DNA from: Actinobacteria bacterium IMCC25003
Lineage (GTDB): Bacteria; Actinomycetota; Actinomycetes; Nanopelagicales; Nanopelagicaceae
DNA length: 64,000 nt
Direction: 5' to 3'
NCBI GenBank assembly: GCA_002284855.1
Contig: CP015603.1
Location: 1,178,001 to 1,242,000, forward strand
Shown: piece by piece, positions 1 to 64,000 of the stretch
Layout of the letters: every line of letters begins with the position of its first letter
Numbering within the stretch: position 1 is the first letter of the stretch
Made by a program: the position numbers and the translations under genes
Notes under the pieces: model-generated
What the model saw: the letters and a program-made list of their open reading frames with translations, nothing else
The model's database searches: none
What the model was told of the DNA's origin: nothing

Positions 1-131
1 TGGAAATCATTCTGGATGAGATCCGTGAAGATACAAGCCTCTCTGATCGCTGCAGAATTCAAGCTGAACGATTCCCTTGGTCACAGACAATCCATCGTTT
101 AGAAAATATTGACTCGGTAACGGCGGCATAA
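1..131 (+). CDS. glycosyltransferase C-terminus (partial)
   Basis: Only the last 42 codons lie in the window, read in the frame that begins at base 3 and stops at TAA 129-131. The tail contains RFPWSQTIHRLE, which resembles the closing helix of GT-B fold family 4 glycosyltransferases, where an aromatic-Trp-Ser/Thr stretch packs back on the N-terminal domain. No catalytic residue is visible, so the assignment rests on this short tail. The stop lies one base before the GTG of the next gene, which suggests co-transcription. Confidence 0.5.
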   Translation, partial: EIILDEIREDTSLSDRCRIQAERFPWSQTIHRLENIDSVTAA

Positions 132-132
132 G

Positions 133-981
133 GTGAATGAGCCTCTGAGATTCGCAATTATTGGCGATAGCGCAGCCTCAGGGGTTGGCGATTCAGATTC
201 ACTCGGAAATTACTTTGGCTGGGGTTATCACCTCGCACAAGCATTCACCGAGCCTCTGATCTATATCAATGCATCACGTCCAGGCGCACAATCCAAAGAA
301 GTTCTTCACGAGCAACTTCCAAAGATCTCGATTCACAACCCAGAACTTGTGGCAGTTATCGTGGGTGGAAACGATTTACTGCGCAATGGTTTCTCCCCAC
401 AAGTATTTGAAGATAATCTCAATGAAACTTTGGCTCTCATTGAAATGATGGGTGCGACTTCGATGCTCCTGGAGTTGCATGATCCAACACGGATAGTGCC
501 TATGCCGCGATTAGTGGCACGCGTATGTCGCAGGCGAGTAAATGCCGTCAATCGCAGTACTCGAAAATTGGCTCGCCGATATAGCTCTGTACTTCTGGAG
601 ACGCGATCTCTTGATGGAATTTACCAGCGCGAAAAATGGCACGTGGATCGGATGCACCCAAGCAAATTGGGTCATCAATTTATAGCTGATAACTTCGCGC
701 ATCTTTTGCGTAAGCGCGGATTTGAAATTGGGAATGTGCAGTTCTCTGCTTCAAATAATAGGAGTCGCAAAGATTCAATTATCTGGATGCTCAAGAACGG
801 AACCCCTTGGTTCCTCAAGCGCAGCCTTGATCTACTCCCTGCGATTCTTTTTCTTTCAATAACAGAACTCATTCATATCGCACGTTACGGCCGTGATTCT
901 GAAAGTGCGGAAGTCTTCTTCCCTGAGTTCGCTCCGCAACAGATGTCACATAAACACCTACAAAAAGAACGGGTTTCTTAA
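133..981 (+). CDS. SGNH/GDSL-family hydrolase
   Basis: A 282-residue protein with the blocks of SGNH esterases: GDSAASGVGDSDS near residue 12 (nucleophile Ser), GGNDLL near residue 77 (oxyanion Gly/Asn) and DRMHPSKLGH near residue 170 (catalytic Asp and His). The family hydrolyses ester bonds of lipids, acylated sugars or cell-wall polymers; the substrate cannot be read here. After the hydrolase core (about residue 195) there is an 80-residue tail with one hydrophobic stretch (LLPAILFLSITELIHIA), possibly a membrane-facing helix. No signal peptide is evident. GTG 133 starts one base after the preceding stop, and the 3' end overlaps the possible start region of the debranching enzyme gene. Confidence 0.8.
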   Translation: MNEPLRFAIIGDSAASGVGDSDSLGNYFGWGYHLAQAFTEPLIYINASRPGAQSKEVLHEQLPKISIHNPELVAVIVGGNDLLRNGFSPQVFEDNLNETLALIEMMGATSMLLELHDPTRIVPMPRLVARVCRRRVNAVNRSTRKLARRYSSVLLETRSLDGIYQREKWHVDRMHPSKLGHQFIADNFAHLLRKRGFEIGNVQFSASNNRSRKDSIIWMLKNGTPWFLKRSLDLLPAILFLSITELIHIARYGRDSESAEVFFPEFAPQQMSHKHLQKERVS

Positions 982-3130
982 TGCATACGAAACAATTCAC
1001 GGGCAAGATAGGCCAGTGCTACCAGCAGACCCCCGAATTCTCGGTTCCGCCCTCACAGACGGTGGATGCAACTTTGCGCTCTGGACCAACGCTGCAACTG
1101 CTGTCGAGCTCTGTCTCTTTAATGAAGTCAATGGCAAGTTGGTTGAAACCCGTTTTGCGCTCTCACACCGAAATGGGCCGATCTGGCACGGCTACCTTGC
1201 CGGGGTTCGTGCCGGTCAACGCTATGGCTATCGCGTCTATGGCACATGGGCTCCCGAACACGGTTCGCGTTTTAACGCCTCAAAATTATTAATAGATCCC
1301 TACGCGCATAAGCTCGACGGATCTGTGCAATACGTTCCTCAAATTTATGGACACGTGAGCGAAGATGGAACCGGCGAGGGTGACACCTCAATTCGTGATG
1401 ATCGAGATAGCGCAGGGTTTGTTCCGTATTCGGTAGTCACCGATTACCGCGCTCGCGATATAAATCGTCCTATCTATTCATGGACCCAAGAAGTTATCTA
1501 CGAAGCACATGTGCAGGGGCTGACTGCGAAGAATCCAGAAATTCCTGCAGAAGAACGTGGCACCTATAAAGCTCTTGGCCATCCCAGCACGATTGCACAC
1601 CTTAAACATCTCGGTGTGACCGCTCTCGAACTTCTGCCCATCCATTCGTATGCAACCGAACCAGGAATCTGGGAACGCGGCCGCAAAAACCACTGGGGCT
1701 ACAACGCCATCGCATTTTCAGCACCACACGGTGAATATGCTGCAACCGATGATCCCGTTGCAGAATTGCAGTGGGCCATTGATCAACTACATAACGAAGG
1801 AATCGAAGTTTTTCTTGATGTTGTTTATAACCACACTGCCGAAGGTGGAGTGGGTGGACCAACGCTGAGCTTTAAAGGTATTGATAACAACGCCTGGTAT
1901 CGCCACGACAGCAATGGTAATTACGTCGATGTCACAGGGTGCGGAAATACCATTGCGGCATCGCGTCCCCACGGAGTGCGCCACATTATTGATTCGCTGC
2001 GCTGGTGGGTAGAAGTAGTTGGTATCGATGGTTTCCGCTTCGATTTAGCTACAGCTCTCTATTCAACTGGTTCTGCATCTGATTCGTCGCTGATGTCCGC
2101 TATCGAATCTGATGCAGTGCTGCGTAACTTTAAGATGATTGCCGAGCCCTGGGATGTCTCGCGTTATTCACTCGGCGATTTTCCTCATCCATGGCGCGAA
2201 TGGAATGACCGCTACCGCGACTCTGTCCGCCAATTCTGGTTGGGCGATCTTGCACGAGGTTATGGAGAAGGAGTTGCCGACATTGCAGCTGGCATCAGTG
2301 GTTCTTCTGATGTTTTCTACTATCGCGGTCCAACATCATCGATCAACTTCGTAACAGCACATGATGGATTCACACTCGCTGATTTGGTCATGTACTCCAA
2401 TAAGCGCAATGAAGCTAATCAAGAAGATAACCGCGATGGCGCTAATGACAATCGATCTTGGAATATGGGTGTTGAAGGCCCAACTGAAGATCCGAAACTC
2501 AATGCACTCCGTCATTCGCTCAAGAAATCTATCATGGCCACGCTTCTCCTCTCTGCGGGCGTTCCAATGATCACTATGGGCGATGAGATTTCCCGCACCC
2601 AACATGGATCCAATAATGCGTATTCCATGCCGCGTGAATTCACTCCTCTCACACCGGATTCACCGGAAACATTTATGGGTGGATGGGCCAATGTTTGGGA
2701 GCTCGATGATCTGCAACGCGATATACGCGATTCAGTTTCAGAACTTACGCGCATACGAAAAACTTATCTCGCCGATGTTGCTGCTGAATTCTTTACGGGT
2801 AGAACAGATTTTGGTACCAAGCGAAAAGATATTGCCTGGTTTAGTTTGGGTGGCCACGAAATGACTGAAGATCACTGGGCAGATGGTGAAAAGCGAAGCT
2901 TAACTGTGCAGATTGAAGCTGGTCCTGATCGCGGTTTATTGTTATTTCTCAACTCTTCTCGTGAAGAAACGGCCTTCACTTTGCCTGATTCACAATGGGG
3001 AACAAGTTTCCGTCGCATCTTTGATGCTGCATCATTTGTTGAAACACATGAGCCGATTATCAAATTGCCGTCAGAAAAAGTGAATGTTTCGCCACATTGC
3101 GCTCAAGTGTGGCTAGTTACTCGTTCGTAA
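893..3130 (+). CDS. glgX: GlgX-type glycogen debranching enzyme (GH13)
   Basis: Cleaves alpha-1,6 branches of glycogen or maltodextrins in the cytosol. An N-terminal CBM48-like domain (FALWTNAATAVELCLF, YGYRVYG) precedes a GH13 barrel with the four classical regions: DVVYNHT, DGFRFDLATAL (nucleophile Asp), IAEPWDV (acid/base Glu) and FVTAHDGFT (transition-state Asp). This layout matches GlgX/TreX of Actinobacteria. The start is uncertain: GTG 893 and GTG 905 overlap the SGNH gene by about 80 bases, while GTG 1016 would begin directly before the conserved LPADPRILG segment and is a reasonable alternative. No other glycogen gene lies in the window. Confidence 0.87.
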   Translation: MILKVRKSSSLSSLRNRCHINTYKKNGFLNAYETIHGQDRPVLPADPRILGSALTDGGCNFALWTNAATAVELCLFNEVNGKLVETRFALSHRNGPIWHGYLAGVRAGQRYGYRVYGTWAPEHGSRFNASKLLIDPYAHKLDGSVQYVPQIYGHVSEDGTGEGDTSIRDDRDSAGFVPYSVVTDYRARDINRPIYSWTQEVIYEAHVQGLTAKNPEIPAEERGTYKALGHPSTIAHLKHLGVTALELLPIHSYATEPGIWERGRKNHWGYNAIAFSAPHGEYAATDDPVAELQWAIDQLHNEGIEVFLDVVYNHTAEGGVGGPTLSFKGIDNNAWYRHDSNGNYVDVTGCGNTIAASRPHGVRHIIDSLRWWVEVVGIDGFRFDLATALYSTGSASDSSLMSAIESDAVLRNFKMIAEPWDVSRYSLGDFPHPWREWNDRYRDSVRQFWLGDLARGYGEGVADIAAGISGSSDVFYYRGPTSSINFVTAHDGFTLADLVMYSNKRNEANQEDNRDGANDNRSWNMGVEGPTEDPKLNALRHSLKKSIMATLLLSAGVPMITMGDEISRTQHGSNNAYSMPREFTPLTPDSPETFMGGWANVWELDDLQRDIRDSVSELTRIRKTYLADVAAEFFTGRTDFGTKRKDIAWFSLGGHEMTEDHWADGEKRSLTVQIEAGPDRGLLLFLNSSREETAFTLPDSQWGTSFRRIFDAASFVETHEPIIKLPSEKVNVSPHCAQVWLVTRS

Positions 3131-3147
3131 CCCAATATATTAACGAC

Positions 3148-4056
3148 ATGCTCGCCATCATCGCTCCTGGGCAAGGATCGCAAACTCCCGGAATGCTCAG
3201 CCCTTGGTTAGAGGATGCACCAATCCGTGCGATGGCTGAAGAAATCTCTGATGCAATCGGACTTGATGTAGTACGCCTCGGAACAACTGCTGATGCTGAT
3301 GAAATTAAAGATACTGCCAATGCGCAACCGCTCATCGTTGCAGCAGGTCTCATGAGCGCACATACACTTGGCATAACAGGCAAATTTTCTTATGTTGCCG
3401 GACATTCCGTTGGCGAGATAACAGCTGCCGCTATTGCAGGCGCACTCACACCTATTGATGCCATGAAATTAGTTCGTGCACGTGGAGTTGAGATGGCTAA
3501 AGCAGCTGGAGTAACACCATCAGGTATGGCAGCAGTTCTTGGTGGAGATCGCCAGGTAGTTCTCAGTGCTATCGCTGATTTAGGGCTCGTTGCCGCCAAT
3601 GACAATGGTGGCGGACAGATCGTTGCCGCCGGAGACCTCGATGCAATCGCGCAGCTTGCTCCCGAAGGTGCACGCATACGCCCACTTGCAGTAGCAGGCG
3701 CATTCCATACCTCTTATATGCAACCTGCTGTCGAACCTCTTCGCACATTGGCATCAACTATCTCTACATCAGCGCCCGCAGTTGGCGTGCTCTCCAACAA
3801 AGATGGTGAAGTCGTTACCGACGGCGCAGAAGTACTCGATCGCATCGTCAATCAGATTGCAAATCCTGTTCGTTGGGATCTCTGTATGGAAACCCTTATC
3901 TCACTAGGTGTTACTGGGGTCATTGAAGTTGCTCCTGCAGGAACATTGGTTGGACTTATTAAGCGTGCTGCTCCATCAATCGAACAATTCGCATTTAAGA
4001 GCCCTGCGGATATCGATGCTGCACGTGCATTCGTTGCAACCCACGGAGGTAAATGA
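3148..4056 (+). CDS. fabD: malonyl-CoA:ACP transacylase
   Basis: Loads malonyl groups from CoA onto acyl carrier protein for FAS-II. The protein starts with APGQGSQTPGM, has the nucleophile motif GHSVGEI (Ser of GxSxG) and the later GAFHTSYM (catalytic His). ATG 3148 is chosen over the upstream TTG-type starts because the protein then begins MLAIIAPGQG, as FabD proteins do, and because TATATT (3136-3141) lies exactly 6 bases before it, a leaderless promoter signature. The gene opens the fabD-fabH-acpP-fabF-accD cluster and overlaps fabH by up to 4 bases. Confidence 0.95.
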   Translation: MLAIIAPGQGSQTPGMLSPWLEDAPIRAMAEEISDAIGLDVVRLGTTADADEIKDTANAQPLIVAAGLMSAHTLGITGKFSYVAGHSVGEITAAAIAGALTPIDAMKLVRARGVEMAKAAGVTPSGMAAVLGGDRQVVLSAIADLGLVAANDNGGGQIVAAGDLDAIAQLAPEGARIRPLAVAGAFHTSYMQPAVEPLRTLASTISTSAPAVGVLSNKDGEVVTDGAEVLDRIVNQIANPVRWDLCMETLISLGVTGVIEVAPAGTLVGLIKRAAPSIEQFAFKSPADIDAARAFVATHGGK

Positions 4057-5084
4057 TGTCTAAGGTAATTGCATCGAAGACCGGTAGCGAAAGTCAGATT
4101 CTCTCAGTCGGTTCTTATCGCCCTAAGCGCCTCGTTCCTAACTCTGAAATCGTCGATCGCATCGAATCAAGCGATGAATGGATTCAGCAGCGCACAGGAA
4201 TTGAATCTCGTCGCTTTGCAGATGAGAACGAAACTGTTCTTGATATGGCGACGTGGGCTGCTGAAGATGCTCTTAAGAAGGCAAAGCTCTCCATCACTGA
4301 TATCGACACCATCATTGTTGCAACAATTACCTTCCCCTTCCAGGCACCTTCTGCAGCAACTGCAATCTTGCAGCGCCTCGGACATCCCAAGGCAGCTGCC
4401 TTTGATATTAATGCCGCGTGCGCTGGTTTCTCTTATGGAGTTTCGATGGCACACGATTTCATCAAGGCCGGAACTTCCAAGACCGTCCTTGTCATCGGTG
4501 CAGAAAAGATTTCAGATTTCACAGATCCCGATGATCGCGCAACAGCATTTATCTTCGCCGATGGTGCCGGAGCTGTAGTTATTGGCGCTTCGCAGGATGC
4601 AGGTATTGGTCCCGTCGAATGGGGCTCCGATGCCGATTCACGCGATGCCATTCAGATGAATCCATCATGGATTGAAGTACGCGATGTTGAAACACAGCTC
4701 ACCAAAGCTGGCAGCAAGTGGCCAAATATTTCGCAAGAAGGACAGAAGGTTTTCCGTTGGGCAGTCTTTTCCATGAGCAAGGCAGCTCTCAAAGCTCTTG
4801 AATCAGCAGGACTTACCGTCAACGATATCGATGCATTTATTCCTCACCAAGCAAATGTGCGCATCATTGAAACGATGGCGAAAGAGATGGCTATGCCTGA
4901 CTCTGTTGTGATTGCAGATGACATTCGCACAAATGGAAATACATCTGCTGCATCAATTCCACTTGCGATGGATGCTCTACTTCAGAAACACCCTGAGCTT
5001 CACGGCAAATTAGCGCTTCTCATCGGATATGGCGCAGGTCTCGTTTACGCGGGGCAAGTTGTGAAATTACCGCCTAAACCATAA
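4053..5084 (+). CDS. fabH: beta-ketoacyl-ACP synthase III
   Basis: Starts fatty acid chains by condensing a short acyl-CoA with malonyl-ACP. The Cys-His-Asn triad is present: NAACAGFSYG (Cys near residue 122), IPHQANVRI and NGNTSAAS. DEWIQQRTGI near the N-terminus is typical of the family. Two ATGs stand in tandem: ATG 4053 overlaps the fabD stop by ATGA, and ATG 4056 sits at better spacing (5 bases) from the strong Shine-Dalgarno GGAGGT at 4045-4050, so 4056 is the likelier start. Translational coupling to fabD is evident. Confidence 0.95.
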   Translation: MMSKVIASKTGSESQILSVGSYRPKRLVPNSEIVDRIESSDEWIQQRTGIESRRFADENETVLDMATWAAEDALKKAKLSITDIDTIIVATITFPFQAPSAATAILQRLGHPKAAAFDINAACAGFSYGVSMAHDFIKAGTSKTVLVIGAEKISDFTDPDDRATAFIFADGAGAVVIGASQDAGIGPVEWGSDADSRDAIQMNPSWIEVRDVETQLTKAGSKWPNISQEGQKVFRWAVFSMSKAALKALESAGLTVNDIDAFIPHQANVRIIETMAKEMAMPDSVVIADDIRTNGNTSAASIPLAMDALLQKHPELHGKLALLIGYGAGLVYAGQVVKLPPKP

Positions 5085-5186
5085 TTTTTCTGGATTTACC
5101 CGCCCGTTTACTGGGAAGTAAGCCCTTCCTTCGTACACAATTACATACCTGTCCCCACGAATAGAGATATAGCAAAGGAATAAATA

Positions 5187-5435
5187 ATGGCGCTGTCACA
5201 AGCAGATGTACTTGCAGGAATCAAAGAGATTGTTGAAGAAGTAGCGGGTATCCCAGCTGCATCAATCGAATTCGATAAGAACTTCACAGAAGATCTCGAA
5301 GTTGACTCACTCAGCATGGTTGAGGTTGTAGTCGCTTGCGAAGAGCGCTTTGGCGTCAAGATTCCTGATGAGAAGGTAACTGATCTCGCTACAGTCGGCG
5401 ATGCAGTCAACTTCATCGTTAACGCTGCTGCTTAA
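5187..5435 (+). CDS. acpP: acyl carrier protein
   Basis: An 82-residue acidic helical protein that carries growing acyl chains on a phosphopantetheine arm. The attachment motif EVDSLSMVEVV is intact, with the modified Ser at residue 41. Length and position between fabH and fabF fit AcpP/AcpM of Actinobacteria, without the long C-terminal extension of mycobacterial AcpM. AAAGGA about 8 bases before the ATG is a Shine-Dalgarno. The roughly 100-base gap upstream is the longest in the fab cluster and may hold an extra promoter for the abundant ACP; I could not define it. Confidence 0.95.
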   Translation: MALSQADVLAGIKEIVEEVAGIPAASIEFDKNFTEDLEVDSLSMVEVVVACEERFGVKIPDEKVTDLATVGDAVNFIVNAAA

Positions 5436-5466
5436 GTAGAAAATTACGTAGAAAATATCTAGCGGT

Positions 5467-6705
5467 ATGTCACAACGTCGCGTAGTCGTTACAGGCCTCG
5501 GAGCCACAACGCCTCTCGGTGGAGATGTCGATTCGACCTGGAAGGCGCTCCTTGCCGGCCAGTCCGGAGTTCGACTTCTTACTGAAGATTGGCGTGAGCT
5601 CCTTCCTGTGCACTTCGCTGCGCGCGTTGCGACAGAACCAGCAGATCAGATGGAGCGCGTTGAGATGCGCCGTCTTGATCGCTCAGAACAATTTGCTCTC
5701 GTTGCATCTCGTGAAGCGTGGAAAGATGCCGGTTCACCTGATGACATCGATAAGGAACGTCTTGGCGTAGTCATCGCATCAGGTATCGGTGGCGTAATCA
5801 CTCTCCTCGACCAATTCGTAAATCTCAATGAGAAAGGTGCGCGCGGAGTCAGCCCACACACCGTTCCGATGTTGATGCCTAACGGCCCTGCTGCAAATGT
5901 AGGTCTCGAACTTCAAGCAAAGGCTGGCGTGCACACCCCCGTCAGCGCATGCGCATCAGGAGCCGAAGCAATCGGCTATGCCTTTGAAATGATAAAGAAC
6001 AATCGCGCCGACATCATCGTTACTGGTGGCGTTGAAGCTGCGATTCACCAACTTCCAATGGCTGGCTTTGCTGCCATGAAGGCTCTCTCCACCCGCAATG
6101 ATGCACCAGCTCGCGCATCACGTCCTTATGACCTTGATCGCGATGGCTTTGTACTCGGCGAAGGTGGCGGAATCCTCGTTATTGAAGAGTACGAACATGC
6201 AAAAGCACGTGGGGCAAAGATTTACTGTGAAATCGGCGGACAAGGTTTAACTTCTGATGGTTATCACATTGCAGCCCCTGACCCTGAAGGCAGTGGCGTG
6301 CAGCGTGCGATTAAATTTGCACTTCAAAATTCTGGTCTCTCAACAAAAGACATCGTGCACCTCAACGCTCACGCTACTTCAACACCTGCAGGCGATGTCG
6401 CAGAGGCAAATGCACTTCGCAAAGCACTTGGTTCTGATGCTGATCACGTTGCAGTTTCTGCAACAAAGTCGATGACAGGTCACCTTCTAGGTGGTGCAGG
6501 CGCAATCGAATCTGTCTTTATCGTCAAGGCTCTGCAAGATCGCCTGGCTCCTCCAACAATCAACATTGAAAACTTAGACCCAGCTGTGACTGTCGATGTT
6601 GTTCGCGACACGCCTCGCCAACTTCCAGCGGGAGATATCGCCGCCCTCAATGATTCTTTCGGTTTTGGTGGCCACAACGTAGTACTTGCATTTAAATCGC
6701 TCTAA
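5467..6705 (+). CDS. fabF: beta-ketoacyl-ACP synthase II
   Basis: Condensing enzyme for elongation in FAS-II. The Cys-His-His triad is present: VSACASGAEAIG (Cys162), NAHATSTPAGD and MTGHLLGGAG. The length of 412 residues is standard, and the C-terminus has the conserved NDSFGFGGHN. Only one KAS II gene is found, where mycobacteria have the kasA-kasB pair. It follows acpP after 31 bases, in the same order as the mycobacterial acpM-kasA-accD6 locus. Confidence 0.95.
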   Translation: MSQRRVVVTGLGATTPLGGDVDSTWKALLAGQSGVRLLTEDWRELLPVHFAARVATEPADQMERVEMRRLDRSEQFALVASREAWKDAGSPDDIDKERLGVVIASGIGGVITLLDQFVNLNEKGARGVSPHTVPMLMPNGPAANVGLELQAKAGVHTPVSACASGAEAIGYAFEMIKNNRADIIVTGGVEAAIHQLPMAGFAAMKALSTRNDAPARASRPYDLDRDGFVLGEGGGILVIEEYEHAKARGAKIYCEIGGQGLTSDGYHIAAPDPEGSGVQRAIKFALQNSGLSTKDIVHLNAHATSTPAGDVAEANALRKALGSDADHVAVSATKSMTGHLLGGAGAIESVFIVKALQDRLAPPTINIENLDPAVTVDVVRDTPRQLPAGDIAALNDSFGFGGHNVVLAFKSL

Positions 6706-6714
6706 CCTAGAGCC

Positions 6715-8103
6715 ATGGCAACACCAGAGAAGGTGCTCGACCCCGAAGCACGTATCGCCAAACTTCTTGATGACGGCAACTACGAATTACTACTTCCTCG
6801 GACTGATTCTGGAATGGTTGCAGCAACCGGTCTTGTTAAAGGAAATAAAGTTGTTGTTTTTGCATCTGACCCCACAATAAAAGGTGGAGCCCTCGGAATC
6901 GAAGGTTCACAAGTAATCGTTCAGGCATATCGCGCGGCAATGGGCGCACAAGTTCCTGTCATTGGTATCTGGCACTCAGGTGGCGCACGTTTAAGTGATG
7001 GCGTTGCCTCCCTCAATGCATTCGGTGAAGTCTTTCAAGCGATGGTCACAGCAAGCGGTCGCATCCCGCAGTTGTCTCTTGTTCTTGGACCCACTGCAGG
7101 TGGCGGTGCATACGGCCCCGCACTTACGGACGTCGTCGTTCTTGCGCCCGAAGGTCGCATCTTTGTTACTGGTCCCGATGTAGTGAAATCAGTGACCGGA
7201 GATATCGTCGATATGGCGCTACTCGGTGGCCCTGAAGCACATAGCAAGAACTCAGGTGTGGCTCATGTGATTGCCTCATCTGAAGATATTGCCTTCAGCG
7301 AAATTCAAGATCTTGTATCTCTCTTCGCCAATCAAGGTTTGATGTCCGCATCTGTTGAAGATGTAAAGCTTTCACATTTAGTTCCAGATTCAGCAAAGCG
7401 CATCTATGAGGTTCATCCGCTCGTCGATGCCATTCTCGATAAAGATGGCGAGAAACTCGAACTCCTCGATATGTGGGCTGAGAATATGACCACCGTTATT
7501 GGCCGCCTTGGAGGTCGCACCGTCGGCGTCATAGCAAATAACCCACAAGTCATTGGTGGTGTTCTCGATTCTGCAGCAGGCGAGAAAGCAGCGCGCTTTG
7601 TTCGCACCTGCGACGCATTTGGAATTCCACTCGTAGTGATTGCAGATGTCACTGGTTTTCTTCCTGGTATCGGGCAAGAATGGGAAGGCGCAGTTCGTCG
7701 CGGCGCAAAGTTGCTCCATGCATTTGCCGAAGCAGTTGTTCCTCGCGTTACCGTTATTACGCGTAAGGCATATGGCGGAGCCTTTGTTGCGATGAACTCA
7801 AAATCTCTCGGTGCCACACGAGTATTTGCATGGCCACAAGCTGAAGTCTCAGTGATGGGCGCAGTTGCCGCTGTGCGTGTGCTGCACCGTCGTTTACTTG
7901 CTGATCTACCTGCAGATCAGCGTGAAGATATGGAGCTCGAACTCGCTGCTGAGCACGAAAAAGTCTCTGGTGGGGTTGCCCGTGCAATCGAAATCGGCGC
8001 AGTCGATGAAATGATCGAGCCCGATAAGACTCGTAGCGCTATTGCAAAGGTACTTGCAGAAACTGATTATCGCCGTGGTTCACACGGAAACATTCCACTG
8101 TAA
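6715..8103 (+). CDS. accD: acyl-CoA carboxylase carboxyltransferase subunit
   Basis: A 462-residue carboxyltransferase of the AccD/PccB type, which transfers CO2 from carboxybiotin to acetyl-CoA (or propionyl-CoA). Crotonase-fold oxyanion segments are visible: GGARLSDG near residue 88 and GGGAYGPAL, then in the C-terminal half GFLPGIGQEWEGAVRRG and KAYGGAFVAM. Its position next to fabF corresponds to mycobacterial accD6, the subunit that feeds malonyl-CoA to FAS-II, so that role is inferred. TAACCT (6703-6708), 6 bases before the ATG and overlapping the fabF stop region, suggests its own leaderless promoter. Confidence 0.9.
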   Translation: MATPEKVLDPEARIAKLLDDGNYELLLPRTDSGMVAATGLVKGNKVVVFASDPTIKGGALGIEGSQVIVQAYRAAMGAQVPVIGIWHSGGARLSDGVASLNAFGEVFQAMVTASGRIPQLSLVLGPTAGGGAYGPALTDVVVLAPEGRIFVTGPDVVKSVTGDIVDMALLGGPEAHSKNSGVAHVIASSEDIAFSEIQDLVSLFANQGLMSASVEDVKLSHLVPDSAKRIYEVHPLVDAILDKDGEKLELLDMWAENMTTVIGRLGGRTVGVIANNPQVIGGVLDSAAGEKAARFVRTCDAFGIPLVVIADVTGFLPGIGQEWEGAVRRGAKLLHAFAEAVVPRVTVITRKAYGGAFVAMNSKSLGATRVFAWPQAEVSVMGAVAAVRVLHRRLLADLPADQREDMELELAAEHEKVSGGVARAIEIGAVDEMIEPDKTRSAIAKVLAETDYRRGSHGNIPL

Positions 8104-8226
8104 TTCGCACTTACTCTGATTAGTATCTGCTTTCTCTTTGCAACTACAAACCTCTATTGAGTTCTCTTTCGCAATTCAGATTGTTATATTCACTCTTCAA
8201 TTTGCACAACATTAATTGGAGAGAAA

Positions 8227-8799
8227 ATGTCTGTACTACAAGAAGTTTTAAAATCAAATAGCGAATACGCAGCTACATTTGGCGAGAAGGGAAACCTTGC
8301 ACTTCCACCAGCTCGTCACTTTGCAATTCTTACCTGCATGGATGCACGCCTAGATCCAGCGAAGTATGCGGGGCTTTCTGAGGGCGATGCACACGTCATC
8401 CGCAACGCTGGTGGCCGTGCCAGCGATGATGCAATTCGCTCACTAGTTATTTCATACAAACTTCTTGGAACGAAGGAGTGGTTTGTTATCCATCACTCAA
8501 ATTGCGGAATGGAATTCTTCAATAATGAGGTGATGTCGGGTCTTCTCGATAGCAGCCTAGAAACAGCAGCTCTAGGAGCAGATGGATTTACCGACATTGG
8601 AAAGGGGCCAGGTTCAAGTGAAGGAAAGTTCATCAACTGGCTCACCATTAAGAATCAGGAAGCTTCCGTCACTGAAGATGTGGCTCGTATTCGCCGACAT
8701 CCTTTGGTGCCGAAGAATATTCCAATCTACGGCTATATCTACGATGTGACTACCGGAAAGCTTGTAGAAGTTCCTTCTGCGACAGCAGCTGGCAAATAA
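8227..8799 (+). CDS. beta-class carbonic anhydrase
   Basis: Zinc enzyme interconverting CO2 and bicarbonate, of 190 residues. Zinc ligands are visible: Cys37 with the Asp39-Arg41 dyad in LTCMDARLD, then His90 and Cys93 in [23 protein letters not shown] is also typical. Following the acyl-CoA carboxylase gene, it may supply bicarbonate for carboxylation, though this is only inferred from position. Unlike many neighbours it has a real leader with Shine-Dalgarno GGAGAG before the ATG; TATATT at 8185-8190 is a possible -10. A strong terminator follows. Confidence 0.93.
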
Positions 8800-8811
8800 T
8801 TCAGAAAAGAG

Positions 8812-8848
8812 AAATCCCCGCTCTCGCTAATCTGCGAGGCGGGGATTT
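8812..8848. terminator. bidirectional intrinsic terminator
   Basis: The inverted repeat AAATCCCCGC...GCGGGGATTT, with a further CTCGC/GCGAG pairing inside, is flanked by A-rich and T-rich ends. It lies between the convergent carbonic anhydrase and SIMPL genes and can serve both. Confidence 0.85.
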
Positions 8849-8854
8849 TCATCT

Positions 8855-9610
8855 TTACTTAACTGCGAAGGTAACTGAGACTGTCGATGTCACAGTCTTT
8901 TCGATACTTGAGGTGTCATATGCACCAGTATCTTGAGTCATCGTTGAATCTGGTGTTGTCACCTGAAAAACGCCTGAACGAACTGATTGCACTGAACCAA
9001 CTTTGCCGCCTACTGCCTTGGTGATTGCTTCAGCGCGGATCTTGGCATCCTTCATCGCTTCTTCAAGAAGTTGTGGACGAAGCTTTGGAAGTGTTGAAAG
9101 GTAGTACTGAGGACCGTAATTGTTTACAGTGACGCCTTGCTGCAAGATGGTGCCAATTCCCTGAGATAACTTAGAGATGAGCTCGACATCTTTTGAGCGA
9201 ACTACTACATCGCGAGATGCGCGGTAGTTAAGAATCTTCCCTGTGTTATTGCCGTTGACCCACTGTTCATTGGCAAAAGTTGAAACTGACCCAAGTGTTA
9301 GCGCTTCAGCTGGAATTCCTCCGTCGGTTAAGTACTTGCTCACCGCAGCAACATCATTTCCTACCTTTGTAACAGCCTCAGCCACGGTTGGGCGGGTGAG
9401 TGAAACATTGAGTGTCCAGACAACGTTATCTGCCGTGGCAGATGTTTTAGCAGAACCAGTGACGGTAATTCCATTGGCATTGCGCGCTGCAAATCCTGCA
9501 CCTACTTTTACGAGCCCTCCACCGAGTGCAATCGCAAGAATAAGTGCGATAGCGATATAAAGAATTGAGCGGCGGCGTTCTGTTGAAGTCATAGGTGCTT
9601 GAGTTGTCAT
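8855..9610 (-). CDS. SIMPL (DUF541) domain protein
   Basis: A 251-residue protein with one N-terminal membrane segment (ILYIAIALILAIALGGGL, about residues 16-33) and an exported SIMPL domain starting ITVTGSAKTSATADNVVW. The C-terminal half has the typical AKIRAEAITKAVGGKVG and ends in a beta strand VTVSFAVK-like. Members are periplasmic or surface proteins linked to oxidative stress or signalling, and the biochemical role is unknown. TATGAT at 9617-9622 on the coding strand, 6 bases before the ATG, indicates a leaderless promoter. Confidence 0.85.
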   Translation of the reverse strand: MTTQAPMTSTERRRSILYIAIALILAIALGGGLVKVGAGFAARNANGITVTGSAKTSATADNVVWTLNVSLTRPTVAEAVTKVGNDVAAVSKYLTDGGIPAEALTLGSVSTFANEQWVNGNNTGKILNYRASRDVVVRSKDVELISKLSQGIGTILQQGVTVNNYGPQYYLSTLPKLRPQLLEEAMKDAKIRAEAITKAVGGKVGSVQSVRSGVFQVTTPDSTMTQDTGAYDTSSIEKTVTSTVSVTFAVK

Positions 9611-9617
9611 AAATTCA

Positions 9618-10103
9618 TCATATCGCTCTAAGTCTTTGAATTTCCTGTAGATCTACTCCTCTAAATGGTTCGAGAGCTACCTCCCATTCTTTCCCAAGAG
9701 CCCTCTCGAGATTCTCACGAATTTCCACATCGTCGAAGTGAGCAAGCGCCTTACGAATGACATCTTCGCTTACGAGAATTGTTCCAACTGCATCGACCGT
9801 GGCGCGATGGATTCCAAGGTCCGGTGTGCAACGGAAAATTTCTCCACCATCTTTTCCGAGTTCGCTGACTTCAAACCGCAGGTAATGCCAATTCTTGAGC
9901 GCTGTCGCAATCTTTGATGCTGTGCCCAGGGGCGCCCGATATTCGAGTGTTGTGCGAACGGTGCCAGGAGCTAGCGGTTGATCACGCCAGAAGATGTTTT
10001 GTGGTGCGCCGAGAAGAGAGTTGAGACCCCACTCAATATGTTGGCGCAGGGCAGTTGGCGCGGAGTGGATGACAACCAAACCGGCGAGGTTTTTTTCATG
10101 CAT
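9618..10103 (-). CDS. DUF3145 family protein
   Basis: A 161-residue protein matching the actinobacterial DUF3145 family in length and in recognisable segments such as HIEWGLNSLLG, YRAPLGTASKIATAL and LRFEVSEL. The function is unknown; the family is nearly confined to Actinobacteria, so it supports the taxonomic placement. No signal peptide or membrane segment is seen. It ends just before the SIMPL gene's promoter. AGGAG about 10 bases before the ATG may be its Shine-Dalgarno. Confidence 0.8.
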   Translation of the reverse strand: MHEKNLAGLVVIHSAPTALRQHIEWGLNSLLGAPQNIFWRDQPLAPGTVRTTLEYRAPLGTASKIATALKNWHYLRFEVSELGKDGGEIFRCTPDLGIHRATVDAVGTILVSEDVIRKALAHFDDVEIRENLERALGKEWEVALEPFRGVDLQEIQRLRAI

Positions 10104-10420
10104 GTGGTGCTCCTAGCAAGGTGCGATTTGTGCGACCTTCCCCGATCCACAACGACTACCAATTGCTAGTGAGTGCTCTATTTATACAACTTTCCGCCGA
10201 CTTTGTGAATATAGGCGATTTCGACCATCGATTTGAGCGTGATCTGGCAGAACTGGGAATAGGAATACGCGTAGGTAGCAGGTACGCTTTTCCCTAGTCG
10301 GACGCTTTATCAGTACCCGTTGTTAGATTTACTTCTTTACTCGGTATGGCTGTAGCAAGACGAAGACTGGTGGTCGAGGAATTCTCGAACTCCCAACATA
10401 TCGAAGGAATAGTAAAAAAT
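10104..10420. other. 317-base intergenic region between divergent genes
   Basis: No convincing gene lies here. A 7-bp inverted repeat CTAGCAA (10113-10119) / TTGCTAG (10163-10169) encloses a second pairing AAGGT/ACCTT and could fold in the 5' leader of the DUF3145 mRNA. TCGAG-GAATT-CTCGA at about 10373-10387 forms a small hairpin in the likely leader of the cold shock gene. A long structured leader is common for cold shock mRNAs. I could not fix a promoter. Confidence 0.4.
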
Positions 10421-10624
10421 ATGGCAACAGGTACAGTTAAGTGGTTCAACTCTGAAAAGGGTTTCGGTTTCATTGCAGTTGATGGTGGCGGACAAGATGT
10501 ATTCGTTCACTACTCAGCAATCCAAGGAAACGGTTACAAGTCCCTTGAAGAGGGTCAGTCAGTTTCATTCGAGGTCGTCCAGGGTCCAAAGGGTCCTCAG
10601 GCAGACGCAGTGAACGCTAACTAA
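10421..10624 (+). CDS. cspA: cold shock protein
   Basis: A 67-residue single cold shock domain that binds single-stranded RNA and DNA. Both RNP motifs are intact: KGFGFI (RNP1) and VFVHYSAI (RNP2), after the usual [10 protein letters not shown] start. An upstream GTG-type extension to 10346 is possible in frame but would add 25 unconserved residues, so ATG 10421 is chosen. It is monocistronic with a strong terminator, in keeping with an abundant small protein. Confidence 0.95.
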
Positions 10625-10635
10625 TTTCACTTACA

Positions 10636-10674
10636 AATAAGGCCCGTCGAGAAATCGGCGGGCCTTATTTTTTT
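10636..10674. terminator. intrinsic terminator after the cold shock gene
   Basis: AATAAGGCCCG pairs with CGGGCCTTATT over 11 bp, followed by a run of T. It also lies just beyond the stop of the convergent M23 peptidase gene and can act for both. Confidence 0.88.
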
Positions 10675-10677
10675 CCG

Positions 10678-11262
10678 CTACTTCTTGGGAACTGGCGGAA
10701 TCTCGCCAACTTTAGCTTTCAGCGCGGCGACAGCCTTTGCTGGTGATAAATCTTTTCCATTCTTCCAGGCATCGAGATACTTCCACGGTAGAACTTCACC
10801 GCGACGTACCCACCAGATATCTACAGGTGTGGGCCATGAAATTCCAAAATGTAGATGTGGCGCAGTTCCACGAGCGCTCCCTGTAGATCCAATTGCACCG
10901 AGTAGCTGACCACCCTTAACTTCTACTCCAGGTTGAATGCTTGCAGGGATGGAACGTAGGTGCGATCCGTAATATCGAACTCCATCGACACCGATAATCG
11001 AGACGTAGAGTCCGCCGCGATCGATTCCCAGGTTGGTCTTTCCGCTCCACAGGTCGGTGCGATTTACTTCATCGACAACTCCATCAATCGGTGAAACGAA
11101 ACGACAGCCGGCCTTCGCCAAGATATCTGTGGCGGCATAGTCGTGATGCGCTCGTGCGTAATTGACTTCGCAATCAGCCACAGGAAATGTATATATCGGT
11201 GCAGCGTAGGCAGATGGCAAGGTAGTAAATAAAAGAGTGAGTACAAGAAGTTTTCTCAACAT
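10678..11262 (-). CDS. secreted M23 family metallopeptidase
   Basis: A 194-residue exported protein. The signal peptide (MLRKLLVLTLLFTTLPSAYA) has an AYA-type cleavage site. The M23/LytM zinc motifs are present: HHDYAATD (His and Asp ligands) and HLHFG. Such enzymes cut peptide cross-links in peptidoglycan, often during division or remodelling. The domain makes up almost the whole mature protein, with no binding module. TAGGCT at 11270-11275, 7 bases before the ATG on the coding strand, suggests a leaderless transcript. Confidence 0.9.
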   Translation of the reverse strand: MLRKLLVLTLLFTTLPSAYAAPIYTFPVADCEVNYARAHHDYAATDILAKAGCRFVSPIDGVVDEVNRTDLWSGKTNLGIDRGGLYVSIIGVDGVRYYGSHLRSIPASIQPGVEVKGGQLLGAIGSTGSARGTAPHLHFGISWPTPVDIWWVRRGEVLPWKYLDAWKNGKDLSPAKAVAALKAKVGEIPPVPKK

Positions 11263-11287
11263 ATCGGTAAGCCTAACGAAGTTGAGA

Positions 11288-12265
11288 TTAATTCTTGAGA
11301 GCGGCGCGGTCTAACTTGGCTGTGACAATCATGTGAGGAACAGTGAGGGCCCAGATAGTGACCAATGTGAGCCAGAGAAAGTTATCGCTCACATTCTGGT
11401 GCGAAAATCCAGCAAGAAGTGCAACAAAGATCAAAGTTCCAGCTAGCGCCGGAAGTCCAGGAATGACAGCGTGCATAAATGCACCTCGTGAATTTCCCTT
11501 TTCATATGCCGCAATTGACCGTGGCAGAAGTGATGTAAGTCGAGCTGTGTGGCGCATCGCATGCCAGCAGCCAAAATAGACGGCAAAGGCAACAAGTGGT
11601 GGCGCAACTGAAGCTAGGGTTGCCAGAAGAGCAAGATCAAGTAAATCCCGATATCGCTTCCGTGAAATCAGAGCCATCGCTGAAAGTGTTGTGATGACAG
11701 CAACTGCAATTTGAATTTCAGATGTATATCCGTGATGCCAATTAATGAGTGAGTTATTTACCTTGGTGAGAGCTTCAGTGCTTCGGTTATTTACAAGGGG
11801 GATAACAACGGGAAGCAAACCTGCGGCAGGGGCATATGCCCATAGAGGTAGCGATGAGGAACTCCCCCTAAGTCTGTTGAGTTCTGAAATAAATGCACTG
11901 TCACCTATTCCAAAGTGGGTAGCGCTCATAATCACTACTGCGATAAATCCCCAGATATTCCATTGCAGGATAGCCCAGATTGCAGCAAGTGCAATTGCAA
12001 CATAGATGAAGATAAATATCGCCATCTTGATTGGCTGCGCTTTAGGAAGGGTGACGAGATGATCAAGGGCACCATGTGGAATACCAATGGCGAGAGCTAC
12101 AACTGCCATGACAACCTGCCAGTTAAGTGAATCGGCCCCGAGCCATGATGAGAAAAGTATTGATAACACAATGGCAACTGCAACGATGGCGCTGGAAAAG
12201 GTGCGCACTCTCGAAAATGTCTTTAACTTGGCCATCTCCATAACCGCCACAGTAGCAAGATTCAT
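11288..12265 (-). CDS. blh: beta-carotene 15,15'-dioxygenase (Brp/Blh family)
   Basis: Integral membrane enzyme that cleaves beta-carotene into two retinal molecules, the chromophore of rhodopsins. Several hydrophobic helices and the conserved histidine segments are visible: GIPHGALDHL, SATHFGIGD and CWHAMRHTARL, which hold the iron ligands in the Blh family. ATG 12265 is the outermost start; ATG 12241 (giving MEMAKLKTF) is preferred because TACTGT at 12249-12254 lies 7 bases upstream of it. The gene is divergent from crtYc-crtYd, whose product beta-carotene is its substrate. No rhodopsin pump is in the window, but a heliorhodopsin lies at 46763-47524. Confidence 0.9.
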   Translation of the reverse strand: MNLATVAVMEMAKLKTFSRVRTFSSAIVAVAIVLSILFSSWLGADSLNWQVVMAVVALAIGIPHGALDHLVTLPKAQPIKMAIFIFIYVAIALAAIWAILQWNIWGFIAVVIMSATHFGIGDSAFISELNRLRGSSSSLPLWAYAPAAGLLPVVIPLVNNRSTEALTKVNNSLINWHHGYTSEIQIAVAVITTLSAMALISRKRYRDLLDLALLATLASVAPPLVAFAVYFGCWHAMRHTARLTSLLPRSIAAYEKGNSRGAFMHAVIPGLPALAGTLIFVALLAGFSHQNVSDNFLWLTLVTIWALTVPHMIVTAKLDRAALKN

Positions 12266-12289
12266 CGCTATCTATGCAAAAATGTAGGT

Positions 12290-12625
12290 ATGAAACATTG
12301 GTCCTATATGGGGATGCTTATCTTCACCCTCTGCGGATCGGGCTGGCTTGAAATCGTTCTCAAGACCGGTGTATTACGTCGCCTCAAAAGAGCGGCGCTA
12401 AGCATCCTTCCAATCAGCACTCTCTTCCTTATCTGGGATGCCTATGCAATCTCCAAGGGCCACTGGTTCTTCGACCGCGAACAGATGCTCGGCATTGTTG
12501 GGCCGCTCAATATTCCGCTTGAGGAATATCTCTTCTTTATCGTGGTGCCCCTTGCTGCAATCTTGACCATTGAAGGCGTTACAACGGTGAAGCCTCACTG
12601 GCGCAAAGGAGAGTTCGGCGAATGA
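12290..12625 (+). CDS. crtYc: lycopene cyclase domain protein, subunit C
   Basis: A 111-residue membrane protein of the heterodimeric actinobacterial lycopene cyclase, with three hydrophobic segments and the conserved NIPLEEYLFFIVVP motif. Together with CrtYd it closes both ends of lycopene to give beta- (or related) carotene. The stop overlaps the start of crtYd by 4 bases (ATGA), so the two are translationally coupled. The upstream gap to blh is only 24-48 bases and must hold both promoters. The other carotenoid genes (crtE, crtB, crtI) are not in the window. Confidence 0.9.
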   Translation: MKHWSYMGMLIFTLCGSGWLEIVLKTGVLRRLKRAALSILPISTLFLIWDAYAISKGHWFFDREQMLGIVGPLNIPLEEYLFFIVVPLAAILTIEGVTTVKPHWRKGEFGE

Positions 12626-12927
12626 TTTACTCCGATATCGCAATCGCCGCTTTTGGCATTGCAGTGATGGTCGATCTCTTTATATTTAAGAACTCGATGT
12701 TAACTCGCGCAGCATTCTGGACTTCGTACGCAATCATCTTGCCTTTCCAATTACTTACGAATTGGTGGCTAACTTCTCGCAATATCGTGATGTACAACCC
12801 TGATGCAATCATCGGAGTGCGCATCTGCTCTGCGCCCGTTGAAGACCTACTCTTCGGATTCGCGCTCGTTTTGAGCGTAATGGGAATGTGGGAGTTCTGG
12901 GGCCGCAGAGGAATGCAACGCCACTAA
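12622..12927 (+). CDS. crtYd: lycopene cyclase domain protein, subunit D
   Basis: A 101-residue partner of CrtYc with three membrane segments and the equivalent motif SAPVEDLLFGFALV; the Pro-x-Glu-Glu/Asp motif is shared by both subunits. In Actinobacteria such as Corynebacterium and Brevibacterium the paired small subunits form the active cyclase. It ends convergently 4 bases from the alanine dehydrogenase gene, with no clear terminator in between. Confidence 0.9.
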   Translation: MIYSDIAIAAFGIAVMVDLFIFKNSMLTRAAFWTSYAIILPFQLLTNWWLTSRNIVMYNPDAIIGVRICSAPVEDLLFGFALVLSVMGMWEFWGRRGMQRH

Positions 12928-12931
12928 AGCT

Positions 12932-14011
12932 TTAGCCGTGCGCGGCTGCAACTGCTGCGTACATAATCTTGCCTTCATGGACATTGAGTCCTGCTGCAAG
13001 AGCCGCATCATCTTCCATAGCTTTCTGCCAACCCTTATTCGCAAGTGCGAGTGAGTATTTAAGAGTTGCATTAGAGAGAGCTGCAGTTGATGTTGCTGGA
13101 ACTGCTCCAGGCATATTCGCTACGCAGTAATAGAGCGAGTTATGCACTTTAAATGTTGGGTCAGCATGCGTTGTTGCGTGCGAGCCTTCGAAGCAACCAC
13201 CTTGATCGATAGCAACGTCGACCAGCACTGATCCTGGCTTCATCTTGGCAACCATGGCATCAGTGACAAGCTTTGGAGCAGCTGCACCTGGAATAAGTAC
13301 ACCACCGACAACGAGATCAGCCTCCATGCAGTACTGCTCAATTGAGTAAGGAGATGATGCAACTGTCTTTACTTGTCCATGGAACATCTCATCAATTTCA
13401 ACGAGGCGCTTGAGATTAATATCGAGAAGAGTGACATCTGCGCGAAGGCCGATTGCCATTGCAGCAGCTGAAACACCCACGCTTCCGCCACCCAAAATAA
13501 CGACCTTACCTGGAGCAACTCCTGGAACTCCCCCGAGTAATACTCCACGTCCACCATTAGGGCGCTGCAGTGCAGCTGCACCAACTTGAATAGACATACG
13601 TCCGGCAACTTCTGACATTGGAGCAAGAAGTGGGAGGAAGCGATTTACTTCAACAGTTTCGTAGGCGATCGCTGTGATGCCTGACTTCACAATGGCATCG
13701 GTGCATTCGCGCGATGCAGCAAGGTGAAGATACGTGAAGAGAATCTGGCCCTTACGCATGCGGTGATATTCCTCCGCTACAGGCTCTTTCACCTTAATGA
13801 TCATCTCGGACTTCGCCCAGACCTCATCGGCGGTATCGAGAATTGTGGCTCCTGCTTTTACATATTCAGCATCTGTGATTGCTGAGCCAATACCAGCGTT
13901 CTTTTCGACGAATACGGTGTGGCCGGCGATGACAAGGGAGTGAACTCCTGCCGGTGTAGTTGAGACTCTAAATTCATTGTTCTTAACTTCTTTTGGGATA
14001 CCGACAAGCAC
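12932..14011 (-). CDS. ald: alanine dehydrogenase
   Basis: NAD-dependent reversible deamination of L-alanine to pyruvate and ammonia. At 359 residues it has the family's typical length, starts MLVGIPKEVKNNEFRV, contains the catalytic Lys/His region (FTYLHLAA) and the nucleotide-binding GGGSVGVSAAAMAIG near residue 170. The start is GTG 14011, preceded by Shine-Dalgarno AGGAG at 6 bases. In an organism with peptide uptake genes (see the dpp cluster) it probably serves amino acid catabolism. Confidence 0.95.
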   Translation of the reverse strand: MLVGIPKEVKNNEFRVSTTPAGVHSLVIAGHTVFVEKNAGIGSAITDAEYVKAGATILDTADEVWAKSEMIIKVKEPVAEEYHRMRKGQILFTYLHLAASRECTDAIVKSGITAIAYETVEVNRFLPLLAPMSEVAGRMSIQVGAAALQRPNGGRGVLLGGVPGVAPGKVVILGGGSVGVSAAAMAIGLRADVTLLDINLKRLVEIDEMFHGQVKTVASSPYSIEQYCMEADLVVGGVLIPGAAAPKLVTDAMVAKMKPGSVLVDVAIDQGGCFEGSHATTHADPTFKVHNSLYYCVANMPGAVPATSTAALSNATLKYSLALANKGWQKAMEDDAALAAGLNVHEGKIMYAAVAAAHG

Positions 14012-14066
14012 AATTAACTCCTAGAAATAGTCGACGTTGACTCTTTGAACTTAACTGATGCTACTC

Positions 14067-16175
14067 CTAAAGAGCTTTTATATGGAACAACAAACCAGTC
14101 TCTGGTTTCAAGACTGGAAGTTGCAGACCAATATGCGCAAGTTGATCACCAGTTAAATTGAGTGCTGGCCACCAACCTGGCGCCTTCTTTTGTGTGAATT
14201 CTGAGGCGCTCAGTTCTTCTATTACTGTGAGTTGATAGAGAGTTTCCTTATCAAGCCCATCAAAAGTTGTAATGAGGGGCCCAAAATTATCTGCAGAAGT
14301 GAGCTGCATATAAGTAAAGATCGCTTCCTTCTTATCGAGTGCAACTGTTCCATAAAGCTGCGCATCGCCGACAATTTCATCGCTGCGAACTACGGTTCCT
14401 GAGTGCAAGAGATCGCGATGCTTCTTATAGAAATTGATATAAGCCTTAAGAGTTTCAGTCTCTGCTGCATCTGCCTCATTGATATCCCACTCAATACCGG
14501 CATGGCCAAAGAGTGCGTTGAGTGCGCGGAATGAAACTGAGTGCGTGCGATGCATCTGATGTCCCACAGTTGGACCAACGTGGGTGCCAAGGAATTCAGG
14601 CGGAATCACAAGTCCTGTCCATCGCTGAATCTGCTGGCGCTCCAGTGGATCATTCTGATCTGATGTCCAGAAGCGATCGGCATGCTCAATCATTCCGAGA
14701 TCAACACGTCCGCCACCAGAGGCACATGATTCGATTTCAAGCCCTGGATGGCGCTTCTTGAGCTCATCAAATATTCGGTAAATCGCTTCAGTCTGCTTGC
14801 GCACAACAGGGCGCCCATCAGAGATGGGATCTGTTAAATGTCGATTGTGATCCCACTTGATGTAGGCGATGTTGTACTCAGAGAGAACCGCATCAACTTG
14901 GTTGAGTACGTGGTTGTAGGCGCCTTCTTTTGTGAGGTCCAGAACTTGTTGCCAGCGACCTTCTACAGGAATGCGCCCAGGCTCTTGGAGAATCCAGTCT
15001 GGATGCGCACGGTATAAATCAGAGTCACGGTTGACCATCTCTCCTTCAAACCAGAGACCAAATTCGATGCCCTTGTCATTGATGTACTTAATAAGCGGTG
15101 CAAGACCACTTGGCCATACATCTTGCGAGACAACCCAGTCACCAAGGCCAGCACGGTCATTGCGACGAGAACCAAACCAACCATCATCTAAGACAACGCG
15201 CTCGACGCCAATTTCGGCAGCCTTATCAACCATCTTTCGGATGCCTTCTTCGTTGTGATTGAAGTAGACGGCCTCCCACATGTTAAGTGTGAGCGGACGT
15301 GGCCGAACCTTTGTGATGTGATTGCTGCGAGAGCGAATCCATGAGTAATGATTATTGGTAAGGCCATCAAGTCCACGGTCGCTAAATGTGGCGATGGCAC
15401 GTGGAGCTACATAACTCTCGCCTTTCTTCAAAATAACTTCACCTGGAAGTAAGTATTCGCCTGCACCAATTGATTTATGTCCATCAATCAAACGCTCGAC
15501 ATGGTGGATATTGTTTCCAGACCACGCCATTGCAAGTGACCAAGCTTCACCGTGGCGGAATCCTGTTGCATGGTTGAGTGCAACTTGAGTGATTGTGTAA
15601 TCGTGCCCTGAACGTCCTTCAAAACTCTCGCGAGTTAAAACTCCATAATCAATGGAGCGACGCTGTGGTTGGCGCTCTTTTGTCCAATGCCCATAGAAAT
15701 CGAGAACCTCATCAGCCTGCTCAGCCAGTGGCAACCAATACAAAAAATGCTCGAGGTAGTAATCACCTTCAGATGTATTTGTCACCTTGGCATCCATCAA
15801 CAAAATATCTGAAGCTGTCAGCGTGTATGTCATCTCGATTTCAATACCTGCAATTGCATCAAGGAAGAGTGCCACCATCGATTGATCTTTCTGCACTGCA
15901 CTCTTTACGGTAAAGGCATTAGAGGCGTTGACTCCCCCACGATGACCACGAAGCGCTGGGTGGCCAATCCACCCGCGTGCATGTTCACGAAGAATGAGAT
16001 TTCCTGGAGCAACATCAAGGCCACCATGAAATGCGGGCTTGGTGCGCGCTGCGCGAATGGATTCAGCTGCGCTCTTATCGATAGCGCCTAACTTCTTTCC
16101 CCAGTAAAGAACTTCGAGGGAATCTCCGTCATGGGCGAAGATGATTGATGAGCGCGATTGGCTGAGATGAATCAT
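14067..16175 (-). CDS. alpha-galactosidase (GH36)
   Basis: A 702-residue cytosolic enzyme (no signal peptide) removing alpha-1,6-linked galactose from raffinose-type sugars or galactolipid and galactoglycerol head groups. The GH36 nucleophile lies in YIKWDHNR and the acid/base in WTSDQNDPLERQQIQ; the WFGSRRND and NMWEAVYFNH segments are also typical. TAGGAT at 16182-16187 on the coding strand is 6 bases before the ATG, so the mRNA is likely leaderless. Released galactose could enter the galT-galK pathway encoded at 30332-32584. Confidence 0.93.
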   Translation of the reverse strand: MIHLSQSRSSIIFAHDGDSLEVLYWGKKLGAIDKSAAESIRAARTKPAFHGGLDVAPGNLILREHARGWIGHPALRGHRGGVNASNAFTVKSAVQKDQSMVALFLDAIAGIEIEMTYTLTASDILLMDAKVTNTSEGDYYLEHFLYWLPLAEQADEVLDFYGHWTKERQPQRRSIDYGVLTRESFEGRSGHDYTITQVALNHATGFRHGEAWSLAMAWSGNNIHHVERLIDGHKSIGAGEYLLPGEVILKKGESYVAPRAIATFSDRGLDGLTNNHYSWIRSRSNHITKVRPRPLTLNMWEAVYFNHNEEGIRKMVDKAAEIGVERVVLDDGWFGSRRNDRAGLGDWVVSQDVWPSGLAPLIKYINDKGIEFGLWFEGEMVNRDSDLYRAHPDWILQEPGRIPVEGRWQQVLDLTKEGAYNHVLNQVDAVLSEYNIAYIKWDHNRHLTDPISDGRPVVRKQTEAIYRIFDELKKRHPGLEIESCASGGGRVDLGMIEHADRFWTSDQNDPLERQQIQRWTGLVIPPEFLGTHVGPTVGHQMHRTHSVSFRALNALFGHAGIEWDINEADAAETETLKAYINFYKKHRDLLHSGTVVRSDEIVGDAQLYGTVALDKKEAIFTYMQLTSADNFGPLITTFDGLDKETLYQLTVIEELSASEFTQKKAPGWWPALNLTGDQLAHIGLQLPVLKPETGLLFHIKAL

Positions 16176-16216
16176 GGCTTAATCCTAATGAGCCACCCCG
16201 TAAGATTGGTTAGGAC

Positions 16217-16290
16217 GAGGCGGTAGCTCAGTTGGTTAGAGCCCCGAACTCATAATTCGGTCGTCGTCGGTTCGAGCCCGACCCGCCTCA
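16217..16290 (+). tRNA. tRNA with CAT anticodon (probably elongator Met)
   Basis: A 74-base cloverleaf: acceptor GAGGCGG/CCGCCTC with discriminator A, D arm GCTC...GAGC, anticodon stem CCGAA/TTCGG with loop CTCATAA, and T arm GTCGG-TTCGAGC-CCGAC. The anticodon is CAT. It lacks initiator features, so it reads Met internally, or Ile AUA if TilS modifies it; the sequence alone does not settle this. CCA is not encoded. Confidence 0.93.
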
Positions 16291-16358
16291 CTCATAAATG
16301 CCTGAAAGGTGCAGATTCACCTACCGATTACCTTCTATTCACCTAGTTGCGCCAAACT

Positions 16359-18428
16359 ATGGCCGTGAAAGAAGTTGTAGCGCAGTATCAAGATCGCGAG
16401 CTCACCTGGCTCGACTTCGATACCCGCGTCCTGGAACTCACTGAAGATCCAACAATTCCGCTTCTTGAGCGACTTCGCTTCTTGGCCATCTTCTCCTCGA
16501 ACCTTGATGAATTCTTCATGGTGCGTGTTGCTTCATTGAAAGCGAAGATTGAACGTGGAAGCACCACTATCAACTCTGCGGGTTACGCTCCGAAGGAGCT
16601 GCTCAGTGTTGTGCTCAAGCGCACTCAAGAGCTTGTCAATATTCAAGCTGAGCGTTTTCGCGACGTGATCATCCCTGAACTTAGCGCCGAAGGTATTGAA
16701 TTTGTAAAGATTGCAGATCTCACAAGCGAAGAGCGTGACCATCTTAAGGATTACTACAACAAGCGAATCTTTCCGGTATTGACTCCGCTTGTAGTCGACC
16801 CTTCCCACCCATTCCCATATATCTCGGGTCTATCACTCAATATCGGCGTCAATATCGAATCAAGTGAAGACCACGACATCAGCTTCGCTCGTGTCAAAGT
16901 GCCATCTAACTTGCCGCGTTTTATTCGAACTTCAGATACCTCGAATTTTAGATTTGTACTTATCGACGAGCTCATCGCCGAACACCTTGCCGAACTCTTC
17001 CCAGGCGTAAAGCTCAAGGACCACTTCTTCTTCCGCGTGACCCGAAATCAAGATCTTGACCTTGATGAAGATGAGACAGATGACATCCTTGAAACGATGG
17101 AGAAAGAACTTACCCGTCGCCGCTTTGGACCTCCGGTGCGACTCGAAGTAGATAAGGTCATTAACTCAGAAGTGCTTAATGAGTTGATGGATGAGCTTCA
17201 AATTGAGCCTCATGATGTTATTAAATATGACTCGCCGCTTGATCTTCGTAGCCTTAATCAGATCGCTGACTTGGACTTCCCGCACCTCAAGTACAAGCCG
17301 TTCCGTAGCGAAACAGCGCCAGAACTTCGCGATGTCGACTCTGAATCGACTGATTCTTTCTTCGCAGCCGTTCGCAAAGGAGAGATTCTCCTTCACCACC
17401 CGTATCAATCTTTTACTTCCTCAGTAGTGAAGTTCCTAGAAAATGCTGCCCAAGACCCACATGTATTGGCAATCAAGCAGACTCTTTATCGAACTTCAGG
17501 AGATTCACCGATTGTTGAAGCGCTGATTGAGGCCGCTGAAGCAGGTAAGCAAGTCTTGGCAGTTATTGAAATTCGCGCCCGCTTTGACGAAATGGCAAAC
17601 GTTCGATGGGCTCGCAAACTTGAAGAAGTCGGCGTTCACGTTGTGTACGGATTGATGGGACTTAAGACTCACGCGAAGTTGTCACTCGTTGTACGTGAAG
17701 AAGGCGATGTACTTCGTCGTTATTGCCATGTGGGCACCGGTAACTACAACCCCAAGACTGCTCGCTTCTATGACGACCTTGGAATCCTGAGCTCTGATCC
17801 GGTCTTGGGTGAAGATTTATCGCGACTCTTCAATGAACTCTCTGGATACTCTGCAAAACATGATTATTCACGGCTTCTCGTTGCACCTCACAGTCTTCGC
17901 AAAGGACTTATCTCACGAATAAAGCGTGAGACTCGAAATCATCTCGATGGTAAGCCTGCCTGGATTCGCCTCAAACTTAATTCACTTCTCGATGAAGAGA
18001 TCATCGACACAATTTATGAGGCAGCAGATGCTGGGGTGAAAGTTGAAATTATTGTCCGCGGTATTTGTTCTATCCAGCTTAATAATCAGGCTCGCCGCGA
18101 GAATATAAAGGTCCGCTCAATTTTAGGTCGCTTCCTCGAGCACTCTCGTATCTACTACTTCCGTAACGATGGAGCTGAGGATTACTTCATCGGAAGTGCA
18201 GACGTTATGCATCGAAATCTTGATCGCCGTGTCGAGGCACTTGTTCGCATTGAAGCTGAAAAGCATAAAGCAACACTTAAGTCCATTCTTGATGACTCAG
18301 TCTCAGATTCATACTCAACGTGGATACTCAATGTTGAGAATAAGTGGATTCGAAATGTGCAGGATCACGATGGCAACTACCTAGTGAACTTCCAAGATCA
18401 CTTTATTGAGAAATTTAATCGCGCGTGA
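16359..18428 (+). CDS. ppk1: polyphosphate kinase 1
   Basis: Makes polyphosphate from ATP, reversibly. At about 690 residues it has PPK1 length. The N domain begins RELTWLDFDTRVLEL, the phosphorylated His is in the LKTHAKLSLVVR segment, and the second active-site region is IGSADVMHRNLDRRVE. ATG 16359 (MAVKEVVAQY) is preferred over TTG 16347. The last 4 bases overlap mutT1, and ppx follows convergently, so synthesis and breakdown of polyphosphate are encoded side by side. Confidence 0.95.
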   Translation: MAVKEVVAQYQDRELTWLDFDTRVLELTEDPTIPLLERLRFLAIFSSNLDEFFMVRVASLKAKIERGSTTINSAGYAPKELLSVVLKRTQELVNIQAERFRDVIIPELSAEGIEFVKIADLTSEERDHLKDYYNKRIFPVLTPLVVDPSHPFPYISGLSLNIGVNIESSEDHDISFARVKVPSNLPRFIRTSDTSNFRFVLIDELIAEHLAELFPGVKLKDHFFFRVTRNQDLDLDEDETDDILETMEKELTRRRFGPPVRLEVDKVINSEVLNELMDELQIEPHDVIKYDSPLDLRSLNQIADLDFPHLKYKPFRSETAPELRDVDSESTDSFFAAVRKGEILLHHPYQSFTSSVVKFLENAAQDPHVLAIKQTLYRTSGDSPIVEALIEAAEAGKQVLAVIEIRARFDEMANVRWARKLEEVGVHVVYGLMGLKTHAKLSLVVREEGDVLRRYCHVGTGNYNPKTARFYDDLGILSSDPVLGEDLSRLFNELSGYSAKHDYSRLLVAPHSLRKGLISRIKRETRNHLDGKPAWIRLKLNSLLDEEIIDTIYEAADAGVKVEIIVRGICSIQLNNQARRENIKVRSILGRFLEHSRIYYFRNDGAEDYFIGSADVMHRNLDRRVEALVRIEAEKHKATLKSILDDSVSDSYSTWILNVENKWIRNVQDHDGNYLVNFQDHFIEKFNRA

Positions 18429-19303
18429 TTAGAGCCGCTGGCGCATTACTTTGGCGCAATACCCCAGAACGCTCGATTGAAATTGCACTCATCCATCGCC
18501 CGAAATATGACGATTGGACCTTACCTAAGGGCAAAATCGAAGAGGGCGAAACTGCTCTTCAATGTGCTTACCGCGAACTCATCGAGGAGACCGGCATCAA
18601 GGCAGCTTTCACGCGCCAACTTGGCTCAGTTGAATATGAAGAGAGTGGACAACGCAAGCGGGTCATCTTCTGGGCAGCACGATGCGCACTTGATGCAAGC
18701 GCTTTTATAGCGAATGAAGAAGTCGATGAAATGCGTTGGCTCAGTATTGAAGATGCACTCATAGCCGCAACTCATGACTCAGATAGAGAAATGATTGAGA
18801 ATTTCAAGAGCCAAGAGCAGCACACAGATACTCTCATCATTCTGCGCCACACCAAGGCACTTGAGCGAGGCGACTGGGATGAAGCAGATTCACAGCGCAC
18901 TCTGAGCGAAGTTGGCTTTGATCAAGCACAGCTCTTGCTGAAACATCTAGAACCTTTCGCTATAGATGAGGTGTACACCTCAGACTATGTGCGTTGCGTT
19001 CAGACCGTGACTCCACTGGCTCATTCTCGAGGCTTAACAATTACTCAGGTGCCTAGTCTCAATGAACAGACATTCGAAGAGGACCCACTGCGTTCTATAT
19101 CGTTTGCAAATGCATTGAAGCAAGATGAGAAGAATATTCTGATTTGTAGCCACAACCCTGTTATTCCGACAATGTTACGTGGAATTCTCAATACCAAACT
19201 TAAGAATAAGGATTTAATAAAACTTGAACCAGGTGATGCTTGGATTGTTCATCGCGTTCGCGGGGAAATCGTTGGACTCGATTACCTCAGTATTGCAAAT
19301 TAA
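18425..19303 (+). CDS. mutT1: Nudix hydrolase fused to histidine phosphatase (MutT1-like)
   Basis: A two-domain protein of 292 residues. Residues 1-130 form a Nudix domain with the box GKIEEGETALQ...RELIEETG; residues 135-290 form a phosphoglycerate-mutase-like histidine phosphatase domain with RHT at the start (RHG in most relatives) and CSHNPVIP for the second His. Mycobacterial MutT1 has the same architecture, acts on 8-oxo-(d)GTP and diadenosine polyphosphates, and also lies next to ppk, so the name is supported by synteny. It overlaps ppk1 by 4 bases and the convergent ppx by 4 bases. Confidence 0.88.
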   Translation: MIRAAGALLWRNTPERSIEIALIHRPKYDDWTLPKGKIEEGETALQCAYRELIEETGIKAAFTRQLGSVEYEESGQRKRVIFWAARCALDASAFIANEEVDEMRWLSIEDALIAATHDSDREMIENFKSQEQHTDTLIILRHTKALERGDWDEADSQRTLSEVGFDQAQLLLKHLEPFAIDEVYTSDYVRCVQTVTPLAHSRGLTITQVPSLNEQTFEEDPLRSISFANALKQDEKNILICSHNPVIPTMLRGILNTKLKNKDLIKLEPGDAWIVHRVRGEIVGLDYLSIAN

Positions 19304-20214
19304 CGCTCAATCCAATCAAGGCGATGGAGAACAATACCTTCACGCAACGCCCAAGGACAGATACGAATCTCTTTGAGCTCAAGTGTCTGCATCAACTGCT
19401 TAGCCACCATTGCGCCCGCAACAATTTGTGGAGCACGTTCTGCTGAAACCGATTGAAGTTCCATCCGTCCATCAACGTCGAGCGCCTGTAGCTTTGGCAC
19501 CAGTTCTTCAAGCGCGCTAAGGGTTAGGTGCGAGCCAAACTTTGGATAATAATTCTGCGAAAGTTTAGCTAGCGTACGGAAAGTTTTACTGGTTCCAGCG
19601 GCGTTATCTTTCTCAAAAGTAGAGAGCGAAGCTGCGAGTGGCTCAATTTTTTCTTCTAGATACTCTTCGAGAGCTTTTAGCGATTTCGATGAAAATGGAT
19701 CTCCCTTAAGGAATTGACGAGTAAGTCGCCCTGCACCAAGCTGCATGGAAGTCTTAAAGATGGGATCTTCTTCTGCGCCACGAGCAATTTCTAGCGAACC
19801 GCCCCCGATGTCGAGCACGAGTAAGTCTCCTGAAGACCATCCAAGCCAACGTCGTGCTGCAAGAAAGGTAAAGCGGGCTTCTTCTTCTCCACTTAATACC
19901 TGAAGATCTATGTTGCACGCCTTATTGACGTGAGCAATGACTTCATCTGAGTTCGTTGCTTCACGGATTGCAGATGTCGCGAAAGCGAGTAGCTCATCAA
20001 TATCCAGATGCTCAGCGCTCTTCATATTGAGCAAAATCGCCTCAGTGATGCGACTCATTCCAAGTTCTGTAATCGCTCCCGACTCATCCAAATATTCAGT
20101 TAAGCGAATAACAGATTTGTGGGATGAGTTTGGAACGGGAGGACCACCAAGGTGGCCGTCGACTACTTGAAGGTGAATCGTGTTCGAACCAACATCAAGT
20201 ACACCTAGTCGCAT
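19300..20214 (-). CDS. ppx: Ppx/GppA phosphatase
   Basis: A 304-residue member of the ASKHA-fold exopolyphosphatase / pppGpp phosphatase family. The P-loop-like motifs GVLDVGSNTIHLQVVDG and LDIGGGSLEIARG and a central catalytic-Glu region are present. The short form, without the C-terminal HD domain, matches mycobacterial Ppx1. It ends against mutT1 and faces ppk1, supporting a role in polyphosphate turnover. TAGACT at 20221-20226 on the coding strand is 6 bases before the ATG. Confidence 0.92.
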   Translation of the reverse strand: MRLGVLDVGSNTIHLQVVDGHLGGPPVPNSSHKSVIRLTEYLDESGAITELGMSRITEAILLNMKSAEHLDIDELLAFATSAIREATNSDEVIAHVNKACNIDLQVLSGEEEARFTFLAARRWLGWSSGDLLVLDIGGGSLEIARGAEEDPIFKTSMQLGAGRLTRQFLKGDPFSSKSLKALEEYLEEKIEPLAASLSTFEKDNAAGTSKTFRTLAKLSQNYYPKFGSHLTLSALEELVPKLQALDVDGRMELQSVSAERAPQIVAGAMVAKQLMQTLELKEIRICPWALREGIVLHRLDWIER

Positions 20215-20232
20215 TTGCGAAGTCTAACGAGA

Positions 20233-21390
20233 TTACGCAGTAACGCCCATCAAGTGCTCCATAGCGAGTTGGTCAAGGATTTCATATCCGTAACCGCGCT
20301 TGCCGGCTGCATCTGCATCGAATGAATCCTTTGCAAGATCCTTCCAAGTCTCACCTGCTGCGAGAGTTGGTTCTGAAAGTCCTGGGATATTTGATTCCTT
20401 CATCGCTGCAATAACGCGTGGATCCTTACGGAAGGCAGCTGCGCGCTCCTTGAGAACCAAGTACATGCGCATATTCGAAGTTGCAGATGCCCAGACACCT
20501 GAATCACCATCTGTGCGCACAGGCTTGTAATCGAAGTGCTTCGGTCCTGAATATCCGTAGCGCTCGAGAAGATCAACGAGGAAGAATGCGCTCTTCACAT
20601 CGCCATGGCCAAAGACGAAGTCCTGGTCATACTTTGGTCCGCGCTGACCATTAAGGTCGATGTGGAATAACTTCTTCTGCCAGAGCGCTTGTGCAATTCC
20701 GTGAACAAAGTTGAGGTTAGCCATCTGTTCGTGGCCCACTTCTGGATTGAGACCAACCATCTCTGGGTGATCGAGCATCTCAATGAATCCAAGAGCGTGA
20801 CCAATTGTTGGAAGGAAGATATCTCCGCGTGGTTCATTTGGCTTTGGTTCAATCGCAAACTTAATGTCATAGCCCTTATCGATGACATATTGGCCAAGGA
20901 TGTTAAAACCTTCGGCATAACGCTCGAGTGCTACATAGGCATCCTTGGAGCTTTCGGATTCTGCACCTTCGCGGCCACCCCAGCAGACATAAATCTTTGC
21001 ACCTAAATCAACAGCCAGATCGATATTGCGCATCGCCTTTCGAATGGCAAAGCGGCGGATATCGCGATCGTTGCTTGTGAGAGCGCCATCTTTAAAGACA
21101 GGGTGGCTAAAGAGATTTGTTGTTGCCATCGGAACTTTCATTCCAGTCTCAGCAAGTGCCTTCTTAAAGCGATCGATATGACCTTGACGGGTGGAATCAT
21201 CAGTACCAAATGGGAATAAGTCGTCATCATGGAATGTCACACCGTAAGCACCGCGCGCAGCGAGTTCATGGACTGTGCGCACTGGATCGAGGGCATCGCG
21301 GGTGGGATCTCCGAAAGGGTCACGCGCTTGCCAGCCGACAGTCCAGAGACCGAAGGTGAATTTATCTGCAGGTGTAGGTGTGTAAGTCAT
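20233..21390 (-). CDS. xylA: xylose isomerase
   Basis: Converts D-xylose to D-xylulose. At 385 residues it is the shorter class I (Streptomyces-type) enzyme, with [14 protein letters not shown] (catalytic His), [11 protein letters not shown] (metal Glu region) and [15 protein letters not shown] (metal ligands). No xylulokinase or xylose regulator is adjacent. TACTCT at 21397-21402 is 6 bases before the ATG on the coding strand. Lacking neighbours, it may also isomerise other aldoses, but the family fit is strong. Confidence 0.95.
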
Positions 21391-21418
21391 GCCGTAAGAG
21401 TACTTAAGGAGCGCTGTG

Positions 21419-22072
21419 TTAGGAAGCGAACTTTCCAGTCACTAAGTAGTACACACGGCGAGAAACTGAGACTGCATGGTCGGCAAAGCGCTCGTAGTAA
21501 CGTCCCAACAAGGTGATATCGATTGCAGATTCAACGCCATGTGTCCAAGCTGCATTGGTTATGGAACCAATCAGTTGGCGGTGCAACTTATCCATCTCGT
21601 CGTCATCCTTCTCGACCTGGAGAGCCATTTCGGTGTCGCGGGTCTCGATAACTACTGCAATCTTGCGAGAGATATTTTCGGCAACTGTTCCCATGTGATG
21701 AACTAAGTCGCGAAGTTCTGATGGAATTGCTGATTCGGGGTGGCGAAGGCGAGTCACCTTGGCAATGTGGTGAGAAAGATCGCCCATGCGTTCAAGATCG
21801 GCGCTCATACGAAGAGCTGTGACAAGTGCACGAAGATCAGATGCAACTGGTTGTTGTCGCGCGATGATGTCGATGATTCGTGAATCAAGTTCGTGTTGGT
21901 AGGTATCAATCTTTTCATCAGCTGAAATAACTTCCTCGGCAGCTTTAAGTTCAGCATCAATCAATGCATGTGTCGCTTTATTGATGGATTCTGAAACCAT
22001 ATTTGAAAGGTCGACTAGTGATTGCGATACGCCATCGAGCTCTTCTTGGAATACTGAACGGATAAGTGCCAT
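21419..22072 (-). CDS. phoU: phosphate signalling protein PhoU
   Basis: A helical-bundle regulator that links phosphate transporter state to the SenX3/PhoR kinase. About 217 residues from [15 protein letters not shown], with the two metal-binding PhoU repeats visible as [11 protein letters not shown] and [15 protein letters not shown], then [10 protein letters not shown] and [21 protein letters not shown] 22072 is chosen over the upstream 22108 because TAAGTT (22080-22085) lies 7 bases before it on the coding strand. It is divergent from the kinase gene across a putative PHO box; no pst genes are present. Confidence 0.92.
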
Positions 22073-22116
22073 GGGCGTGAACTTAGGCGCACTCAGTGAA
22101 TATTGCAATGCGTGCA

Positions 22117-22134
22117 GGTAAACGGAAGGTTAAC
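22117..22134. promoter_or_regulatory. putative PHO box (RegX3-type direct repeat)
   Basis: GGTAAAC-GGAA-GGTTAAC: two 7-base half sites with a 4-base spacer, giving the 11-base period of PhoB/PhoP/RegX3 binding sites (Streptomyces half site GTTCACC, reverse GGTGAAC). It lies between phoU and the senX3-like gene, where autoregulation is expected. Assigned by pattern only. Confidence 0.5.
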
Positions 22135-22150
22135 TGTACGAGGTAGCCAT

Positions 22151-22156
22151 TAGGCT
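22151..22156 (+). promoter_or_regulatory. -10 hexamer of the senX3-like gene (leaderless)
   Basis: TAGGCT ends exactly 6 bases before ATG 22163 and 17 bases after the putative PHO box, so transcription would begin at or next to the start codon. Confidence 0.6.
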
Positions 22157-22162
22157 AGCGGC

Positions 22163-23224
22163 ATGTGGTTTCGTCGTGAAGAAGAGAGCGTGCCCTCTGG
22201 CGAAATATCACCCATCCTGCTCGATGTAATTTCTCAACTCGATCAAGATGCTCTTCTCGTGGCCCCGGGCGAGGTAATCGTCTTCGCAACAGATGACATC
22301 GAAAAACTCAATCTACTGAGAGATGGTCGTATTTCTAGCCCAGAACTCATTGCCCTCATTCGAGTAGTGCGTCGCACTCGCCAAACTCGAACTGGAAAAA
22401 TTGCAGTTCCTCGCGGTCCCATCGGTGAAGGCTTACGTGACTTAACGGTAAAGGCAATCTTCCTCAATGAATTTGAAAACATTCTTGTTCTAGTCAGTGA
22501 TGAAAGTGAAGCCGACCGGGTCCACGAAGTACGCCGTGATTTCGTCGCAAATATTTCACATGAACTTAAAACTCCCATCGGAGCGCTCTCCTTGCTCAGC
22601 GAGGCAGTTTTATCTGCCAAAGATGAACCAGCCTCTGTAGAAAAATTTGCAGGTCGCATGCAGATTGAAGCCAAGAGGCTGACAGATCTTGTGCAAGAGA
22701 TTATCAATCTCTCTCGTTTACAAGATTCGGATCCTCTCGAAATAGCGACTGAGAACCATGTAGCAGATCTCATTAGTGAGGCAGTCGATCTCTGTAAGAC
22801 AACTTCAGAAGCCAAGGGAATCTCGATATCAAACGCTTCTGGCCCTGAAGCCATAGTTCTAGGTGATAGTGAACAACTCATTATGGCAATTCATAATCTG
22901 CTGGAGAACGCAATCAATTACTCTCCCGCAAACACCAAGGTTTCTATCTCTTCAGAAAATCAAGGCGATATTGTTGAAATCACTGTCACAGATCAAGGAA
23001 TCGGAATTCCTGAAGGTGAACTCGAACGTATCTTTGAACGTTTCTATCGCGTCGACCCAGCCCGTTCACGTGAGACAGGTGGGACTGGGTTAGGTCTTTC
23101 CATCGTCAAGCACGTAGCTTCAAATCATGGCGGAGATGTAAAGGTGTGGAGCTCGCAGAATATCGGCTCTTCTTTTGCACTTCGCCTACCAATTTTCAAA
23201 CCTAGTGGAGGCAGTTCACAATGA
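22163..23224 (+). CDS. senX3: SenX3/PhoR-like sensor histidine kinase without membrane segment
   Basis: A 353-residue kinase of the phosphate-sensing pair. The phosphorylated His133 sits in RRDFVANISHELKTP, followed by the N box (HNLLENAINYSP), DQGIGIP and GGTGLGLSIVKH. The N-terminal 120 residues look like a PAS-type domain, but no hydrophobic segment long enough to cross the membrane is seen, unlike mycobacterial SenX3, which has two. The leaderless promoter directly before ATG 22163 argues against a missed upstream extension. Its stop overlaps regX3 by 4 bases. Divergence from phoU supports a role in phosphate control. Confidence 0.87.
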   Translation: MWFRREEESVPSGEISPILLDVISQLDQDALLVAPGEVIVFATDDIEKLNLLRDGRISSPELIALIRVVRRTRQTRTGKIAVPRGPIGEGLRDLTVKAIFLNEFENILVLVSDESEADRVHEVRRDFVANISHELKTPIGALSLLSEAVLSAKDEPASVEKFAGRMQIEAKRLTDLVQEIINLSRLQDSDPLEIATENHVADLISEAVDLCKTTSEAKGISISNASGPEAIVLGDSEQLIMAIHNLLENAINYSPANTKVSISSENQGDIVEITVTDQGIGIPEGELERIFERFYRVDPARSRETGGTGLGLSIVKHVASNHGGDVKVWSSQNIGSSFALRLPIFKPSGGSSQ

Positions 23225-23910
23225 CCAAGATTCTTATCGTAGAAGATGAATCTTCATTCTCTGAGGCAATTGCATTTCTCTTAGGCAAAGAGGGTTACGA
23301 AAGCCAAGTTGCTGAAAATGGGCGCGTAGCACTCGATCTCTTCAAGTCACACGACTTTGATTTAGTCCTTCTCGATCTCATGATTCCTGAAGTCTCTGGC
23401 ATCGATGTCTGTCGATCAATTCGCACAACGTCAATGGTGCCAATCATTATGTTGACTGCCAAAGATTCTGAGGTAGATAAGGTCGTTGGGCTCGAACTAG
23501 GCGCAGATGACTATGTGACAAAACCATATTCATCACGCGAGCTTGTTGCTCGCATCAAAGCTGTATTACGCCGTGGTACTCCCGATGATGGCGTTTCAAA
23601 TTCAGATTCTGGAATTCACGCCGCGGGACGTATCCGAATGGATATCGAGCGACACCAAGTAACTGTCAATGAGATTGCAATCAATCTTCCACTGAAAGAG
23701 TTTGAGCTTCTCGAGTTTCTTATGCGAAATTCAGGCCGGGTTCTTACTCGCGGACAGCTGATCGACCGTGTATGGGGTGGCGATTACTACGGAGATACTA
23801 AAACTCTCGATGTTCACATCAAGCGTCTGCGCTCAAAGATAGAGGTAGACCCTGCTAATCCAGTACTTATTCAAACTATTCGTGGATTGGGTTATAAATT
23901 CGAGGCGTAG
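23221..23910 (+). CDS. regX3: RegX3/PhoB-like response regulator
   Basis: A 229-residue OmpR-family regulator. The receiver domain has Asp9, phospho-acceptor Asp52 (LLDLMIPE), Thr in MLTAKD and Lys in VTKPYS; the C-terminal winged helix is typical (LKEFELLEFLM, LIDRVWG, DVHIKRLRSKIE, TIRGLGYKFE). It is translationally coupled to the upstream kinase and is its likely partner. It probably binds the repeat at 22117-22134 and other PHO boxes. The stop codon overlaps the promoter hexamer of the next gene. Confidence 0.93.
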   Translation: MTKILIVEDESSFSEAIAFLLGKEGYESQVAENGRVALDLFKSHDFDLVLLDLMIPEVSGIDVCRSIRTTSMVPIIMLTAKDSEVDKVVGLELGADDYVTKPYSSRELVARIKAVLRRGTPDDGVSNSDSGIHAAGRIRMDIERHQVTVNEIAINLPLKEFELLEFLMRNSGRVLTRGQLIDRVWGGDYYGDTKTLDVHIKRLRSKIEVDPANPVLIQTIRGLGYKFEA

Positions 23911-23919
23911 TATCGCTCT

Positions 23920-24768
23920 ATGGCTAAGAAATCTTCCTCAACATTTACGGCTCGAGATGCAGCTCGTTGCATCATCACCCCCAGCGATATTGATCATAAA
24001 TATTCTCGTGGAGTATTAGGCCTCATTACTGGTTCTGCCCAATATCCAGGAGCAGCCGTTCTTACTACCTCGGCATCCCTTGCAACCGGATTAGGAATGG
24101 CGCGATTTCATAGCTCATCAGGACTTGCTCATCTAGTTCTTCATGATGCACCAGAAACCGTTGTGCAACCAGGCCCAGTAACTGCATGGCTTGCCGGTTC
24201 TGGAATCCACCATAAGAAGTACAGCGACTTCACCACCTATTTACGTCATCGCTGGTTTCTCTTGCTCAAGCGTCAAACAGTTCCGACTATTCTCGATGCA
24301 GGTGCGCTCTACTTAGCAGGAAAACTGCAGCAGCCAACGCTTATTACTCCTCACGCTGGCGAACTCGCTCGCCTTCTCGCTTCTCACTCCATAACCGTGA
24401 GCGCAGAATCTATTGAAGCTGATCCGACTACGTGGGCGCAGAAGACAGCGGAGCTTCTCAACGTCACTGTTCTTCTCAAAGGTTCGCGAACTGTTGTTGC
24501 ACAGGCAGATCGCGTGATTCCGCTCCCTCAAGCAACTCCATGGCTAGCAACTGCAGGTACTGGCGATGTGCTTGCAGGAATCATCGGGGCACTCGTTGCA
24601 ACCAATTACATTGAAATTCTCAACTCACCACAACGATTGGCAGATGTTGCAGCAACTGGTGCTTACATACATAACCAAGCGGCTTTACTTGCATCTGCTG
24701 GCGCGCCAATCTCCGCTTCTCAGATAATTGACCAGATTCCAGACGTATTACGCAAGATACTCAAGTAA
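23920..24768 (+). CDS. nnrD: ADP-dependent NAD(P)H-hydrate dehydratase
   Basis: Repairs damaged, hydrated NAD(P)H. This is a ribokinase-like CARKD-family protein of 282 residues with GVLGLITGSAQYPGAAVL (substrate loop), LITPHAGELARLL and the nucleotide/anion-hole motif ATAGTGDVLAGIIGAL. In many bacteria it is fused to the epimerase NnrE; here the dehydratase stands alone. TAGTAT at 23908-23913, 6 bases before the ATG and overlapping the regX3 stop, is a leaderless promoter candidate. Confidence 0.87.
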   Translation: MAKKSSSTFTARDAARCIITPSDIDHKYSRGVLGLITGSAQYPGAAVLTTSASLATGLGMARFHSSSGLAHLVLHDAPETVVQPGPVTAWLAGSGIHHKKYSDFTTYLRHRWFLLLKRQTVPTILDAGALYLAGKLQQPTLITPHAGELARLLASHSITVSAESIEADPTTWAQKTAELLNVTVLLKGSRTVVAQADRVIPLPQATPWLATAGTGDVLAGIIGALVATNYIEILNSPQRLADVAATGAYIHNQAALLASAGAPISASQIIDQIPDVLRKILK

Positions 24769-24823
24769 CTCTCTAGGGATATCCCTTCTCCCCTAAACCA
24801 CGGAGAGGGAACTACCCTTATCT

Positions 24824-25510
24824 ATGGTTAAAACTCTGGCGAATCCAGCGCGGGTCTTGCTCATTAACGATGATGCATTTGAACTCGCCACAATGTCGGC
24901 ATCACTTAGATTGCACAGTACCAATATCGTCGGTGAAGCTTCCAATATCTTTGTTGCAGAGAATCTCTTCCGCTCTCTTCAACCAGAGATTGTCTTGATA
25001 GATCTCCAATTTTCAGGAGAAGAAGCGATCGGTTTGCTGCAACGATTTAGAAAGATTGATCCTGACCTTGGCATCGTCATCATTACTTCCTGCCCTGATT
25101 TACGTCTCTTTGGACTCCTTGAGAAGAACATTCCGCATGGAAGCAAAATCATTCTTAAACGCTCTGTCTCTGACCTCTCCATCATTACCTTCGCACTTTC
25201 AGAGAGTATGGAATCTGCCAGTGACGGTTCAGATATGAAGTGGATTAGTATCCATACAGCAATTCATGAAAACTCATTTATTAGTATCTTGAGTGACCTC
25301 ACCGATATTCAAATAGAGACACTTCGCTTGGTCGCACAAGGCTTGAGCAACTCTGAAATCGCTCGCGTTCGCTACGTCTCCGAGAAATCTGTCGAGCAGA
25401 TAGTGGCGCGCATCGCACAGCATCTAGAGATTTCTCCGGATAGAAGTCGTAACTTACGAGTAATTCTGGCGGGCGAATACTTCAAATGGCTCGGCGCTCC
25501 GCGCCACTAA
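24824..25510 (+). CDS. orphan response regulator with LuxR-type HTH
   Basis: A 228-residue protein with a receiver domain (residues 9-125; acidic Asp16-Asp17, acceptor Asp60 in LIDLQF, IITSC, Lys in IILKRS) and a C-terminal LuxR/NarL-like helix-turn-helix (LTDIQIETLRLVAQGLSNSE, then YVSEKSVEQIVARI). All phosphorylation residues are present, but no kinase gene is adjacent. Target and signal are unknown. TACCCT (24813-24818) lies 5 bases before the ATG. The gene precedes the small DnaX-tail-like gene and the lysozyme gene. Confidence 0.8.
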   Translation: MVKTLANPARVLLINDDAFELATMSASLRLHSTNIVGEASNIFVAENLFRSLQPEIVLIDLQFSGEEAIGLLQRFRKIDPDLGIVIITSCPDLRLFGLLEKNIPHGSKIILKRSVSDLSIITFALSESMESASDGSDMKWISIHTAIHENSFISILSDLTDIQIETLRLVAQGLSNSEIARVRYVSEKSVEQIVARIAQHLEISPDRSRNLRVILAGEYFKWLGAPRH

Positions 25511-25521
25511 CTGCTGTGCGG

Positions 25522-25527
25522 TAAAGT
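25522..25527 (+). promoter_or_regulatory. -10 hexamer of the small DnaX-tail-like gene
   Basis: TAAAGT ends 6 bases before GTG 25534, the leaderless spacing seen throughout the window. It supports GTG 25534 as the true start and independent expression of this small gene. Confidence 0.55.
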
Positions 25528-25533
25528 CGCCGC

Positions 25534-25803
25534 GTGCCCGTAGAACTCACGCTCTCCGATATTCGTAATCGGTGGAATGAAGTTCTCGACCTCGTCGAAA
25601 GCCGCGATCGTGTTGTATGGATCGCCTATTTCGATGCGCGCCTCGATTCCTATGAAAACAATCGCCTGGTACTCGATTTTCGCGATAGCAATAAGTTGGC
25701 AACTGGCCACGATTACCAAGAGGCTCGCCTGCGCCATCGTTCGATGCTGCAAAGTGCCATCTTCGATATCTTGGGTATCTCGGTCGTGGTTATTGAAAAG
25801 TGA
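25534..25803 (+). CDS. small protein resembling the DnaX C-terminal domain
   Basis: An 89-residue protein starting at GTG. Its pattern (LSDIRNRWNEVLDLVES, then RVVWIAYFDARL, NRLVLDF, and at the end RSMLQSAIFDILGISV) resembles the small tail domain that ends actinobacterial DNA polymerase III gamma/tau subunits, where IRRLWPEVLE-, RFTWILLS- and LRQALxDVLG-type segments occur. The ATPase part is absent, so it stands alone. Its role is unknown; binding to a polymerase or helicase partner is one possibility. It overlaps the lysozyme gene by 4 bases (GTGA). The identification is from memory of the pattern. Confidence 0.55.
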   Translation: MPVELTLSDIRNRWNEVLDLVESRDRVVWIAYFDARLDSYENNRLVLDFRDSNKLATGHDYQEARLRHRSMLQSAIFDILGISVVVIEK

Positions 25804-27098
25804 AGAAATCTCTCGCCGCACTAGCTTCACTTATCTTCCTCGCCTTTTCTATTCAATCAGTCTCACCTGCTGCAGCTACTGATCTCAACTTAATTGGTCC
25901 TGGAGGACGAATCCATGGCGCCGATATCAGTCGCTGGCAACACCCCAATGACAAGGCGATTGATTTCGTGAAGATGCACGATGCCGGCATCTCATTTGTG
26001 ATGATCAAGGCATCCGATACTCGTGATGATGCTGACTTATTGTCTGTGAAATATTTGAAGATGGACCGCGCAGGCGCGCAAGATGCAGGGATTTACACGG
26101 GCTTCTATCACTATGCAATTCTTCCTGATGTAACTTCACCTTCTGCAATTGCTCGTGATGCTCGCGTGCAGGCACAGAAAGTCGTCTGGCGCATCGCCTC
26201 CCTCGGTGGATATAACGAGAAAGATCTTCCGGTCGCACTCGACCTAGAAAATAATTGTGTGCGATTGAGCAGAACCAAGGTTTGCAAAAAGTATGCCACT
26301 CGCAGCGCTGCCACACTTTGGTCTAAGACATTCCTTAACACGATTAAAGAGAAGACAGGACGTACGCCACTTATCTACTCTTCCCCTCACTTTCTCGAGA
26401 ATTCACTTGTTCGCGATAAGGAGCTCAGCAGTTATCCACTCTGGATTGCCCAATATGCAATTGATCCAGCAAAAGAGGGCAGTAAACCCAATGTAAAGGC
26501 AGCAGGATGCTTCGTTCACTCGTGGACAACTGCGCAATGTTCAGCGAATTGGACTGTCTGGCAGTACACATCCTGTGGAATCGCACCTAAATATGGAGTT
26601 CCTGGCAATCGACTCGATCTCAATGTCTTTAGTGGAACACCCGAAAAATTCCAGAGTCTTCTCACGGGTACGTGGCTCCCCGACATTGCAGATTCCATGC
26701 CGCAAGGTGAAACAACCACAATGACCATAACCTCAGTCTTCGCATCAACAACAAATAAAAATGCGGTGATCTCTGTGGAAGTCAAGCGCCCCGATAATTC
26801 ACCTGTCGTCACAGGTGGAGTGAAGTACTACTTCAACTCGACGAATCAAATGGTTCCTAAAGTGACTCAAACTATTGCGCGCGAAACTAGCGGCTCATGG
26901 AAGATTTCGATTGCAGGTCTCACAGCAGGTACATGGGTCGGAAATGTTGGCTTCAAAGATGCTTCAGGTACGCATGCAGAAATTAAGCAACCTCTTGTGC
27001 TGACTATTGCACAGGGTCCGACTCCCCCACCCGCGCCAATAAAGAAGCCATCAACGAAACCTGCTTCAGATGGTTGTAAGAATCAGATTAAGAATTAA
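25800..27098 (+). CDS. secreted GH25 lysozyme-like muramidase
   Basis: A 432-residue exported protein. Signal peptide at residues 1-26 (AAA-type site). The GH25 barrel runs from about 38 to 280, with HGADISRWQ (Asp42), MIKASD and the catalytic pair in VALDLENN (Asp148, Glu150), then TPLIYSSP and LWIAQY. GH25 enzymes cut the glycan strands of peptidoglycan. Residues 300-400 look like a beta-rich Ig-type domain, followed by a Pro/Lys-rich tail (PTPPPAPIKKPSTKP) that may bind the wall. GTG 25800 overlaps the preceding stop. The end overlaps convergent glpD by 11 bases. Confidence 0.88.
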   Translation: MKKSLAALASLIFLAFSIQSVSPAAATDLNLIGPGGRIHGADISRWQHPNDKAIDFVKMHDAGISFVMIKASDTRDDADLLSVKYLKMDRAGAQDAGIYTGFYHYAILPDVTSPSAIARDARVQAQKVVWRIASLGGYNEKDLPVALDLENNCVRLSRTKVCKKYATRSAATLWSKTFLNTIKEKTGRTPLIYSSPHFLENSLVRDKELSSYPLWIAQYAIDPAKEGSKPNVKAAGCFVHSWTTAQCSANWTVWQYTSCGIAPKYGVPGNRLDLNVFSGTPEKFQSLLTGTWLPDIADSMPQGETTTMTITSVFASTTNKNAVISVEVKRPDNSPVVTGGVKYYFNSTNQMVPKVTQTIARETSGSWKISIAGLTAGTWVGNVGFKDASGTHAEIKQPLVLTIAQGPTPPPAPIKKPSTKPASDGCKNQIKN

Positions 27099-28743
27099 CG
27101 AGCTCGACTAAAGCCGCTTCTTCTTGTGCAATCACATCGAGAAATGCACTCACTGATGCATTGCGCTCTTTAGCTCCCCAACCAAGTTCGTCGCCGATAA
27201 TCTTGGCAACTTCCTTAGCTGCATCTGCACCACTATCGGCAGCTTCAAATGAGATGCGGGTACGGCGAAGAAGTACATCTTCTACTGAAAGTGCGCCCTC
27301 ATGAGTGGCCGCATGAAGAATTTCAGCCTTGAGGTATGGCAAATCAGGGATAAGTCTTTCAGCAAGTGTCGCATCATCGGCGATGAGTTCAAGAATCTCT
27401 TCGATCAAAGAGCCATAGCGATCAAGTAGATGAGTAACAGTTGCTTCAGATATTGAATTTTCTTCAGCAATCTTTGCAACTTGTTGCTTTAAAGCAAAGT
27501 AACCATCAGCACCAATCAGTGGCAGCTTCTCGGTGATTGAGTCATTGACCAAGCGACGTAGATCGAGGACTGCAAGATCAACCGCATCTTTAGCCATGAC
27601 GCGATAGGTGGTGTACTTGCCACCTGCCATGCTGACAAAGCCAGGTGCCGGACGGTCGACAGTGTGTTCGCGCGAAAGTTTGGTGGTTGCAGAACCAGTC
27701 TTATTTGCGACTAGTGGACGAAGCCCCGCAAAGACTCCGAGAATATCCTCGCTCTTTAGCTTTGGTTCGAGAACACGATTGGCTTGATCGAGGATGTATT
27801 GCACATCTTCTTGAGTAGCAAGTGGCTTTGCGCGATCGCCTTCATAAGGCGTGTCTGTTGTACCAACAATCCACTTGTCGCCCCATGGGATAAGGAAGAG
27901 AACAGAAACTGGTGTCTTTAAGATGATTCCATCTTTGGAGTGGATGGCGTCACCTGGGACAACGATATGCACACCTTTAGACATCGCCACTGAGTACCCA
28001 GCAGTTAAACCAAATTGTGCGTGAAGTTCATCGCTCCAGACACCAGCACACATGATGGTCGCCTTAGCTGAGATTTGAATCTTCTTATTTGAGTGGGTGT
28101 CGAGTGCAACCACACCGGTAATTTTCTTGCCGTTACGAAGGAGATCTTCAACGCGTACTCCGGTTGCCATAACTGCTCCGTGGCGGGCCGCTGTGCGAGC
28201 AATCATCATCGTGTGACGCGCATCGTCAACTTGTGCATCGAAATAGCGAATTGCTCCAGTAATTATGTCTTGGCGAAGCGACGGTGAAATATTTGCAATT
28301 GTCTTGCCGGTTAAATGCTTATGTGATGGAAGTGCACGTTTAAAGCCGCGAAGCGCATCGTAGAGAGCAAGGCCTGCTCCGACATAAGTGCGCTCTTTTA
28401 CCTTTTCAGTAAGTGGATATAAGAAGCTGACTGGTTTTACAAGGTGTGGGCACTGGGTAGAAACCATGAGTTCGCGCTCGTGCAGCGCTTCACGCACTAA
28501 TTTAAAATCATATTGCTCAAGATAGCGAAGACCACCATGGATCAACTTGCTTGAGCGGCTTGAGGTTCCGGCAGCGTAATCGTGCGCTTCTACGAGCGCT
28601 ACTTTCAATCCGCGTGAAACTGCATCGAGTGCTGCTCCGACGCCGTTGACGCCTCCGCCAATAACCAAGATATCGAACTCTTCGGAGGTCAGTGACGCAA
28701 TCGCCTTTTCGCGTTGCTGCGCATTGAGCTGTGAAGTAAACAT
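27088..28743 (-). CDS. glpD: glycerol-3-phosphate dehydrogenase (FAD)
   Basis: Aerobic, membrane-associated flavoenzyme oxidising glycerol-3-phosphate to dihydroxyacetone phosphate and passing electrons to quinones. 551 residues; FAD-binding DILVIGGGVNGVGAALDA near the N-terminus, then GTSSRSSKLIHGGLRYLE, WIVGTTDTPYEGD and a C-terminal helical DAO_C domain. It is divergent from glpK across about 70 bases, so glycerol utilisation is organised around one control region. Confidence 0.95.
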   Translation of the reverse strand: MFTSQLNAQQREKAIASLTSEEFDILVIGGGVNGVGAALDAVSRGLKVALVEAHDYAAGTSSRSSKLIHGGLRYLEQYDFKLVREALHERELMVSTQCPHLVKPVSFLYPLTEKVKERTYVGAGLALYDALRGFKRALPSHKHLTGKTIANISPSLRQDIITGAIRYFDAQVDDARHTMMIARTAARHGAVMATGVRVEDLLRNGKKITGVVALDTHSNKKIQISAKATIMCAGVWSDELHAQFGLTAGYSVAMSKGVHIVVPGDAIHSKDGIILKTPVSVLFLIPWGDKWIVGTTDTPYEGDRAKPLATQEDVQYILDQANRVLEPKLKSEDILGVFAGLRPLVANKTGSATTKLSREHTVDRPAPGFVSMAGGKYTTYRVMAKDAVDLAVLDLRRLVNDSITEKLPLIGADGYFALKQQVAKIAEENSISEATVTHLLDRYGSLIEEILELIADDATLAERLIPDLPYLKAEILHAATHEGALSVEDVLLRRTRISFEAADSGADAAKEVAKIIGDELGWGAKERNASVSAFLDVIAQEEAALVELVNS

Positions 28744-28812
28744 CTGATTCGAGAGCTACCAATTCTTTAGTGTGCTTGAGAACTTTCAAGTGTTTTGAGT
28801 AGGCTTAACTAT

Positions 28813-30309
28813 ATGGCATACATCGGAAGTTTGGACCAAGGAACTAGCAGCACTCGATTCATGATCTTCGATGCCGATGGAAAAGTTGTCGGCCAGCATC
28901 AGATGGAACACCGTCAGATACTTCCTCAAGCCGGATGGGTCGAACATGATGCTGCTGAAATTTGGGACCGAACTAAAGAAGTTATCTCCAGCGCCCTCAA
29001 GCAGGCAGATATTTTGGGTTCTGATCTGGCTGCAATCGGAATAACTAATCAGCGCGAGACTACTGTTGCATGGGATGTCACAACGGGCCGCCCTTTACAT
29101 AATGCAATTGTTTGGCAGGACACTCGCACCGCCGATTACCTCGATGGCTTTTCACAGAGCACCAAGAATGCAATCACCTATAAGACCGGTCTCGCAATCG
29201 CACCATACTTTTCAGGTAGCAAGATGCATTGGCTTATTGAGAACTCCGATTCAGTAAAGAGCGCAATCGCTACAGGTACGGCACGCTTCGGAACTATCGA
29301 CTCTTGGTTGCTCTGGAATCTCTCTGGTGGAACACAAGGAGGCGTGCACTTCACCGATGTCACCAATGCCAGCCGCACATTGCTCATGAACCTCGAGACT
29401 CTGCAATGGGATGAAGAGCTCTTGGGATATTTCGACATTCCTCGCTCAGTTCTACCTGATATTAAATCTTCTTCTGAAAAATATGCCTCCACGGATCCTC
29501 ATGGACCGTTTGGTTCTGCTGTTCCTATCGCTGGAATTCTCGGCGATCAACATGCAGCCATGGTGGGACAGGTCTGTTTCGAACGCGGTGAATCAAAGAC
29601 GACCTATGGAACTGGTAACTTCGCTCTCCTAAATACAGGAAGAGAAATTGTTCGATCTAAGAACGGTCTCCTCTCCACAGTTTGTTACAAATTCGGCGAT
29701 CAACCAGCGATGTATGCGCTCGAAGGTTCTGTGGCAGTAACGGGCTCTGCTATTCAATGGTTACGCGATCAGTTAGGAATTATCACCAACGCTGCTGAAA
29801 CTGAATCTCTCGCATCCTCAGTAACGGATACAGCTGGTGTCTACTTTGTTCCCGCATTCTCTGGTCTCTTCGCTCCATATTGGCGCAGCGATGCGCGTGG
29901 CGTAATTGTCGGACTCACTCGTGCCGCAACCAAGGCGCACCTTGCACGTGCCGCTCTTGAGGCAATCTGCTATCAAACTCGCGATGTCATGGATGCAATG
30001 GTCGCCGATAGTGGAGCGCCGATGAAAGAAATGCGCGTGGATGGTGGAATCACCGCTAATGCACTCTGCATGCAGATGCAGGCTGACATTATGGGAATTG
30101 ATATCACTCGCCCATTAATTACTGAGACAACTGCACTCGGTGCTGCATATGCAGCGGGTCTCGCTGTTGGATTCTGGAAAGATACTGAAGAGTTGAAGAA
30201 GCAGTGGAAACAATCTCGTCGCTGGCACCCAACTTCAAGTAGCAAAGAACGTGCAGTGGGATATGCCGGATGGAAGAAAGCGATCGAACGCACCCTCGAT
30301 TGGGCCTGA
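28813..30309 (+). CDS. glpK: glycerol kinase
   Basis: Phosphorylates glycerol to glycerol-3-phosphate. FGGY-family kinase of 498 residues with [15 protein letters not shown] at the N-terminus, [24 protein letters not shown] and [16 protein letters not shown] 28813 is chosen ([10 protein letters not shown]), in agreement with TAGGCT at 28800-28805, 7 bases before it. Together with divergent glpD it forms the glycerol pathway; no glycerol facilitator gene is nearby. Confidence 0.95.
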
Positions 30310-30331
30310 CACGCGGTAGAGTACGTTCATC

Positions 30332-31444
30332 ATGGATGAAGTAGTCGAACTTTCCGCTGGCGTAGTGCGCACAAGTCGCACCATGAACGACGGCCGAACA
30401 ATTCGTTACTACGACACTGCGGGTCAAACACGCACAGTCCCAGATCAACGCCCCGAAGAAGAGCAACCAGGTATTGGCGAACTTCGCCTTGATCCTCTTG
30501 TCAATGAATGGGTTGCCATGGCAGCCCACCGACAAGGCCGCATCTTCTTACCTCCAAAAGAGCTCTGCCCGCTCTGTCCCACAACAGGTGAACTCCTCAC
30601 TGAGATTCCCGAAAATGATTTTGAAGTAGTTGTCTTTGATAACCGTTCTCCTTCACTTCGTCCGCCTGATGGAGATTTTGCTCTTCCTGACATGGTCGGT
30701 TCAGATACTGATGAAGGAATTGCTGCTGGCAAGTGTGAAGTAATCTGCTTTACCGCAGATCACGGTGGCGCATTTAAATCACTCTCACCGCAACGTGTGC
30801 GCACTCTCCTCGAGGCCTGGCGCGATCGCACGCAAGAACTTTCTCAACAACCGTTTATCGCTCATATTGCTCCCTTTGAAAACCGCGGCGAGGAAATCGG
30901 CGTCACTCTTGCACATCCACATGGACAGATTTACGCCTACTCATACCTTCCTCCACGCGTCACCAAGATGCTCGAGGTCGCTCGCACTCACCATGCCAAG
31001 ACTGGCCGTGTCTTATTTGATGATGTCTTGGCCCGCGAACTTCGCGATGGTGTGCGCATCATCGCGCGCAACGAACATTGGGTTGCCTACACACCGTATG
31101 CATCACGTTATCCATTTGAAATTCATGTTGTTCCACTACAACCCCTTGCAGATTTGACCGAACTTTCTCCTGCGGCGTGTGACTCATTCCCATCAATCGC
31201 CATCGAGGTCATGCAGCGCCTTGATGGAGTCTTCGGAATTGAAATGGCCTACATCGCTGCCTGGCATCAAGCTCCAGTTCGCGAAGGTCGCGATCTTCTT
31301 CGACTTCACTGGCAGATCACCAGCGTGCGTCGCGCCCCAGGAAAACTTAAGTATTTGGCCGGCTCTGAATCTGCAATGGGCGCATTCATCATGGATATGA
31401 AGCCAGAGCAATCTGCTCAACAGTTAAAAGATGTAAAGCTCTAA
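30332..31444 (+). CDS. galT: galactose-1-phosphate uridylyltransferase
   Basis: Leloir pathway enzyme exchanging UMP between UDP-glucose and galactose-1-phosphate. HIT-superfamily protein of 370 residues: zinc-site CPLCP near residue 90, EVVVFDNRSPSLRPP and the catalytic HPHGQIYAY. It is followed by galK after 3 bases. TAGAGT lies 9 bases before the ATG and could give an almost leaderless mRNA. The pathway would process galactose released by the GH36 enzyme at 14067-16175. Confidence 0.94.
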   Translation: MDEVVELSAGVVRTSRTMNDGRTIRYYDTAGQTRTVPDQRPEEEQPGIGELRLDPLVNEWVAMAAHRQGRIFLPPKELCPLCPTTGELLTEIPENDFEVVVFDNRSPSLRPPDGDFALPDMVGSDTDEGIAAGKCEVICFTADHGGAFKSLSPQRVRTLLEAWRDRTQELSQQPFIAHIAPFENRGEEIGVTLAHPHGQIYAYSYLPPRVTKMLEVARTHHAKTGRVLFDDVLARELRDGVRIIARNEHWVAYTPYASRYPFEIHVVPLQPLADLTELSPAACDSFPSIAIEVMQRLDGVFGIEMAYIAAWHQAPVREGRDLLRLHWQITSVRRAPGKLKYLAGSESAMGAFIMDMKPEQSAQQLKDVKL

Positions 31445-31447
31445 ACC

Positions 31448-32584
31448 ATGGCATCAGTTGCACGAACTTTTGAAGAGCTCTACGGTCGTAAACCAGAAGT
31501 TCTCGCTGAAGCACCAGGCCGCGTTAATCTCATCGGTGAACATATTGATTACAGCGAAGGTTTTGTTCTCCCCTTTGCTATTGCAGATCGCGCATATGCC
31601 GCAATTGCCGCTCGCGAAGATGGGCTTGTTCGAATCGCATCTCACCAACGCAAGGAGAAAATTTTCTCTATCGATATCAACGATGTAAAACCTGGCAGTA
31701 AAGGCGATTGGGAAAAATACGTTCTTGGCGTTATTTGGAGCCTTGGCCTAACCGCAGGTGTAGATATCCTCGTCGATGGCAGCGTTCCTGCAGGTGCCGG
31801 ACTCTCATCTTCTGCAGCTCTCGAATGTTCTGTTGCAGTTGCCCTCAATACTCTCTTTGATCTCAAGAAAAGTAAGGAAGATCTAGCTCGAGCAACCCAA
31901 AAGGCTGAGAACGATTATGTAGGCGTACCTTGCGGAATTATGGATCAATCAGTCTCGCTCATGGCTCAAGCGGGTGCTGCACTACTTCTCGATTGTCGCG
32001 ACCTCAGTACTGAAACCATCCCCTTCAACGTAGCTGATGCAGGTTTAGAACTTCTGATTATCGATACACAAGCCCACCACGCACTTGTCGATGGTGGTTA
32101 CGCCGAGCGTCGCGCAGCCTGCGAATCAGTTGCAGCTAAATTAAATATGTCATCCATGCGTCACCTCACACTTGCTTCACTCGAAGCCAATCAGGAGAAG
32201 CTAACTCCCACTGAATTTATTCGTGCTCGCCATGCAGTCACTGAAATTGCCCGCGTGCTCGATGCTGTGACAGCACTTCGCGCATCTGACTTTGCAACTC
32301 TTGGAAAGCTGATCAACGCTTCACATATTTCACTTCGCGATGATTATGCAGTCTCATGTCCTGAGCTCGATGTGGCAGTAGAAGCCTCACTCGCAGCAGG
32401 TGCCATGGGTGCGCGTATGGTCGGTGGTGGATTTGGTGGAAGTGCAATTGCGCTCATTAAGGCCAGCGATGTTCAAGATACTCGTGATGCGGTACTTGCT
32501 GCATTCGAAGCTAAAGGATTTAAGAAGCCTCGCTTCTTCACATCATTGCCGAGTGCAGGAGCTAGCGCACACCTAGTGAAGTAG
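31448..32584 (+). CDS. galK: galactokinase
   Basis: GHMP kinase of 378 residues phosphorylating galactose at C1. The signature PGRVNLIGEHIDYSEGFVLP is near residue 24, the ATP-binding GAGLSSSAALECS near 117 and the C-terminal GGGFGGSAIAL near 328. It lies 3 bases after galT, in one operon. No galE or galactose permease is in the window. Confidence 0.95.
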   Translation: MASVARTFEELYGRKPEVLAEAPGRVNLIGEHIDYSEGFVLPFAIADRAYAAIAAREDGLVRIASHQRKEKIFSIDINDVKPGSKGDWEKYVLGVIWSLGLTAGVDILVDGSVPAGAGLSSSAALECSVAVALNTLFDLKKSKEDLARATQKAENDYVGVPCGIMDQSVSLMAQAGAALLLDCRDLSTETIPFNVADAGLELLIIDTQAHHALVDGGYAERRAACESVAAKLNMSSMRHLTLASLEANQEKLTPTEFIRARHAVTEIARVLDAVTALRASDFATLGKLINASHISLRDDYAVSCPELDVAVEASLAAGAMGARMVGGGFGGSAIALIKASDVQDTRDAVLAAFEAKGFKKPRFFTSLPSAGASAHLVK

Positions 32585-32591
32585 CTTTAGA

Positions 32592-32834
32592 TTAATTGGC
32601 TACCGGTTCAATCGAGAGTACTTCGACTCCGCCAATTGAATTAAGAATTTCAACGAGATCTGATGGGTCTGTACCTGGAACTGCAACGGTAATTTGGTCA
32701 TAACCGGTTCCACCTTCACTCTTCAGAACTTCGAGGCCGCGGATATCTGCTCCGGCGGAACCAATGGCAGATGCAAGCATGCCGAGTGAACCTGGACGAT
32801 CAGGGAGCGAGACCTGCATAGTGAAGAGAGCCAT
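32592..32834 (-). CDS. ACT domain protein
   Basis: An 80-residue protein consisting of a single ACT domain (FTMQVSLPDRPGSLGMLASA, then GADIRGLEVL). ACT domains bind amino acids and usually regulate enzymes; a free-standing one in Actinobacteria has no settled role. TATCTT at 32841-32846 on the coding strand is 6 bases before the ATG. It is convergent with galK and probably monocistronic. Confidence 0.8.
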   Translation of the reverse strand: MALFTMQVSLPDRPGSLGMLASAIGSAGADIRGLEVLKSEGGTGYDQITVAVPGTDPSDLVEILNSIGGVEVLSIEPVAN

Positions 32835-32894
32835 GCCAGAAAGATACCCGTTAACTGTTTCAGACAGGTAACGGGTACGTTTCTTGGCGCAGGC

Positions 32895-33998
32895 TTATAT
32901 TGAGGGAGCTGAACCTAAAGTGACTTTAAATGTCTTGCTTCCACCAGTGGGCAGGTCGACAACGATGGTTACCGTTGCTCCCGGCAGATAGGAACGAATA
33001 CGAACGATTGCTGTGTCGGTATCGGGGATCTTAACTCCGTCGATACTGCGAATAATCGAGCCAACTGGAATGCCAGCTTTTTCAGCACCTTCATTAGGGC
33101 TCAAGCGTGAAATCTTTGCGCCACCACCTGTGTAGGTTGGATCAAAGTAGACCCCAAGAACTGGTCTAGTTGATTTGCCAGTTGCGATGATTTCATCAAT
33201 GACGCGCTTGGCCTCATTGATGGGAATTGAGAAGCCAAGTCCGATAGAACCGCTGGCGGATCCGCTGGAAAGAGTTGCTATTGCAGAGTTAACGCCAATG
33301 ATTCGTCCCTGTGAATCAATCAGTGCACCACCAGAGTTACCAGGGTTGATTGCTGCATCAGTTTGAATTGCATTCACATAAGACTGTGCATCAGCTGTTC
33401 CGGTTGAGACCGGGCGATTAAGTGCCGAGACGATTCCACTGGTGACTGTGCTGGCAAGTCCTAGCGGAGAACCAATAGCTAATACTGGGTCTCCGACGCT
33501 CACTTTACTGGAATCTCCGAGCGTTACTGCAGGTAGGTTTCCGATCTGAATCTGAAGAACTGCAATATCGTAACCAGGATCTTGGCCAACAATCTTTGCT
33601 GGATATTGCTCGCCATTCGAGAGCTCGACCTTAATAGTTGCAGCAGCACCAGAGGTATTAACCACATGGTTATTGGTAATGATGAAGCTAGAAGAAGAGT
33701 TGCTCTTATAGACAGAACCTGATCCTGTCCCGCCACCGCTTGCAGTCGATACTGAAATCGAGACTACAGATGGAGTAACAAGAGATGCAATCGCCTTGGT
33801 ATTCATACCATTTCCGCCGATTTCAACGAGGGTGCGGCTTGAAGAACATGTACCCGTGGTTGAAAGGAAGAGAGCTTGTGTGCGGTTATCTGCACATGCC
33901 TTAAGAGTTCCAGTTGAGGAATTGTTAGCAGCAGTTGCGATTGAACCAGCAAGTGCAGCACCAGCGATAAATGCTCCGATTACTTTGACGCTTTTCAT
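32895..33998 (-). CDS. HtrA-like serine protease with PDZ domain
   Basis: A 367-residue envelope protease. An N-terminal hydrophobic signal or anchor (VIGAFIAGAALAGSIATA) is followed by a short Cys-containing segment (two Cys, possibly a disulfide), a trypsin-fold domain with the triad His (ITNNHVV), Asp (GYDIAVLQ) and Ser (NPGNSGGALI), and one PDZ domain (residues about 265-360, NEGAEKAGIPVGSIIRSIDG). HtrA proteins degrade misfolded exported proteins. It is smaller than most actinobacterial HtrA because it lacks a long cytoplasmic N-terminus. Confidence 0.92.
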   Translation of the reverse strand: MKSVKVIGAFIAGAALAGSIATAANNSSTGTLKACADNRTQALFLSTTGTCSSSRTLVEIGGNGMNTKAIASLVTPSVVSISVSTASGGGTGSGSVYKSNSSSSFIITNNHVVNTSGAAATIKVELSNGEQYPAKIVGQDPGYDIAVLQIQIGNLPAVTLGDSSKVSVGDPVLAIGSPLGLASTVTSGIVSALNRPVSTGTADAQSYVNAIQTDAAINPGNSGGALIDSQGRIIGVNSAIATLSSGSASGSIGLGFSIPINEAKRVIDEIIATGKSTRPVLGVYFDPTYTGGGAKISRLSPNEGAEKAGIPVGSIIRSIDGVKIPDTDTAIVRIRSYLPGATVTIVVDLPTGGSKTFKVTLGSAPSI

Positions 33999-34054
33999 AG
34001 CGGAGATAATGCCCGAGATTCCTGAGAGTTTCCTGTTATAGATTGTGAAGAACT

Positions 34055-34957
34055 TTAGGCTTCAACAACCCATGCACCACTGACAGCAACCTTGATTTTT
34101 GCCAGCGGAGTCTGTGTTGGTCCAGCTACAGCCTTGGCGCCATTTGCAGGATCGAATTCGGCACCATGACATGGACACTTGAGATGCTTCGATGACGCGT
34201 TATAAGAAACTGTGCAACCTTGATGTGTGCAGATGGCAGAGTAAGCAAAGACTCCGGTCTTGGTGCGAAAGAGAACTGCTGGCACTCCTTGGCTGGAATG
34301 GGTGAAGTTAAATGTTCCACCAACTTTGAGATCAGCGAGTTTAATGATCTGCTTTCCAGAACCTTTAGCAGTTGATTTTGCTGACGATGAAGCTGCAGTT
34401 GCTTTTGGGAATGAGCGACCTGCGAATGATGCGATAACTGCAACTGCGCCTACAAAGCCAGTACGAATAGCTCCACGGCGTTCAATATTAAAAGATGGCA
34501 TGCGACGATTTCCAATCAGAAGTAGAAGATATGCCAGCCACAATATTGCGTAGGCGCTATCACTTGCTAAGAAGTATGGAGTTGTGTGGAAAGAACTAGA
34601 GAGCCAGAGCCCGGTTGCCATTGCAAAACCACCGAAGGCGGCACTGTTAGGTGCAACCGATAATAGTGTTGCGATACCAATTGCGAACTCTGAAATCATG
34701 ACAAAGGCGCCCACTAGGGCGGCATGTTCAATGGTGTGATTAAGCAAGAAACCAATCGGAGAATTCTGCGCAAAGGCAGCCAGCTGTGTGCCGATAAAGG
34801 TAGGCGCTCCCTTGGTAAGAAACCCTGGATCACTCGCCTTATCCCAACCCGCATAAATCCAGGTGACTCCAAGGAAGAGTCGCATGACGCGAAGGGCGTT
34901 GGATTGCGAACGCCATGAAGTGACGGCGCCGCGGGTGATGCTTTGGATTGAATTCAT
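34055..34957 (-). CDS. DoxX-type membrane protein fused to a Rieske [2Fe-2S] domain
   Basis: A 300-residue fusion. Residues about 20-150 are a DoxX-like unit with four membrane helices (LGVTWIYAGWDKASDPGF is typical). A short hydrophobic segment and a Ser/Ala-rich linker lead to a Rieske domain whose ligands are all present: Cys243 and His245 in CTHQGC, Cys261 and His264 in CPCHGAEFD, plus Cys248 and Cys263 for the stabilising disulfide, as in quinol-oxidising high-potential Rieske proteins. A membrane electron-transfer role is inferred; the partner is unknown. TACCCT (34964-34969) lies 6 bases before the ATG. Confidence 0.85.
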   Translation of the reverse strand: MNSIQSITRGAVTSWRSQSNALRVMRLFLGVTWIYAGWDKASDPGFLTKGAPTFIGTQLAAFAQNSPIGFLLNHTIEHAALVGAFVMISEFAIGIATLLSVAPNSAAFGGFAMATGLWLSSSFHTTPYFLASDSAYAILWLAYLLLLIGNRRMPSFNIERRGAIRTGFVGAVAVIASFAGRSFPKATAASSSAKSTAKGSGKQIIKLADLKVGGTFNFTHSSQGVPAVLFRTKTGVFAYSAICTHQGCTVSYNASSKHLKCPCHGAEFDPANGAKAVAGPTQTPLAKIKVAVSGAWVVEA

Positions 34958-35027
34958 GGCTTCAGGGTAAGAGTTTGACCTGTGAATTTGATGAAGACGC
35001 TCGGTGAGCCAGATGTAGATAAATCGG

Positions 35028-35102
35028 TGGCTCCCTGACTTGGATTCGAACCAAGAACCTGTCGATTAACAGTCGACTGCTCTGCCGTTGAGCTATCAGG
35101 GA
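35028..35102 (-). tRNA. tRNA-Asn (GTT)
   Basis: On the minus strand the acceptor TCCCTGA/TCAGGGA, D arm GCTC...GAGC, anticodon stem GTCGA/TCGAC with loop CTGTTAA (anticodon GTT) and T arm CTTGG-TTCGAAT-CCAAG form a 72-base cloverleaf. Discriminator G is followed by an encoded CCA (35028-35030). Confidence 0.96.
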
Positions 35103-35175
35103 ATGTAACGGGCACAACTCTACCTCAGGGACTAACACCTGCCAAAATGAGCAACTTTGGGCGAAGAAAAGTGAA

Positions 35176-37011
35176 CTAGAGCGAACCGATGGAGAGTTCG
35201 TGAAGGCCGCGCTTCTGGGTCTCGAGGGCTACCAATTCACCAAAAGCTGCGTTGTACTGCTCTTCATTCTCTACTGGGTTAAGTCGTTGCAAACTTGATT
35301 TGAGATCTGCAATTTTGCGACTGACCAATACTTCACGGAGTCGTGCAACGATGCTCGATACATACTTATCGGATACGGCGCCATCTGTGCGCACTGGTTC
35401 GACAGAAAGCTCAGTGAAGAGTTGGCGCATACGCTCATCTGTGACATTTTCAAGAAGCACAGGTTCGGTACCAAATGAGTCAATGATGCGGCGTAGCTCG
35501 CGATACGCAGGATGGGTAAAAGCATCTTCTTCGATTGTTTTCCAATGAGTAACAAGACCTGGCATCTGAAGTTTTGCCTTTAATACTTCGCGTTCGAGCA
35601 TCAAAGTTGGTTCAGTTGGATTTGGACGCCATGCACTCTCTGCTGTCTGAGCCTCAACTGGCGCAGAAGTTGTTGTGACTTTCTTCAACGCAGTATTGAC
35701 AGCTGCAGTGACTACTTCAGTTTCAGTTCCGAGCCACCCTGCGAGAGATTTAATGTATTCAGGGCGAAGTGATTTATCGCGAATAGCTGCAACCAAAGGA
35801 GCTGCAGTGTTGAGTGCATTGACGCGGCCTTCGGCAGTTGCCAGATTATGTTTCTTAAGTTCGGTGCGAATTGCGAATTCAAAGAGTGGGACTCGCTTTG
35901 CAATCAAATCACGAAGTGCGAGATCACCTTTATGTTGGCGAAGATCGCATGGATCAAGCCCATCGGGTTCAACGGCAACAAAGGTCTGAGTAACAAACTT
36001 CTGATCATCGCCGAAAGCTTTCATCGCAGCTTTCTGTCCAGCAGCATCTCCATCGAAGGTAAAGATGACTTCACCACGGAAGGCATCGGCATCCATGAGT
36101 AAGCGGCGAATGATGCGAATATGGTCATCGCCAAAGGCAGTTCCGCATGTTGCAACTGCTGTCGTAATTCCGGCGAGATGGCAGGCCATCACATCGGTAT
36201 ATCCCTCGACGACAACTACTTGGCGATTCTTGGCGATATCTTTCTTCGCCATATCTAGACCATAGAGAACTTGTGACTTCTTATAAATAGGAGTTTCGGA
36301 AGTATTGAGGTACTTAGGGCCTTGATCTTCTTCATCACTGGCCAACTTACGTGCACCGAATCCGACGATGTCACCTGAAATATCCTTGATAGGCCACATC
36401 ACGCGATTGCGGAATTTATCGATAGGTCCACGTTCGCCCATCTTTGAAAGTCCTGCTTCTTCAAGTTCATCGATGGTAAATCCGGCAGCACGCAGATGTT
36501 TGGTAAGTCCATCCCAACCATTAGGCGCATATCCCACACCAAATGAATCGCAGGCAGCTTTATCGAAGCCGCGCTTTGTCAGCAGGTCGCGACCGTGTGC
36601 AGCATCGGGAGATGTGTTGAGTAAATCTTGATAGAACTTAGCGGCTGCAAGGTTTGCAGCATAGAGTCGTGAACGTTGTGAAGTGGGTTGTGTAGGGCCA
36701 CCTTCTTCATAGCGCAGGGTATAGCCAATCTGCGAGGCAAGGCGTTCTATGGTTTCAGTAAAACTTAAGTGATCTGTCTTCATCATGAAGTCGATGACAT
36801 CTCCACCCACTCCACAACCAAAGCAGTGGTAGTAATTCTTTGAGGGGGTGACATGGAAAGAAGGTGACTTCTCATCGTGGAAAGGGCAGAGACCCTTCTT
36901 CTGTCCCCCGCCTGCATTCTTGAGAGCTACACCGGCCGCAGATACGACTTCATCGATATGTGCATGTTCGCGCACATAAACAATGTCATCTGCCTTAATG
37001 CGACCGCTCAT
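35176..37011 (-). CDS. dnaG: DNA primase
   Basis: Makes RNA primers for replication. 611 residues: N-terminal CHC2 zinc ribbon (CPFHDEKSPSF, YHCFGCG), TOPRIM core (VVVEGYTDVMACH, FTFDGDAAGQKAA) and a C-terminal helicase-interacting domain. It lies next to dgt as in mycobacteria. TAAGGT at 37018-37023 on the coding strand, 6 bases before the ATG, suggests a separate leaderless promoter although dgt is only 9 bases upstream. Confidence 0.96.
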   Translation of the reverse strand: MSGRIKADDIVYVREHAHIDEVVSAAGVALKNAGGGQKKGLCPFHDEKSPSFHVTPSKNYYHCFGCGVGGDVIDFMMKTDHLSFTETIERLASQIGYTLRYEEGGPTQPTSQRSRLYAANLAAAKFYQDLLNTSPDAAHGRDLLTKRGFDKAACDSFGVGYAPNGWDGLTKHLRAAGFTIDELEEAGLSKMGERGPIDKFRNRVMWPIKDISGDIVGFGARKLASDEEDQGPKYLNTSETPIYKKSQVLYGLDMAKKDIAKNRQVVVVEGYTDVMACHLAGITTAVATCGTAFGDDHIRIIRRLLMDADAFRGEVIFTFDGDAAGQKAAMKAFGDDQKFVTQTFVAVEPDGLDPCDLRQHKGDLALRDLIAKRVPLFEFAIRTELKKHNLATAEGRVNALNTAAPLVAAIRDKSLRPEYIKSLAGWLGTETEVVTAAVNTALKKVTTTSAPVEAQTAESAWRPNPTEPTLMLEREVLKAKLQMPGLVTHWKTIEEDAFTHPAYRELRRIIDSFGTEPVLLENVTDERMRQLFTELSVEPVRTDGAVSDKYVSSIVARLREVLVSRKIADLKSSLQRLNPVENEEQYNAAFGELVALETQKRGLHELSIGSL

Positions 37012-37020
37012 GTTCCTACC

Positions 37021-38250
37021 TTAGCGACGCTTCGAAAGGTGTGCATGGAGCGCATAAGCGCCAGGGTCGGTGAGGCTGGCAATCTGGTCGACAACTACGC
37101 GCAGACGCTCTGAATCTGTAGTCGCAATCTTCCAATCATCTTCAAAGATGGGGTCGAGTTCCTTAGGAGCAGCCTCAAAGAGCATCTCGACCAACTCGTG
37201 AATAACAATCTGCTGCTTTGCATAGCGCTCTTGCGATGCAGCTGCATTGATGAGGTAGTGACCTGCAACTGCTTTGAGGAAATCAACTTCAATCTTCTGT
37301 TCACGCGGAATCTCGAGGTTTGCGCTGTAGCGAGTAAGTGGACCATCTCCATGCACTGTGCGAGTTTCAAGCTCTGCAGCGAGAACAAAGCGACCGATCA
37401 ATTGAGATGTAGTGTCTTTCAAGCGAGCGAGTGCGCGATGAGTGCGGTCGAAAGATGCAGGCCAACATGACAGAGCCTGTAAGCGAGTAAGCGCTGCAGC
37501 AACTTCATCTTTACTTGCATCAGAGCCGTAGCCGTTGACCATTTCCGTATACAAAATATCGAAATCTTTATCAAAGTTTGATACTGACACTTGGCCGGCA
37601 AAGATTGCATCTTCGAGATCATGCACTGAGTAAGCGCAATCATCGGACCAATCCATGATCTGTGCTTCAATACATTTGCGGCCTGCTGGTGCACCTTGAC
37701 GAACCCAATTAAAAATCTCAGTGTCATCGTCGTAGACACCAAACTTACGAGGATTTTCAGCGCGAGCCCATGGATATTTCGTCGCTGCATCAAGAGAAGC
37801 GCGCGTGAGATTAAGTCCAAGACTCTTTCCATCTGGGCTAACAGTCTTTGCTTCAATGCGAGTCAGTAATCTAAATGATTGCGCGTTGCCTTCAAATCCA
37901 CCACAGGGTGCGGCAACTTCAGCGAGAGCTTCTTCACCATTGTGACCAAAAGGTGGATGGCCCATATCGTGGGATAAACATGCAGTTTCAAGGAGATCAG
38001 GATCTGCACCGAGTGATTCACCGAGTTCGCGGCCAATCTGCGCGCATTCCAGCGAGTGCGATAAACGCGTACGTTGAAAGTCGTTCTCCCATGGAACAGC
38101 TACCTGTGTCTTTGCTGCCAGACGGCGAAGGGCAGCTGAGTGAATAACGCGGGCGCGATCGCGCATAAATTCTGTGCGCCCTGGGCGCTTTGCCGGCTCG
38201 TCAAGGAAGCGCTCTTGATCCTTCGCGCTGTAGTTACTTAACGAGCTCAT
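37021..38250 (-). CDS. dgt: dNTP triphosphohydrolase (dGTPase family)
   Basis: HD-domain enzyme hydrolysing dNTPs to nucleosides and triphosphate. 409 residues from MSSLSNYSAKDQERF. Metal-binding His and Asp are in RLSHSLECAQIG and CLSHDMGHPPFGHNGE. ATG 38250 is chosen because TAAGGT (38257-38262 on the coding strand) is 6 bases upstream; ATG 38256 is also in frame. The start lies within the last bases of the YdcF-like gene. Its pairing with dnaG is conserved in Actinobacteria. Confidence 0.92.
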   Translation of the reverse strand: MSSLSNYSAKDQERFLDEPAKRPGRTEFMRDRARVIHSAALRRLAAKTQVAVPWENDFQRTRLSHSLECAQIGRELGESLGADPDLLETACLSHDMGHPPFGHNGEEALAEVAAPCGGFEGNAQSFRLLTRIEAKTVSPDGKSLGLNLTRASLDAATKYPWARAENPRKFGVYDDDTEIFNWVRQGAPAGRKCIEAQIMDWSDDCAYSVHDLEDAIFAGQVSVSNFDKDFDILYTEMVNGYGSDASKDEVAAALTRLQALSCWPASFDRTHRALARLKDTTSQLIGRFVLAAELETRTVHGDGPLTRYSANLEIPREQKIEVDFLKAVAGHYLINAAASQERYAKQQIVIHELVEMLFEAAPKELDPIFEDDWKIATTDSERLRVVVDQIASLTDPGAYALHAHLSKRR

Positions 38251-38893
38251 GTACATACCTTACAAGTCCGCTATTGGTCAGATGATCTGAGATATGAACT
38301 CCGCGACGACCCAACGAGATATAGGCCAGATAGGCACCTGCTTCGCGTACTAAGTAGCGCATACGTGATTTATCGAGGGTATTTGGGCCAGTCTGTACTG
38401 GCGAACATGTAGCAACTGCGCCTAAATCTTTTGCCATCGTGATTGCTCGCTGACAGTGATACGGATCAGTTGCAATGATGACGTTATAAATCTTTCGTGT
38501 TCGCATCACATCGACATATGCCTTGGTCTGGCTCAAAGTATCGCGACCTACTGGAATCGAGATGACTCTGCTCTTTGAAATTCCATGATGTGTTAACCAG
38601 TACTTTCCTGTCGCTGCCTCTGTAGTGCGATCTCCTGGTGCACCTGCTCCGACAGTAATGATGAGTGGTGCATAGCCCTTATCTTTAATTCTCTTCGCCT
38701 CTACTAAGCGAGCAAGCAATACTTCGCCGGGAGCTCCATTGAGTTGAGCAGCTCCTGGCACCACGATTACTTCAGCAGAGCTTCGGAACGTTGGATTCTT
38801 CGCAGAGTTCCAGGTAACGAAGAGCGCATACGTTGGAATGATGATAACAATTGCAAGTATGAGAGAGATTGCCCGACGGATGAATTTAAACAT
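38234..38893 (-). CDS. YdcF-family (DUF218) membrane protein
   Basis: A 219-residue protein with one N-terminal membrane helix (ISLILAIVIIIPTYALFV) and an extracytoplasmic DUF218 domain: VIVVPGAAQLNGAPGEVL, then TEAATGKYWL and IIATDPYHCQRA. Relatives (SanA, ElyC) take part in envelope or undecaprenyl-linked functions, but the reaction is unknown. AGGCGG before the ATG is a likely Shine-Dalgarno. It directly follows dusB and overlaps dgt, within a minus-strand housekeeping run. Confidence 0.85.
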   Translation of the reverse strand: MFKFIRRAISLILAIVIIIPTYALFVTWNSAKNPTFRSSAEVIVVPGAAQLNGAPGEVLLARLVEAKRIKDKGYAPLIITVGAGAPGDRTTEAATGKYWLTHHGISKSRVISIPVGRDTLSQTKAYVDVMRTRKIYNVIIATDPYHCQRAITMAKDLGAVATCSPVQTGPNTLDKSRMRYLVREAGAYLAYISLGRRGVHISDHLTNSGLVRYVHELVK

Positions 38894-40059
38894 TAGCCGC
38901 CTGAGAACATATCTTCGGCATCGAGATGAATCATTTCGTCAGGGTCGTTGAGCCAACCATCAGGCAAGGTGGGTGGTCGGCCACTACTTGTGCGACCACG
39001 TGGTTTTTCACCGATTTCAACTGGGTATGGCTGATCATCGAGTTGATCGAGAAGTGAACGAAGTTCTTTCAGAGAACCAACCATGCCAAATTGGCGACGA
39101 AGCTCTGAGTTCACGCGGAAACCTTTGAGATACCAGGCCATATGTTTACGAAGGTCGCGACATCCACGATCTTCGGATTCGAAGTAATCAACAATTAATT
39201 CGCCATGGCGGAACATCACGTCGCTGACTTCATGCAACGTTGGTAGAACGCGATGAGTGCCACCCGTAAATGCATCGACTAAGTCTGCGAATAACCAAGG
39301 ACGACCAAGGCAACCACGACCAACAACTACGCCGGCACACCCTGTTTGGCGCACCATTTCAGCACCATCTGCGCCTGACCAGATATCTCCATTACCAAGA
39401 ACGGGAACACCCGTCGGCTTGAGATGTTCAACGAGATTCTTAATGGCAGACCAATCAGCTTTGCCCTCATACATCTGTTGTGCGGTGCGCGCATGAAGTG
39501 CAACCCAGGCAACGCCAAGGTCTGCGGCCGTCTTAGCTGCCTCTAAATATGTGTGGTGATCTGTATCGATACCAATACGCATCTTCACTGTGACAGGAAT
39601 TCCATATGGCTTTGCGTTATCTACTGCAGCTTTCACAATTTCGCGGAAGAGATTGCGCTTAAAGGGAAGCGCTGCTCCCCCTCCTTTGCGAGTTACTTTA
39701 GGAACAGGACAACCAAAGTTCATATCAATATGGTCGGCAAGATTTTCGCGACCAATCATCTTGACCGCTTCGCCCATATGGTGCGGATCGACGCTGTACA
39801 ACTGAACAGATCGTGGCCATTCGCCTGCACCAGGTTCAATCATGCGCAGAGTTTCAGGAATGCGTTCTAGTAGTGCGCGCGCAGTAACCATCTCAGAGAC
39901 AAAGAGACCAGCGCCTTGTTCGCGACAGAGCATGCGAAATGGAGCATTGGTAATTCCTGCCATTGGTGCAAGCACCACAGGAGGGTCTACTAGATGGACT
40001 CCATCTTTGAGCGGGAGTTGTAAGGGATCTAGCAGCCGAGTAGACGTGGCGCTAACCAT
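38893..40059 (-). CDS. dusB: tRNA-dihydrouridine synthase B
   Basis: FMN enzyme reducing uridine in the tRNA D loop. 388 residues: [18 protein letters not shown] (FMN barrel start), [21 protein letters not shown] (catalytic Cys) and [15 protein letters not shown] (FMN phosphate). The ATG lies 31 bases inside the end of glyS, so the two overlap. The C-terminal 40 residues ([16 protein letters not shown]) are a low-complexity extension common in actinobacterial members. Confidence 0.93.
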
Positions 40060-41408
40060 GCTTCTACTTGATCAATGCCAATACGCTCTTGCGCCATGGT
40101 GTCGCGATCGCGAATTGTGACTGCTTGATCTTCCAAAGTTTCAAAGTCGATAGTGATGCAGTACGGAGTACCAATTTCATCTTGACGACGGTAGCGACGA
40201 CCAATTGCACCTGAATCATCGAAGTCGATATTCCAGTTCTTACGCAATTGAGCAGCAAGATCGCGCGCCTTCGGTGAAAGGTCAGCATTACGTGAAAGTG
40301 GAAGTACCGCAGCCTTTACAGGCGCGAGGCGATGATCAAACTTCATCACAGCACGTTTTTCCATCTCACCCTTTGCATTAGGTGCTTCATCTTCTGTGTA
40401 GGCATCCATCATAAATGTAAGTGTGCAGCGATCTACACCTGCTGCAGGTTCGATGACATAAGGAGTCCAGCGCTCATTCTTCTCTTGATCGAAGTATGAA
40501 AGATCCTTACCTGATGCAGCTGAGTGAGCCTTAAGGTCGAAGTCAGTGCGGTTTGCAATACCTTCGAGCTCGCCCCATTCGGTTCCGTTAAATTCAAACT
40601 TGTATTCGATATCTGTTGTGCCCTTTGAGTAGTGCGACAACTTCTCTTTAGGGTGTGCGTAAAGGCGAAGACGTTCTGGGTTGATTCCAAGATCGGTGTA
40701 CCAAGCAAGTCGCGTTTCGATCCAGTACTTATGCCACTCTTCATCTGTTCCTGGAACGACGAAGAATTCCATCTCCATTTGTTCGAATTCACGAGTACGG
40801 AAGATGAAGTTTCCTGGAGTAATTTCGTTACGGAATGACTTACCAATCTGGCCGATACCAAATGGTGGCTTCTTACGTGAAGTTGTCATTACCTGATCAA
40901 AGTTAATAAAGATTCCCTGCGCAGTTTCTGGGCGAAGGTAGGCAAGGCCTGATTCATCTTCGACTGGTCCGAGGAATGTCTTGAGCAAACCTGAGAATTG
41001 CTTCGGTGTTGTGAATTGACCTTTATTGCCGCATGCGGGGCAGTTCATATCTGCAAGAGAAGCTAACTTCTTTCCATGCTTTGCTTCATAGGCTTCTTCA
41101 AGATGATCCGCGCGGTAACGCTTATGGCAAGCAGTACATTCGGTAAGCGGATCGCTAAATGTTGCAACGTGTCCTGATGCTTCCCAGACTTCGCGAGCCA
41201 AGATGACTGATGAGTCGATACCTACAATATCTTCGCGACCCATGACCATGGACTTCCACCACTGGCGCTTCACGTTATTTTTGAGCTCTACTCCGAGTGG
41301 GCCGTAATCCCAAGAAGCGCGAAGGCCTCCGTAAATTTCTGATGAGGGGAATACAAATCCACGACGCTTTGAGAGCGAAACAATATTTTCTAGACGGTCT
41401 ACGGCCAT
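40029..41408 (-). CDS. glyS: glycyl-tRNA synthetase (dimeric type)
   Basis: Class II synthetase charging tRNA-Gly. About 459 residues, typical of the alpha2 actinobacterial/eukaryotic form rather than the alpha2beta2 form. Segments visible: [34 protein letters not shown] (motif 2 region), [21 protein letters not shown] and an N-terminal zinc-type CTACHKRY...CPACG. ATG 41408 (MAVDRLENI), with GGAGAA upstream, is preferred over 41420. Confidence 0.95.
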
Positions 41409-41465
41409 TTTATTCTCCATCCGGCTGGCTGTCGGCGAAAGGCAACGGTCGTTGCAATCGTGACC

Positions 41466-41741
41466 CTAGTTTATCTCGTAGGCCCCTGGTTCATCAATTG
41501 CGCGTGCCAATAATGGAATCGCTTCTAATTTTGTACGCATCGCGCTGAGGGCGCGGCGATAAGAGCCAACATTTTCCCAACGAGTGACAAGGGCCCAGAG
41601 ATTGGAATCATCGAGATTCTGGCCGAATTCGCCATCGATGAATCCGGCACATGATGCAAGGGCTTCGTAGGCAGCTTTAATATCTTTTTCAAAGGCTGTC
41701 GTCTCAGCTAATTGCACTTCAAAGCGGGCGATAGCAATCAT
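41466..41741 (-). CDS. ABM-domain (antibiotic biosynthesis monooxygenase-like) protein
   Basis: A 91-residue dimeric alpha/beta ferredoxin-like protein; the pattern IAIARFEV...FIDGEFGQ...WALVTRWENVGSYRRAL is that of ABM/stress-response dabb-type domains. No cofactor or substrate can be inferred. It is divergent from the ZIP transporter gene: TACTGT (41748-41753, coding strand) is 6 bases before its ATG, and TATCCT for the transporter is immediately beside it. Confidence 0.7.
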   Translation of the reverse strand: MIAIARFEVQLAETTAFEKDIKAAYEALASCAGFIDGEFGQNLDDSNLWALVTRWENVGSYRRALSAMRTKLEAIPLLARAIDEPGAYEIN

Positions 41742-41772
41742 GGGCTAACAGTAATGTGGTTATCCTTGGTTC

Positions 41773-42513
41773 ATGAACATGGCCATTCTCTTCGCCGCAA
41801 TAACAGTTCTTGCGACAACTTTTGGTGGCTATGTCGCTCTGAAATCTTCCGATCGTTTCCACCTAGTACTGGGACTTTCAGCTGGTTTGCTCTTAGGGCT
41901 CGTTGGCTTCGATCTACTTCCTGAGGTCTTTGAATTAAATACCGATCAGGTCGGCGGCATACGTGTTGTATCTCTCGCAATCTTGATTGGTTTCCTTGCA
42001 CTTCACATCATTGAAGGATTCTTTGGCGGCCACGAACCTGCTGAATCTGATTACGGTCATGATCACGAGCACCACAACATCGCAGGATCCTTGGGCGCAC
42101 TCGCAATGGGAGGCCATGTATTCCTCGACGGCGTGGGTCTGGGTGTGGCATTTAAAGTCAGTAACTCACTAGGTTATGCAGTCTTCTTAGCGGTTCTTGT
42201 TCACGCATTTAGCGATGGCCTCAATACCGTTTCACTGATGGTTAAGAGCGGTCATTGGAGCAAGACGAGTTACCGACTTCTTGGAGTCGATGCTGTTGCG
42301 CGCATCGGTGGTGCAAGTGTGGGCACTTACCTGGTTCTCAATGACTCATGGCTTGCGCTCTATTTGGCGCTCTTCTCAGGTTTTGTTATCTACCTTGCGA
42401 CTTCACATATCTTGCCTGAAGCCCACTCACGTCACTCATCACGTTGGACATTCTTTGCCACTGTCTGTGGCGTATTGATTATGTGGGGCGTCGTCGCCTC
42501 ACTCGCGCACTAA
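41773..42513 (+). CDS. ZIP family metal transporter
   Basis: A 246-residue membrane protein with about seven to eight hydrophobic segments and a His-rich cytoplasmic loop (HDHEHHN near residue 97), typical of ZIP zinc/iron permeases; AMGGHVFLDGVGLGVAF and HAFSDGLNTV carry the metal-path His/Asp residues. Substrate not determined. TATCCT (41761-41766) is 6 bases before the ATG. Its stop codon lies within the first copy of a duplicated palindrome (42512-42529). Confidence 0.87.
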   Translation: MNMAILFAAITVLATTFGGYVALKSSDRFHLVLGLSAGLLLGLVGFDLLPEVFELNTDQVGGIRVVSLAILIGFLALHIIEGFFGGHEPAESDYGHDHEHHNIAGSLGALAMGGHVFLDGVGLGVAFKVSNSLGYAVFLAVLVHAFSDGLNTVSLMVKSGHWSKTSYRLLGVDAVARIGGASVGTYLVLNDSWLALYLALFSGFVIYLATSHILPEAHSRHSSRWTFFATVCGVLIMWGVVASLAH

Positions 42514-42565
42514 GCGCTAAGCGCTTCCGCAATCTTTTCAATTCGGCAAGCGCTAAGCGCTTCCG
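42512..42565. repeat. duplicated 18-base palindromic element
   Basis: AAGCGCTAAGCGCTTCCG occurs twice, at 42512-42529 and 42548-42565 (period 36). Its first 15 bases are a perfect palindrome around a central A. The second copy is further flanked by TTCGG/CCGAA, making a longer hairpin. Copy 1 contains the ZIP stop codon region and copy 2 the uppS stop codon, so the pair sits exactly at the convergent gene ends. It may act as a two-way transcription end or mRNA stabiliser, though no T-run follows. Confidence 0.75.
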
Positions 42566-43263
42566 AATCTTCTATCTCTCTCTGAATAAATCTCAATCGC
42601 TTTCCACAATAGCTTTGGTGTCATATCCGGCCACAGCACATCCATAAAGACGAATTCTGCATACGAAGATTGCCATGGCAAGAAGTTGCTGGTGCGCTGT
42701 TCTCCTGAAGATCGCAAGAACATATCGACATCGCGCATCTTGGGTGAGTAGAGGTACTTCTCTAAAGTCTTTTCGTTAATGGAATCAGCCTTAACTTTTC
42801 CACGCTTCACATCGCGAGCTAGTTCAGCCGCTGCATCAACAATCTCTGCACGTCCGCCATAGTTAACGCACATATTGAGGGTGAGCTTCTTATTCTTCTT
42901 CGTTAGCTCTTCGGCTTCTTCGAGCTCTGAAATCACTGATTTCCATAGACGTTGTGGACGGCCCAGCCAATTGATTTTCACGCCCATTTCGTTGAGGCGA
43001 TCACGACGGGTGCGCAACATTTCGCGGCTATAGCCCATTAAGAACTTCACTTCTTCAGGGCTGCGCTTCCAATTCTCTGTAGAGAATGCATATGCGCTGA
43101 TTTCTTTAACGCCGAATTCGATGGCTGCTTCGACGATATCAAAAAGTACTTTTTCGCCAGCTTGATGTCCTGCAGTACGCGGAAGTCCGCGCTCTTTCGC
43201 CCAACGACCATTTCCATCCATCACGATTGCGATGTGTTGGGGAATTTCAATCTTCTTAGCCAT
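42553..43263 (-). CDS. uppS: isoprenyl (undecaprenyl/decaprenyl) diphosphate synthase
   Basis: Cis-prenyltransferase making the lipid carrier for cell-wall synthesis. 236 residues with the signature [11 protein letters not shown] (catalytic Asp), FSTENWKR and the C-terminal [17 protein letters not shown]. Follows recO as in mycobacteria (recO-uppS). The C-terminus ends inside the duplicated palindrome, whose sequence encodes the last residues FGSA and the stop. Confidence 0.95.
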
Positions 43264-43274
43264 CAGTATTCTAA

Positions 43275-44021
43275 CTAAGCCCTCTCGACCATCGGCAAAC
43301 TTCGTAGTCCGCGTTCAAGGTGCCATTGTAGGTAAGCAGTTACCAAACCACTAGCCTCTCGGCGATGTCTTGGTTCGCTTTTTTCTGCCACATCCCAATC
43401 ACCTTTAAGGAGAGCCTGCATTAATTCCAGTGCTTCGCTCGACGCCGTAGCAGATGCAGAAGGACGGCAATCCATACAGACAGATCCGCCCCCAACTAAA
43501 GAGAAGTACCGGTGAGGTCCAGGTTTTTCGCAGCGAGAACAAGCAGTCATCGAAGGTTCATAACCACCGATTGAAAGTGATCGTAGTAAGAATGCATCAA
43601 GGATTAAAGATGAGTCATAGCGATTTTCGGCAAGTGCCTTCATGCCACCAACGACGAGCTGAAACTCTTGCTGTGCCGGCTCTTCTTCCTGCTGAGTAAA
43701 ACGTTCTGCTGTTTCAAGAATTGCGTGAGCAATTGTCCAGCGCTGGTAATCCTCAGTGAGCGCTTCGCCGTAATTCATAATCGCTTCGACCTGTGTGATG
43801 GTGTCGAAAGTCTTTCCAGAGTGCATCTGAATATCGACATGGCTGCCGGGTTCAAGGCGCGCACCAAATTTAGACATGGTGCGTCGAACGCCCTTTGCTA
43901 CACCACGAATTCGCCCATGCTCTTTGGTGAGCAGAGTAATGATGCGATCTGCTTCACCAAGCTTCTGTGTCCGCAGAATGATGGCCTCATCGCGATAGAG
44001 CTTTGTTTGAGACGCAGACAT
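43275..44021 (-). CDS. recO: DNA repair protein RecO
   Basis: Recombination mediator that loads RecA with RecF/RecR. 248 residues: N-terminal OB fold ([20 protein letters not shown]), [17 protein letters not shown], and a zinc site C-x2-C (CSRC) with a later C-x2-C (CMDC). TATCGT (44029-44034, coding strand) is 7 bases before the ATG, inside the end of leuA. It precedes uppS by 11 bases. Confidence 0.94.
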
Positions 44022-44035
44022 ACTGCGTACGATAG

Positions 44036-45861
<1,826 letters not shown>

Positions 45862-45906
45862 CTAGGCCTCGCTACGGCGGATAAGGAGGAGTCCGCGGAG
45901 CTTCAT
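45862..45906 (-). CDS. leuL: leuA leader peptide
   Basis: A 14-codon reading frame, MKLRGLLLIRRSEA then TAG, with four Leu codons, three of them consecutive (CTC CTC CTT), just upstream of leuA. Ribosome stalling at these codons during leucine shortage would change folding of the leader RNA. A promoter is placed directly before it: TATCCT at 45916-45921 and TTGCTC at 45940-45945 on the coding strand, 18 bases apart. Too short for standard gene callers. Confidence 0.72.
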   Translation of the reverse strand: MKLRGLLLIRRSEA

Positions 45907-45915
45907 GATGGCTTA

Positions 45916-45945
45916 AGGATAACGCTGAGGAATCACTTAGAGCAA
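45916..45945 (-). promoter_or_regulatory. promoter of the leuA leader
   Basis: -10 TATCCT (45916-45921) and -35-like TTGCTC (45940-45945) with an 18-base spacer. The -10 ends 9 bases before the leader peptide ATG, so transcription would start a few bases upstream of it. Confidence 0.5.
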
Positions 45946-46001
45946 GCGCCAACTAGGTCTCCCCTATTTCCTTGCGCCAAGCCCTAAATCAGCATTCATC
46001 C

Positions 46002-46466
46002 ATGAGACAAATGAAACGAAGGAGACTCATCAGAACAATCGCAATTGCGATGGTTCTAACTTTCAGCAGTACTCAAGTTTCCGTGGCCGAGCCACCACCA
46101 TTGCCAGAGGATATTTTGAGCCTTGGACCTTTGAAATATCTTTTCAACTTTGGTGTGCAATGTGAGGGCAAATCTGATCTTCCTCATATTTCACGACATA
46201 AACCAGGAACCGTGAATGTTCAGACTAGAACGACGTGCCCCGGAAAAGGCGTTGAAATTACCACTCGCCTAACACGTGTTTATCAAGGAACGAGGCTGTC
46301 AGTCACCAAGAGTAATCAGGGGTCGGGCCGAACCACCATAAATGTATCCCTGAATTGTATTTGGAGAAAAGGGACTAAAAAGATTAGGTACGAAGTTAGT
46401 TCAGTGCATAGACTTTCCGATGGAAGAATTGGGTATACATATAATTTTCAGGATCTGGAGTGTTAG
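46002..46466 (+). CDS. secreted protein of unknown function
   Basis: From ATG 46002 (or ATG 46011) about 155 residues. A basic N-terminus (MRQMKRRRLIRT), a hydrophobic core (IAIAMVLTFSSTQVSVA) and an A-E cleavage site form a Sec signal peptide. The mature part has four Cys, spaced as two possible disulfides, and is rich in Thr/Arg beta-strand patterns (TVNVQTRTTCPGKGVEITT). A TTG-led extension to 45972 is less likely. I do not recognise the family; similar small secreted Cys proteins occur in Actinobacteria. It is followed by another unknown gene. Confidence 0.6.
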   Translation: MRQMKRRRLIRTIAIAMVLTFSSTQVSVAEPPPLPEDILSLGPLKYLFNFGVQCEGKSDLPHISRHKPGTVNVQTRTTCPGKGVEITTRLTRVYQGTRLSVTKSNQGSGRTTINVSLNCIWRKGTKKIRYEVSSVHRLSDGRIGYTYNFQDLEC

Positions 46467-46474
46467 GAGGGAAT

Positions 46475-46762
46475 ATGTACTGTCGAACATTGAGAAAGAC
46501 GCCTGGCAATTTTCGAATTGAGACAACTTTCAATCCAACTATTGGTGTTATGAAAATTGCGCTGAATTTCCCGATACTGAAAATTATTCTCTCAGAAATT
46601 CTCATCCGGCAAGGAAAAATTTTTCTTCGCCCTTACAAAGTAGATCCCGCAAAACCAGAGCAATACTTTGTCGAAGGTTTCAAAGTGAGAAACAGAAGTC
46701 AACGCCAAGATGGAACTTACCTAACGGCTGGTGGCGTTCACCAATTTAATTCTGCGAACTAA
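46475..46762 (+). CDS. hypothetical protein
   Basis: A 95-residue protein starting at ATG 46475, with an unusually strong Shine-Dalgarno AGGAGG at 46465-46470 placed across the stop codon of the preceding secreted protein gene, so the two are probably co-translated. One moderately hydrophobic stretch (MKIALNFPILKIILSEIL) could be an amphipathic helix; no motif is recognised. Its stop abuts the heliorhodopsin stop with no base between. Confidence 0.5.
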   Translation: MYCRTLRKTPGNFRIETTFNPTIGVMKIALNFPILKIILSEILIRQGKIFLRPYKVDPAKPEQYFVEGFKVRNRSQRQDGTYLTAGGVHQFNSAN

Positions 46763-47524
46763 TTATTCAATCAAGGTAGAGGCGAATATCTGCCAAGCAA
46801 GGGCTGACTTCGCCACCAATGAGAGCGTGATGTAGGTCTTCTCACCACGCAAGTAATCAGACCATTTACCGACCTTTTTATATTGCAGGTACTGCACGAC
46901 TGCAAAGGTATTGAAGAGAACGAAGAGTGAGATCACAATTCCGTAGACAAATGCTGGAGCCTTTGTATCTCCTGGGCCGCCAATTGCTAGGACATAGAAG
47001 GTGATTGCAATCCACGGGACCAAACCTGCGATGCAGCCAAAGATAAAGGGAAGCCATCCACCATTTCCTGGTTGCTCATATTTTTCTTGCAGCCAACCAA
47101 AGAGAATCATCGATGCATTGACACCGAAGAGAGAGATGACGGCAACGACATCAGAGACGCCGCAGATTTGTGCAATCAACACAATCATCACTGATGAGCT
47201 GATTGAGTATTCAACCCAGCGGAAGTAATTGCGTTGTGCGGCAAGGCCTGCGGCATAACGAGTAAAGAACTGTGGGCTTGCAACGAGGAAGTGGAAAAAG
47301 GCTGAGAGACCTAAGAAGATCGCAACGGTAAGGCCAACAGGTGTATCGAGAAGAGTGACAGGTTCTGCAAAGACGCTTCCTGGAGGGCCTGCCATATAGC
47401 GAGCAACAATCGGCAACGAGAAGTCATTTGCGAGGATGAGTACAACGGCCATCTGCGCAAGATGGAAGAAACCTGCAATGAGGTTGGAGCGACGAATAGA
47501 TCCTGCGTTGATTTCTTTAGCCAT
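46763..47524 (-). CDS. heliorhodopsin
   Basis: A 253-residue seven-helix retinal protein. The retinal-binding Lys239 is in SLVAKSALAWQ, and the counterion Glu105 in FRWVEYSISSSVM; His21 and His78 match conserved heliorhodopsin His positions, and FGVNASMILFGWLQEKY is characteristic. Heliorhodopsins are inverted relative to type 1 rhodopsins and do not pump ions; they act as slow photoreceptors. TAGCCT (47531-47536, coding strand), 6 bases before the ATG, gives it its own likely leaderless promoter, 36 bases after glnA2. A regulatory effect on glutamine synthetase has been reported for an actinobacterial heliorhodopsin (recalled, not checked). Confidence 0.94.
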   Translation of the reverse strand: MAKEINAGSIRRSNLIAGFFHLAQMAVVLILANDFSLPIVARYMAGPPGSVFAEPVTLLDTPVGLTVAIFLGLSAFFHFLVASPQFFTRYAAGLAAQRNYFRWVEYSISSSVMIVLIAQICGVSDVVAVISLFGVNASMILFGWLQEKYEQPGNGGWLPFIFGCIAGLVPWIAITFYVLAIGGPGDTKAPAFVYGIVISLFVLFNTFAVVQYLQYKKVGKWSDYLRGEKTYITLSLVAKSALAWQIFASTLIE

Positions 47525-47530
47525 AGGTAA

Positions 47531-47536
47531 AGGCTA
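47531..47536 (-). promoter_or_regulatory. -10 hexamer of heliorhodopsin (leaderless)
   Basis: TAGCCT on the minus strand ends 6 bases before the ATG, within the 36-base gap after glnA2. It allows heliorhodopsin to be transcribed separately from glnA2. Confidence 0.55.
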
Positions 47537-47560
47537 CAAAGAACTCCTCACTAATCCCTG

Positions 47561-48871
47561 TTATAGGACAGGTAAATAGCGATCTAATTCGTAGGCGCTG
47601 ACCTGGCGTCGGTAGTCCTGCCACTCAGCACGCTTATTACGAAGGAAGTAATCGAAGACATGCTCACCCAGTGTCTCGCGCACGAGCTCGCTCTTCTCCA
47701 TCATCAAGATCGCCTCTTCGAGGTTTGAAGGAAGTAACTGGTTATCTGTTGATGGCTCGAGAACGTATTTCTTCTCGATTCCCTTAAGGCCTGCTGCGAT
47801 CATGACTGCATAGGCAAGGTATGGATTGCATGCAGAATCTGGAGAACGGAATTCAATACGTGTTGAGTTCTCTTTATTTGGCTTATACATAGGAATACGC
47901 ACAAGTGCGCCGCGATCATTGTGGCCCCAGTTAATAATTGATGGAGCTTCTCCCCCACCTTGCAGGCGCTTATAAGAGTTGACCCATTGGTTTGTGACCG
48001 CTGTAATTTCTGCAGCATGCTTCAAGATGCCAGCAATAAATTGACGACCAACTGTTGAAAGATTGAGTTCTGCCTTATCGTCATAGAAAGCATTCTTTTC
48101 GCCATCAAAGAGTGAAACGTGGGTGTGCATTCCAGAACCTGGATGATCGGTAAATGGCTTAGGCATAAAGGATGCAAAGAATCCTTGGTTAAGCGCTACC
48201 TCTTTAATGACATGGCGGAAAGTCATGATGTTATCTGCAGTGCTTAAGGCATCTGCATAGCGAAGGTCGATCTCTTGCTGACCAGGTGCGCCTTCATGAT
48301 GGCTAAATTCAACAGAGACGCCCATCGCTTCAAGCAACGTGATTGCCTGGCGGCGGAAGTCATGGCCCACAACTGCAGGTGTGTGATCGAAGTAGCCACC
48401 TTGATCAACGGGAACCGGTGCAACACCTTTTTCTGGCTGAGATTTAAAGAGGAAGAATTCAATTTCAGGGTGGGTGTAACAGGTGTACCCCATCTTTGCT
48501 GCCTTATCTAAGGTGCGACGAAGAACATTTCGGGGATCTGCAGGAGATGCTTCTCCACTTGGCAAAGTGATGTCGCAGAACATACGTGCTGCACCTTGTG
48601 CTTCAGCGCGCCACGGCAAGATGGTAAATGTTGATGGATCTGGCTTTGCCAACATATCGGATTCAAATTCGCGGGCAAAACCTTGAATCGCAGAACCGTC
48701 GAAACCGATTCCTTCTTCAAAAGTACTATCAAGTTCAGCAGGTGCAATTGCCACAGATTTAAGAGTTCCGAGAATGTCGGTAAACCACAAACGAATAAAA
48801 CGGATATCGCGCTCTTCGATAGTACGAAGAACGAACTCTTGCTGCTTGCTGATGTTCTCTGCTGGGGACAT
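47561..48871 (-). CDS. glnA2: type I glutamine synthetase (GlnA2-like)
   Basis: ATP-dependent synthesis of glutamine, or a related gamma-glutamylation, from glutamate and ammonia. About 436 residues, shorter than GlnA1. Catalytic segments: GIGFDGSAIQGF (Asp50 loop), THPEIEFFLF, GSGMHTHVSLF and NKENSTRIEFRSPDSACNPYLA. The adenylylation Tyr of the GlnA1 NLYxLPP motif is not present; the equivalent stretch reads PSTDNQLLPSN. This matches mycobacterial GlnA2, whose physiological role is less clear. ATG 48871 is chosen over 48880. It lies between nadE and heliorhodopsin on the same strand. Confidence 0.92.
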   Translation of the reverse strand: MSPAENISKQQEFVLRTIEERDIRFIRLWFTDILGTLKSVAIAPAELDSTFEEGIGFDGSAIQGFAREFESDMLAKPDPSTFTILPWRAEAQGAARMFCDITLPSGEASPADPRNVLRRTLDKAAKMGYTCYTHPEIEFFLFKSQPEKGVAPVPVDQGGYFDHTPAVVGHDFRRQAITLLEAMGVSVEFSHHEGAPGQQEIDLRYADALSTADNIMTFRHVIKEVALNQGFFASFMPKPFTDHPGSGMHTHVSLFDGEKNAFYDDKAELNLSTVGRQFIAGILKHAAEITAVTNQWVNSYKRLQGGGEAPSIINWGHNDRGALVRIPMYKPNKENSTRIEFRSPDSACNPYLAYAVMIAAGLKGIEKKYVLEPSTDNQLLPSNLEEAILMMEKSELVRETLGEHVFDYFLRNKRAEWQDYRRQVSAYELDRYLPVL

Positions 48872-48914
48872 GTGCCCCATCGTGCCAAAGCGAAGTTACG
48901 GCAGTGTTACAAAA

Positions 48915-50582
48915 TTAGAGTTCGCGCCACTTGCTGGTCATTGGCAGGCGTCGATCCTTACCAAAGGCACGCTTAGAAACCTTGGTGCCAGGTGGATATT
49001 GGCGGCGCTTGTATTCAGCCTTATCGACCATCGCGATAACGCGCATCACTAATTCCTTATCGAAGCCAGCAGCGATGAGAGCATCACGACCTAAATCATC
49101 ATCGACATAGGCCTTGAGCACCTGATCGAGAATTACATATTCAGGAAGTGAATCCGAATCCTTCTGATCAGGGCGCAGTTCAGCAGATGGCTCTTTGGTG
49201 ATCGAGTTCTCTGGAATCGGCGGAACTTCGCCGGCTTCTTTTGCCACCTGATTGCGCCAACGCGAAAGCGCCCAGACATCGGTCTTATAGATATCTTTAA
49301 TCGGCGCATAACCACCGACGGCATCGCCATAGAGAGTGGAGTACCCGCAGGCAAGCTCGGACTTATTTCCTGTGGCAAGCACCAAATGGCCATCTTGATT
49401 AGAGAGCCCCATCAACGTTGTTCCACGAACGCGCGCCTGTAAATTCTCTTCAGCAAGGCCTGTGAGCTCTACCTGATTGCGGAAAGCATCAACCATCTTC
49501 TGGATTTCAATGATGCGAAATCCAAGGCCGGTGTTGGCAGCCATCGCTTCTGCATCGGCAATCGAATGATCGGATGAATATTTACTTGGCATGCCCACAC
49601 CATGAACACGATCTGGACCGAGCGCATCAACGGCAAGGGCCGCAACAAGTGCTGAATCGATTCCACCTGAAAGGCCGACAAGTACAGATTTAAATCCATT
49701 CTTCGTTACATAATCACGAAGTCCCACAACGATGGCGTTCCACATCTCTTCTTCATCACCTAAGCGATGCGCAATTCCAGGAATCGATGGCTTCGCGATT
49801 TCGACAGGGTCTTCAGAGATAACAACGTCGGGCTGTGATGTGCCGGCTGCTGCTTCCACATCAACGATCATGACGCCATCTTCAAATTGGGGAGCGCGTG
49901 CAATAACGGCTCCATCAGAATTCACGACAATGCTGTCGCCATCGAAGACCAAATCATCTTGGCCACCGGTCATATTGACGTAGGCAAGTGGCGCCTTCGC
50001 TTCGCGAGCGCGTTTGGTAACAAGGCTTAAGCGAACGTCATCTTTATTACGTTCATAGGGTGAACCGTTGGGAACGATGACCAGACCTGGTGTGCGGGCT
50101 GCCAGCTTTGCGGTGATTCCGCCATCGATCCAGAGGTCTTCGCAGATTGCAATGCCGACATCGACACCGTGAATACGGACAACAAGGGTGGAGTCTCCGG
50201 CAACAAAGTTTCGGAACTCATCGAAGACGCCGTAGTTAGGGAGGTGGCACTTGGCATAGCGGGCTCTCACTTCACCGCCTGCAATAACGGCCACCATGTT
50301 CTGTGGCTTGCCATCGACCTGGTCGAGGTAACCAACGATTGAGACGATGCTCTTATCCAATTGAGAAGCGAGCGCTGCCAGAGCTGACTTACTCGCTACC
50401 TGAAATGATGGACGGAGCGCTAAATCTTCAACGGGATATCCCGTCAGCACCATCTCAGGGAATATGACGATATGTGCGCCAGCGCCCACGGCCTGATCAA
50501 CAGATTGCGTAATCAGCGCTGCATTGCCCGCAAGGTCACCGACCGTGGGGTTTACCTGCGCGAGCGCCAAACGCAACTTCAT
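48915..50582 (-). CDS. nadE: glutamine-dependent NAD+ synthase
   Basis: Last step of NAD synthesis: amidation of deamido-NAD using glutamine. 555 residues: N-terminal nitrilase domain with Glu (FPEMVLTGYP), Lys (AKCHLPNYGVFDE) and Cys (GIAICEDLWID), then a synthetase domain with VGLSGGIDSALVAAL and GNKSELACGYSTLYGD. It uses glutamine, the product of the downstream glnA2. TACTCT (50589-50594, coding strand) is 6 bases before the ATG. Confidence 0.96.
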   Translation of the reverse strand: MKLRLALAQVNPTVGDLAGNAALITQSVDQAVGAGAHIVIFPEMVLTGYPVEDLALRPSFQVASKSALAALASQLDKSIVSIVGYLDQVDGKPQNMVAVIAGGEVRARYAKCHLPNYGVFDEFRNFVAGDSTLVVRIHGVDVGIAICEDLWIDGGITAKLAARTPGLVIVPNGSPYERNKDDVRLSLVTKRAREAKAPLAYVNMTGGQDDLVFDGDSIVVNSDGAVIARAPQFEDGVMIVDVEAAAGTSQPDVVISEDPVEIAKPSIPGIAHRLGDEEEMWNAIVVGLRDYVTKNGFKSVLVGLSGGIDSALVAALAVDALGPDRVHGVGMPSKYSSDHSIADAEAMAANTGLGFRIIEIQKMVDAFRNQVELTGLAEENLQARVRGTTLMGLSNQDGHLVLATGNKSELACGYSTLYGDAVGGYAPIKDIYKTDVWALSRWRNQVAKEAGEVPPIPENSITKEPSAELRPDQKDSDSLPEYVILDQVLKAYVDDDLGRDALIAAGFDKELVMRVIAMVDKAEYKRRQYPPGTKVSKRAFGKDRRLPMTSKWREL

Positions 50583-50659
50583 AGTTCAAGAGTATCGGGA
50601 GTATCCTTAATGCACAGACCCGGGGACCTCGCATGAGGCTTCGAGGCAGGAGAATAAAT

Positions 50660-51481
50660 ATGAGTACTTCCACCACCCTCTATGGCGGTGCGTCCCATCG
50701 TCGCGTCACCATCCTTGACCTGCGCGCTGCCAAAGAGCGCGGTGAGAAATGGGCGATGCTCACCAGCTATGAGCAGATGACGGCATCAATCTTCGATGAA
50801 GCCGGTATCCCCGTTCTCTTGGTCGGCGATAGCGCTGGCAATAATTTCTTAGGCGAAGAGAACACCATCCCTGTCACCGTCGATGATTTGATTCCGCTGA
50901 CCCGCGCCGTTGTTCGCGGTTCCGTTCGCGCCCTTGTGGTTGCAGATCTTCCATTCGGTTCTTATGAATCTTCTCCTGAACAAGCGCTCGCCACATCAAC
51001 GCGTTTCTTCAAAGAAGCAGGTGCGATGGCGGTCAAGCTAGAAGGTGCACATCTACCTACCGTCGAAAAATTAACATCGGCCGGCATCCCTGTCATGGGC
51101 CACGTGGGCCTTACCCCGCAATCACTTCATCAATTAGGTGGTTATCGCGTGCAGGGTCGTACCGATGGAGATGCAATATATGAGGCGGCGCTCGCCCTCG
51201 AAGAAGCTGGTGCTTTCGCCATCGTTCTTGAGTTAGTTCCAGCAGAACTTGCAGCTCGTATTACTGCTGCTCTCTCCATTCCCACTATCGGAATCGGCGC
51301 TGGAAGTAATTGCGATGCCCAAGTACTTGTCTGGACAGATATGGCTGGCTTCACCGCCAAGCCACCGAAGCTTGCTAAGGCATATCGCAATCTGCGCGCC
51401 GAATTACTGGCCGCCACCCAAGAATTCGCGGAGGAAGTTCGAGCCGGAAAGTTCCCAACCGAGAGAGAGACTTTCCACTAG
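50660..51481 (+). CDS. panB: ketopantoate hydroxymethyltransferase
   Basis: Adds a hydroxymethyl group from methylene-tetrahydrofolate to 2-oxoisovalerate in pantothenate synthesis. 273 residues from MSTSTTLYGG; LVGDSAGNNFLGEENT (Mg site), VKLEGAHLPTVEKL, GHVGLTPQSLHQLGGYRVQG and IPTIGIGAGSNCDAQVLVW are family segments. ATG 50660 is chosen because AGGAGA stands 6 bases upstream; a longer GTG/ATG form to 50633 exists. It shares a short promoter region with divergent nadE. panC is not in the window. Confidence 0.95.
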   Translation: MSTSTTLYGGASHRRVTILDLRAAKERGEKWAMLTSYEQMTASIFDEAGIPVLLVGDSAGNNFLGEENTIPVTVDDLIPLTRAVVRGSVRALVVADLPFGSYESSPEQALATSTRFFKEAGAMAVKLEGAHLPTVEKLTSAGIPVMGHVGLTPQSLHQLGGYRVQGRTDGDAIYEAALALEEAGAFAIVLELVPAELAARITAALSIPTIGIGAGSNCDAQVLVWTDMAGFTAKPPKLAKAYRNLRAELLAATQEFAEEVRAGKFPTERETFH

Positions 51482-51490
51482 TTTTATCAG

Positions 51491-52759
51491 ATGGCAAAGT
51501 TTGCGATCGACCTGACTCCGCTCAAGAAATACCCCGATTTCCGAAATCTCTGGACTGCAGGGCTGATTTCTTACTTCGGATCGATGATTACCTACGTTGC
51601 GCTGCCTTTTCAACTCAAAGAGCTCACCGGTTCCTACCTCGCAGTGGGCGCGCTCGGTGTCGTGGAGATCGTTCCGCTGATCATCTTCGGACTTTATGGC
51701 GGAGTACTCGCCGATTCAGTCGATCGTAAGAAGATGGTCTGGGCGACGGAAGCCGGGGCCTTGGTTCTGGTCCTGGTCCTTCTCGGAAATTCACTTATGG
51801 GCAGCCCTAAGACCTTCATCATCTATCTCGTCGCCGCTCTCTTTGCAGTGGTCGATGGGTTACAACGTCCATCGATGGATGCGATGTTGCCGCGACTAGT
51901 CAGCCATGAAGATCTTCCGGCGGCAAGTGCTCTCTTGAGTTTGCGTTGGCAGGTCGGCGTTATCGTCGGACCAACTCTTGGCGGAATCATTTTCTCAACT
52001 CTCTCTGTCAGTGCAGGATTCGTTGTCGATATCGCAACCTATGTACTCTCTTTACTTTTCCTTTCGCGAGTTCGTTCTATACCGCCCTCAAAAGAGGCTG
52101 AAAAGCCATCTCTGGCAGCGTTATTTGATGGTGTGAAATATGCATTGAAACGGCAAGATTTATTGGGCACCTACATTATTGATCTCGCTGCAATGACGCT
52201 TGCTATGCCGATGGCGCTCTATCCATTCTGGGCCGACCAATTAGATGCACCGTGGGCTCTCGGATTTTTCTACGCTGCCATCACGGTTGGGTCTGTCTTT
52301 GTCACTCTTACTTCAGGGTGGACCCGTACCTATCGCTTCCATGGTCGCGCTGTCATCCTCGCCGCCATGGGTTGGGGTCTCGCTGTTGCCGCCGCCGGAT
52401 TAAGTAACTCGCTCATCCTTGTTTTGATCTGTCTGACAATCGCTGGCGCATTCGACATGGTCAGCGCCCTCTTCCGTGGAAATATTTGGAATCAGACGAT
52501 TCCCGATAACTTCCGCGGGCGTCTTGCAGGAATTGAACTTCTTTCGTATTCCGTGGGGCCGCTAGCCGGACAACTTCGCGCTGCATCAATGGCTGCAGCT
52601 ACTAGCTTGTCCTTTTCGGTAACTTCCGGAGGGCTGATGTGCGCCGCTGTGGTCGGAATTTTGGCGCTTTTCCTGCCGAAAATGTGGAAATACGACGTCG
52701 AAACGAACGAATTTGCCGTTCGAGAGCGGGAAATTCGCAAAAATCGGGAGAATTCCTAA
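51491..52759 (+). CDS. MFS transporter (EntS/MFS_3-like exporter)
   Basis: A 422-residue, about 12-helix major facilitator. FRNLWTAGLISYFGSMI and the loop 2-3 motif YGGVLADSVDRKKM resemble the EntS/MFS_3 group, often siderophore or drug exporters; substrate unknown. TAGTTT (51479-51484), 6 bases before the ATG and overlapping the panB stop codon, suggests a leaderless promoter of its own. The C-terminal tail is charged and Asn/Arg-rich. Confidence 0.87.
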   Translation: MAKFAIDLTPLKKYPDFRNLWTAGLISYFGSMITYVALPFQLKELTGSYLAVGALGVVEIVPLIIFGLYGGVLADSVDRKKMVWATEAGALVLVLVLLGNSLMGSPKTFIIYLVAALFAVVDGLQRPSMDAMLPRLVSHEDLPAASALLSLRWQVGVIVGPTLGGIIFSTLSVSAGFVVDIATYVLSLLFLSRVRSIPPSKEAEKPSLAALFDGVKYALKRQDLLGTYIIDLAAMTLAMPMALYPFWADQLDAPWALGFFYAAITVGSVFVTLTSGWTRTYRFHGRAVILAAMGWGLAVAAAGLSNSLILVLICLTIAGAFDMVSALFRGNIWNQTIPDNFRGRLAGIELLSYSVGPLAGQLRAASMAAATSLSFSVTSGGLMCAAVVGILALFLPKMWKYDVETNEFAVREREIRKNRENS

Positions 52760-52994
52760 CTCTCAATCGATTATTGAACTTTTTTCGCCGATTTTGCTCC
52801 AGATTTTTCTTCCATACTTCGAAAATTTCTAAGTGAAACTGCGAAAGAGCACAGAAAAAATAAAAAAATAATTAGCGACACGCACTGCAATTTTTCTCAC
52901 AATGTAGTGGCATTTTTTTCTTTATTCCGTCACACTTATCCACGAAACAGGTTTGGGTGACGGATCCGAACCCTTCCGATTAGGAGATAAACAC
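52760..52994. other. AT-rich 235-base intergenic region with hairpin
   Basis: No gene is seen. The region is strongly A/T-rich, with several runs of A or T, some of which may end transcription of the MFS gene and curve the DNA. Near its end GGGT-GA-CGGATCCG-A-ACCC (52956-52974) forms a hairpin in the leader of the H1-like gene, followed by the Shine-Dalgarno AGGAGA. Confidence 0.45.
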
Positions 52995-53417
52995 ATGGCT
53001 GCAGCTAAGAAATCTGCTCCAAAGAAGCGCAAGAAGGCAGCTGCTAAGACAGCAGCTCCAAAGCGTCGTAAGAAGGCTGCTGTAAAGGCAGCTGCACCAA
53101 AGCGCCGTAAGAAGGCAGCTGCTAAGAAGGCAGCTCCAAAGCGCAAGAAGAAGTCAGCTGCTAAGCCAGCTGCAAAGAAGGCAGCTCCAAAGCGCCGTAA
53201 GAAGGCAGCAGCAAAGAAGGCTGCTCCAAAGCGTCGCAAGAAGGCAGCAGCTGCAAAGCCAGCTGCAAAGAAGGCTGCTCCAAAGCGTCGTAAGAAGAAG
53301 GCAGCTGCAGCAGCACCAGCAGCTCCAAAGCGTCGCCGCAAGAAGGCAGCTGCTAAGCCAGCTGCAAAGAAGGCAGCTCCAAAGCGCCGTAAGAAGGCTG
53401 CTAAGAAGGCTAAGTAA
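52995..53417 (+). CDS. histone H1-like Lys/Ala/Pro-rich DNA-binding protein
   Basis: A 140-residue protein made almost wholly of Ala, Lys, Arg and Pro in degenerate repeats such as KKAAPKRRKKAA. It resembles the C-terminal tail of actinobacterial HupB or eukaryotic H1 but lacks a globular HU domain. Such basic, disordered proteins bind DNA without sequence preference and compact it. ATG 52995 follows the Shine-Dalgarno AGGAGA; an in-frame extension to 52953 lacks the composition and is rejected. A strong leader and terminator suggest high expression. The repeats make length differences between strains likely. Confidence 0.85.
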   Translation: MAAAKKSAPKKRKKAAAKTAAPKRRKKAAVKAAAPKRRKKAAAKKAAPKRKKKSAAKPAAKKAAPKRRKKAAAKKAAPKRRKKAAAAKPAAKKAAPKRRKKKAAAAAPAAPKRRRKKAAAKPAAKKAAPKRRKKAAKKAK

Positions 53418-53430
53418 TTTAACCTCTTAT

Positions 53431-53464
53431 AAAAAACCCCGCCAGGTAACTGGCGGGGTTTTTT
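53431..53464. terminator. intrinsic terminator after the H1-like gene
   Basis: AACCCCGCCAG pairs with CTGGCGGGGTT around a GTAA loop, flanked by A and T runs. It serves the H1-like gene and the convergent MarR gene. Confidence 0.9.
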
Positions 53465-53485
53465 ATTGCAGTAAAGAGAGAGAAA

Positions 53486-53968
53486 TTAATCTTCTAGTGG
53501 ATTGTTTTTCAAAGAGTCGGTGACACGTTCAAAGATTTCAGCAAGGACTCTCTGATCATCCTTGGTCAAGTGATCTAAGAATCGAGTGCGCACGCTATCG
53601 ACATGATCTGGGGCAGCGGCGACAATCGCCTTCCATCCCTTGGCTGTCATCACAGCAAAGTAGCCACGTTTATCGTCAGGACAGGCCTCGCGCTTTACCC
53701 AACCGGCCTTCTCCATCACCTTAATTCTGTGTGAAAGACGCGACCTTGAGAGCATGGCGACTTCAGCCAATTCGCTCATACGCATCTTGCGCTCTGGGGC
53801 ATCGCTGAGTTGAGCTAAGACTTCATAATCAGCCATCGAAAGTTCGTGGTGATCGAGGTCGTAATCAAGAGCTTCCAAGAGGCGGCGGCTAGCGATGATG
53901 TAGCGACGCCAAGCCTTCATTTCGGCAGGGTTTAACCAGCGTGGTGTTGTAGCGTTTTGCCCTGCCAT
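53486..53968 (-). CDS. MarR family transcriptional regulator
   Basis: A 160-residue winged-helix regulator: SMADYEVLAQLSDAPERKMRMSE-type start of the DNA-binding domain, SRSRLSHRIKVMEKAGWV (recognition helix) and EACPDDKRGYFAVMTAKG (wing). MarR proteins usually repress their own gene and a divergent neighbour, here the M13 peptidase gene. TACACT (53976-53981, coding strand) is 7 bases before its ATG, next to a strong palindrome that may be its operator. The ligand is unknown. Confidence 0.88.
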   Translation of the reverse strand: MAGQNATTPRWLNPAEMKAWRRYIIASRRLLEALDYDLDHHELSMADYEVLAQLSDAPERKMRMSELAEVAMLSRSRLSHRIKVMEKAGWVKREACPDDKRGYFAVMTAKGWKAIVAAAPDHVDSVRTRFLDHLTKDDQRVLAEIFERVTDSLKNNPLED

Positions 53969-53985
53969 ACATAGAAGTGTACGGC

Positions 53986-54019
53986 AGAAGTAGAATATGT
54001 TGAACTTTCAACTACTTCT
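53986..54019. promoter_or_regulatory. nested palindrome, putative MarR operator
   Basis: GTTGAA-CT-TTCAAC at 53999-54012 is a perfect inverted repeat and is enclosed by AGAAGTAG (53986-53993) / CTACTTCT (54012-54019). It lies between marR and the M13 peptidase gene and just upstream of the marR -10. Size and symmetry fit a MarR dimer site. Confidence 0.6.
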
Positions 54020-54039
54020 CTTTAACTGAATTGGATGAC

Positions 54040-55992
54040 ATGAGCCTCACATCAGGAATTGATAGCGCCTCCCTTGACCCGCTAGTCCGCCCGCAAGATG
54101 ACCTCTTCCGCCACTACAACGGCAAGTGGATCCGCGAGTACGAGATGCCCGCTGACCGTTCGAGCGATGGCATCTTCCGCAAACTTCATGATGAGGCCGA
54201 AGAACAAGTTCGCCAGATCATCGAGACTTCGTCTGGCGCAGGTGAAGCTCAGAAGATCGGCGATCTCTACAAATCTTTTATGGATACCGATGCCATTAAG
54301 GCCCGCGGAATTTCACCTATCGTTGATGACCTCGCCGCTATCGATGGCATTACCAACCTCCAAGAATTCATCACCGTCATGGCCCGCCTCGAGATGCGCG
54401 GCATCGGCGGAATCTTTGGGGCAGCTATCTACCCCGATGCGATGGATTCCAATACCAATATTCTCTACATCGGCCAAGGCGGTCTCTCATTGCCCGATGA
54501 GTCTTACTACCGCGAAGAACAGTTCGCCTCTATCCGCACAGCCTTTATCGACCATGTCACCAAGATGTGTGCACTCGTTGGTATCGCAAACGGCGCAGAT
54601 GTAGCCACAAAGATTCTGGCGCTCGAGACAGAGATTGCCACCCACCATTGGGATCAAGTTAAAGATCGCGACGCCACTCTGACCTATAACAAGTACTCAC
54701 GGGCAGAGCTGGAAACCCTTGCCCCACACTTCTTATTCGATACCTGGGCCACCAACGCCAAGGTGCCAGCCAAGGCCTTTGAAACTCTGGTCGTCTGCGA
54801 ACCATCATTCTTTGAATCTATCTCTGCGATGCTCGGCAACTTCGCTGCCCACCGCGATTCATGGGTGGCCTGGCTCAAACTCAATCTCGTATCTGCGAGC
54901 GCCGCTTTCTTGACCGACGATATCGTCCAGCAGAACTTCGAGTTCTACGCCAAGACACTTTCTGGCACTCCTCAAATCCGCGATCGCTGGAAGCGCGGAG
55001 TCTCGGTCACTCAAGGCGCACTCGGTGAAGCAATCGGCAAGGTCTATGTCGAGAAGCACTTCCCTGCTCGCGCAAAGGAAGAGATGAAGGTCTTGGTCGA
55101 TTACCTCCTCGAGGCATATCGCTTAAGCATTCTCGAGCTTCCGTGGATGTCTGATGTCACCAAAGAGAAGGCTCTTGAGAAGTTGAAGAAGTTCACTCCC
55201 AAGATTGGCTATCCCGATAAGTGGCGCGACTATTCAACGCTCGAGATTTCTGCTGATGACCTGATTGGCAATCTCTGGCGCATTGCTGAGTTCGACCATG
55301 CCTATGCCATCGCAAAGATCGGCGCACCTGTCGATCGCGACGAATGGCATATGACCCCTCAAACGGTCAATGCCTATTACAACCCACTCGCAAACGAGAT
55401 CGTCTTTCCGGCCGCAATTTTGCAGCCACCGTTCTTCGATCTCGATGCTGAGATGGCTGCCAATTACGGTGGAATCGGGGCAACGATTGGCCACGAAATC
55501 GGCCATGGCTTCGATGACCAAGGTTCTAAATACGATGGCGATGGCAATATGGTCGATTGGTGGACCGATGAAGACCGTGCCAAGTTTGAAGAGCTCACCC
55601 ACGTTCTCGTAAAACAATTCGATGCGCTCTCACCTGAAAGCACACCTGATATCCACGTCAATGGCGCCTTCACATTGGGCGAGAACATCGGAGACCTGGG
55701 CGGCCTCGCAATCGCCTACAAGGCCTATAAATTAGCTCTGAAGGGCGCGCAAAGCCCTGTCATTGATGGCTTTACCGGTGATCAACGCTTCTTCCTCTCT
55801 TACGCGCATTCATGGCGCAATAAGAACCGCCCAGAAGAAGTCCGTCGCCGTATCGCGATAGACCCACACTCTCCCGATGAATTCCGCTGCAACCAGATTG
55901 TGCGCAACATCCAAGAGTTCTACGACGCCTTCGCGGTGACCGAAAAAGATGAGCTCTGGTTGGCTCCCGAAGAGCGCGTTCGGATTTGGTAA
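54040..55992 (+). CDS. M13 family metallopeptidase (neprilysin/PepO-like)
   Basis: A 650-residue zinc endopeptidase acting on short peptides. Gluzincin motif IGHEIGHGFDDQGSKYD (HExxH) with the third ligand in GENIGDLGGLAIAYKAY, N-terminal M13_N helical domain (QDDLFRHYNGKWI), NAYYNPLANEIVFPAAIL and the closing DELWLAPEERVRIW. No signal peptide is visible, so it is probably cytosolic, unlike membrane-bound neprilysin. ATG 54040 is chosen over TTG 54031. It is preceded by a putative MarR operator and could process imported peptides. Confidence 0.93.
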   Translation: MSLTSGIDSASLDPLVRPQDDLFRHYNGKWIREYEMPADRSSDGIFRKLHDEAEEQVRQIIETSSGAGEAQKIGDLYKSFMDTDAIKARGISPIVDDLAAIDGITNLQEFITVMARLEMRGIGGIFGAAIYPDAMDSNTNILYIGQGGLSLPDESYYREEQFASIRTAFIDHVTKMCALVGIANGADVATKILALETEIATHHWDQVKDRDATLTYNKYSRAELETLAPHFLFDTWATNAKVPAKAFETLVVCEPSFFESISAMLGNFAAHRDSWVAWLKLNLVSASAAFLTDDIVQQNFEFYAKTLSGTPQIRDRWKRGVSVTQGALGEAIGKVYVEKHFPARAKEEMKVLVDYLLEAYRLSILELPWMSDVTKEKALEKLKKFTPKIGYPDKWRDYSTLEISADDLIGNLWRIAEFDHAYAIAKIGAPVDRDEWHMTPQTVNAYYNPLANEIVFPAAILQPPFFDLDAEMAANYGGIGATIGHEIGHGFDDQGSKYDGDGNMVDWWTDEDRAKFEELTHVLVKQFDALSPESTPDIHVNGAFTLGENIGDLGGLAIAYKAYKLALKGAQSPVIDGFTGDQRFFLSYAHSWRNKNRPEEVRRRIAIDPHSPDEFRCNQIVRNIQEFYDAFAVTEKDELWLAPEERVRIW

Positions 55993-56008
55993 AGGTAGAA
56001 TCTCACTT

Positions 56009-56539
56009 ATGAAAAAACTTTCTCGTAAGCAGTGGATCATCATCGCTGTCGTGGTCCTTGTCGGAGGCTCTATTCTCCGCTCTGTTACTAACGGTGGATC
56101 TGAACTCCCTGCAGATAAGACAACTCTCGTTCAAGAAGAGGCTCCAACTGCCACAATCGGATTCGATTCACCACTCGATCTTGGTGGCGGCGTCTTCGTG
56201 ACCGTCTCATCCCCTTCTCGTTTCACTCCAACTACCTTTATGACAAACGTTGATCAGAAGCCAAAGACTTCTAACTCATTTGACGTCATCATCAAGAATG
56301 GTGGAAAGACAGATCTCGACTTCACCACTGTCTCTTTGCAGGCAGCATCCGGTGCCAATGTCTGCTTCGACGTCTTAGGCGATCTCGATATCAATGGTGC
56401 GCCAACTGAACCACTCAAGGCTGGCGCTGAAGTCACCTACAAGTACGGTGTTGGTTGCCAGGCAGCAGCAGGAGACGCACTCACTTTGACAGTTCGCATC
56501 GGCGAATCAAAGGTTCAAGTAGATGGAAAGCTTGCATAA
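56009..56539 (+). CDS. membrane-anchored small extracytoplasmic protein
   Basis: A 176-residue protein with an N-terminal helix (WIIIAVVVLVGGSIL, residues 9-23) and an exported beta-rich domain. The pattern (FDSPLDLGGGVFVTVSSPSRFTP, then FDVIIKNGGKTDLDFTTVS and a late KVQVDGKLA) is like DUF4352-type Ig-fold domains, with two Cys that may pair. Function unknown. TAGAAT (55996-56001), 7 bases before the ATG, is a leaderless promoter candidate, overlapping the end of the peptidase gene. ATG 56009 is chosen. Confidence 0.72.
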   Translation: MKKLSRKQWIIIAVVVLVGGSILRSVTNGGSELPADKTTLVQEEAPTATIGFDSPLDLGGGVFVTVSSPSRFTPTTFMTNVDQKPKTSNSFDVIIKNGGKTDLDFTTVSLQAASGANVCFDVLGDLDINGAPTEPLKAGAEVTYKYGVGCQAAAGDALTLTVRIGESKVQVDGKLA

Positions 56540-56554
56540 GTAAAGTTTCATAGT

Positions 56555-56587
56555 AAAAAACCCCGGCCACATGGTCGGGGTTTTTTT
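56555..56587. terminator. bidirectional intrinsic terminator
   Basis: CCCCGGCC pairs with GGTCGGGG around an ACAT loop (one G-U pair), with A and T runs on each side. It lies between the anchored small protein gene and the end of the convergent ABC transporter operon. Confidence 0.88.
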
Positions 56588-56589
56588 AT

Positions 56590-57576
56590 TTAATCTTCTG
56601 GATAATGGCAGGCGATGCGATGGTTTGGCTCTGCGCCAATCTGCATCAACTGCGGAACCTCGGTGCGACACTTATCTTGCGCCTTCCAGCAGCGCGTATT
56701 AAATACACAACCTGCTGGTGGATTTACGGGGCTCGGTAGATCGCCCTGCAAGATGATGCGTTCGCGCTTGCGACCCTTGATGGGATCGGCAACAGGAACA
56801 GCTGAGAGAAGCGCCTTTGTGTAGGGGTGGCGTGGATGGGTAAAGAGGTCGACCTTGTCAGCTTCCTCCATCACCTTGCCGAGATACATCACGATGACGC
56901 GATCTGAGATGTGCTGAACAACAGAGAGATCGTGAGCCACAAAGATGTAGGCCATATTAAATTCATCTTGAAGATCTTCAAGCAGGTTGACCACCTGTGC
57001 CTGAATCGAAACATCGAGCGCCGATACAGGTTCGTCAGCGACGATGAGCTTTGGCTTCAGAGCAATCGCTCGTGCCACACCAATGCGCTGACGTTGTCCG
57101 CCCGAGAACTCGTGCGGATATCGGTTGATGTGCTCTGGATTAAGACCCACGCGCGCCATAAGCCGTTGTACCTCTGCTTCGATGCCACCTTCGGGTTTGA
57201 TCCCTTGAATTTCAAAGGCTGCGCCAATGAGTGAGCCCACTGTCTGGCGTGGATTGAGAGATGCAAAAGGATCTTGGAAGATCATCTGCATCTGAGAACG
57301 TAGTGGTTTCATCTCTTTAGGCTTGAGGTGTGTGATGTCTTGGCCTTCGAAGGTGATCTTTCCGCCAGTTGGCTCGTATAACTTCAAAATAGTGCGACCA
57401 GCTGTGGTCTTACCGCAACCTGATTCACCGACAAGGCCGACGGTCTGCCCTGGATAAATCTCGAGGTCGATTCCGTCGACAGCCTTGACGGTGCCCTTTA
57501 CCTTGGAGAAAGCTCCACCTGTTGTTGTGGCGAAGTACTTCTGGAGTCCTTCAATTTTAAGAAGAGGCTCAGTCAT
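56590..57576 (-). CDS. dppF: peptide ABC transporter ATPase (DppF/OppF-like)
   Basis: A 328-residue ATPase of a dipeptide/oligopeptide importer. Walker [10 protein letters not shown] near residue 51, signature [13 protein letters not shown], Walker [13 protein letters not shown], plus the C-terminal oligo_HPY extension with Cys residues ([15 protein letters not shown]) that bind an iron-sulfur cluster in related proteins. It is the last gene of the operon and abuts dppD (shared base 57576). Confidence 0.93.
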
Positions 57577-58610
57577 TATTTGCCACCAATTTCTTTACGG
57601 GCTTTCACGAGTTCTGCCTCAGGTAAGTGGCAACGTGAGAAGTGATCAGTACTTTTCTCATCAAGAGTTGGCGTTGTCGTCGCGCAGAGGTTGCCCGGTA
57701 CGCGATCGGAAAATGCGCAACGGGCACGGAATGAACATCCCTGTGGCAAGTTAATCAATGATGGTGGCTGTCCAGGGATAGCAACCAATCGCTTGGAATC
57801 GAGTTCACCAATCTTTGGAATCGAGTTCAGGAGTCCGATCGCATAAGGATGATCTGGTCGATAGTAAATATCTTCGGCTCCGCCGCTTTCGACAATCTTT
57901 CCTGCATACATAACGTTGACGCGATCTGCGACTTCGGCAACAACACCCAAATCGTGAGTGATCAAGATAAGAGCCATATTGAACTCTTTCTGCATATCGC
58001 GAATGAGTTGGAGAATTTGTGATTGCACTGTCACATCGAGAGCCGTTGTTGGTTCATCAGCAATCAAGAGCGATGGGTTATTAATAAGCGCCATTGCGAT
58101 CATCACGCGCTGGCGCATACCGCCAGAGAATTGGTGTGGAAATTCATCGACGCGCTTGGCAGCATCTGGAATTCCAACAAGGTCCAACATCTCGATTGCG
58201 CGCTTCTTGCCTGCAGCCTTATCGCCCTCGTTATAGAGAGACCATGCCTCAATAAGCTGATTTCCGATGGAGTAATAAGGGTGAAGGGCTGACATCGGAT
58301 CTTGGAAGATCATCGACATCGCCTTACCGCGAAGCTTGCGAACTACTTCATCGTCGGCAGAGATAACATCAACCGGACCTGACTCGAGGTTAAGGAATGC
58401 CTGCCCTGTGATCTGCGTGCGCTTACGGTCGTGCAGACCCATGACAGCAAGTGAGGTAACAGATTTACCTGAACCAGATTCGCCAACAACGGCAAGGGTT
58501 TCACCACGTGCCACGGTAAATGAGATGTCATTCGATGCCTGAACGAGGCCATCTTCGGTTGGGAATGCAACGTTGAGGTTTTTGACCTCAAGGAATGGTT
58601 TCTGGGTCAT
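57576..58610 (-). CDS. dppD: peptide ABC transporter ATPase (DppD/OppD-like)
   Basis: A 344-residue partner ATPase: Walker A GESGSGKSV, signature FSGGMRQRVMIAMAL, Walker B LLIADEPTTALD and the oligo_HPY C-terminal region (GCSFRARCAFSD). Heterodimer formation with DppF is the rule in this family. It overlaps the upstream permease gene by 4 bases and the downstream dppF by 1 base. Confidence 0.93.
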   Translation of the reverse strand: MTQKPFLEVKNLNVAFPTEDGLVQASNDISFTVARGETLAVVGESGSGKSVTSLAVMGLHDRKRTQITGQAFLNLESGPVDVISADDEVVRKLRGKAMSMIFQDPMSALHPYYSIGNQLIEAWSLYNEGDKAAGKKRAIEMLDLVGIPDAAKRVDEFPHQFSGGMRQRVMIAMALINNPSLLIADEPTTALDVTVQSQILQLIRDMQKEFNMALILITHDLGVVAEVADRVNVMYAGKIVESGGAEDIYYRPDHPYAIGLLNSIPKIGELDSKRLVAIPGQPPSLINLPQGCSFRARCAFSDRVPGNLCATTTPTLDEKSTDHFSRCHLPEAELVKARKEIGGK

Positions 58611-59611
58611 GAGGCAACTCGCACTCGTGGATCGATATAGGCATACAAGATATCGACCAGCAAGTTAGCGACCACAACAAAGACTGCAGCCAAGATTGTT
58701 GTTGCAAGAATTGTAGGAAGATCGTAATCACGAAGCACTGCGCGGATGGAGAGACGTCCGAGGCCAGGTAAGTTGAAGATACCTTCGGTGATGATTGCGC
58801 CGCCCAAGAGACCAGCGAAATCAAGTCCAGCCAGAGTCACGATCGGAGCAAGAGCTGCGCGCAGAGTGTGCTTGCGCAAAATATCTCGTTCATTGAGTCC
58901 CTTAGCGCGAGCTGTACGGATGTAATCTTCTGATGAAGTCTCAATCACATTAGAGCGAGTAAAACGTGTGTAGGTCGCGGCATAGAGAAGTGCCAGAACA
59001 ATCCACGGGAAGATGAAGGTTCTAAACCAGGCAACAGGATCTTCAAGAGGTGAGACCCATCTGCCCATCTCAATGGGGTTAATAAGATTAAATTTAAGTG
59101 CCACAAAGAGCAGAATCAAAAGACCCGAGATAAATGTTGGTAGTGATGTGCCGACGAGAACGAATGCGGTTGCGGCACGATCTTGCCATTCATTCCTTTT
59201 ACGGGCGGCCAGAATTCCGAGGCTGACACCCACAGAAAGCCAGAGCACAAATGCCCCGACGGCGAGTGACAGTGTTACAGGAAAAGCTTCTGCTACAAGT
59301 GTTGTCACACATTCGTGGCGGTTATATGAATATCCAAAAGCTGGAGCTGGGCAGTGGAACTTCGCTGCACCCTCACCAAAATCGCGTCCTACAAAAAGTC
59401 CTTTAACAAAGCGTCCGTACTGCACTGTCACAGGGACATCGAGTCCAAGGCGGTGGCGGTTAGCTTCAATAACTGGCGCAGAACAAGCTTTACCGCATGT
59501 GAGCGCTGCTGGGTCCATCGGTAGTACGGCAAAGATGCCGAAAACTGACATGCTCACGAGAGTGATGACCAATAAGGTCGCACTCAATCGACGAGCTAAG
59601 TACTTCAACAT
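58607..59611 (-). CDS. dppB: peptide ABC transporter permease (DppB-like)
   Basis: A 334-residue permease with about six membrane helices, an extracytoplasmic loop after helix 1 with several Cys (ALTCGKACSAP, CPAPAF) and the EAA loop (EDYIRTARAKGLNERDILRKH) that contacts the ATPases. It is separated from the substrate-binding protein gene by 118 bases holding a stable hairpin. Its C-terminus, DILYAYIDPRVR, is typical. Confidence 0.92.
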   Translation of the reverse strand: MLKYLARRLSATLLVITLVSMSVFGIFAVLPMDPAALTCGKACSAPVIEANRHRLGLDVPVTVQYGRFVKGLFVGRDFGEGAAKFHCPAPAFGYSYNRHECVTTLVAEAFPVTLSLAVGAFVLWLSVGVSLGILAARKRNEWQDRAATAFVLVGTSLPTFISGLLILLFVALKFNLINPIEMGRWVSPLEDPVAWFRTFIFPWIVLALLYAATYTRFTRSNVIETSSEDYIRTARAKGLNERDILRKHTLRAALAPIVTLAGLDFAGLLGGAIITEGIFNLPGLGRLSIRAVLRDYDLPTILATTILAAVFVVVANLLVDILYAYIDPRVRVAS

Positions 59612-59649
59612 CTGTGATCTCCTAATAAATTTCTATCTGATTTCGTGAA

Positions 59650-59683
59650 GTTGCGGGCGGCCCATTTCTGAGCCACCCGCAAC
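59650..59683. repeat. stable hairpin between the binding-protein and permease genes
   Basis: On the coding strand GTTGCGGGTGGC pairs with GCCGCCCGCAAC over 12 bp (one G-U) around a 10-base loop. No T-run follows, so it is more likely an mRNA-stabilising or partial-termination structure that raises binding protein above permease levels, as in other ABC operons. Confidence 0.65.
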
Positions 59684-59729
59684 CCTTACGAATTGCTAAT
59701 TAACGAAAGTTAAATAAATAACTTTGTAA

Positions 59730-61484
59730 TTAGTTCTTTACGTACATACCACCGAAGCCGAAGTTACCCTGTGGCTCCCAGTAGTAAACGCCGCCAACCT
59801 TAGAGCCCCAGACTTCCTGGCCCTTAGAGAAGACAGGACGGATGATCCAGTACTGGTCCATAACGTACTGACCGAGTTCCTGCCATCCCTTTGCCTGCTT
59901 AGCGCGGTTTGTTTCAACCTTAGTTGCATCAGACTTCTTCTTGAATGCTGCATATGCAGGATCATCCCAGTTCTGTGACAAGTTAAATCCGCCCTCTTTG
60001 GTAAAGAGTTCAGGAATAACTGTTGATGCATTTGCCCAGTCAGCTCCCCAACCAGCAGATGAAATGTCATTCTGCTTGTCGCGGTTTTGAACTGTTGAGT
60101 AGTACTGACCTGAAGGAATGAAGTTGAACTTGATATTGATGCCAGCTGCCTTGAGAGCATCGCCGATCAATACTGCTGCCTTCTGGTTAGTTGCTGTGTT
60201 GGAAATATCCCAAACGATTCCCTTATCAGCTGCTGTTGCACGTGAGTAAGCATCAGGACATGAAGTCTTTGCCTTCTCGAGCAATGAAGCTGCGTAAGTT
60301 GCGTTTCCTGTGATCTTCCAGTTTGGATCGTGGATGTTTCCAGTTGTCTTCTTGTAGTCAAGACCAAGAACTGGCTTTACAGGGCTATCGCCTGGGTCGC
60401 CGTAGAACTCACGTCCACCTGAAAGGTCGATGAGAGCCTGGGTGTTGATTGCAAAGAAGACAGCCTTACGTACATCGAGGCAATCCATGTGACCCTTCTT
60501 TACGTTCATTGCTGCATAGCGAACGTATGGATCGTAGACATTGAATCGCTGATCCTTCTTAGTTGGATCTGCGAAGAATGCACGGAGGTTTGCTGGCTGA
60601 AGTGAATCAAGTGATGCAGTGTTAGGGATCTGATCTTCAAGCATGATCTGATCGCGAACATCTTCAGCTAGGCCGAAACGTACAACGATGTTATCTGGGT
60701 ATGGAGTACGGACTGTATCTGATGACTTCTTCCACTTTGGGTTACGCTCGAGTTCGAGCTGATCGCCAATCTTGTATGAAGTGATCTTGTATGGACCGTT
60801 TGAGAATGGACGAAGGTCGTACTTGTCGCCTGTGTCCTTTGAAGCCTTAACAGGTGCACCTGCTGGGTAAGTAAGTGCATAGTTGAAGTCTGCAAATGAG
60901 CGGTTCAAGTTGAAGGTGATTGTGTTACCTGAACATGAAACAGCCTTATCGAAAAGTGCCTGTCCGGTCTTCTTGTATGGACCCTTGTAAGCAGATGAAC
61001 CATCAGCTTCTGTTGGGATATCAAGAGCCTGTACGAGGTACTGAGGACCGTCTGTGATGACATCAGATGCGAATGGACGTGATACGCCGTACTTCACATC
61101 AGCACAGGTGACAGGTGATCCGTCTTCCCATGTGACGCCAGCACGAAGTGTGAACTTCCATGTCTTTGCTGCATTTGATGGAACACCAGTGTTTGTTGCA
61201 AGGTCTGCAACGAGTGATGAACCTGCTGAACCTGCTACTGGCTTGTATGAAACAAGGTTGCGGTAGAGGTATGAGTTCAAGAACGCAATGTCGCGACCTG
61301 TGTAAACACGGGCTGGGTCAATGTGATCGAACTGTTCAGCGTTGGTAACGAAGTACAAAGTGCCGCCAGTTGTTGGCTTTTCAGCAGCGTTTGCACTTGT
61401 GCCCGCAGCAACTGTTACGCCAACAGCAAGTGCGATTGCAGCTGTTGAAGCAAGGATGCGGCGGCTAGTTTTCAAACCGGACAT
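59730..61484 (-). CDS. dppA: peptide ABC transporter substrate-binding protein (SBP family 5)
   Basis: A 584-residue exported binding protein. SBP_bac_5 signatures: FNLNRSFADFNYAL, TWEDGSPVTCADVKYGV and DVRKAVFFAINTQALIDL. The signal peptide (about 33 residues) ends in SANA-AEK, a signal peptidase I site; there is no lipobox Cys, unusual for a monoderm binding protein, which is normally a lipoprotein. A strong Shine-Dalgarno (AGGAGG) precedes the ATG. The gene is flanked by hairpins on both sides, suggesting separately tuned expression within the operon. Confidence 0.93.
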   Translation of the reverse strand: MSGLKTSRRILASTAAIALAVGVTVAAGTSANAAEKPTTGGTLYFVTNAEQFDHIDPARVYTGRDIAFLNSYLYRNLVSYKPVAGSAGSSLVADLATNTGVPSNAAKTWKFTLRAGVTWEDGSPVTCADVKYGVSRPFASDVITDGPQYLVQALDIPTEADGSSAYKGPYKKTGQALFDKAVSCSGNTITFNLNRSFADFNYALTYPAGAPVKASKDTGDKYDLRPFSNGPYKITSYKIGDQLELERNPKWKKSSDTVRTPYPDNIVVRFGLAEDVRDQIMLEDQIPNTASLDSLQPANLRAFFADPTKKDQRFNVYDPYVRYAAMNVKKGHMDCLDVRKAVFFAINTQALIDLSGGREFYGDPGDSPVKPVLGLDYKKTTGNIHDPNWKITGNATYAASLLEKAKTSCPDAYSRATAADKGIVWDISNTATNQKAAVLIGDALKAAGINIKFNFIPSGQYYSTVQNRDKQNDISSAGWGADWANASTVIPELFTKEGGFNLSQNWDDPAYAAFKKKSDATKVETNRAKQAKGWQELGQYVMDQYWIIRPVFSKGQEVWGSKVGGVYYWEPQGNFGFGGMYVKN

Positions 61485-61506
61485 ATGTCCTCCTTGTAGA
61501 AGCGGT

Positions 61507-61531
61507 TCTAGTTCACGGGTCGTGAACTAGA
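61507..61531. promoter_or_regulatory. perfect inverted repeat upstream of dppA
   Basis: TCTAGTTCACG-GGT-CGTGAACTAGA: an 11-bp perfect stem with a 3-base loop, about 22 bases before the dppA ATG. It could be a regulator binding site or a 5' mRNA stabiliser. Confidence 0.6.
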
Positions 61532-61583
61532 GGCGAAACTTCATTAAGAGAAACTCGCGAGATATCTCTTCACTGAAGCTTCT

Positions 61584-61622
61584 TCCCGTATCGCTACGGA
61601 AAATCCCATATTTCTATGGAAA
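61584..61622. repeat. tandem pair of 19-base hairpin repeats
   Basis: TCCCGTATCGCTACGGAAA (61584-61602) and TCCCATATTTCTATGGAAA (61604-61622). Each folds into a 5-bp stem with a 4-base loop, and their stems differ by compensating changes (CCGTA/TACGG versus CCATA/TATGG), so structure or symmetry appears conserved. They lie just after dppC. Confidence 0.6.
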
Positions 61623-61629
61623 TCTAGGT

Positions 61630-62592
61630 CTATCTACCTGCCTTTGGGTCGAGCGCATCGCGAATCGCATCGCCCAAGAGGTTGAGTGATAGCACGATGG
61701 CGATCAAAATGGTGCAAGGAATAAGAAGGTAGGCAGGGTCATCGCGCCAGTAACCAACGGCATCCGAAAGCACGAGGCCGAAGGTCGATGCTGGAGCCTG
61801 AACGCCAACTCCTAAGAATGAGAAGGTCGCTTCTGCGGCGATATAGCCTGGCAATGAGAGCGAGATAAAGACGATTGCTGTCGGCCATAGATTTGGCAGA
61901 AGTTCTTTCACGATGATGCGCCAACTTGATGCACCCATCGCTTGTGCAGCCATGACGAAATCGCGCTCACGAAGCGACATGGTCTGGGAACGAACGAGAC
62001 GATAGAAACCTGTCCATCCAAAGAAGACGAGGAAGATGACAAGGACCAGGATGCGTGCTGCATTGTCATGAGCTATTCCGGTCGCTTCAACGCGCTGCAC
62101 CAATGGAAGTGAGAGAGCGATGATCATGAATGTCCCAGGGAATGAGAGCAAGAAATCTGCAAAACGACCTACTGATGCATCAACTTTGCCCTTGAAGTAA
62201 CCAGTTGCAATTCCAATCAACATGCCAATGGCGATTGATGCGAATGTTGAAATAAATGCGACAAGGAATGAGAGTTGTGAACCGTAGAGAAGAAGTGCAA
62301 AGACATCGCGCCCTACGCCAGGTTCGATTCCCAGTGGGTGCTGCCAAGAAACTCCGCCCCATGCACCCTTTGGCATTGCAAACTCATTGAGTACGCCTGA
62401 ATAAATGGTGTGGTTATCAACGCCAAATGCGCGAGTAATAAGTGGTGCAAGAATTGAGCACGCTAAGAAGAAGAGAGTTGCATATCCTGCGAAGACGCCG
62501 ACTTTGTTCCGCTTGAAACGGCCCCATGCGATCTGTTTCGGGGTGCGCTGAGCAATCTCTTGCGTCTCTTCAGTGAGAACAACGTCAGCCAA
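61630..62592 (-). CDS. dppC: peptide ABC transporter permease (DppC-like)
   Basis: A 320-residue permease with an N-terminal OppC_N segment (AWGRFKRNKVGVFAGYATLFF), about six membrane helices and the EAA loop ERDFVMAAQAMGASSWRII. The start is TTG 62592 with an AGGGG Shine-Dalgarno upstream; no ATG lies nearby in frame. It is the first gene of the minus-strand cluster, so the order is dppC-dppA-dppB-dppD-dppF, different from the common A-B-C-D-F order. Confidence 0.92.
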   Translation of the reverse strand: MADVVLTEETQEIAQRTPKQIAWGRFKRNKVGVFAGYATLFFLACSILAPLITRAFGVDNHTIYSGVLNEFAMPKGAWGGVSWQHPLGIEPGVGRDVFALLLYGSQLSFLVAFISTFASIAIGMLIGIATGYFKGKVDASVGRFADFLLSFPGTFMIIALSLPLVQRVEATGIAHDNAARILVLVIFLVFFGWTGFYRLVRSQTMSLRERDFVMAAQAMGASSWRIIVKELLPNLWPTAIVFISLSLPGYIAAEATFSFLGVGVQAPASTFGLVLSDAVGYWRDDPAYLLIPCTILIAIVLSLNLLGDAIRDALDPKAGR

Positions 62593-62738
62593 TTGATCGA
62601 CCCCTTTTTTTGAACTAGGTGTAACCGTTTGCCTTGCGCGGAGTTACCCGCAAGTACTGCAAGGTAGTCGCATTGAGGCGAAAACGAAACCCCAAATGTC
62701 CTAAATCACCCCATTTTGAGGTCACCGTGATGAAGTTG

Positions 62739-63962
62739 TTATCTCGAATTAGCGGCAGCCCTCTTCATCGCCAGAAAGAGTGGGATTGAGAGGAAACAGC
62801 CGATAAACATCACGATGACCCAGGCCGTTGCTAGATCGGCACCAAGCATGAGGCCTGTGATTGCGGGGCCGAGAACCCCTGAGACTGACCATTGCAAACT
62901 CATCCAAGCGTTGGCGCGACCACGAATATGTTCTGGTGCAAGTTCATTGGCAAGTGTTGGAATCGTGGGAGCTTGAATCATCTCTCCAATTGCAAATACA
63001 AATTGGCTCAGCGAAAGTGCAACCCCTGACGCAAAGAGAGGGAGGTATGGCGCTACTCCGACAAAGAGCCATGAAAGCGCCCACACTAAGCCGATCGCAA
63101 TCAGCGCTGTATACCTGGAGAATTTTTCGAGAATTCGCATGACAAGTGGTTGAAATACAACGATGGAAATCGTGTTGACTCCAAAGATAATTCCTAGCCA
63201 CTTCGGTGAAAGTCCTAGAAATTGAGTCGCAAATACCGGAATACCAGCTTGGATTGTTCCGTAACCAAATGTGAAGAGAATAATTCCCGCAATACCCAGC
63301 AGCATGAGCGGTTTAATTTCAAATAAATCTTTATATGAGCCAGTCTTCGGTTCATCTGCCTTTGGGATATAGCGATTAACATTTTCACCACGAAGAGAAA
63401 GAACAATTAAGAGGTAGAGCAAGAAAGTTGAGGCATCTACCCAATACATAATTTGAAATGAGAGTAAGTCTCCGCCTTGAATAATGAGAGACGAGAGAAG
63501 GCCGCCCATGCCTAATCCGAGATTAAGCAACATAAAATTAAATCCAAAAACTTTTGAGCGATCCTTCTCAGGTGTTACGCGAGTCAATATGACGCTCTGG
63601 CTTGGCCAGATTGCCTGTCCTGCAATATTGATAAAGGTAATTGCCAGGATTGCATGAAAATGCGTCTGCACTTGCGAAAGCGAGAAAGCGGCTGCCGAGT
63701 TCAGCAAAAGCCCGCCAATCATTACCTTTTTGGGGCCAATCCGATCAACAAGTGCGCCCATTGGTGTACTTGAGATGATGCTGACTATCGAACCGTAGGC
63801 AAGTAAGAGTCCGCCGAAGGTATTGGTGAAGCCGCGCATATCGTGGAGATAGACCAAGAGCAACGAGAGAGTCATTCCTCCACCGATTGCATTGAGGCAG
63901 ATGCCAAAGATAATTTTCCGTGACTGCGGATTGAGCAGCACGGTAAATTCTTTAAAGAGCAT
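62739..63962 (-). CDS. MFS transporter
   Basis: A 407-residue, 12-helix major facilitator. The loop 2-3 motif GALVDRIGPKKVMIGG and the segment ILTRVTPEKDRSKVFGFN place it with drug/multidrug-type MFS_1 exporters; substrate unknown. The ATG follows directly on the TAA of the upstream partial gene (TAAATG), so the two are in one operon. It is preceded by no identifiable promoter of its own. Confidence 0.87.
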   Translation of the reverse strand: MLFKEFTVLLNPQSRKIIFGICLNAIGGGMTLSLLLVYLHDMRGFTNTFGGLLLAYGSIVSIISSTPMGALVDRIGPKKVMIGGLLLNSAAAFSLSQVQTHFHAILAITFINIAGQAIWPSQSVILTRVTPEKDRSKVFGFNFMLLNLGLGMGGLLSSLIIQGGDLLSFQIMYWVDASTFLLYLLIVLSLRGENVNRYIPKADEPKTGSYKDLFEIKPLMLLGIAGIILFTFGYGTIQAGIPVFATQFLGLSPKWLGIIFGVNTISIVVFQPLVMRILEKFSRYTALIAIGLVWALSWLFVGVAPYLPLFASGVALSLSQFVFAIGEMIQAPTIPTLANELAPEHIRGRANAWMSLQWSVSGVLGPAITGLMLGADLATAWVIVMFIGCFLSIPLFLAMKRAAANSR

Positions 63963-64000
63963 TTACTTCAATAAATCCTGAGCCTGCGCCAAAATTTCAG
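63963..64000 (-). CDS. partial gene, C-terminus only
   Basis: The minus strand reads EILAQAQDLLK then TAA (63963-63965), directly followed by the ATG of the MFS gene. Only 11 codons are inside the window, so no family can be named. The immediate junction suggests an operon. Confidence 0.4.
   Translation of the reverse strand, partial: EILAQAQDLLK

Follow-up and report, generated by a model that had tools for sequence, protein, structure and literature searches.

A heliorhodopsin gene lodged beside a GlnA2-type enzyme in an old gene block of an actinobacterium

The window, the whole stretch of 64,000 nucleotides from the freshwater Actinobacteria bacterium IMCC25003 that was analyzed, carries on one strand the genes of a glutamine-dependent NAD+ synthase (nadE), a GlnA2-type glutamine-synthetase-like enzyme, and a heliorhodopsin (HeR). 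Profile searches confirmed the families and positions that a preliminary description had given for the three genes, together with the gap of 36 bases between GlnA2 and HeR; nadE and glnA2 are 34 bases apart (Table 1). With HeR directly downstream of the glutamine synthetase (GS) and nadE upstream on the same strand, the layout is that of the GS-group heliorhodopsin loci. The loci of relatives (80 kept of 527 found, the named loci in part duplicating the same genomes) outline a conserved old block, MFS-panB-nadE-glnA2-leuA-recO-uppS, with HeR lodged between glnA2 and leuA. Two small ORFs beside HeR gave no family match in profile searches, and relatives of both are retained in genome G035, where HeR is missing from the site next to a 94% identical GlnA2.

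Table 1. Features of the locus, with positions in the window.
Feature	Position	Strand	Basis or remark
leuA	44036..45751	-	conserved block, downstream flank
Two small ORFs (164 and 100 aa)	45972..46762	+	between HeR and leuA, on the opposite strand
HeR, 253 aa	46763..47524	-	PF18761 3.4e-99; NF038020 1.5e-104
TAGCCT, -10 box of TANNNT type	47531..47536	-	from sequence; ends 6 nt ahead of the HeR ATG; proposed as a leaderless promoter
GlnA2-type enzyme, 439 aa	47561..48880	-	PF00120/PF03951
TAACTT, box of TANNNT type	48893..48898	-	ends 12 nt before the glnA2 ATG; from sequence
nadE, 555 aa	48915..50582	-	NF010588 2.9e-204; CN_hydrolase (N-terminal) and NAD_synthase
TACTCT, TANNNT box	50589..50594	-	ends 6 nt before the nadE ATG; from sequence
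panB	50633..51481	+	divergent flank of the conserved block
Blh, retinal-making enzyme	11288-12265

The HeR protein scores 331.5 bits against PF18761 (cut-off 26.7) and 348.8 bits against the NF038020 equivalog (cut-off 100), and its solved structural relatives include the 48C12 HeR. The retinal Schiff-base lysine in TM7 is present as K239, a residue shared by all 134 unique HeRs whose linkage is known. These sequences came from 200 HeR matches, which reduced to 139 unique sequences (41 linked to GS, 93 unlinked, and 5 of unknown linkage), matches with an aligned length ≤200 or under 215 aa being excluded.

The GlnA2-type enzyme falls narrowly outside the true type I glutamine synthetases, with 428.8 bits against the TIGR00653 cut-off of 429.15, and the alignment places A64 at the Ser53 position and P247 at the Asn264 position. 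Ala at 53, Pro at 264, and a nearby nadE place it in the GlnA2 subfamily of Actinomycetes. Of 128 class genomes, nine of which belong to its own order, 122 contain a relative at E ≤ 1e-60, and the closest full-length ones outside the order are 65–76% identical. At position 264, 18 of the 20 GlnA2 sampled outside the order have Pro and 2 have Ala; at position 53, 17 have Ala and 3 have Ser. A canonical GlnA1 is encoded separately in the same genome (TIGR00653, 653.9 bits), and a third GS-like gene adjoins an aldehyde dehydrogenase, a permease, and, on the opposite strand, an amidotransferase. Orthology with Streptomyces SCO2241 was judged from residues, from the class genomes, and from a nadE that we take to lie near SCO2241 in Streptomyces, rather than from the SCO2241 sequence itself. 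In that enzyme, Ser53 is likewise lost and Asn264 is likewise replaced by Pro, with Glu55 at the Ser53 position where the aligned class GlnA2 mostly have Ala (PMC8998196). The same report describes S. coelicolor GlnA2 as a gamma-glutamylpolyamine synthetase with no GS function in vivo, which in vitro also used ammonium at high concentration (PMC8998196). Because the window enzyme shares these class-wide changes with the Streptomyces synthetase, the reaction under control may not be glutamine synthesis and the enzyme may be misnamed.

Unlike Streptomyces GlnA2 (SCO2241), the enzyme of the window has lost the adenylylation loop, about 15 residues including the Tyr being deleted in the alignment. 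The preliminary description had reasoned that the missing Tyr leaves room for another control, such as contact with a membrane photoreceptor. The Tyr is indeed absent, but the argument from its absence fails. The profile search found no GlnE match in this genome, and of the 151 genomes sampled from the order, just 4 have a GlnE above the family cut-off (7 at E 0.001). The main GS of the genome, whose loop still contains a Tyr, is therefore equally free of adenylylation control, and we rejected escape from adenylylation as a property special to GlnA2.

Among the matches listed, 26 of the 63 genomes sampled from the window's genus have HeR downstream of GlnA2 on the same strand, at a distance of up to 600 nt, and a 27th case, in G136, was seen in locus L018. 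The sample comprised 151 genomes of the order, many of them drafts whose contigs hide some adjacencies, that of G136 among them; GlnA2 matches of ~70% identity or more were counted, and those of 36–38% were excluded. HeR matches, fragments included, occur in 52 of the 63 genus genomes. The two genes share a contig in 33 genomes, being adjacent in 26 of these among the matches listed. By the same measure, none of the 88 genomes from other genera shows the adjacency; 52 of those 88 have HeR. The adjacency is not a matter of chance: it is real but confined to the genus. The conserved neighborhood to which the preliminary description had looked thus holds in part of the genus and is absent, by coordinates, from other genera.

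In the HeR tree, the GS-linked sequences fall into more than one group. A single clade was rejected (AU p 0.00164, one model), and the linked label changes 8 times, at least 5 of them forced, or 7 times without the rows of unknown linkage. The HeR tree also conflicts with the tree of the flanking genes (p 2e-7; 32 of the 41 linked loci, those with >1100 flank residues). The flank tree had 96 rows, ten with under half of the columns, and L018 and L058 were excluded because their GlnA2 is cut short; L043 (G107), whose contig ends in glnA2, was scored as lacking HeR, and one of 4 scored changes is therefore not real. The polyphyly of the linked HeRs and the tree conflict point to exchange of HeR at the glnA2 site, and a single insertion followed by plain vertical descent was rejected on both grounds. 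A given HeR clade mostly comes with the same type of leuA leader. In GlnA2, columns 381, 235, 393, and 349 split linked from unlinked genus genomes, mostly tracking one unlinked clade; with that clade dominant and the other genera mixed, we make no claim of GlnA2-HeR co-evolution.

A sigma-70 scan found fewer promoter-like sites than shuffled sequences (2 vs 5.3), with six terminator-like sites against 4.9, and a TANNNT test was used in its place on matches that begin ≤12 residues from the query start, at a start codon (leaving 20 GlnA2, 8 RecO, and 4 PanB). All 37 unique linked HeR upstreams carry a TANNNT box 6–7 bases before the ATG, compared with 61 of 80 other HeR upstreams; NadE upstreams have a box of their own in 53 of 54 cases, and GlnA2 upstreams have one at 12 nt in 14 of 20. 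HeR thus appears to own a leaderless promoter from which it would be transcribed, and the view of nadE-glnA2-HeR as one operon with one promoter is doubtful.

The trio and the light control of the synthetase are already in print (PMC9529153, PMC8612252). The effect of a heliorhodopsin on an actinobacterial glutamine synthetase, which the preliminary description had mentioned, was reported by Cho et al. in 2022: AbHeR binds AbGS, its cytoplasmic loops contacting the GS oligomer, and light raises activity in vitro, with an effect on growth (PMC9529153). These authors likewise proposed the nitrogen/NAD idea, and described GS-linked HeRs as being in proximity and grouped (PMC9529153). The IMCC26103 locus has the order of the window (panB, nadE, GS, HeR, leuA), its GS has Ala and Pro at the same two active-site positions, and its AbHeR has K216, K217, and K220 (PMC9529153), all three of which are present in ICL3 of the window HeR. 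The interval between HeR and leuA differs, holding a Gfo/Idh/MocA gene in IMCC26103 and the two small opposite ORFs in the window. Loci with a gene read as Gfo/Idh/MocA-like carry HeRs 71–73% identical to that of the window and of a different clade, to which, from gene order, we infer that AbHeR belongs. Bulzu et al. (2021) reported strand-specific transcripts in which, for Class 1 HeRs of Ca. Planktophila/Nanopelagicus, GS, NAD+ synthetase, and HeR occur together as in the window's trio (PMC8612252); those transcripts are environmental and do not come from this genome, and the passages describing them make no mention of internal promoters.

The three ICL3 lysines were rejected as a mark of GS-binding HeRs, being nearly as conserved in unlinked HeRs (K216 in 85, K217 in 73, and K220 in 90 of 93) as in linked ones (40, 41, and 39 of 41). 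Across five independent pairs, K216 and K220 had no association with linkage, the number of pairs being too small for significance. Linked and unlinked HeRs also differ in columns such as 124, 42, and 151 among those listed, at a number of pairs that cannot reach 0.05.

We give an even chance to the reading in which HeR encodes a retinal photoreceptor, has a leaderless promoter of its own, and sits between glnA2 and leuA in an old block, with GlnA2 as its likeliest partner and nadE as a bystander. If the window pair behaves like that of IMCC26103, HeR would bind the GlnA2 oligomer through its cytoplasmic loops and light would raise the activity of the enzyme, the amine that it uses being likewise a matter of inference. 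This partnership is favored because the adjacency recurs in 26 genomes and G136, the site being occupied by more than one HeR lineage, and because of the AbHeR/AbGS data, the shared transcripts, the Blh enzyme, and the conservation of K239. Against it stand the 26 of 52 HeR-bearing genus genomes and all 52 of other genera without adjacency by coordinates among the matches listed, the loss of HeR in G035, the unspecific lysines, and the published Kd values, for which the errors of three ICL3 lysine mutants exceed the values themselves and 6.06 µM carries an error of 5.44 (PMC9529153). Homologous recombination alone could also keep the shared site. The site could accordingly be a mere landing place for an autonomous roaming gene, kept there by exchange of the glnA2-leuA segment and with its partner elsewhere; we regard this as possible, though on the unlikely side. 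The separate box of HeR, its many other contexts in relatives, its co-travel with the leuA leader, and the unspecific binding lysines fit such a history, but divergent lineages of the genus retain the adjacency even though HeR occurs in many other places, and physical and activity data exist for the related pair (PMC9529153).

That light, nitrogen, and NAD supply are tied through HeR, GlnA2, and NadE, as the preliminary description had suggested, we consider very improbable. In each of the 25 linked genomes that allowed nadE to be placed, it lies directly upstream, and shared transcripts are reported (PMC8612252). Outside the order, however, all 80 class genomes that carry nadE and glnA2 on a single contig have them as neighbors, in every case divergent and in 52 no more than 1 kb apart (in a few genomes, a second and incomplete NadE match was excluded). 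Within the order their linkage persists where HeR is absent or located elsewhere, and NadE has its own box. Because the neighborhood is class-wide, nadE gives no evidence for a light-NAD tie and was rejected as the mark of such a circuit; it is a bystander of the old block, and a light-NAD arm is unlikely. Rather unlikely is a partner that acts as a gamma-glutamylpolyamine synthetase, in which case light would gate the glutamylation of polyamines or another amine. The residues at 264 and 53, the S. coelicolor enzyme, the separate GlnA1, and the putative polyamine transporters of acI (PMC5574706) agree with it; AbGS, however, reportedly complements an E. coli glnA mutant weakly and uses ammonia (PMC9529153), the S. 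coelicolor enzyme took ammonium in vitro, the third GS-like gene is a better candidate for amine catabolism, and the orthology with SCO2241 has the basis given above. Bolder still, and quite unlikely, is the proposal that HeR is an exchangeable light sensor of an enzyme whose substrate for glutamylation is not ammonium but polyamines or a similar amine, with HeR lineages swapped at the site, each with its own leaderless promoter. If so, sunlight would switch the salvage or detoxification of dissolved amines, and each swapped HeR would bring its own promoter, letting the doses of sensor and enzyme vary independently.

The GlnA2-HeR arrangement, the trio, and the nitrogen/NAD idea are already known (PMC9529153, PMC8612252); what may be new is nadE as an old neighbor, the apparent promoter of HeR, and the possible misnaming of the enzyme. 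For the open question of heliorhodopsin function, the GS pair is among the few answers proposed. The comparison narrows that answer: the NAD arm is unlikely, the cited lysines are unspecific, a single promoter is doubtful, and a polyamine substrate is worth checking. The linked and unlinked HeRs of relatives, with the natural loss in G035, offer a ready test set.

The three genes nadE, glnA2 and HeR (heliorhodopsin) form a single run on the minus strand at the positions previously assigned to them, with gaps of 34 bases between nadE and glnA2 and 36 bases between glnA2 and HeR. panB lies upstream of nadE in divergent orientation, and leuA, recO and uppS lie downstream of HeR (the names MFS, recO and uppS come from our own reading of the sequence, with no profile search behind them). 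The genome is a single contig of 1.35 Mb, and several named HeR-bearing relatives are Ca. Planktophila or Nanopelagicaceae. The order published for IMCC26103 is panB, NAD+ synthetase, glutamine synthetase (GS), HeR, Gfo/Idh/MocA and leuA (PMC9529153), whereas in the window two small opposite-strand ORFs, without a family match in Pfam or NCBIfam, stand between HeR and leuA, the second convergent with HeR and directly abutting its stop codon. In one group of loci with HeR following GlnA2 (linked loci L061, L050, L180 and L190), an extra small ORF from cluster c52, ~119 aa long, separates the two genes.

Features discussed in the text, with their coordinates in the window or in the locus named
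Feature	Sequence	Coordinates	Strand
NAD+ synthase with glutaminase-type (CN_hydrolase) domain	window	48915-50582	-
Glutamine-synthetase-like enzyme (GlnA2)	window	47561-48880	-
Heliorhodopsin	window	46763-47524	-
Two small ORFs between HeR and leuA	window	45972-46762	+
Leucine-rich leader ORF	window	45862-45906	-
Blh-type beta-carotene dioxygenase	window	11288-12265	
Third GS-like gene and neighbors	L218	3355-9288	
GlnA1 (canonical GS)	L217	6850-8283	

The HeR effect on an actinobacterial GS that the preliminary description mentioned is a genuine report: Cho et al. 2022 described HeR-GS binding and light activation for the IMCC26103 pair and already proposed a possible involvement of NAD+ synthetase (PMC9529153). 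GS, NAD+ synthetase and HeR were also placed on strand-specific transcripts by Bulzu et al. 2021 (PMC8612252), and GS and NAD+ synthetase are among ten HeR neighbor groups in Cho et al. 2024 (PMC11109279). The light-nitrogen-NAD idea is therefore not new.

Across the order, HeR was matched in 104 of 151 genomes, NadE in 148 and GlnA2 in at least 150 (the latter two at E 0.001, paralogues included for GlnA2). Among the matches listed, coordinates place HeR directly after GlnA2 and on its strand in 26 genomes, and a 27th case (G136) was seen in locus L018. The adjacency is thus kept in relatives, but all 26 genomes belong to the window's genus; in other genera and the rest of the genus, the loci read place HeR in many other contexts. 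nadE is directly upstream in all 25 linked genomes where it could be placed.

The proposed tie between light and NAD supply is not supported, because nadE is an old, class-wide neighbor of glnA2. Among class genomes outside the order, 85 had both genes listed; five carried them on separate contigs, and in all 80 others they are divergent neighbors, spaced by <300 nt in 40, <1 kb in 12, <12 kb in 27 and 12.2 kb in one. Another 33 of 128 class genomes gave no NadE match at E 1e-60, and no HeR match was found in 20 class loci read around glnA2. Inside the order, when the two genes share a contig, nadE lies upstream of glnA2 in the same orientation and no more than 4 kb away in 55/55 genomes of the genus and 46/49 of other genera; cysK and cysE (named by our own sequence reading) often lie between them (e.g. 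L035, L036). These cys genes and HeR never occur together in the 88 flank-tree loci with a judgeable nadE-glnA2 interval: 38 have cys without HeR, 38 HeR without cys, and 12 neither.

How HeR came to this site was examined with trees of 139 unique HeRs and of the flanks (GlnA2, NadE, LeuA, RecO and PanB; quick search). On the HeR tree the GS-linked label needs eight changes, at least five of them on starred branches (seven with unknowns left out), and a single clade of the 41 linked HeRs is rejected (AU p 0.00164); repeated HeR insertion at the site is a possible history. On the flank tree the linked state needs only four changes, one of which (G107) is spurious, produced by a contig end; another is clearly a loss of HeR, in G035, which retains a GlnA2 of 94% identity and relatives of the two small ORFs. 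The two trees conflict over 32 linked loci: the flank topology does not fit HeR (p 1.9e-7), nor does the HeR topology fit the flanks (p 1.5e-36). A single insertion with plain vertical descent of linked HeRs is rejected on the AU test and this conflict.

The type of leader upstream of leuA mostly tracks the HeR clade, not the flanks. L030, L145, L149 and L062 belong elsewhere by their flanks, yet carry a window-type HeR and the window's leader peptide; loci with a Gfo/Idh/MocA-like gene between HeR and leuA have the other leader type. The exception is L163, whose HeR falls close to the window clade but whose leader is of the other type. These patterns are most simply explained by an ancient arrival of HeR at the site, later exchange of HeR-leader segments by homologous recombination, and losses. 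In the window the leader is a short leucine-rich ORF, MKLRGLLLIRRSEA, ~155 nt upstream of leuA and likely its attenuator. An LLL-type leader, often resembling RSLLLxCRGGAK, was found in 69/78 loci by a permissive search; the only Rfam hits of the window at the gathering threshold were two tRNAs.

Of 117 unique HeR upstream sequences, 98 have a TANNNT box whose end lies 6 or 7 nt from the start codon (counted at 5-8 nt; shuffles: mean 13.2, maximum 23). By this count, it is present in 37/37 linked and 61/80 other HeRs, 53/54 NadE, 8/8 RecO, 7/64 LeuA (with Shine-Dalgarno-like motifs in 54) and 0/4 PanB; GlnA2 has it there in 1/20, but at 12 nt in 14/20. The sets include near-copies. Over positions 1-64000, 22 of 54 predicted genes carry it 6-7 nt before a start codon anywhere in their first 30 codons (null 0.93, maximum 3). 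In M. tuberculosis, the center of TANNNT lies 7-12 bp upstream of mapped starts, and leaderless genes make up a quarter of those with a primary start (PMC3898074). Together, the box counts and this placement make it very likely that HeR has its own leaderless promoter, which is compatible with the upstream read-through suggested by published transcripts. The signature also occurs in 13 of 27 window genes closely following another on the same strand, so gene runs here may often hold internal promoters.

The proposed GS-binding residues K216, K217 and K220 are all present in the window HeR. They are also common in unlinked HeRs (85/93, 73/93 and 90/93, against 40/41, 41/41 and 39/41 of the linked), and judged from these alignments could not alone make HeR GS-specific. 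The published Kd of 6.06 µM was obtained with membrane vesicles and has an error of 5.44; Kd errors exceed the values for three lysine mutants, but not for K148Q, E151Q and D223N (PMC9529153). As to retinal supply, Blh matches occur in 15 of the 31 genomes sampled in the genus, many of which are incomplete; the enzyme need not serve HeR, since a type-1 rhodopsin is encoded elsewhere in the genome.

At the residue preceding GSGMH, which corresponds to Asn264 of Salmonella GS, the window GlnA2 has Pro, as do 14/14 other GlnA2 aligned from the order and 18/20 from the class (Ala in 2/20). The Ser53 position, matched like Asn264 by motif, is Ala in the window and 13/14 of the order (Val in L051), and Ala in 17/20 and Ser in 3/20 of the class. 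GlnA1 of the same genome has Ser and Asn. The roles we take these positions to have come from two papers (PMC9529153, PMC8998196) and general background. Both changes were also noted in the IMCC26103 GS, for which another reaction was called possible (PMC9529153). S. coelicolor GlnA2, likewise without Ser53 and Asn264, glutamylates polyamines and has no GS function in vivo, although in vitro it accepted ammonium supplied at high concentration (PMC8998196). These residues place the substrate of the window GlnA2 in doubt. The word "polyamine" is absent from the main text of PMC9529153, and a literature search for heliorhodopsin and polyamine gave nothing on the HeR-GS pair, judged by titles and abstract starts. 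In L218, a third GS-like gene shares its strand with an amino-acid permease, an aldehyde dehydrogenase and an SDR-like ORF, opposite an amidotransferase; this looks like an amine-glutamylation pathway, which may thus have its own cluster.

The Tyr-bearing adenylylation loop is indeed deleted in the window GlnA2. The ten closer relatives in the alignment lack it too, whether linked or not, and it survives whole or in part in four loci from genera further away. GlnE had no match in the genome and exceeded the cut-off in 4 of 151 order genomes (seven at E 0.001). Since the loop is lost regardless of linkage and GlnE is rare, the loss of adenylylation control is general and uninformative on the control by HeR that it was thought to leave room for. 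GlnA1 in L217 keeps the Tyr (DLYELEGAE) despite the lack of a GlnE match in the genome.

The window pair is a real, conserved and previously published arrangement in one further genome. To it we add evidence that HeR has been exchanged at the site, a promoter-like box before HeR, the non-specific nature of the proposed binding residues and doubt over the substrate of the enzyme.
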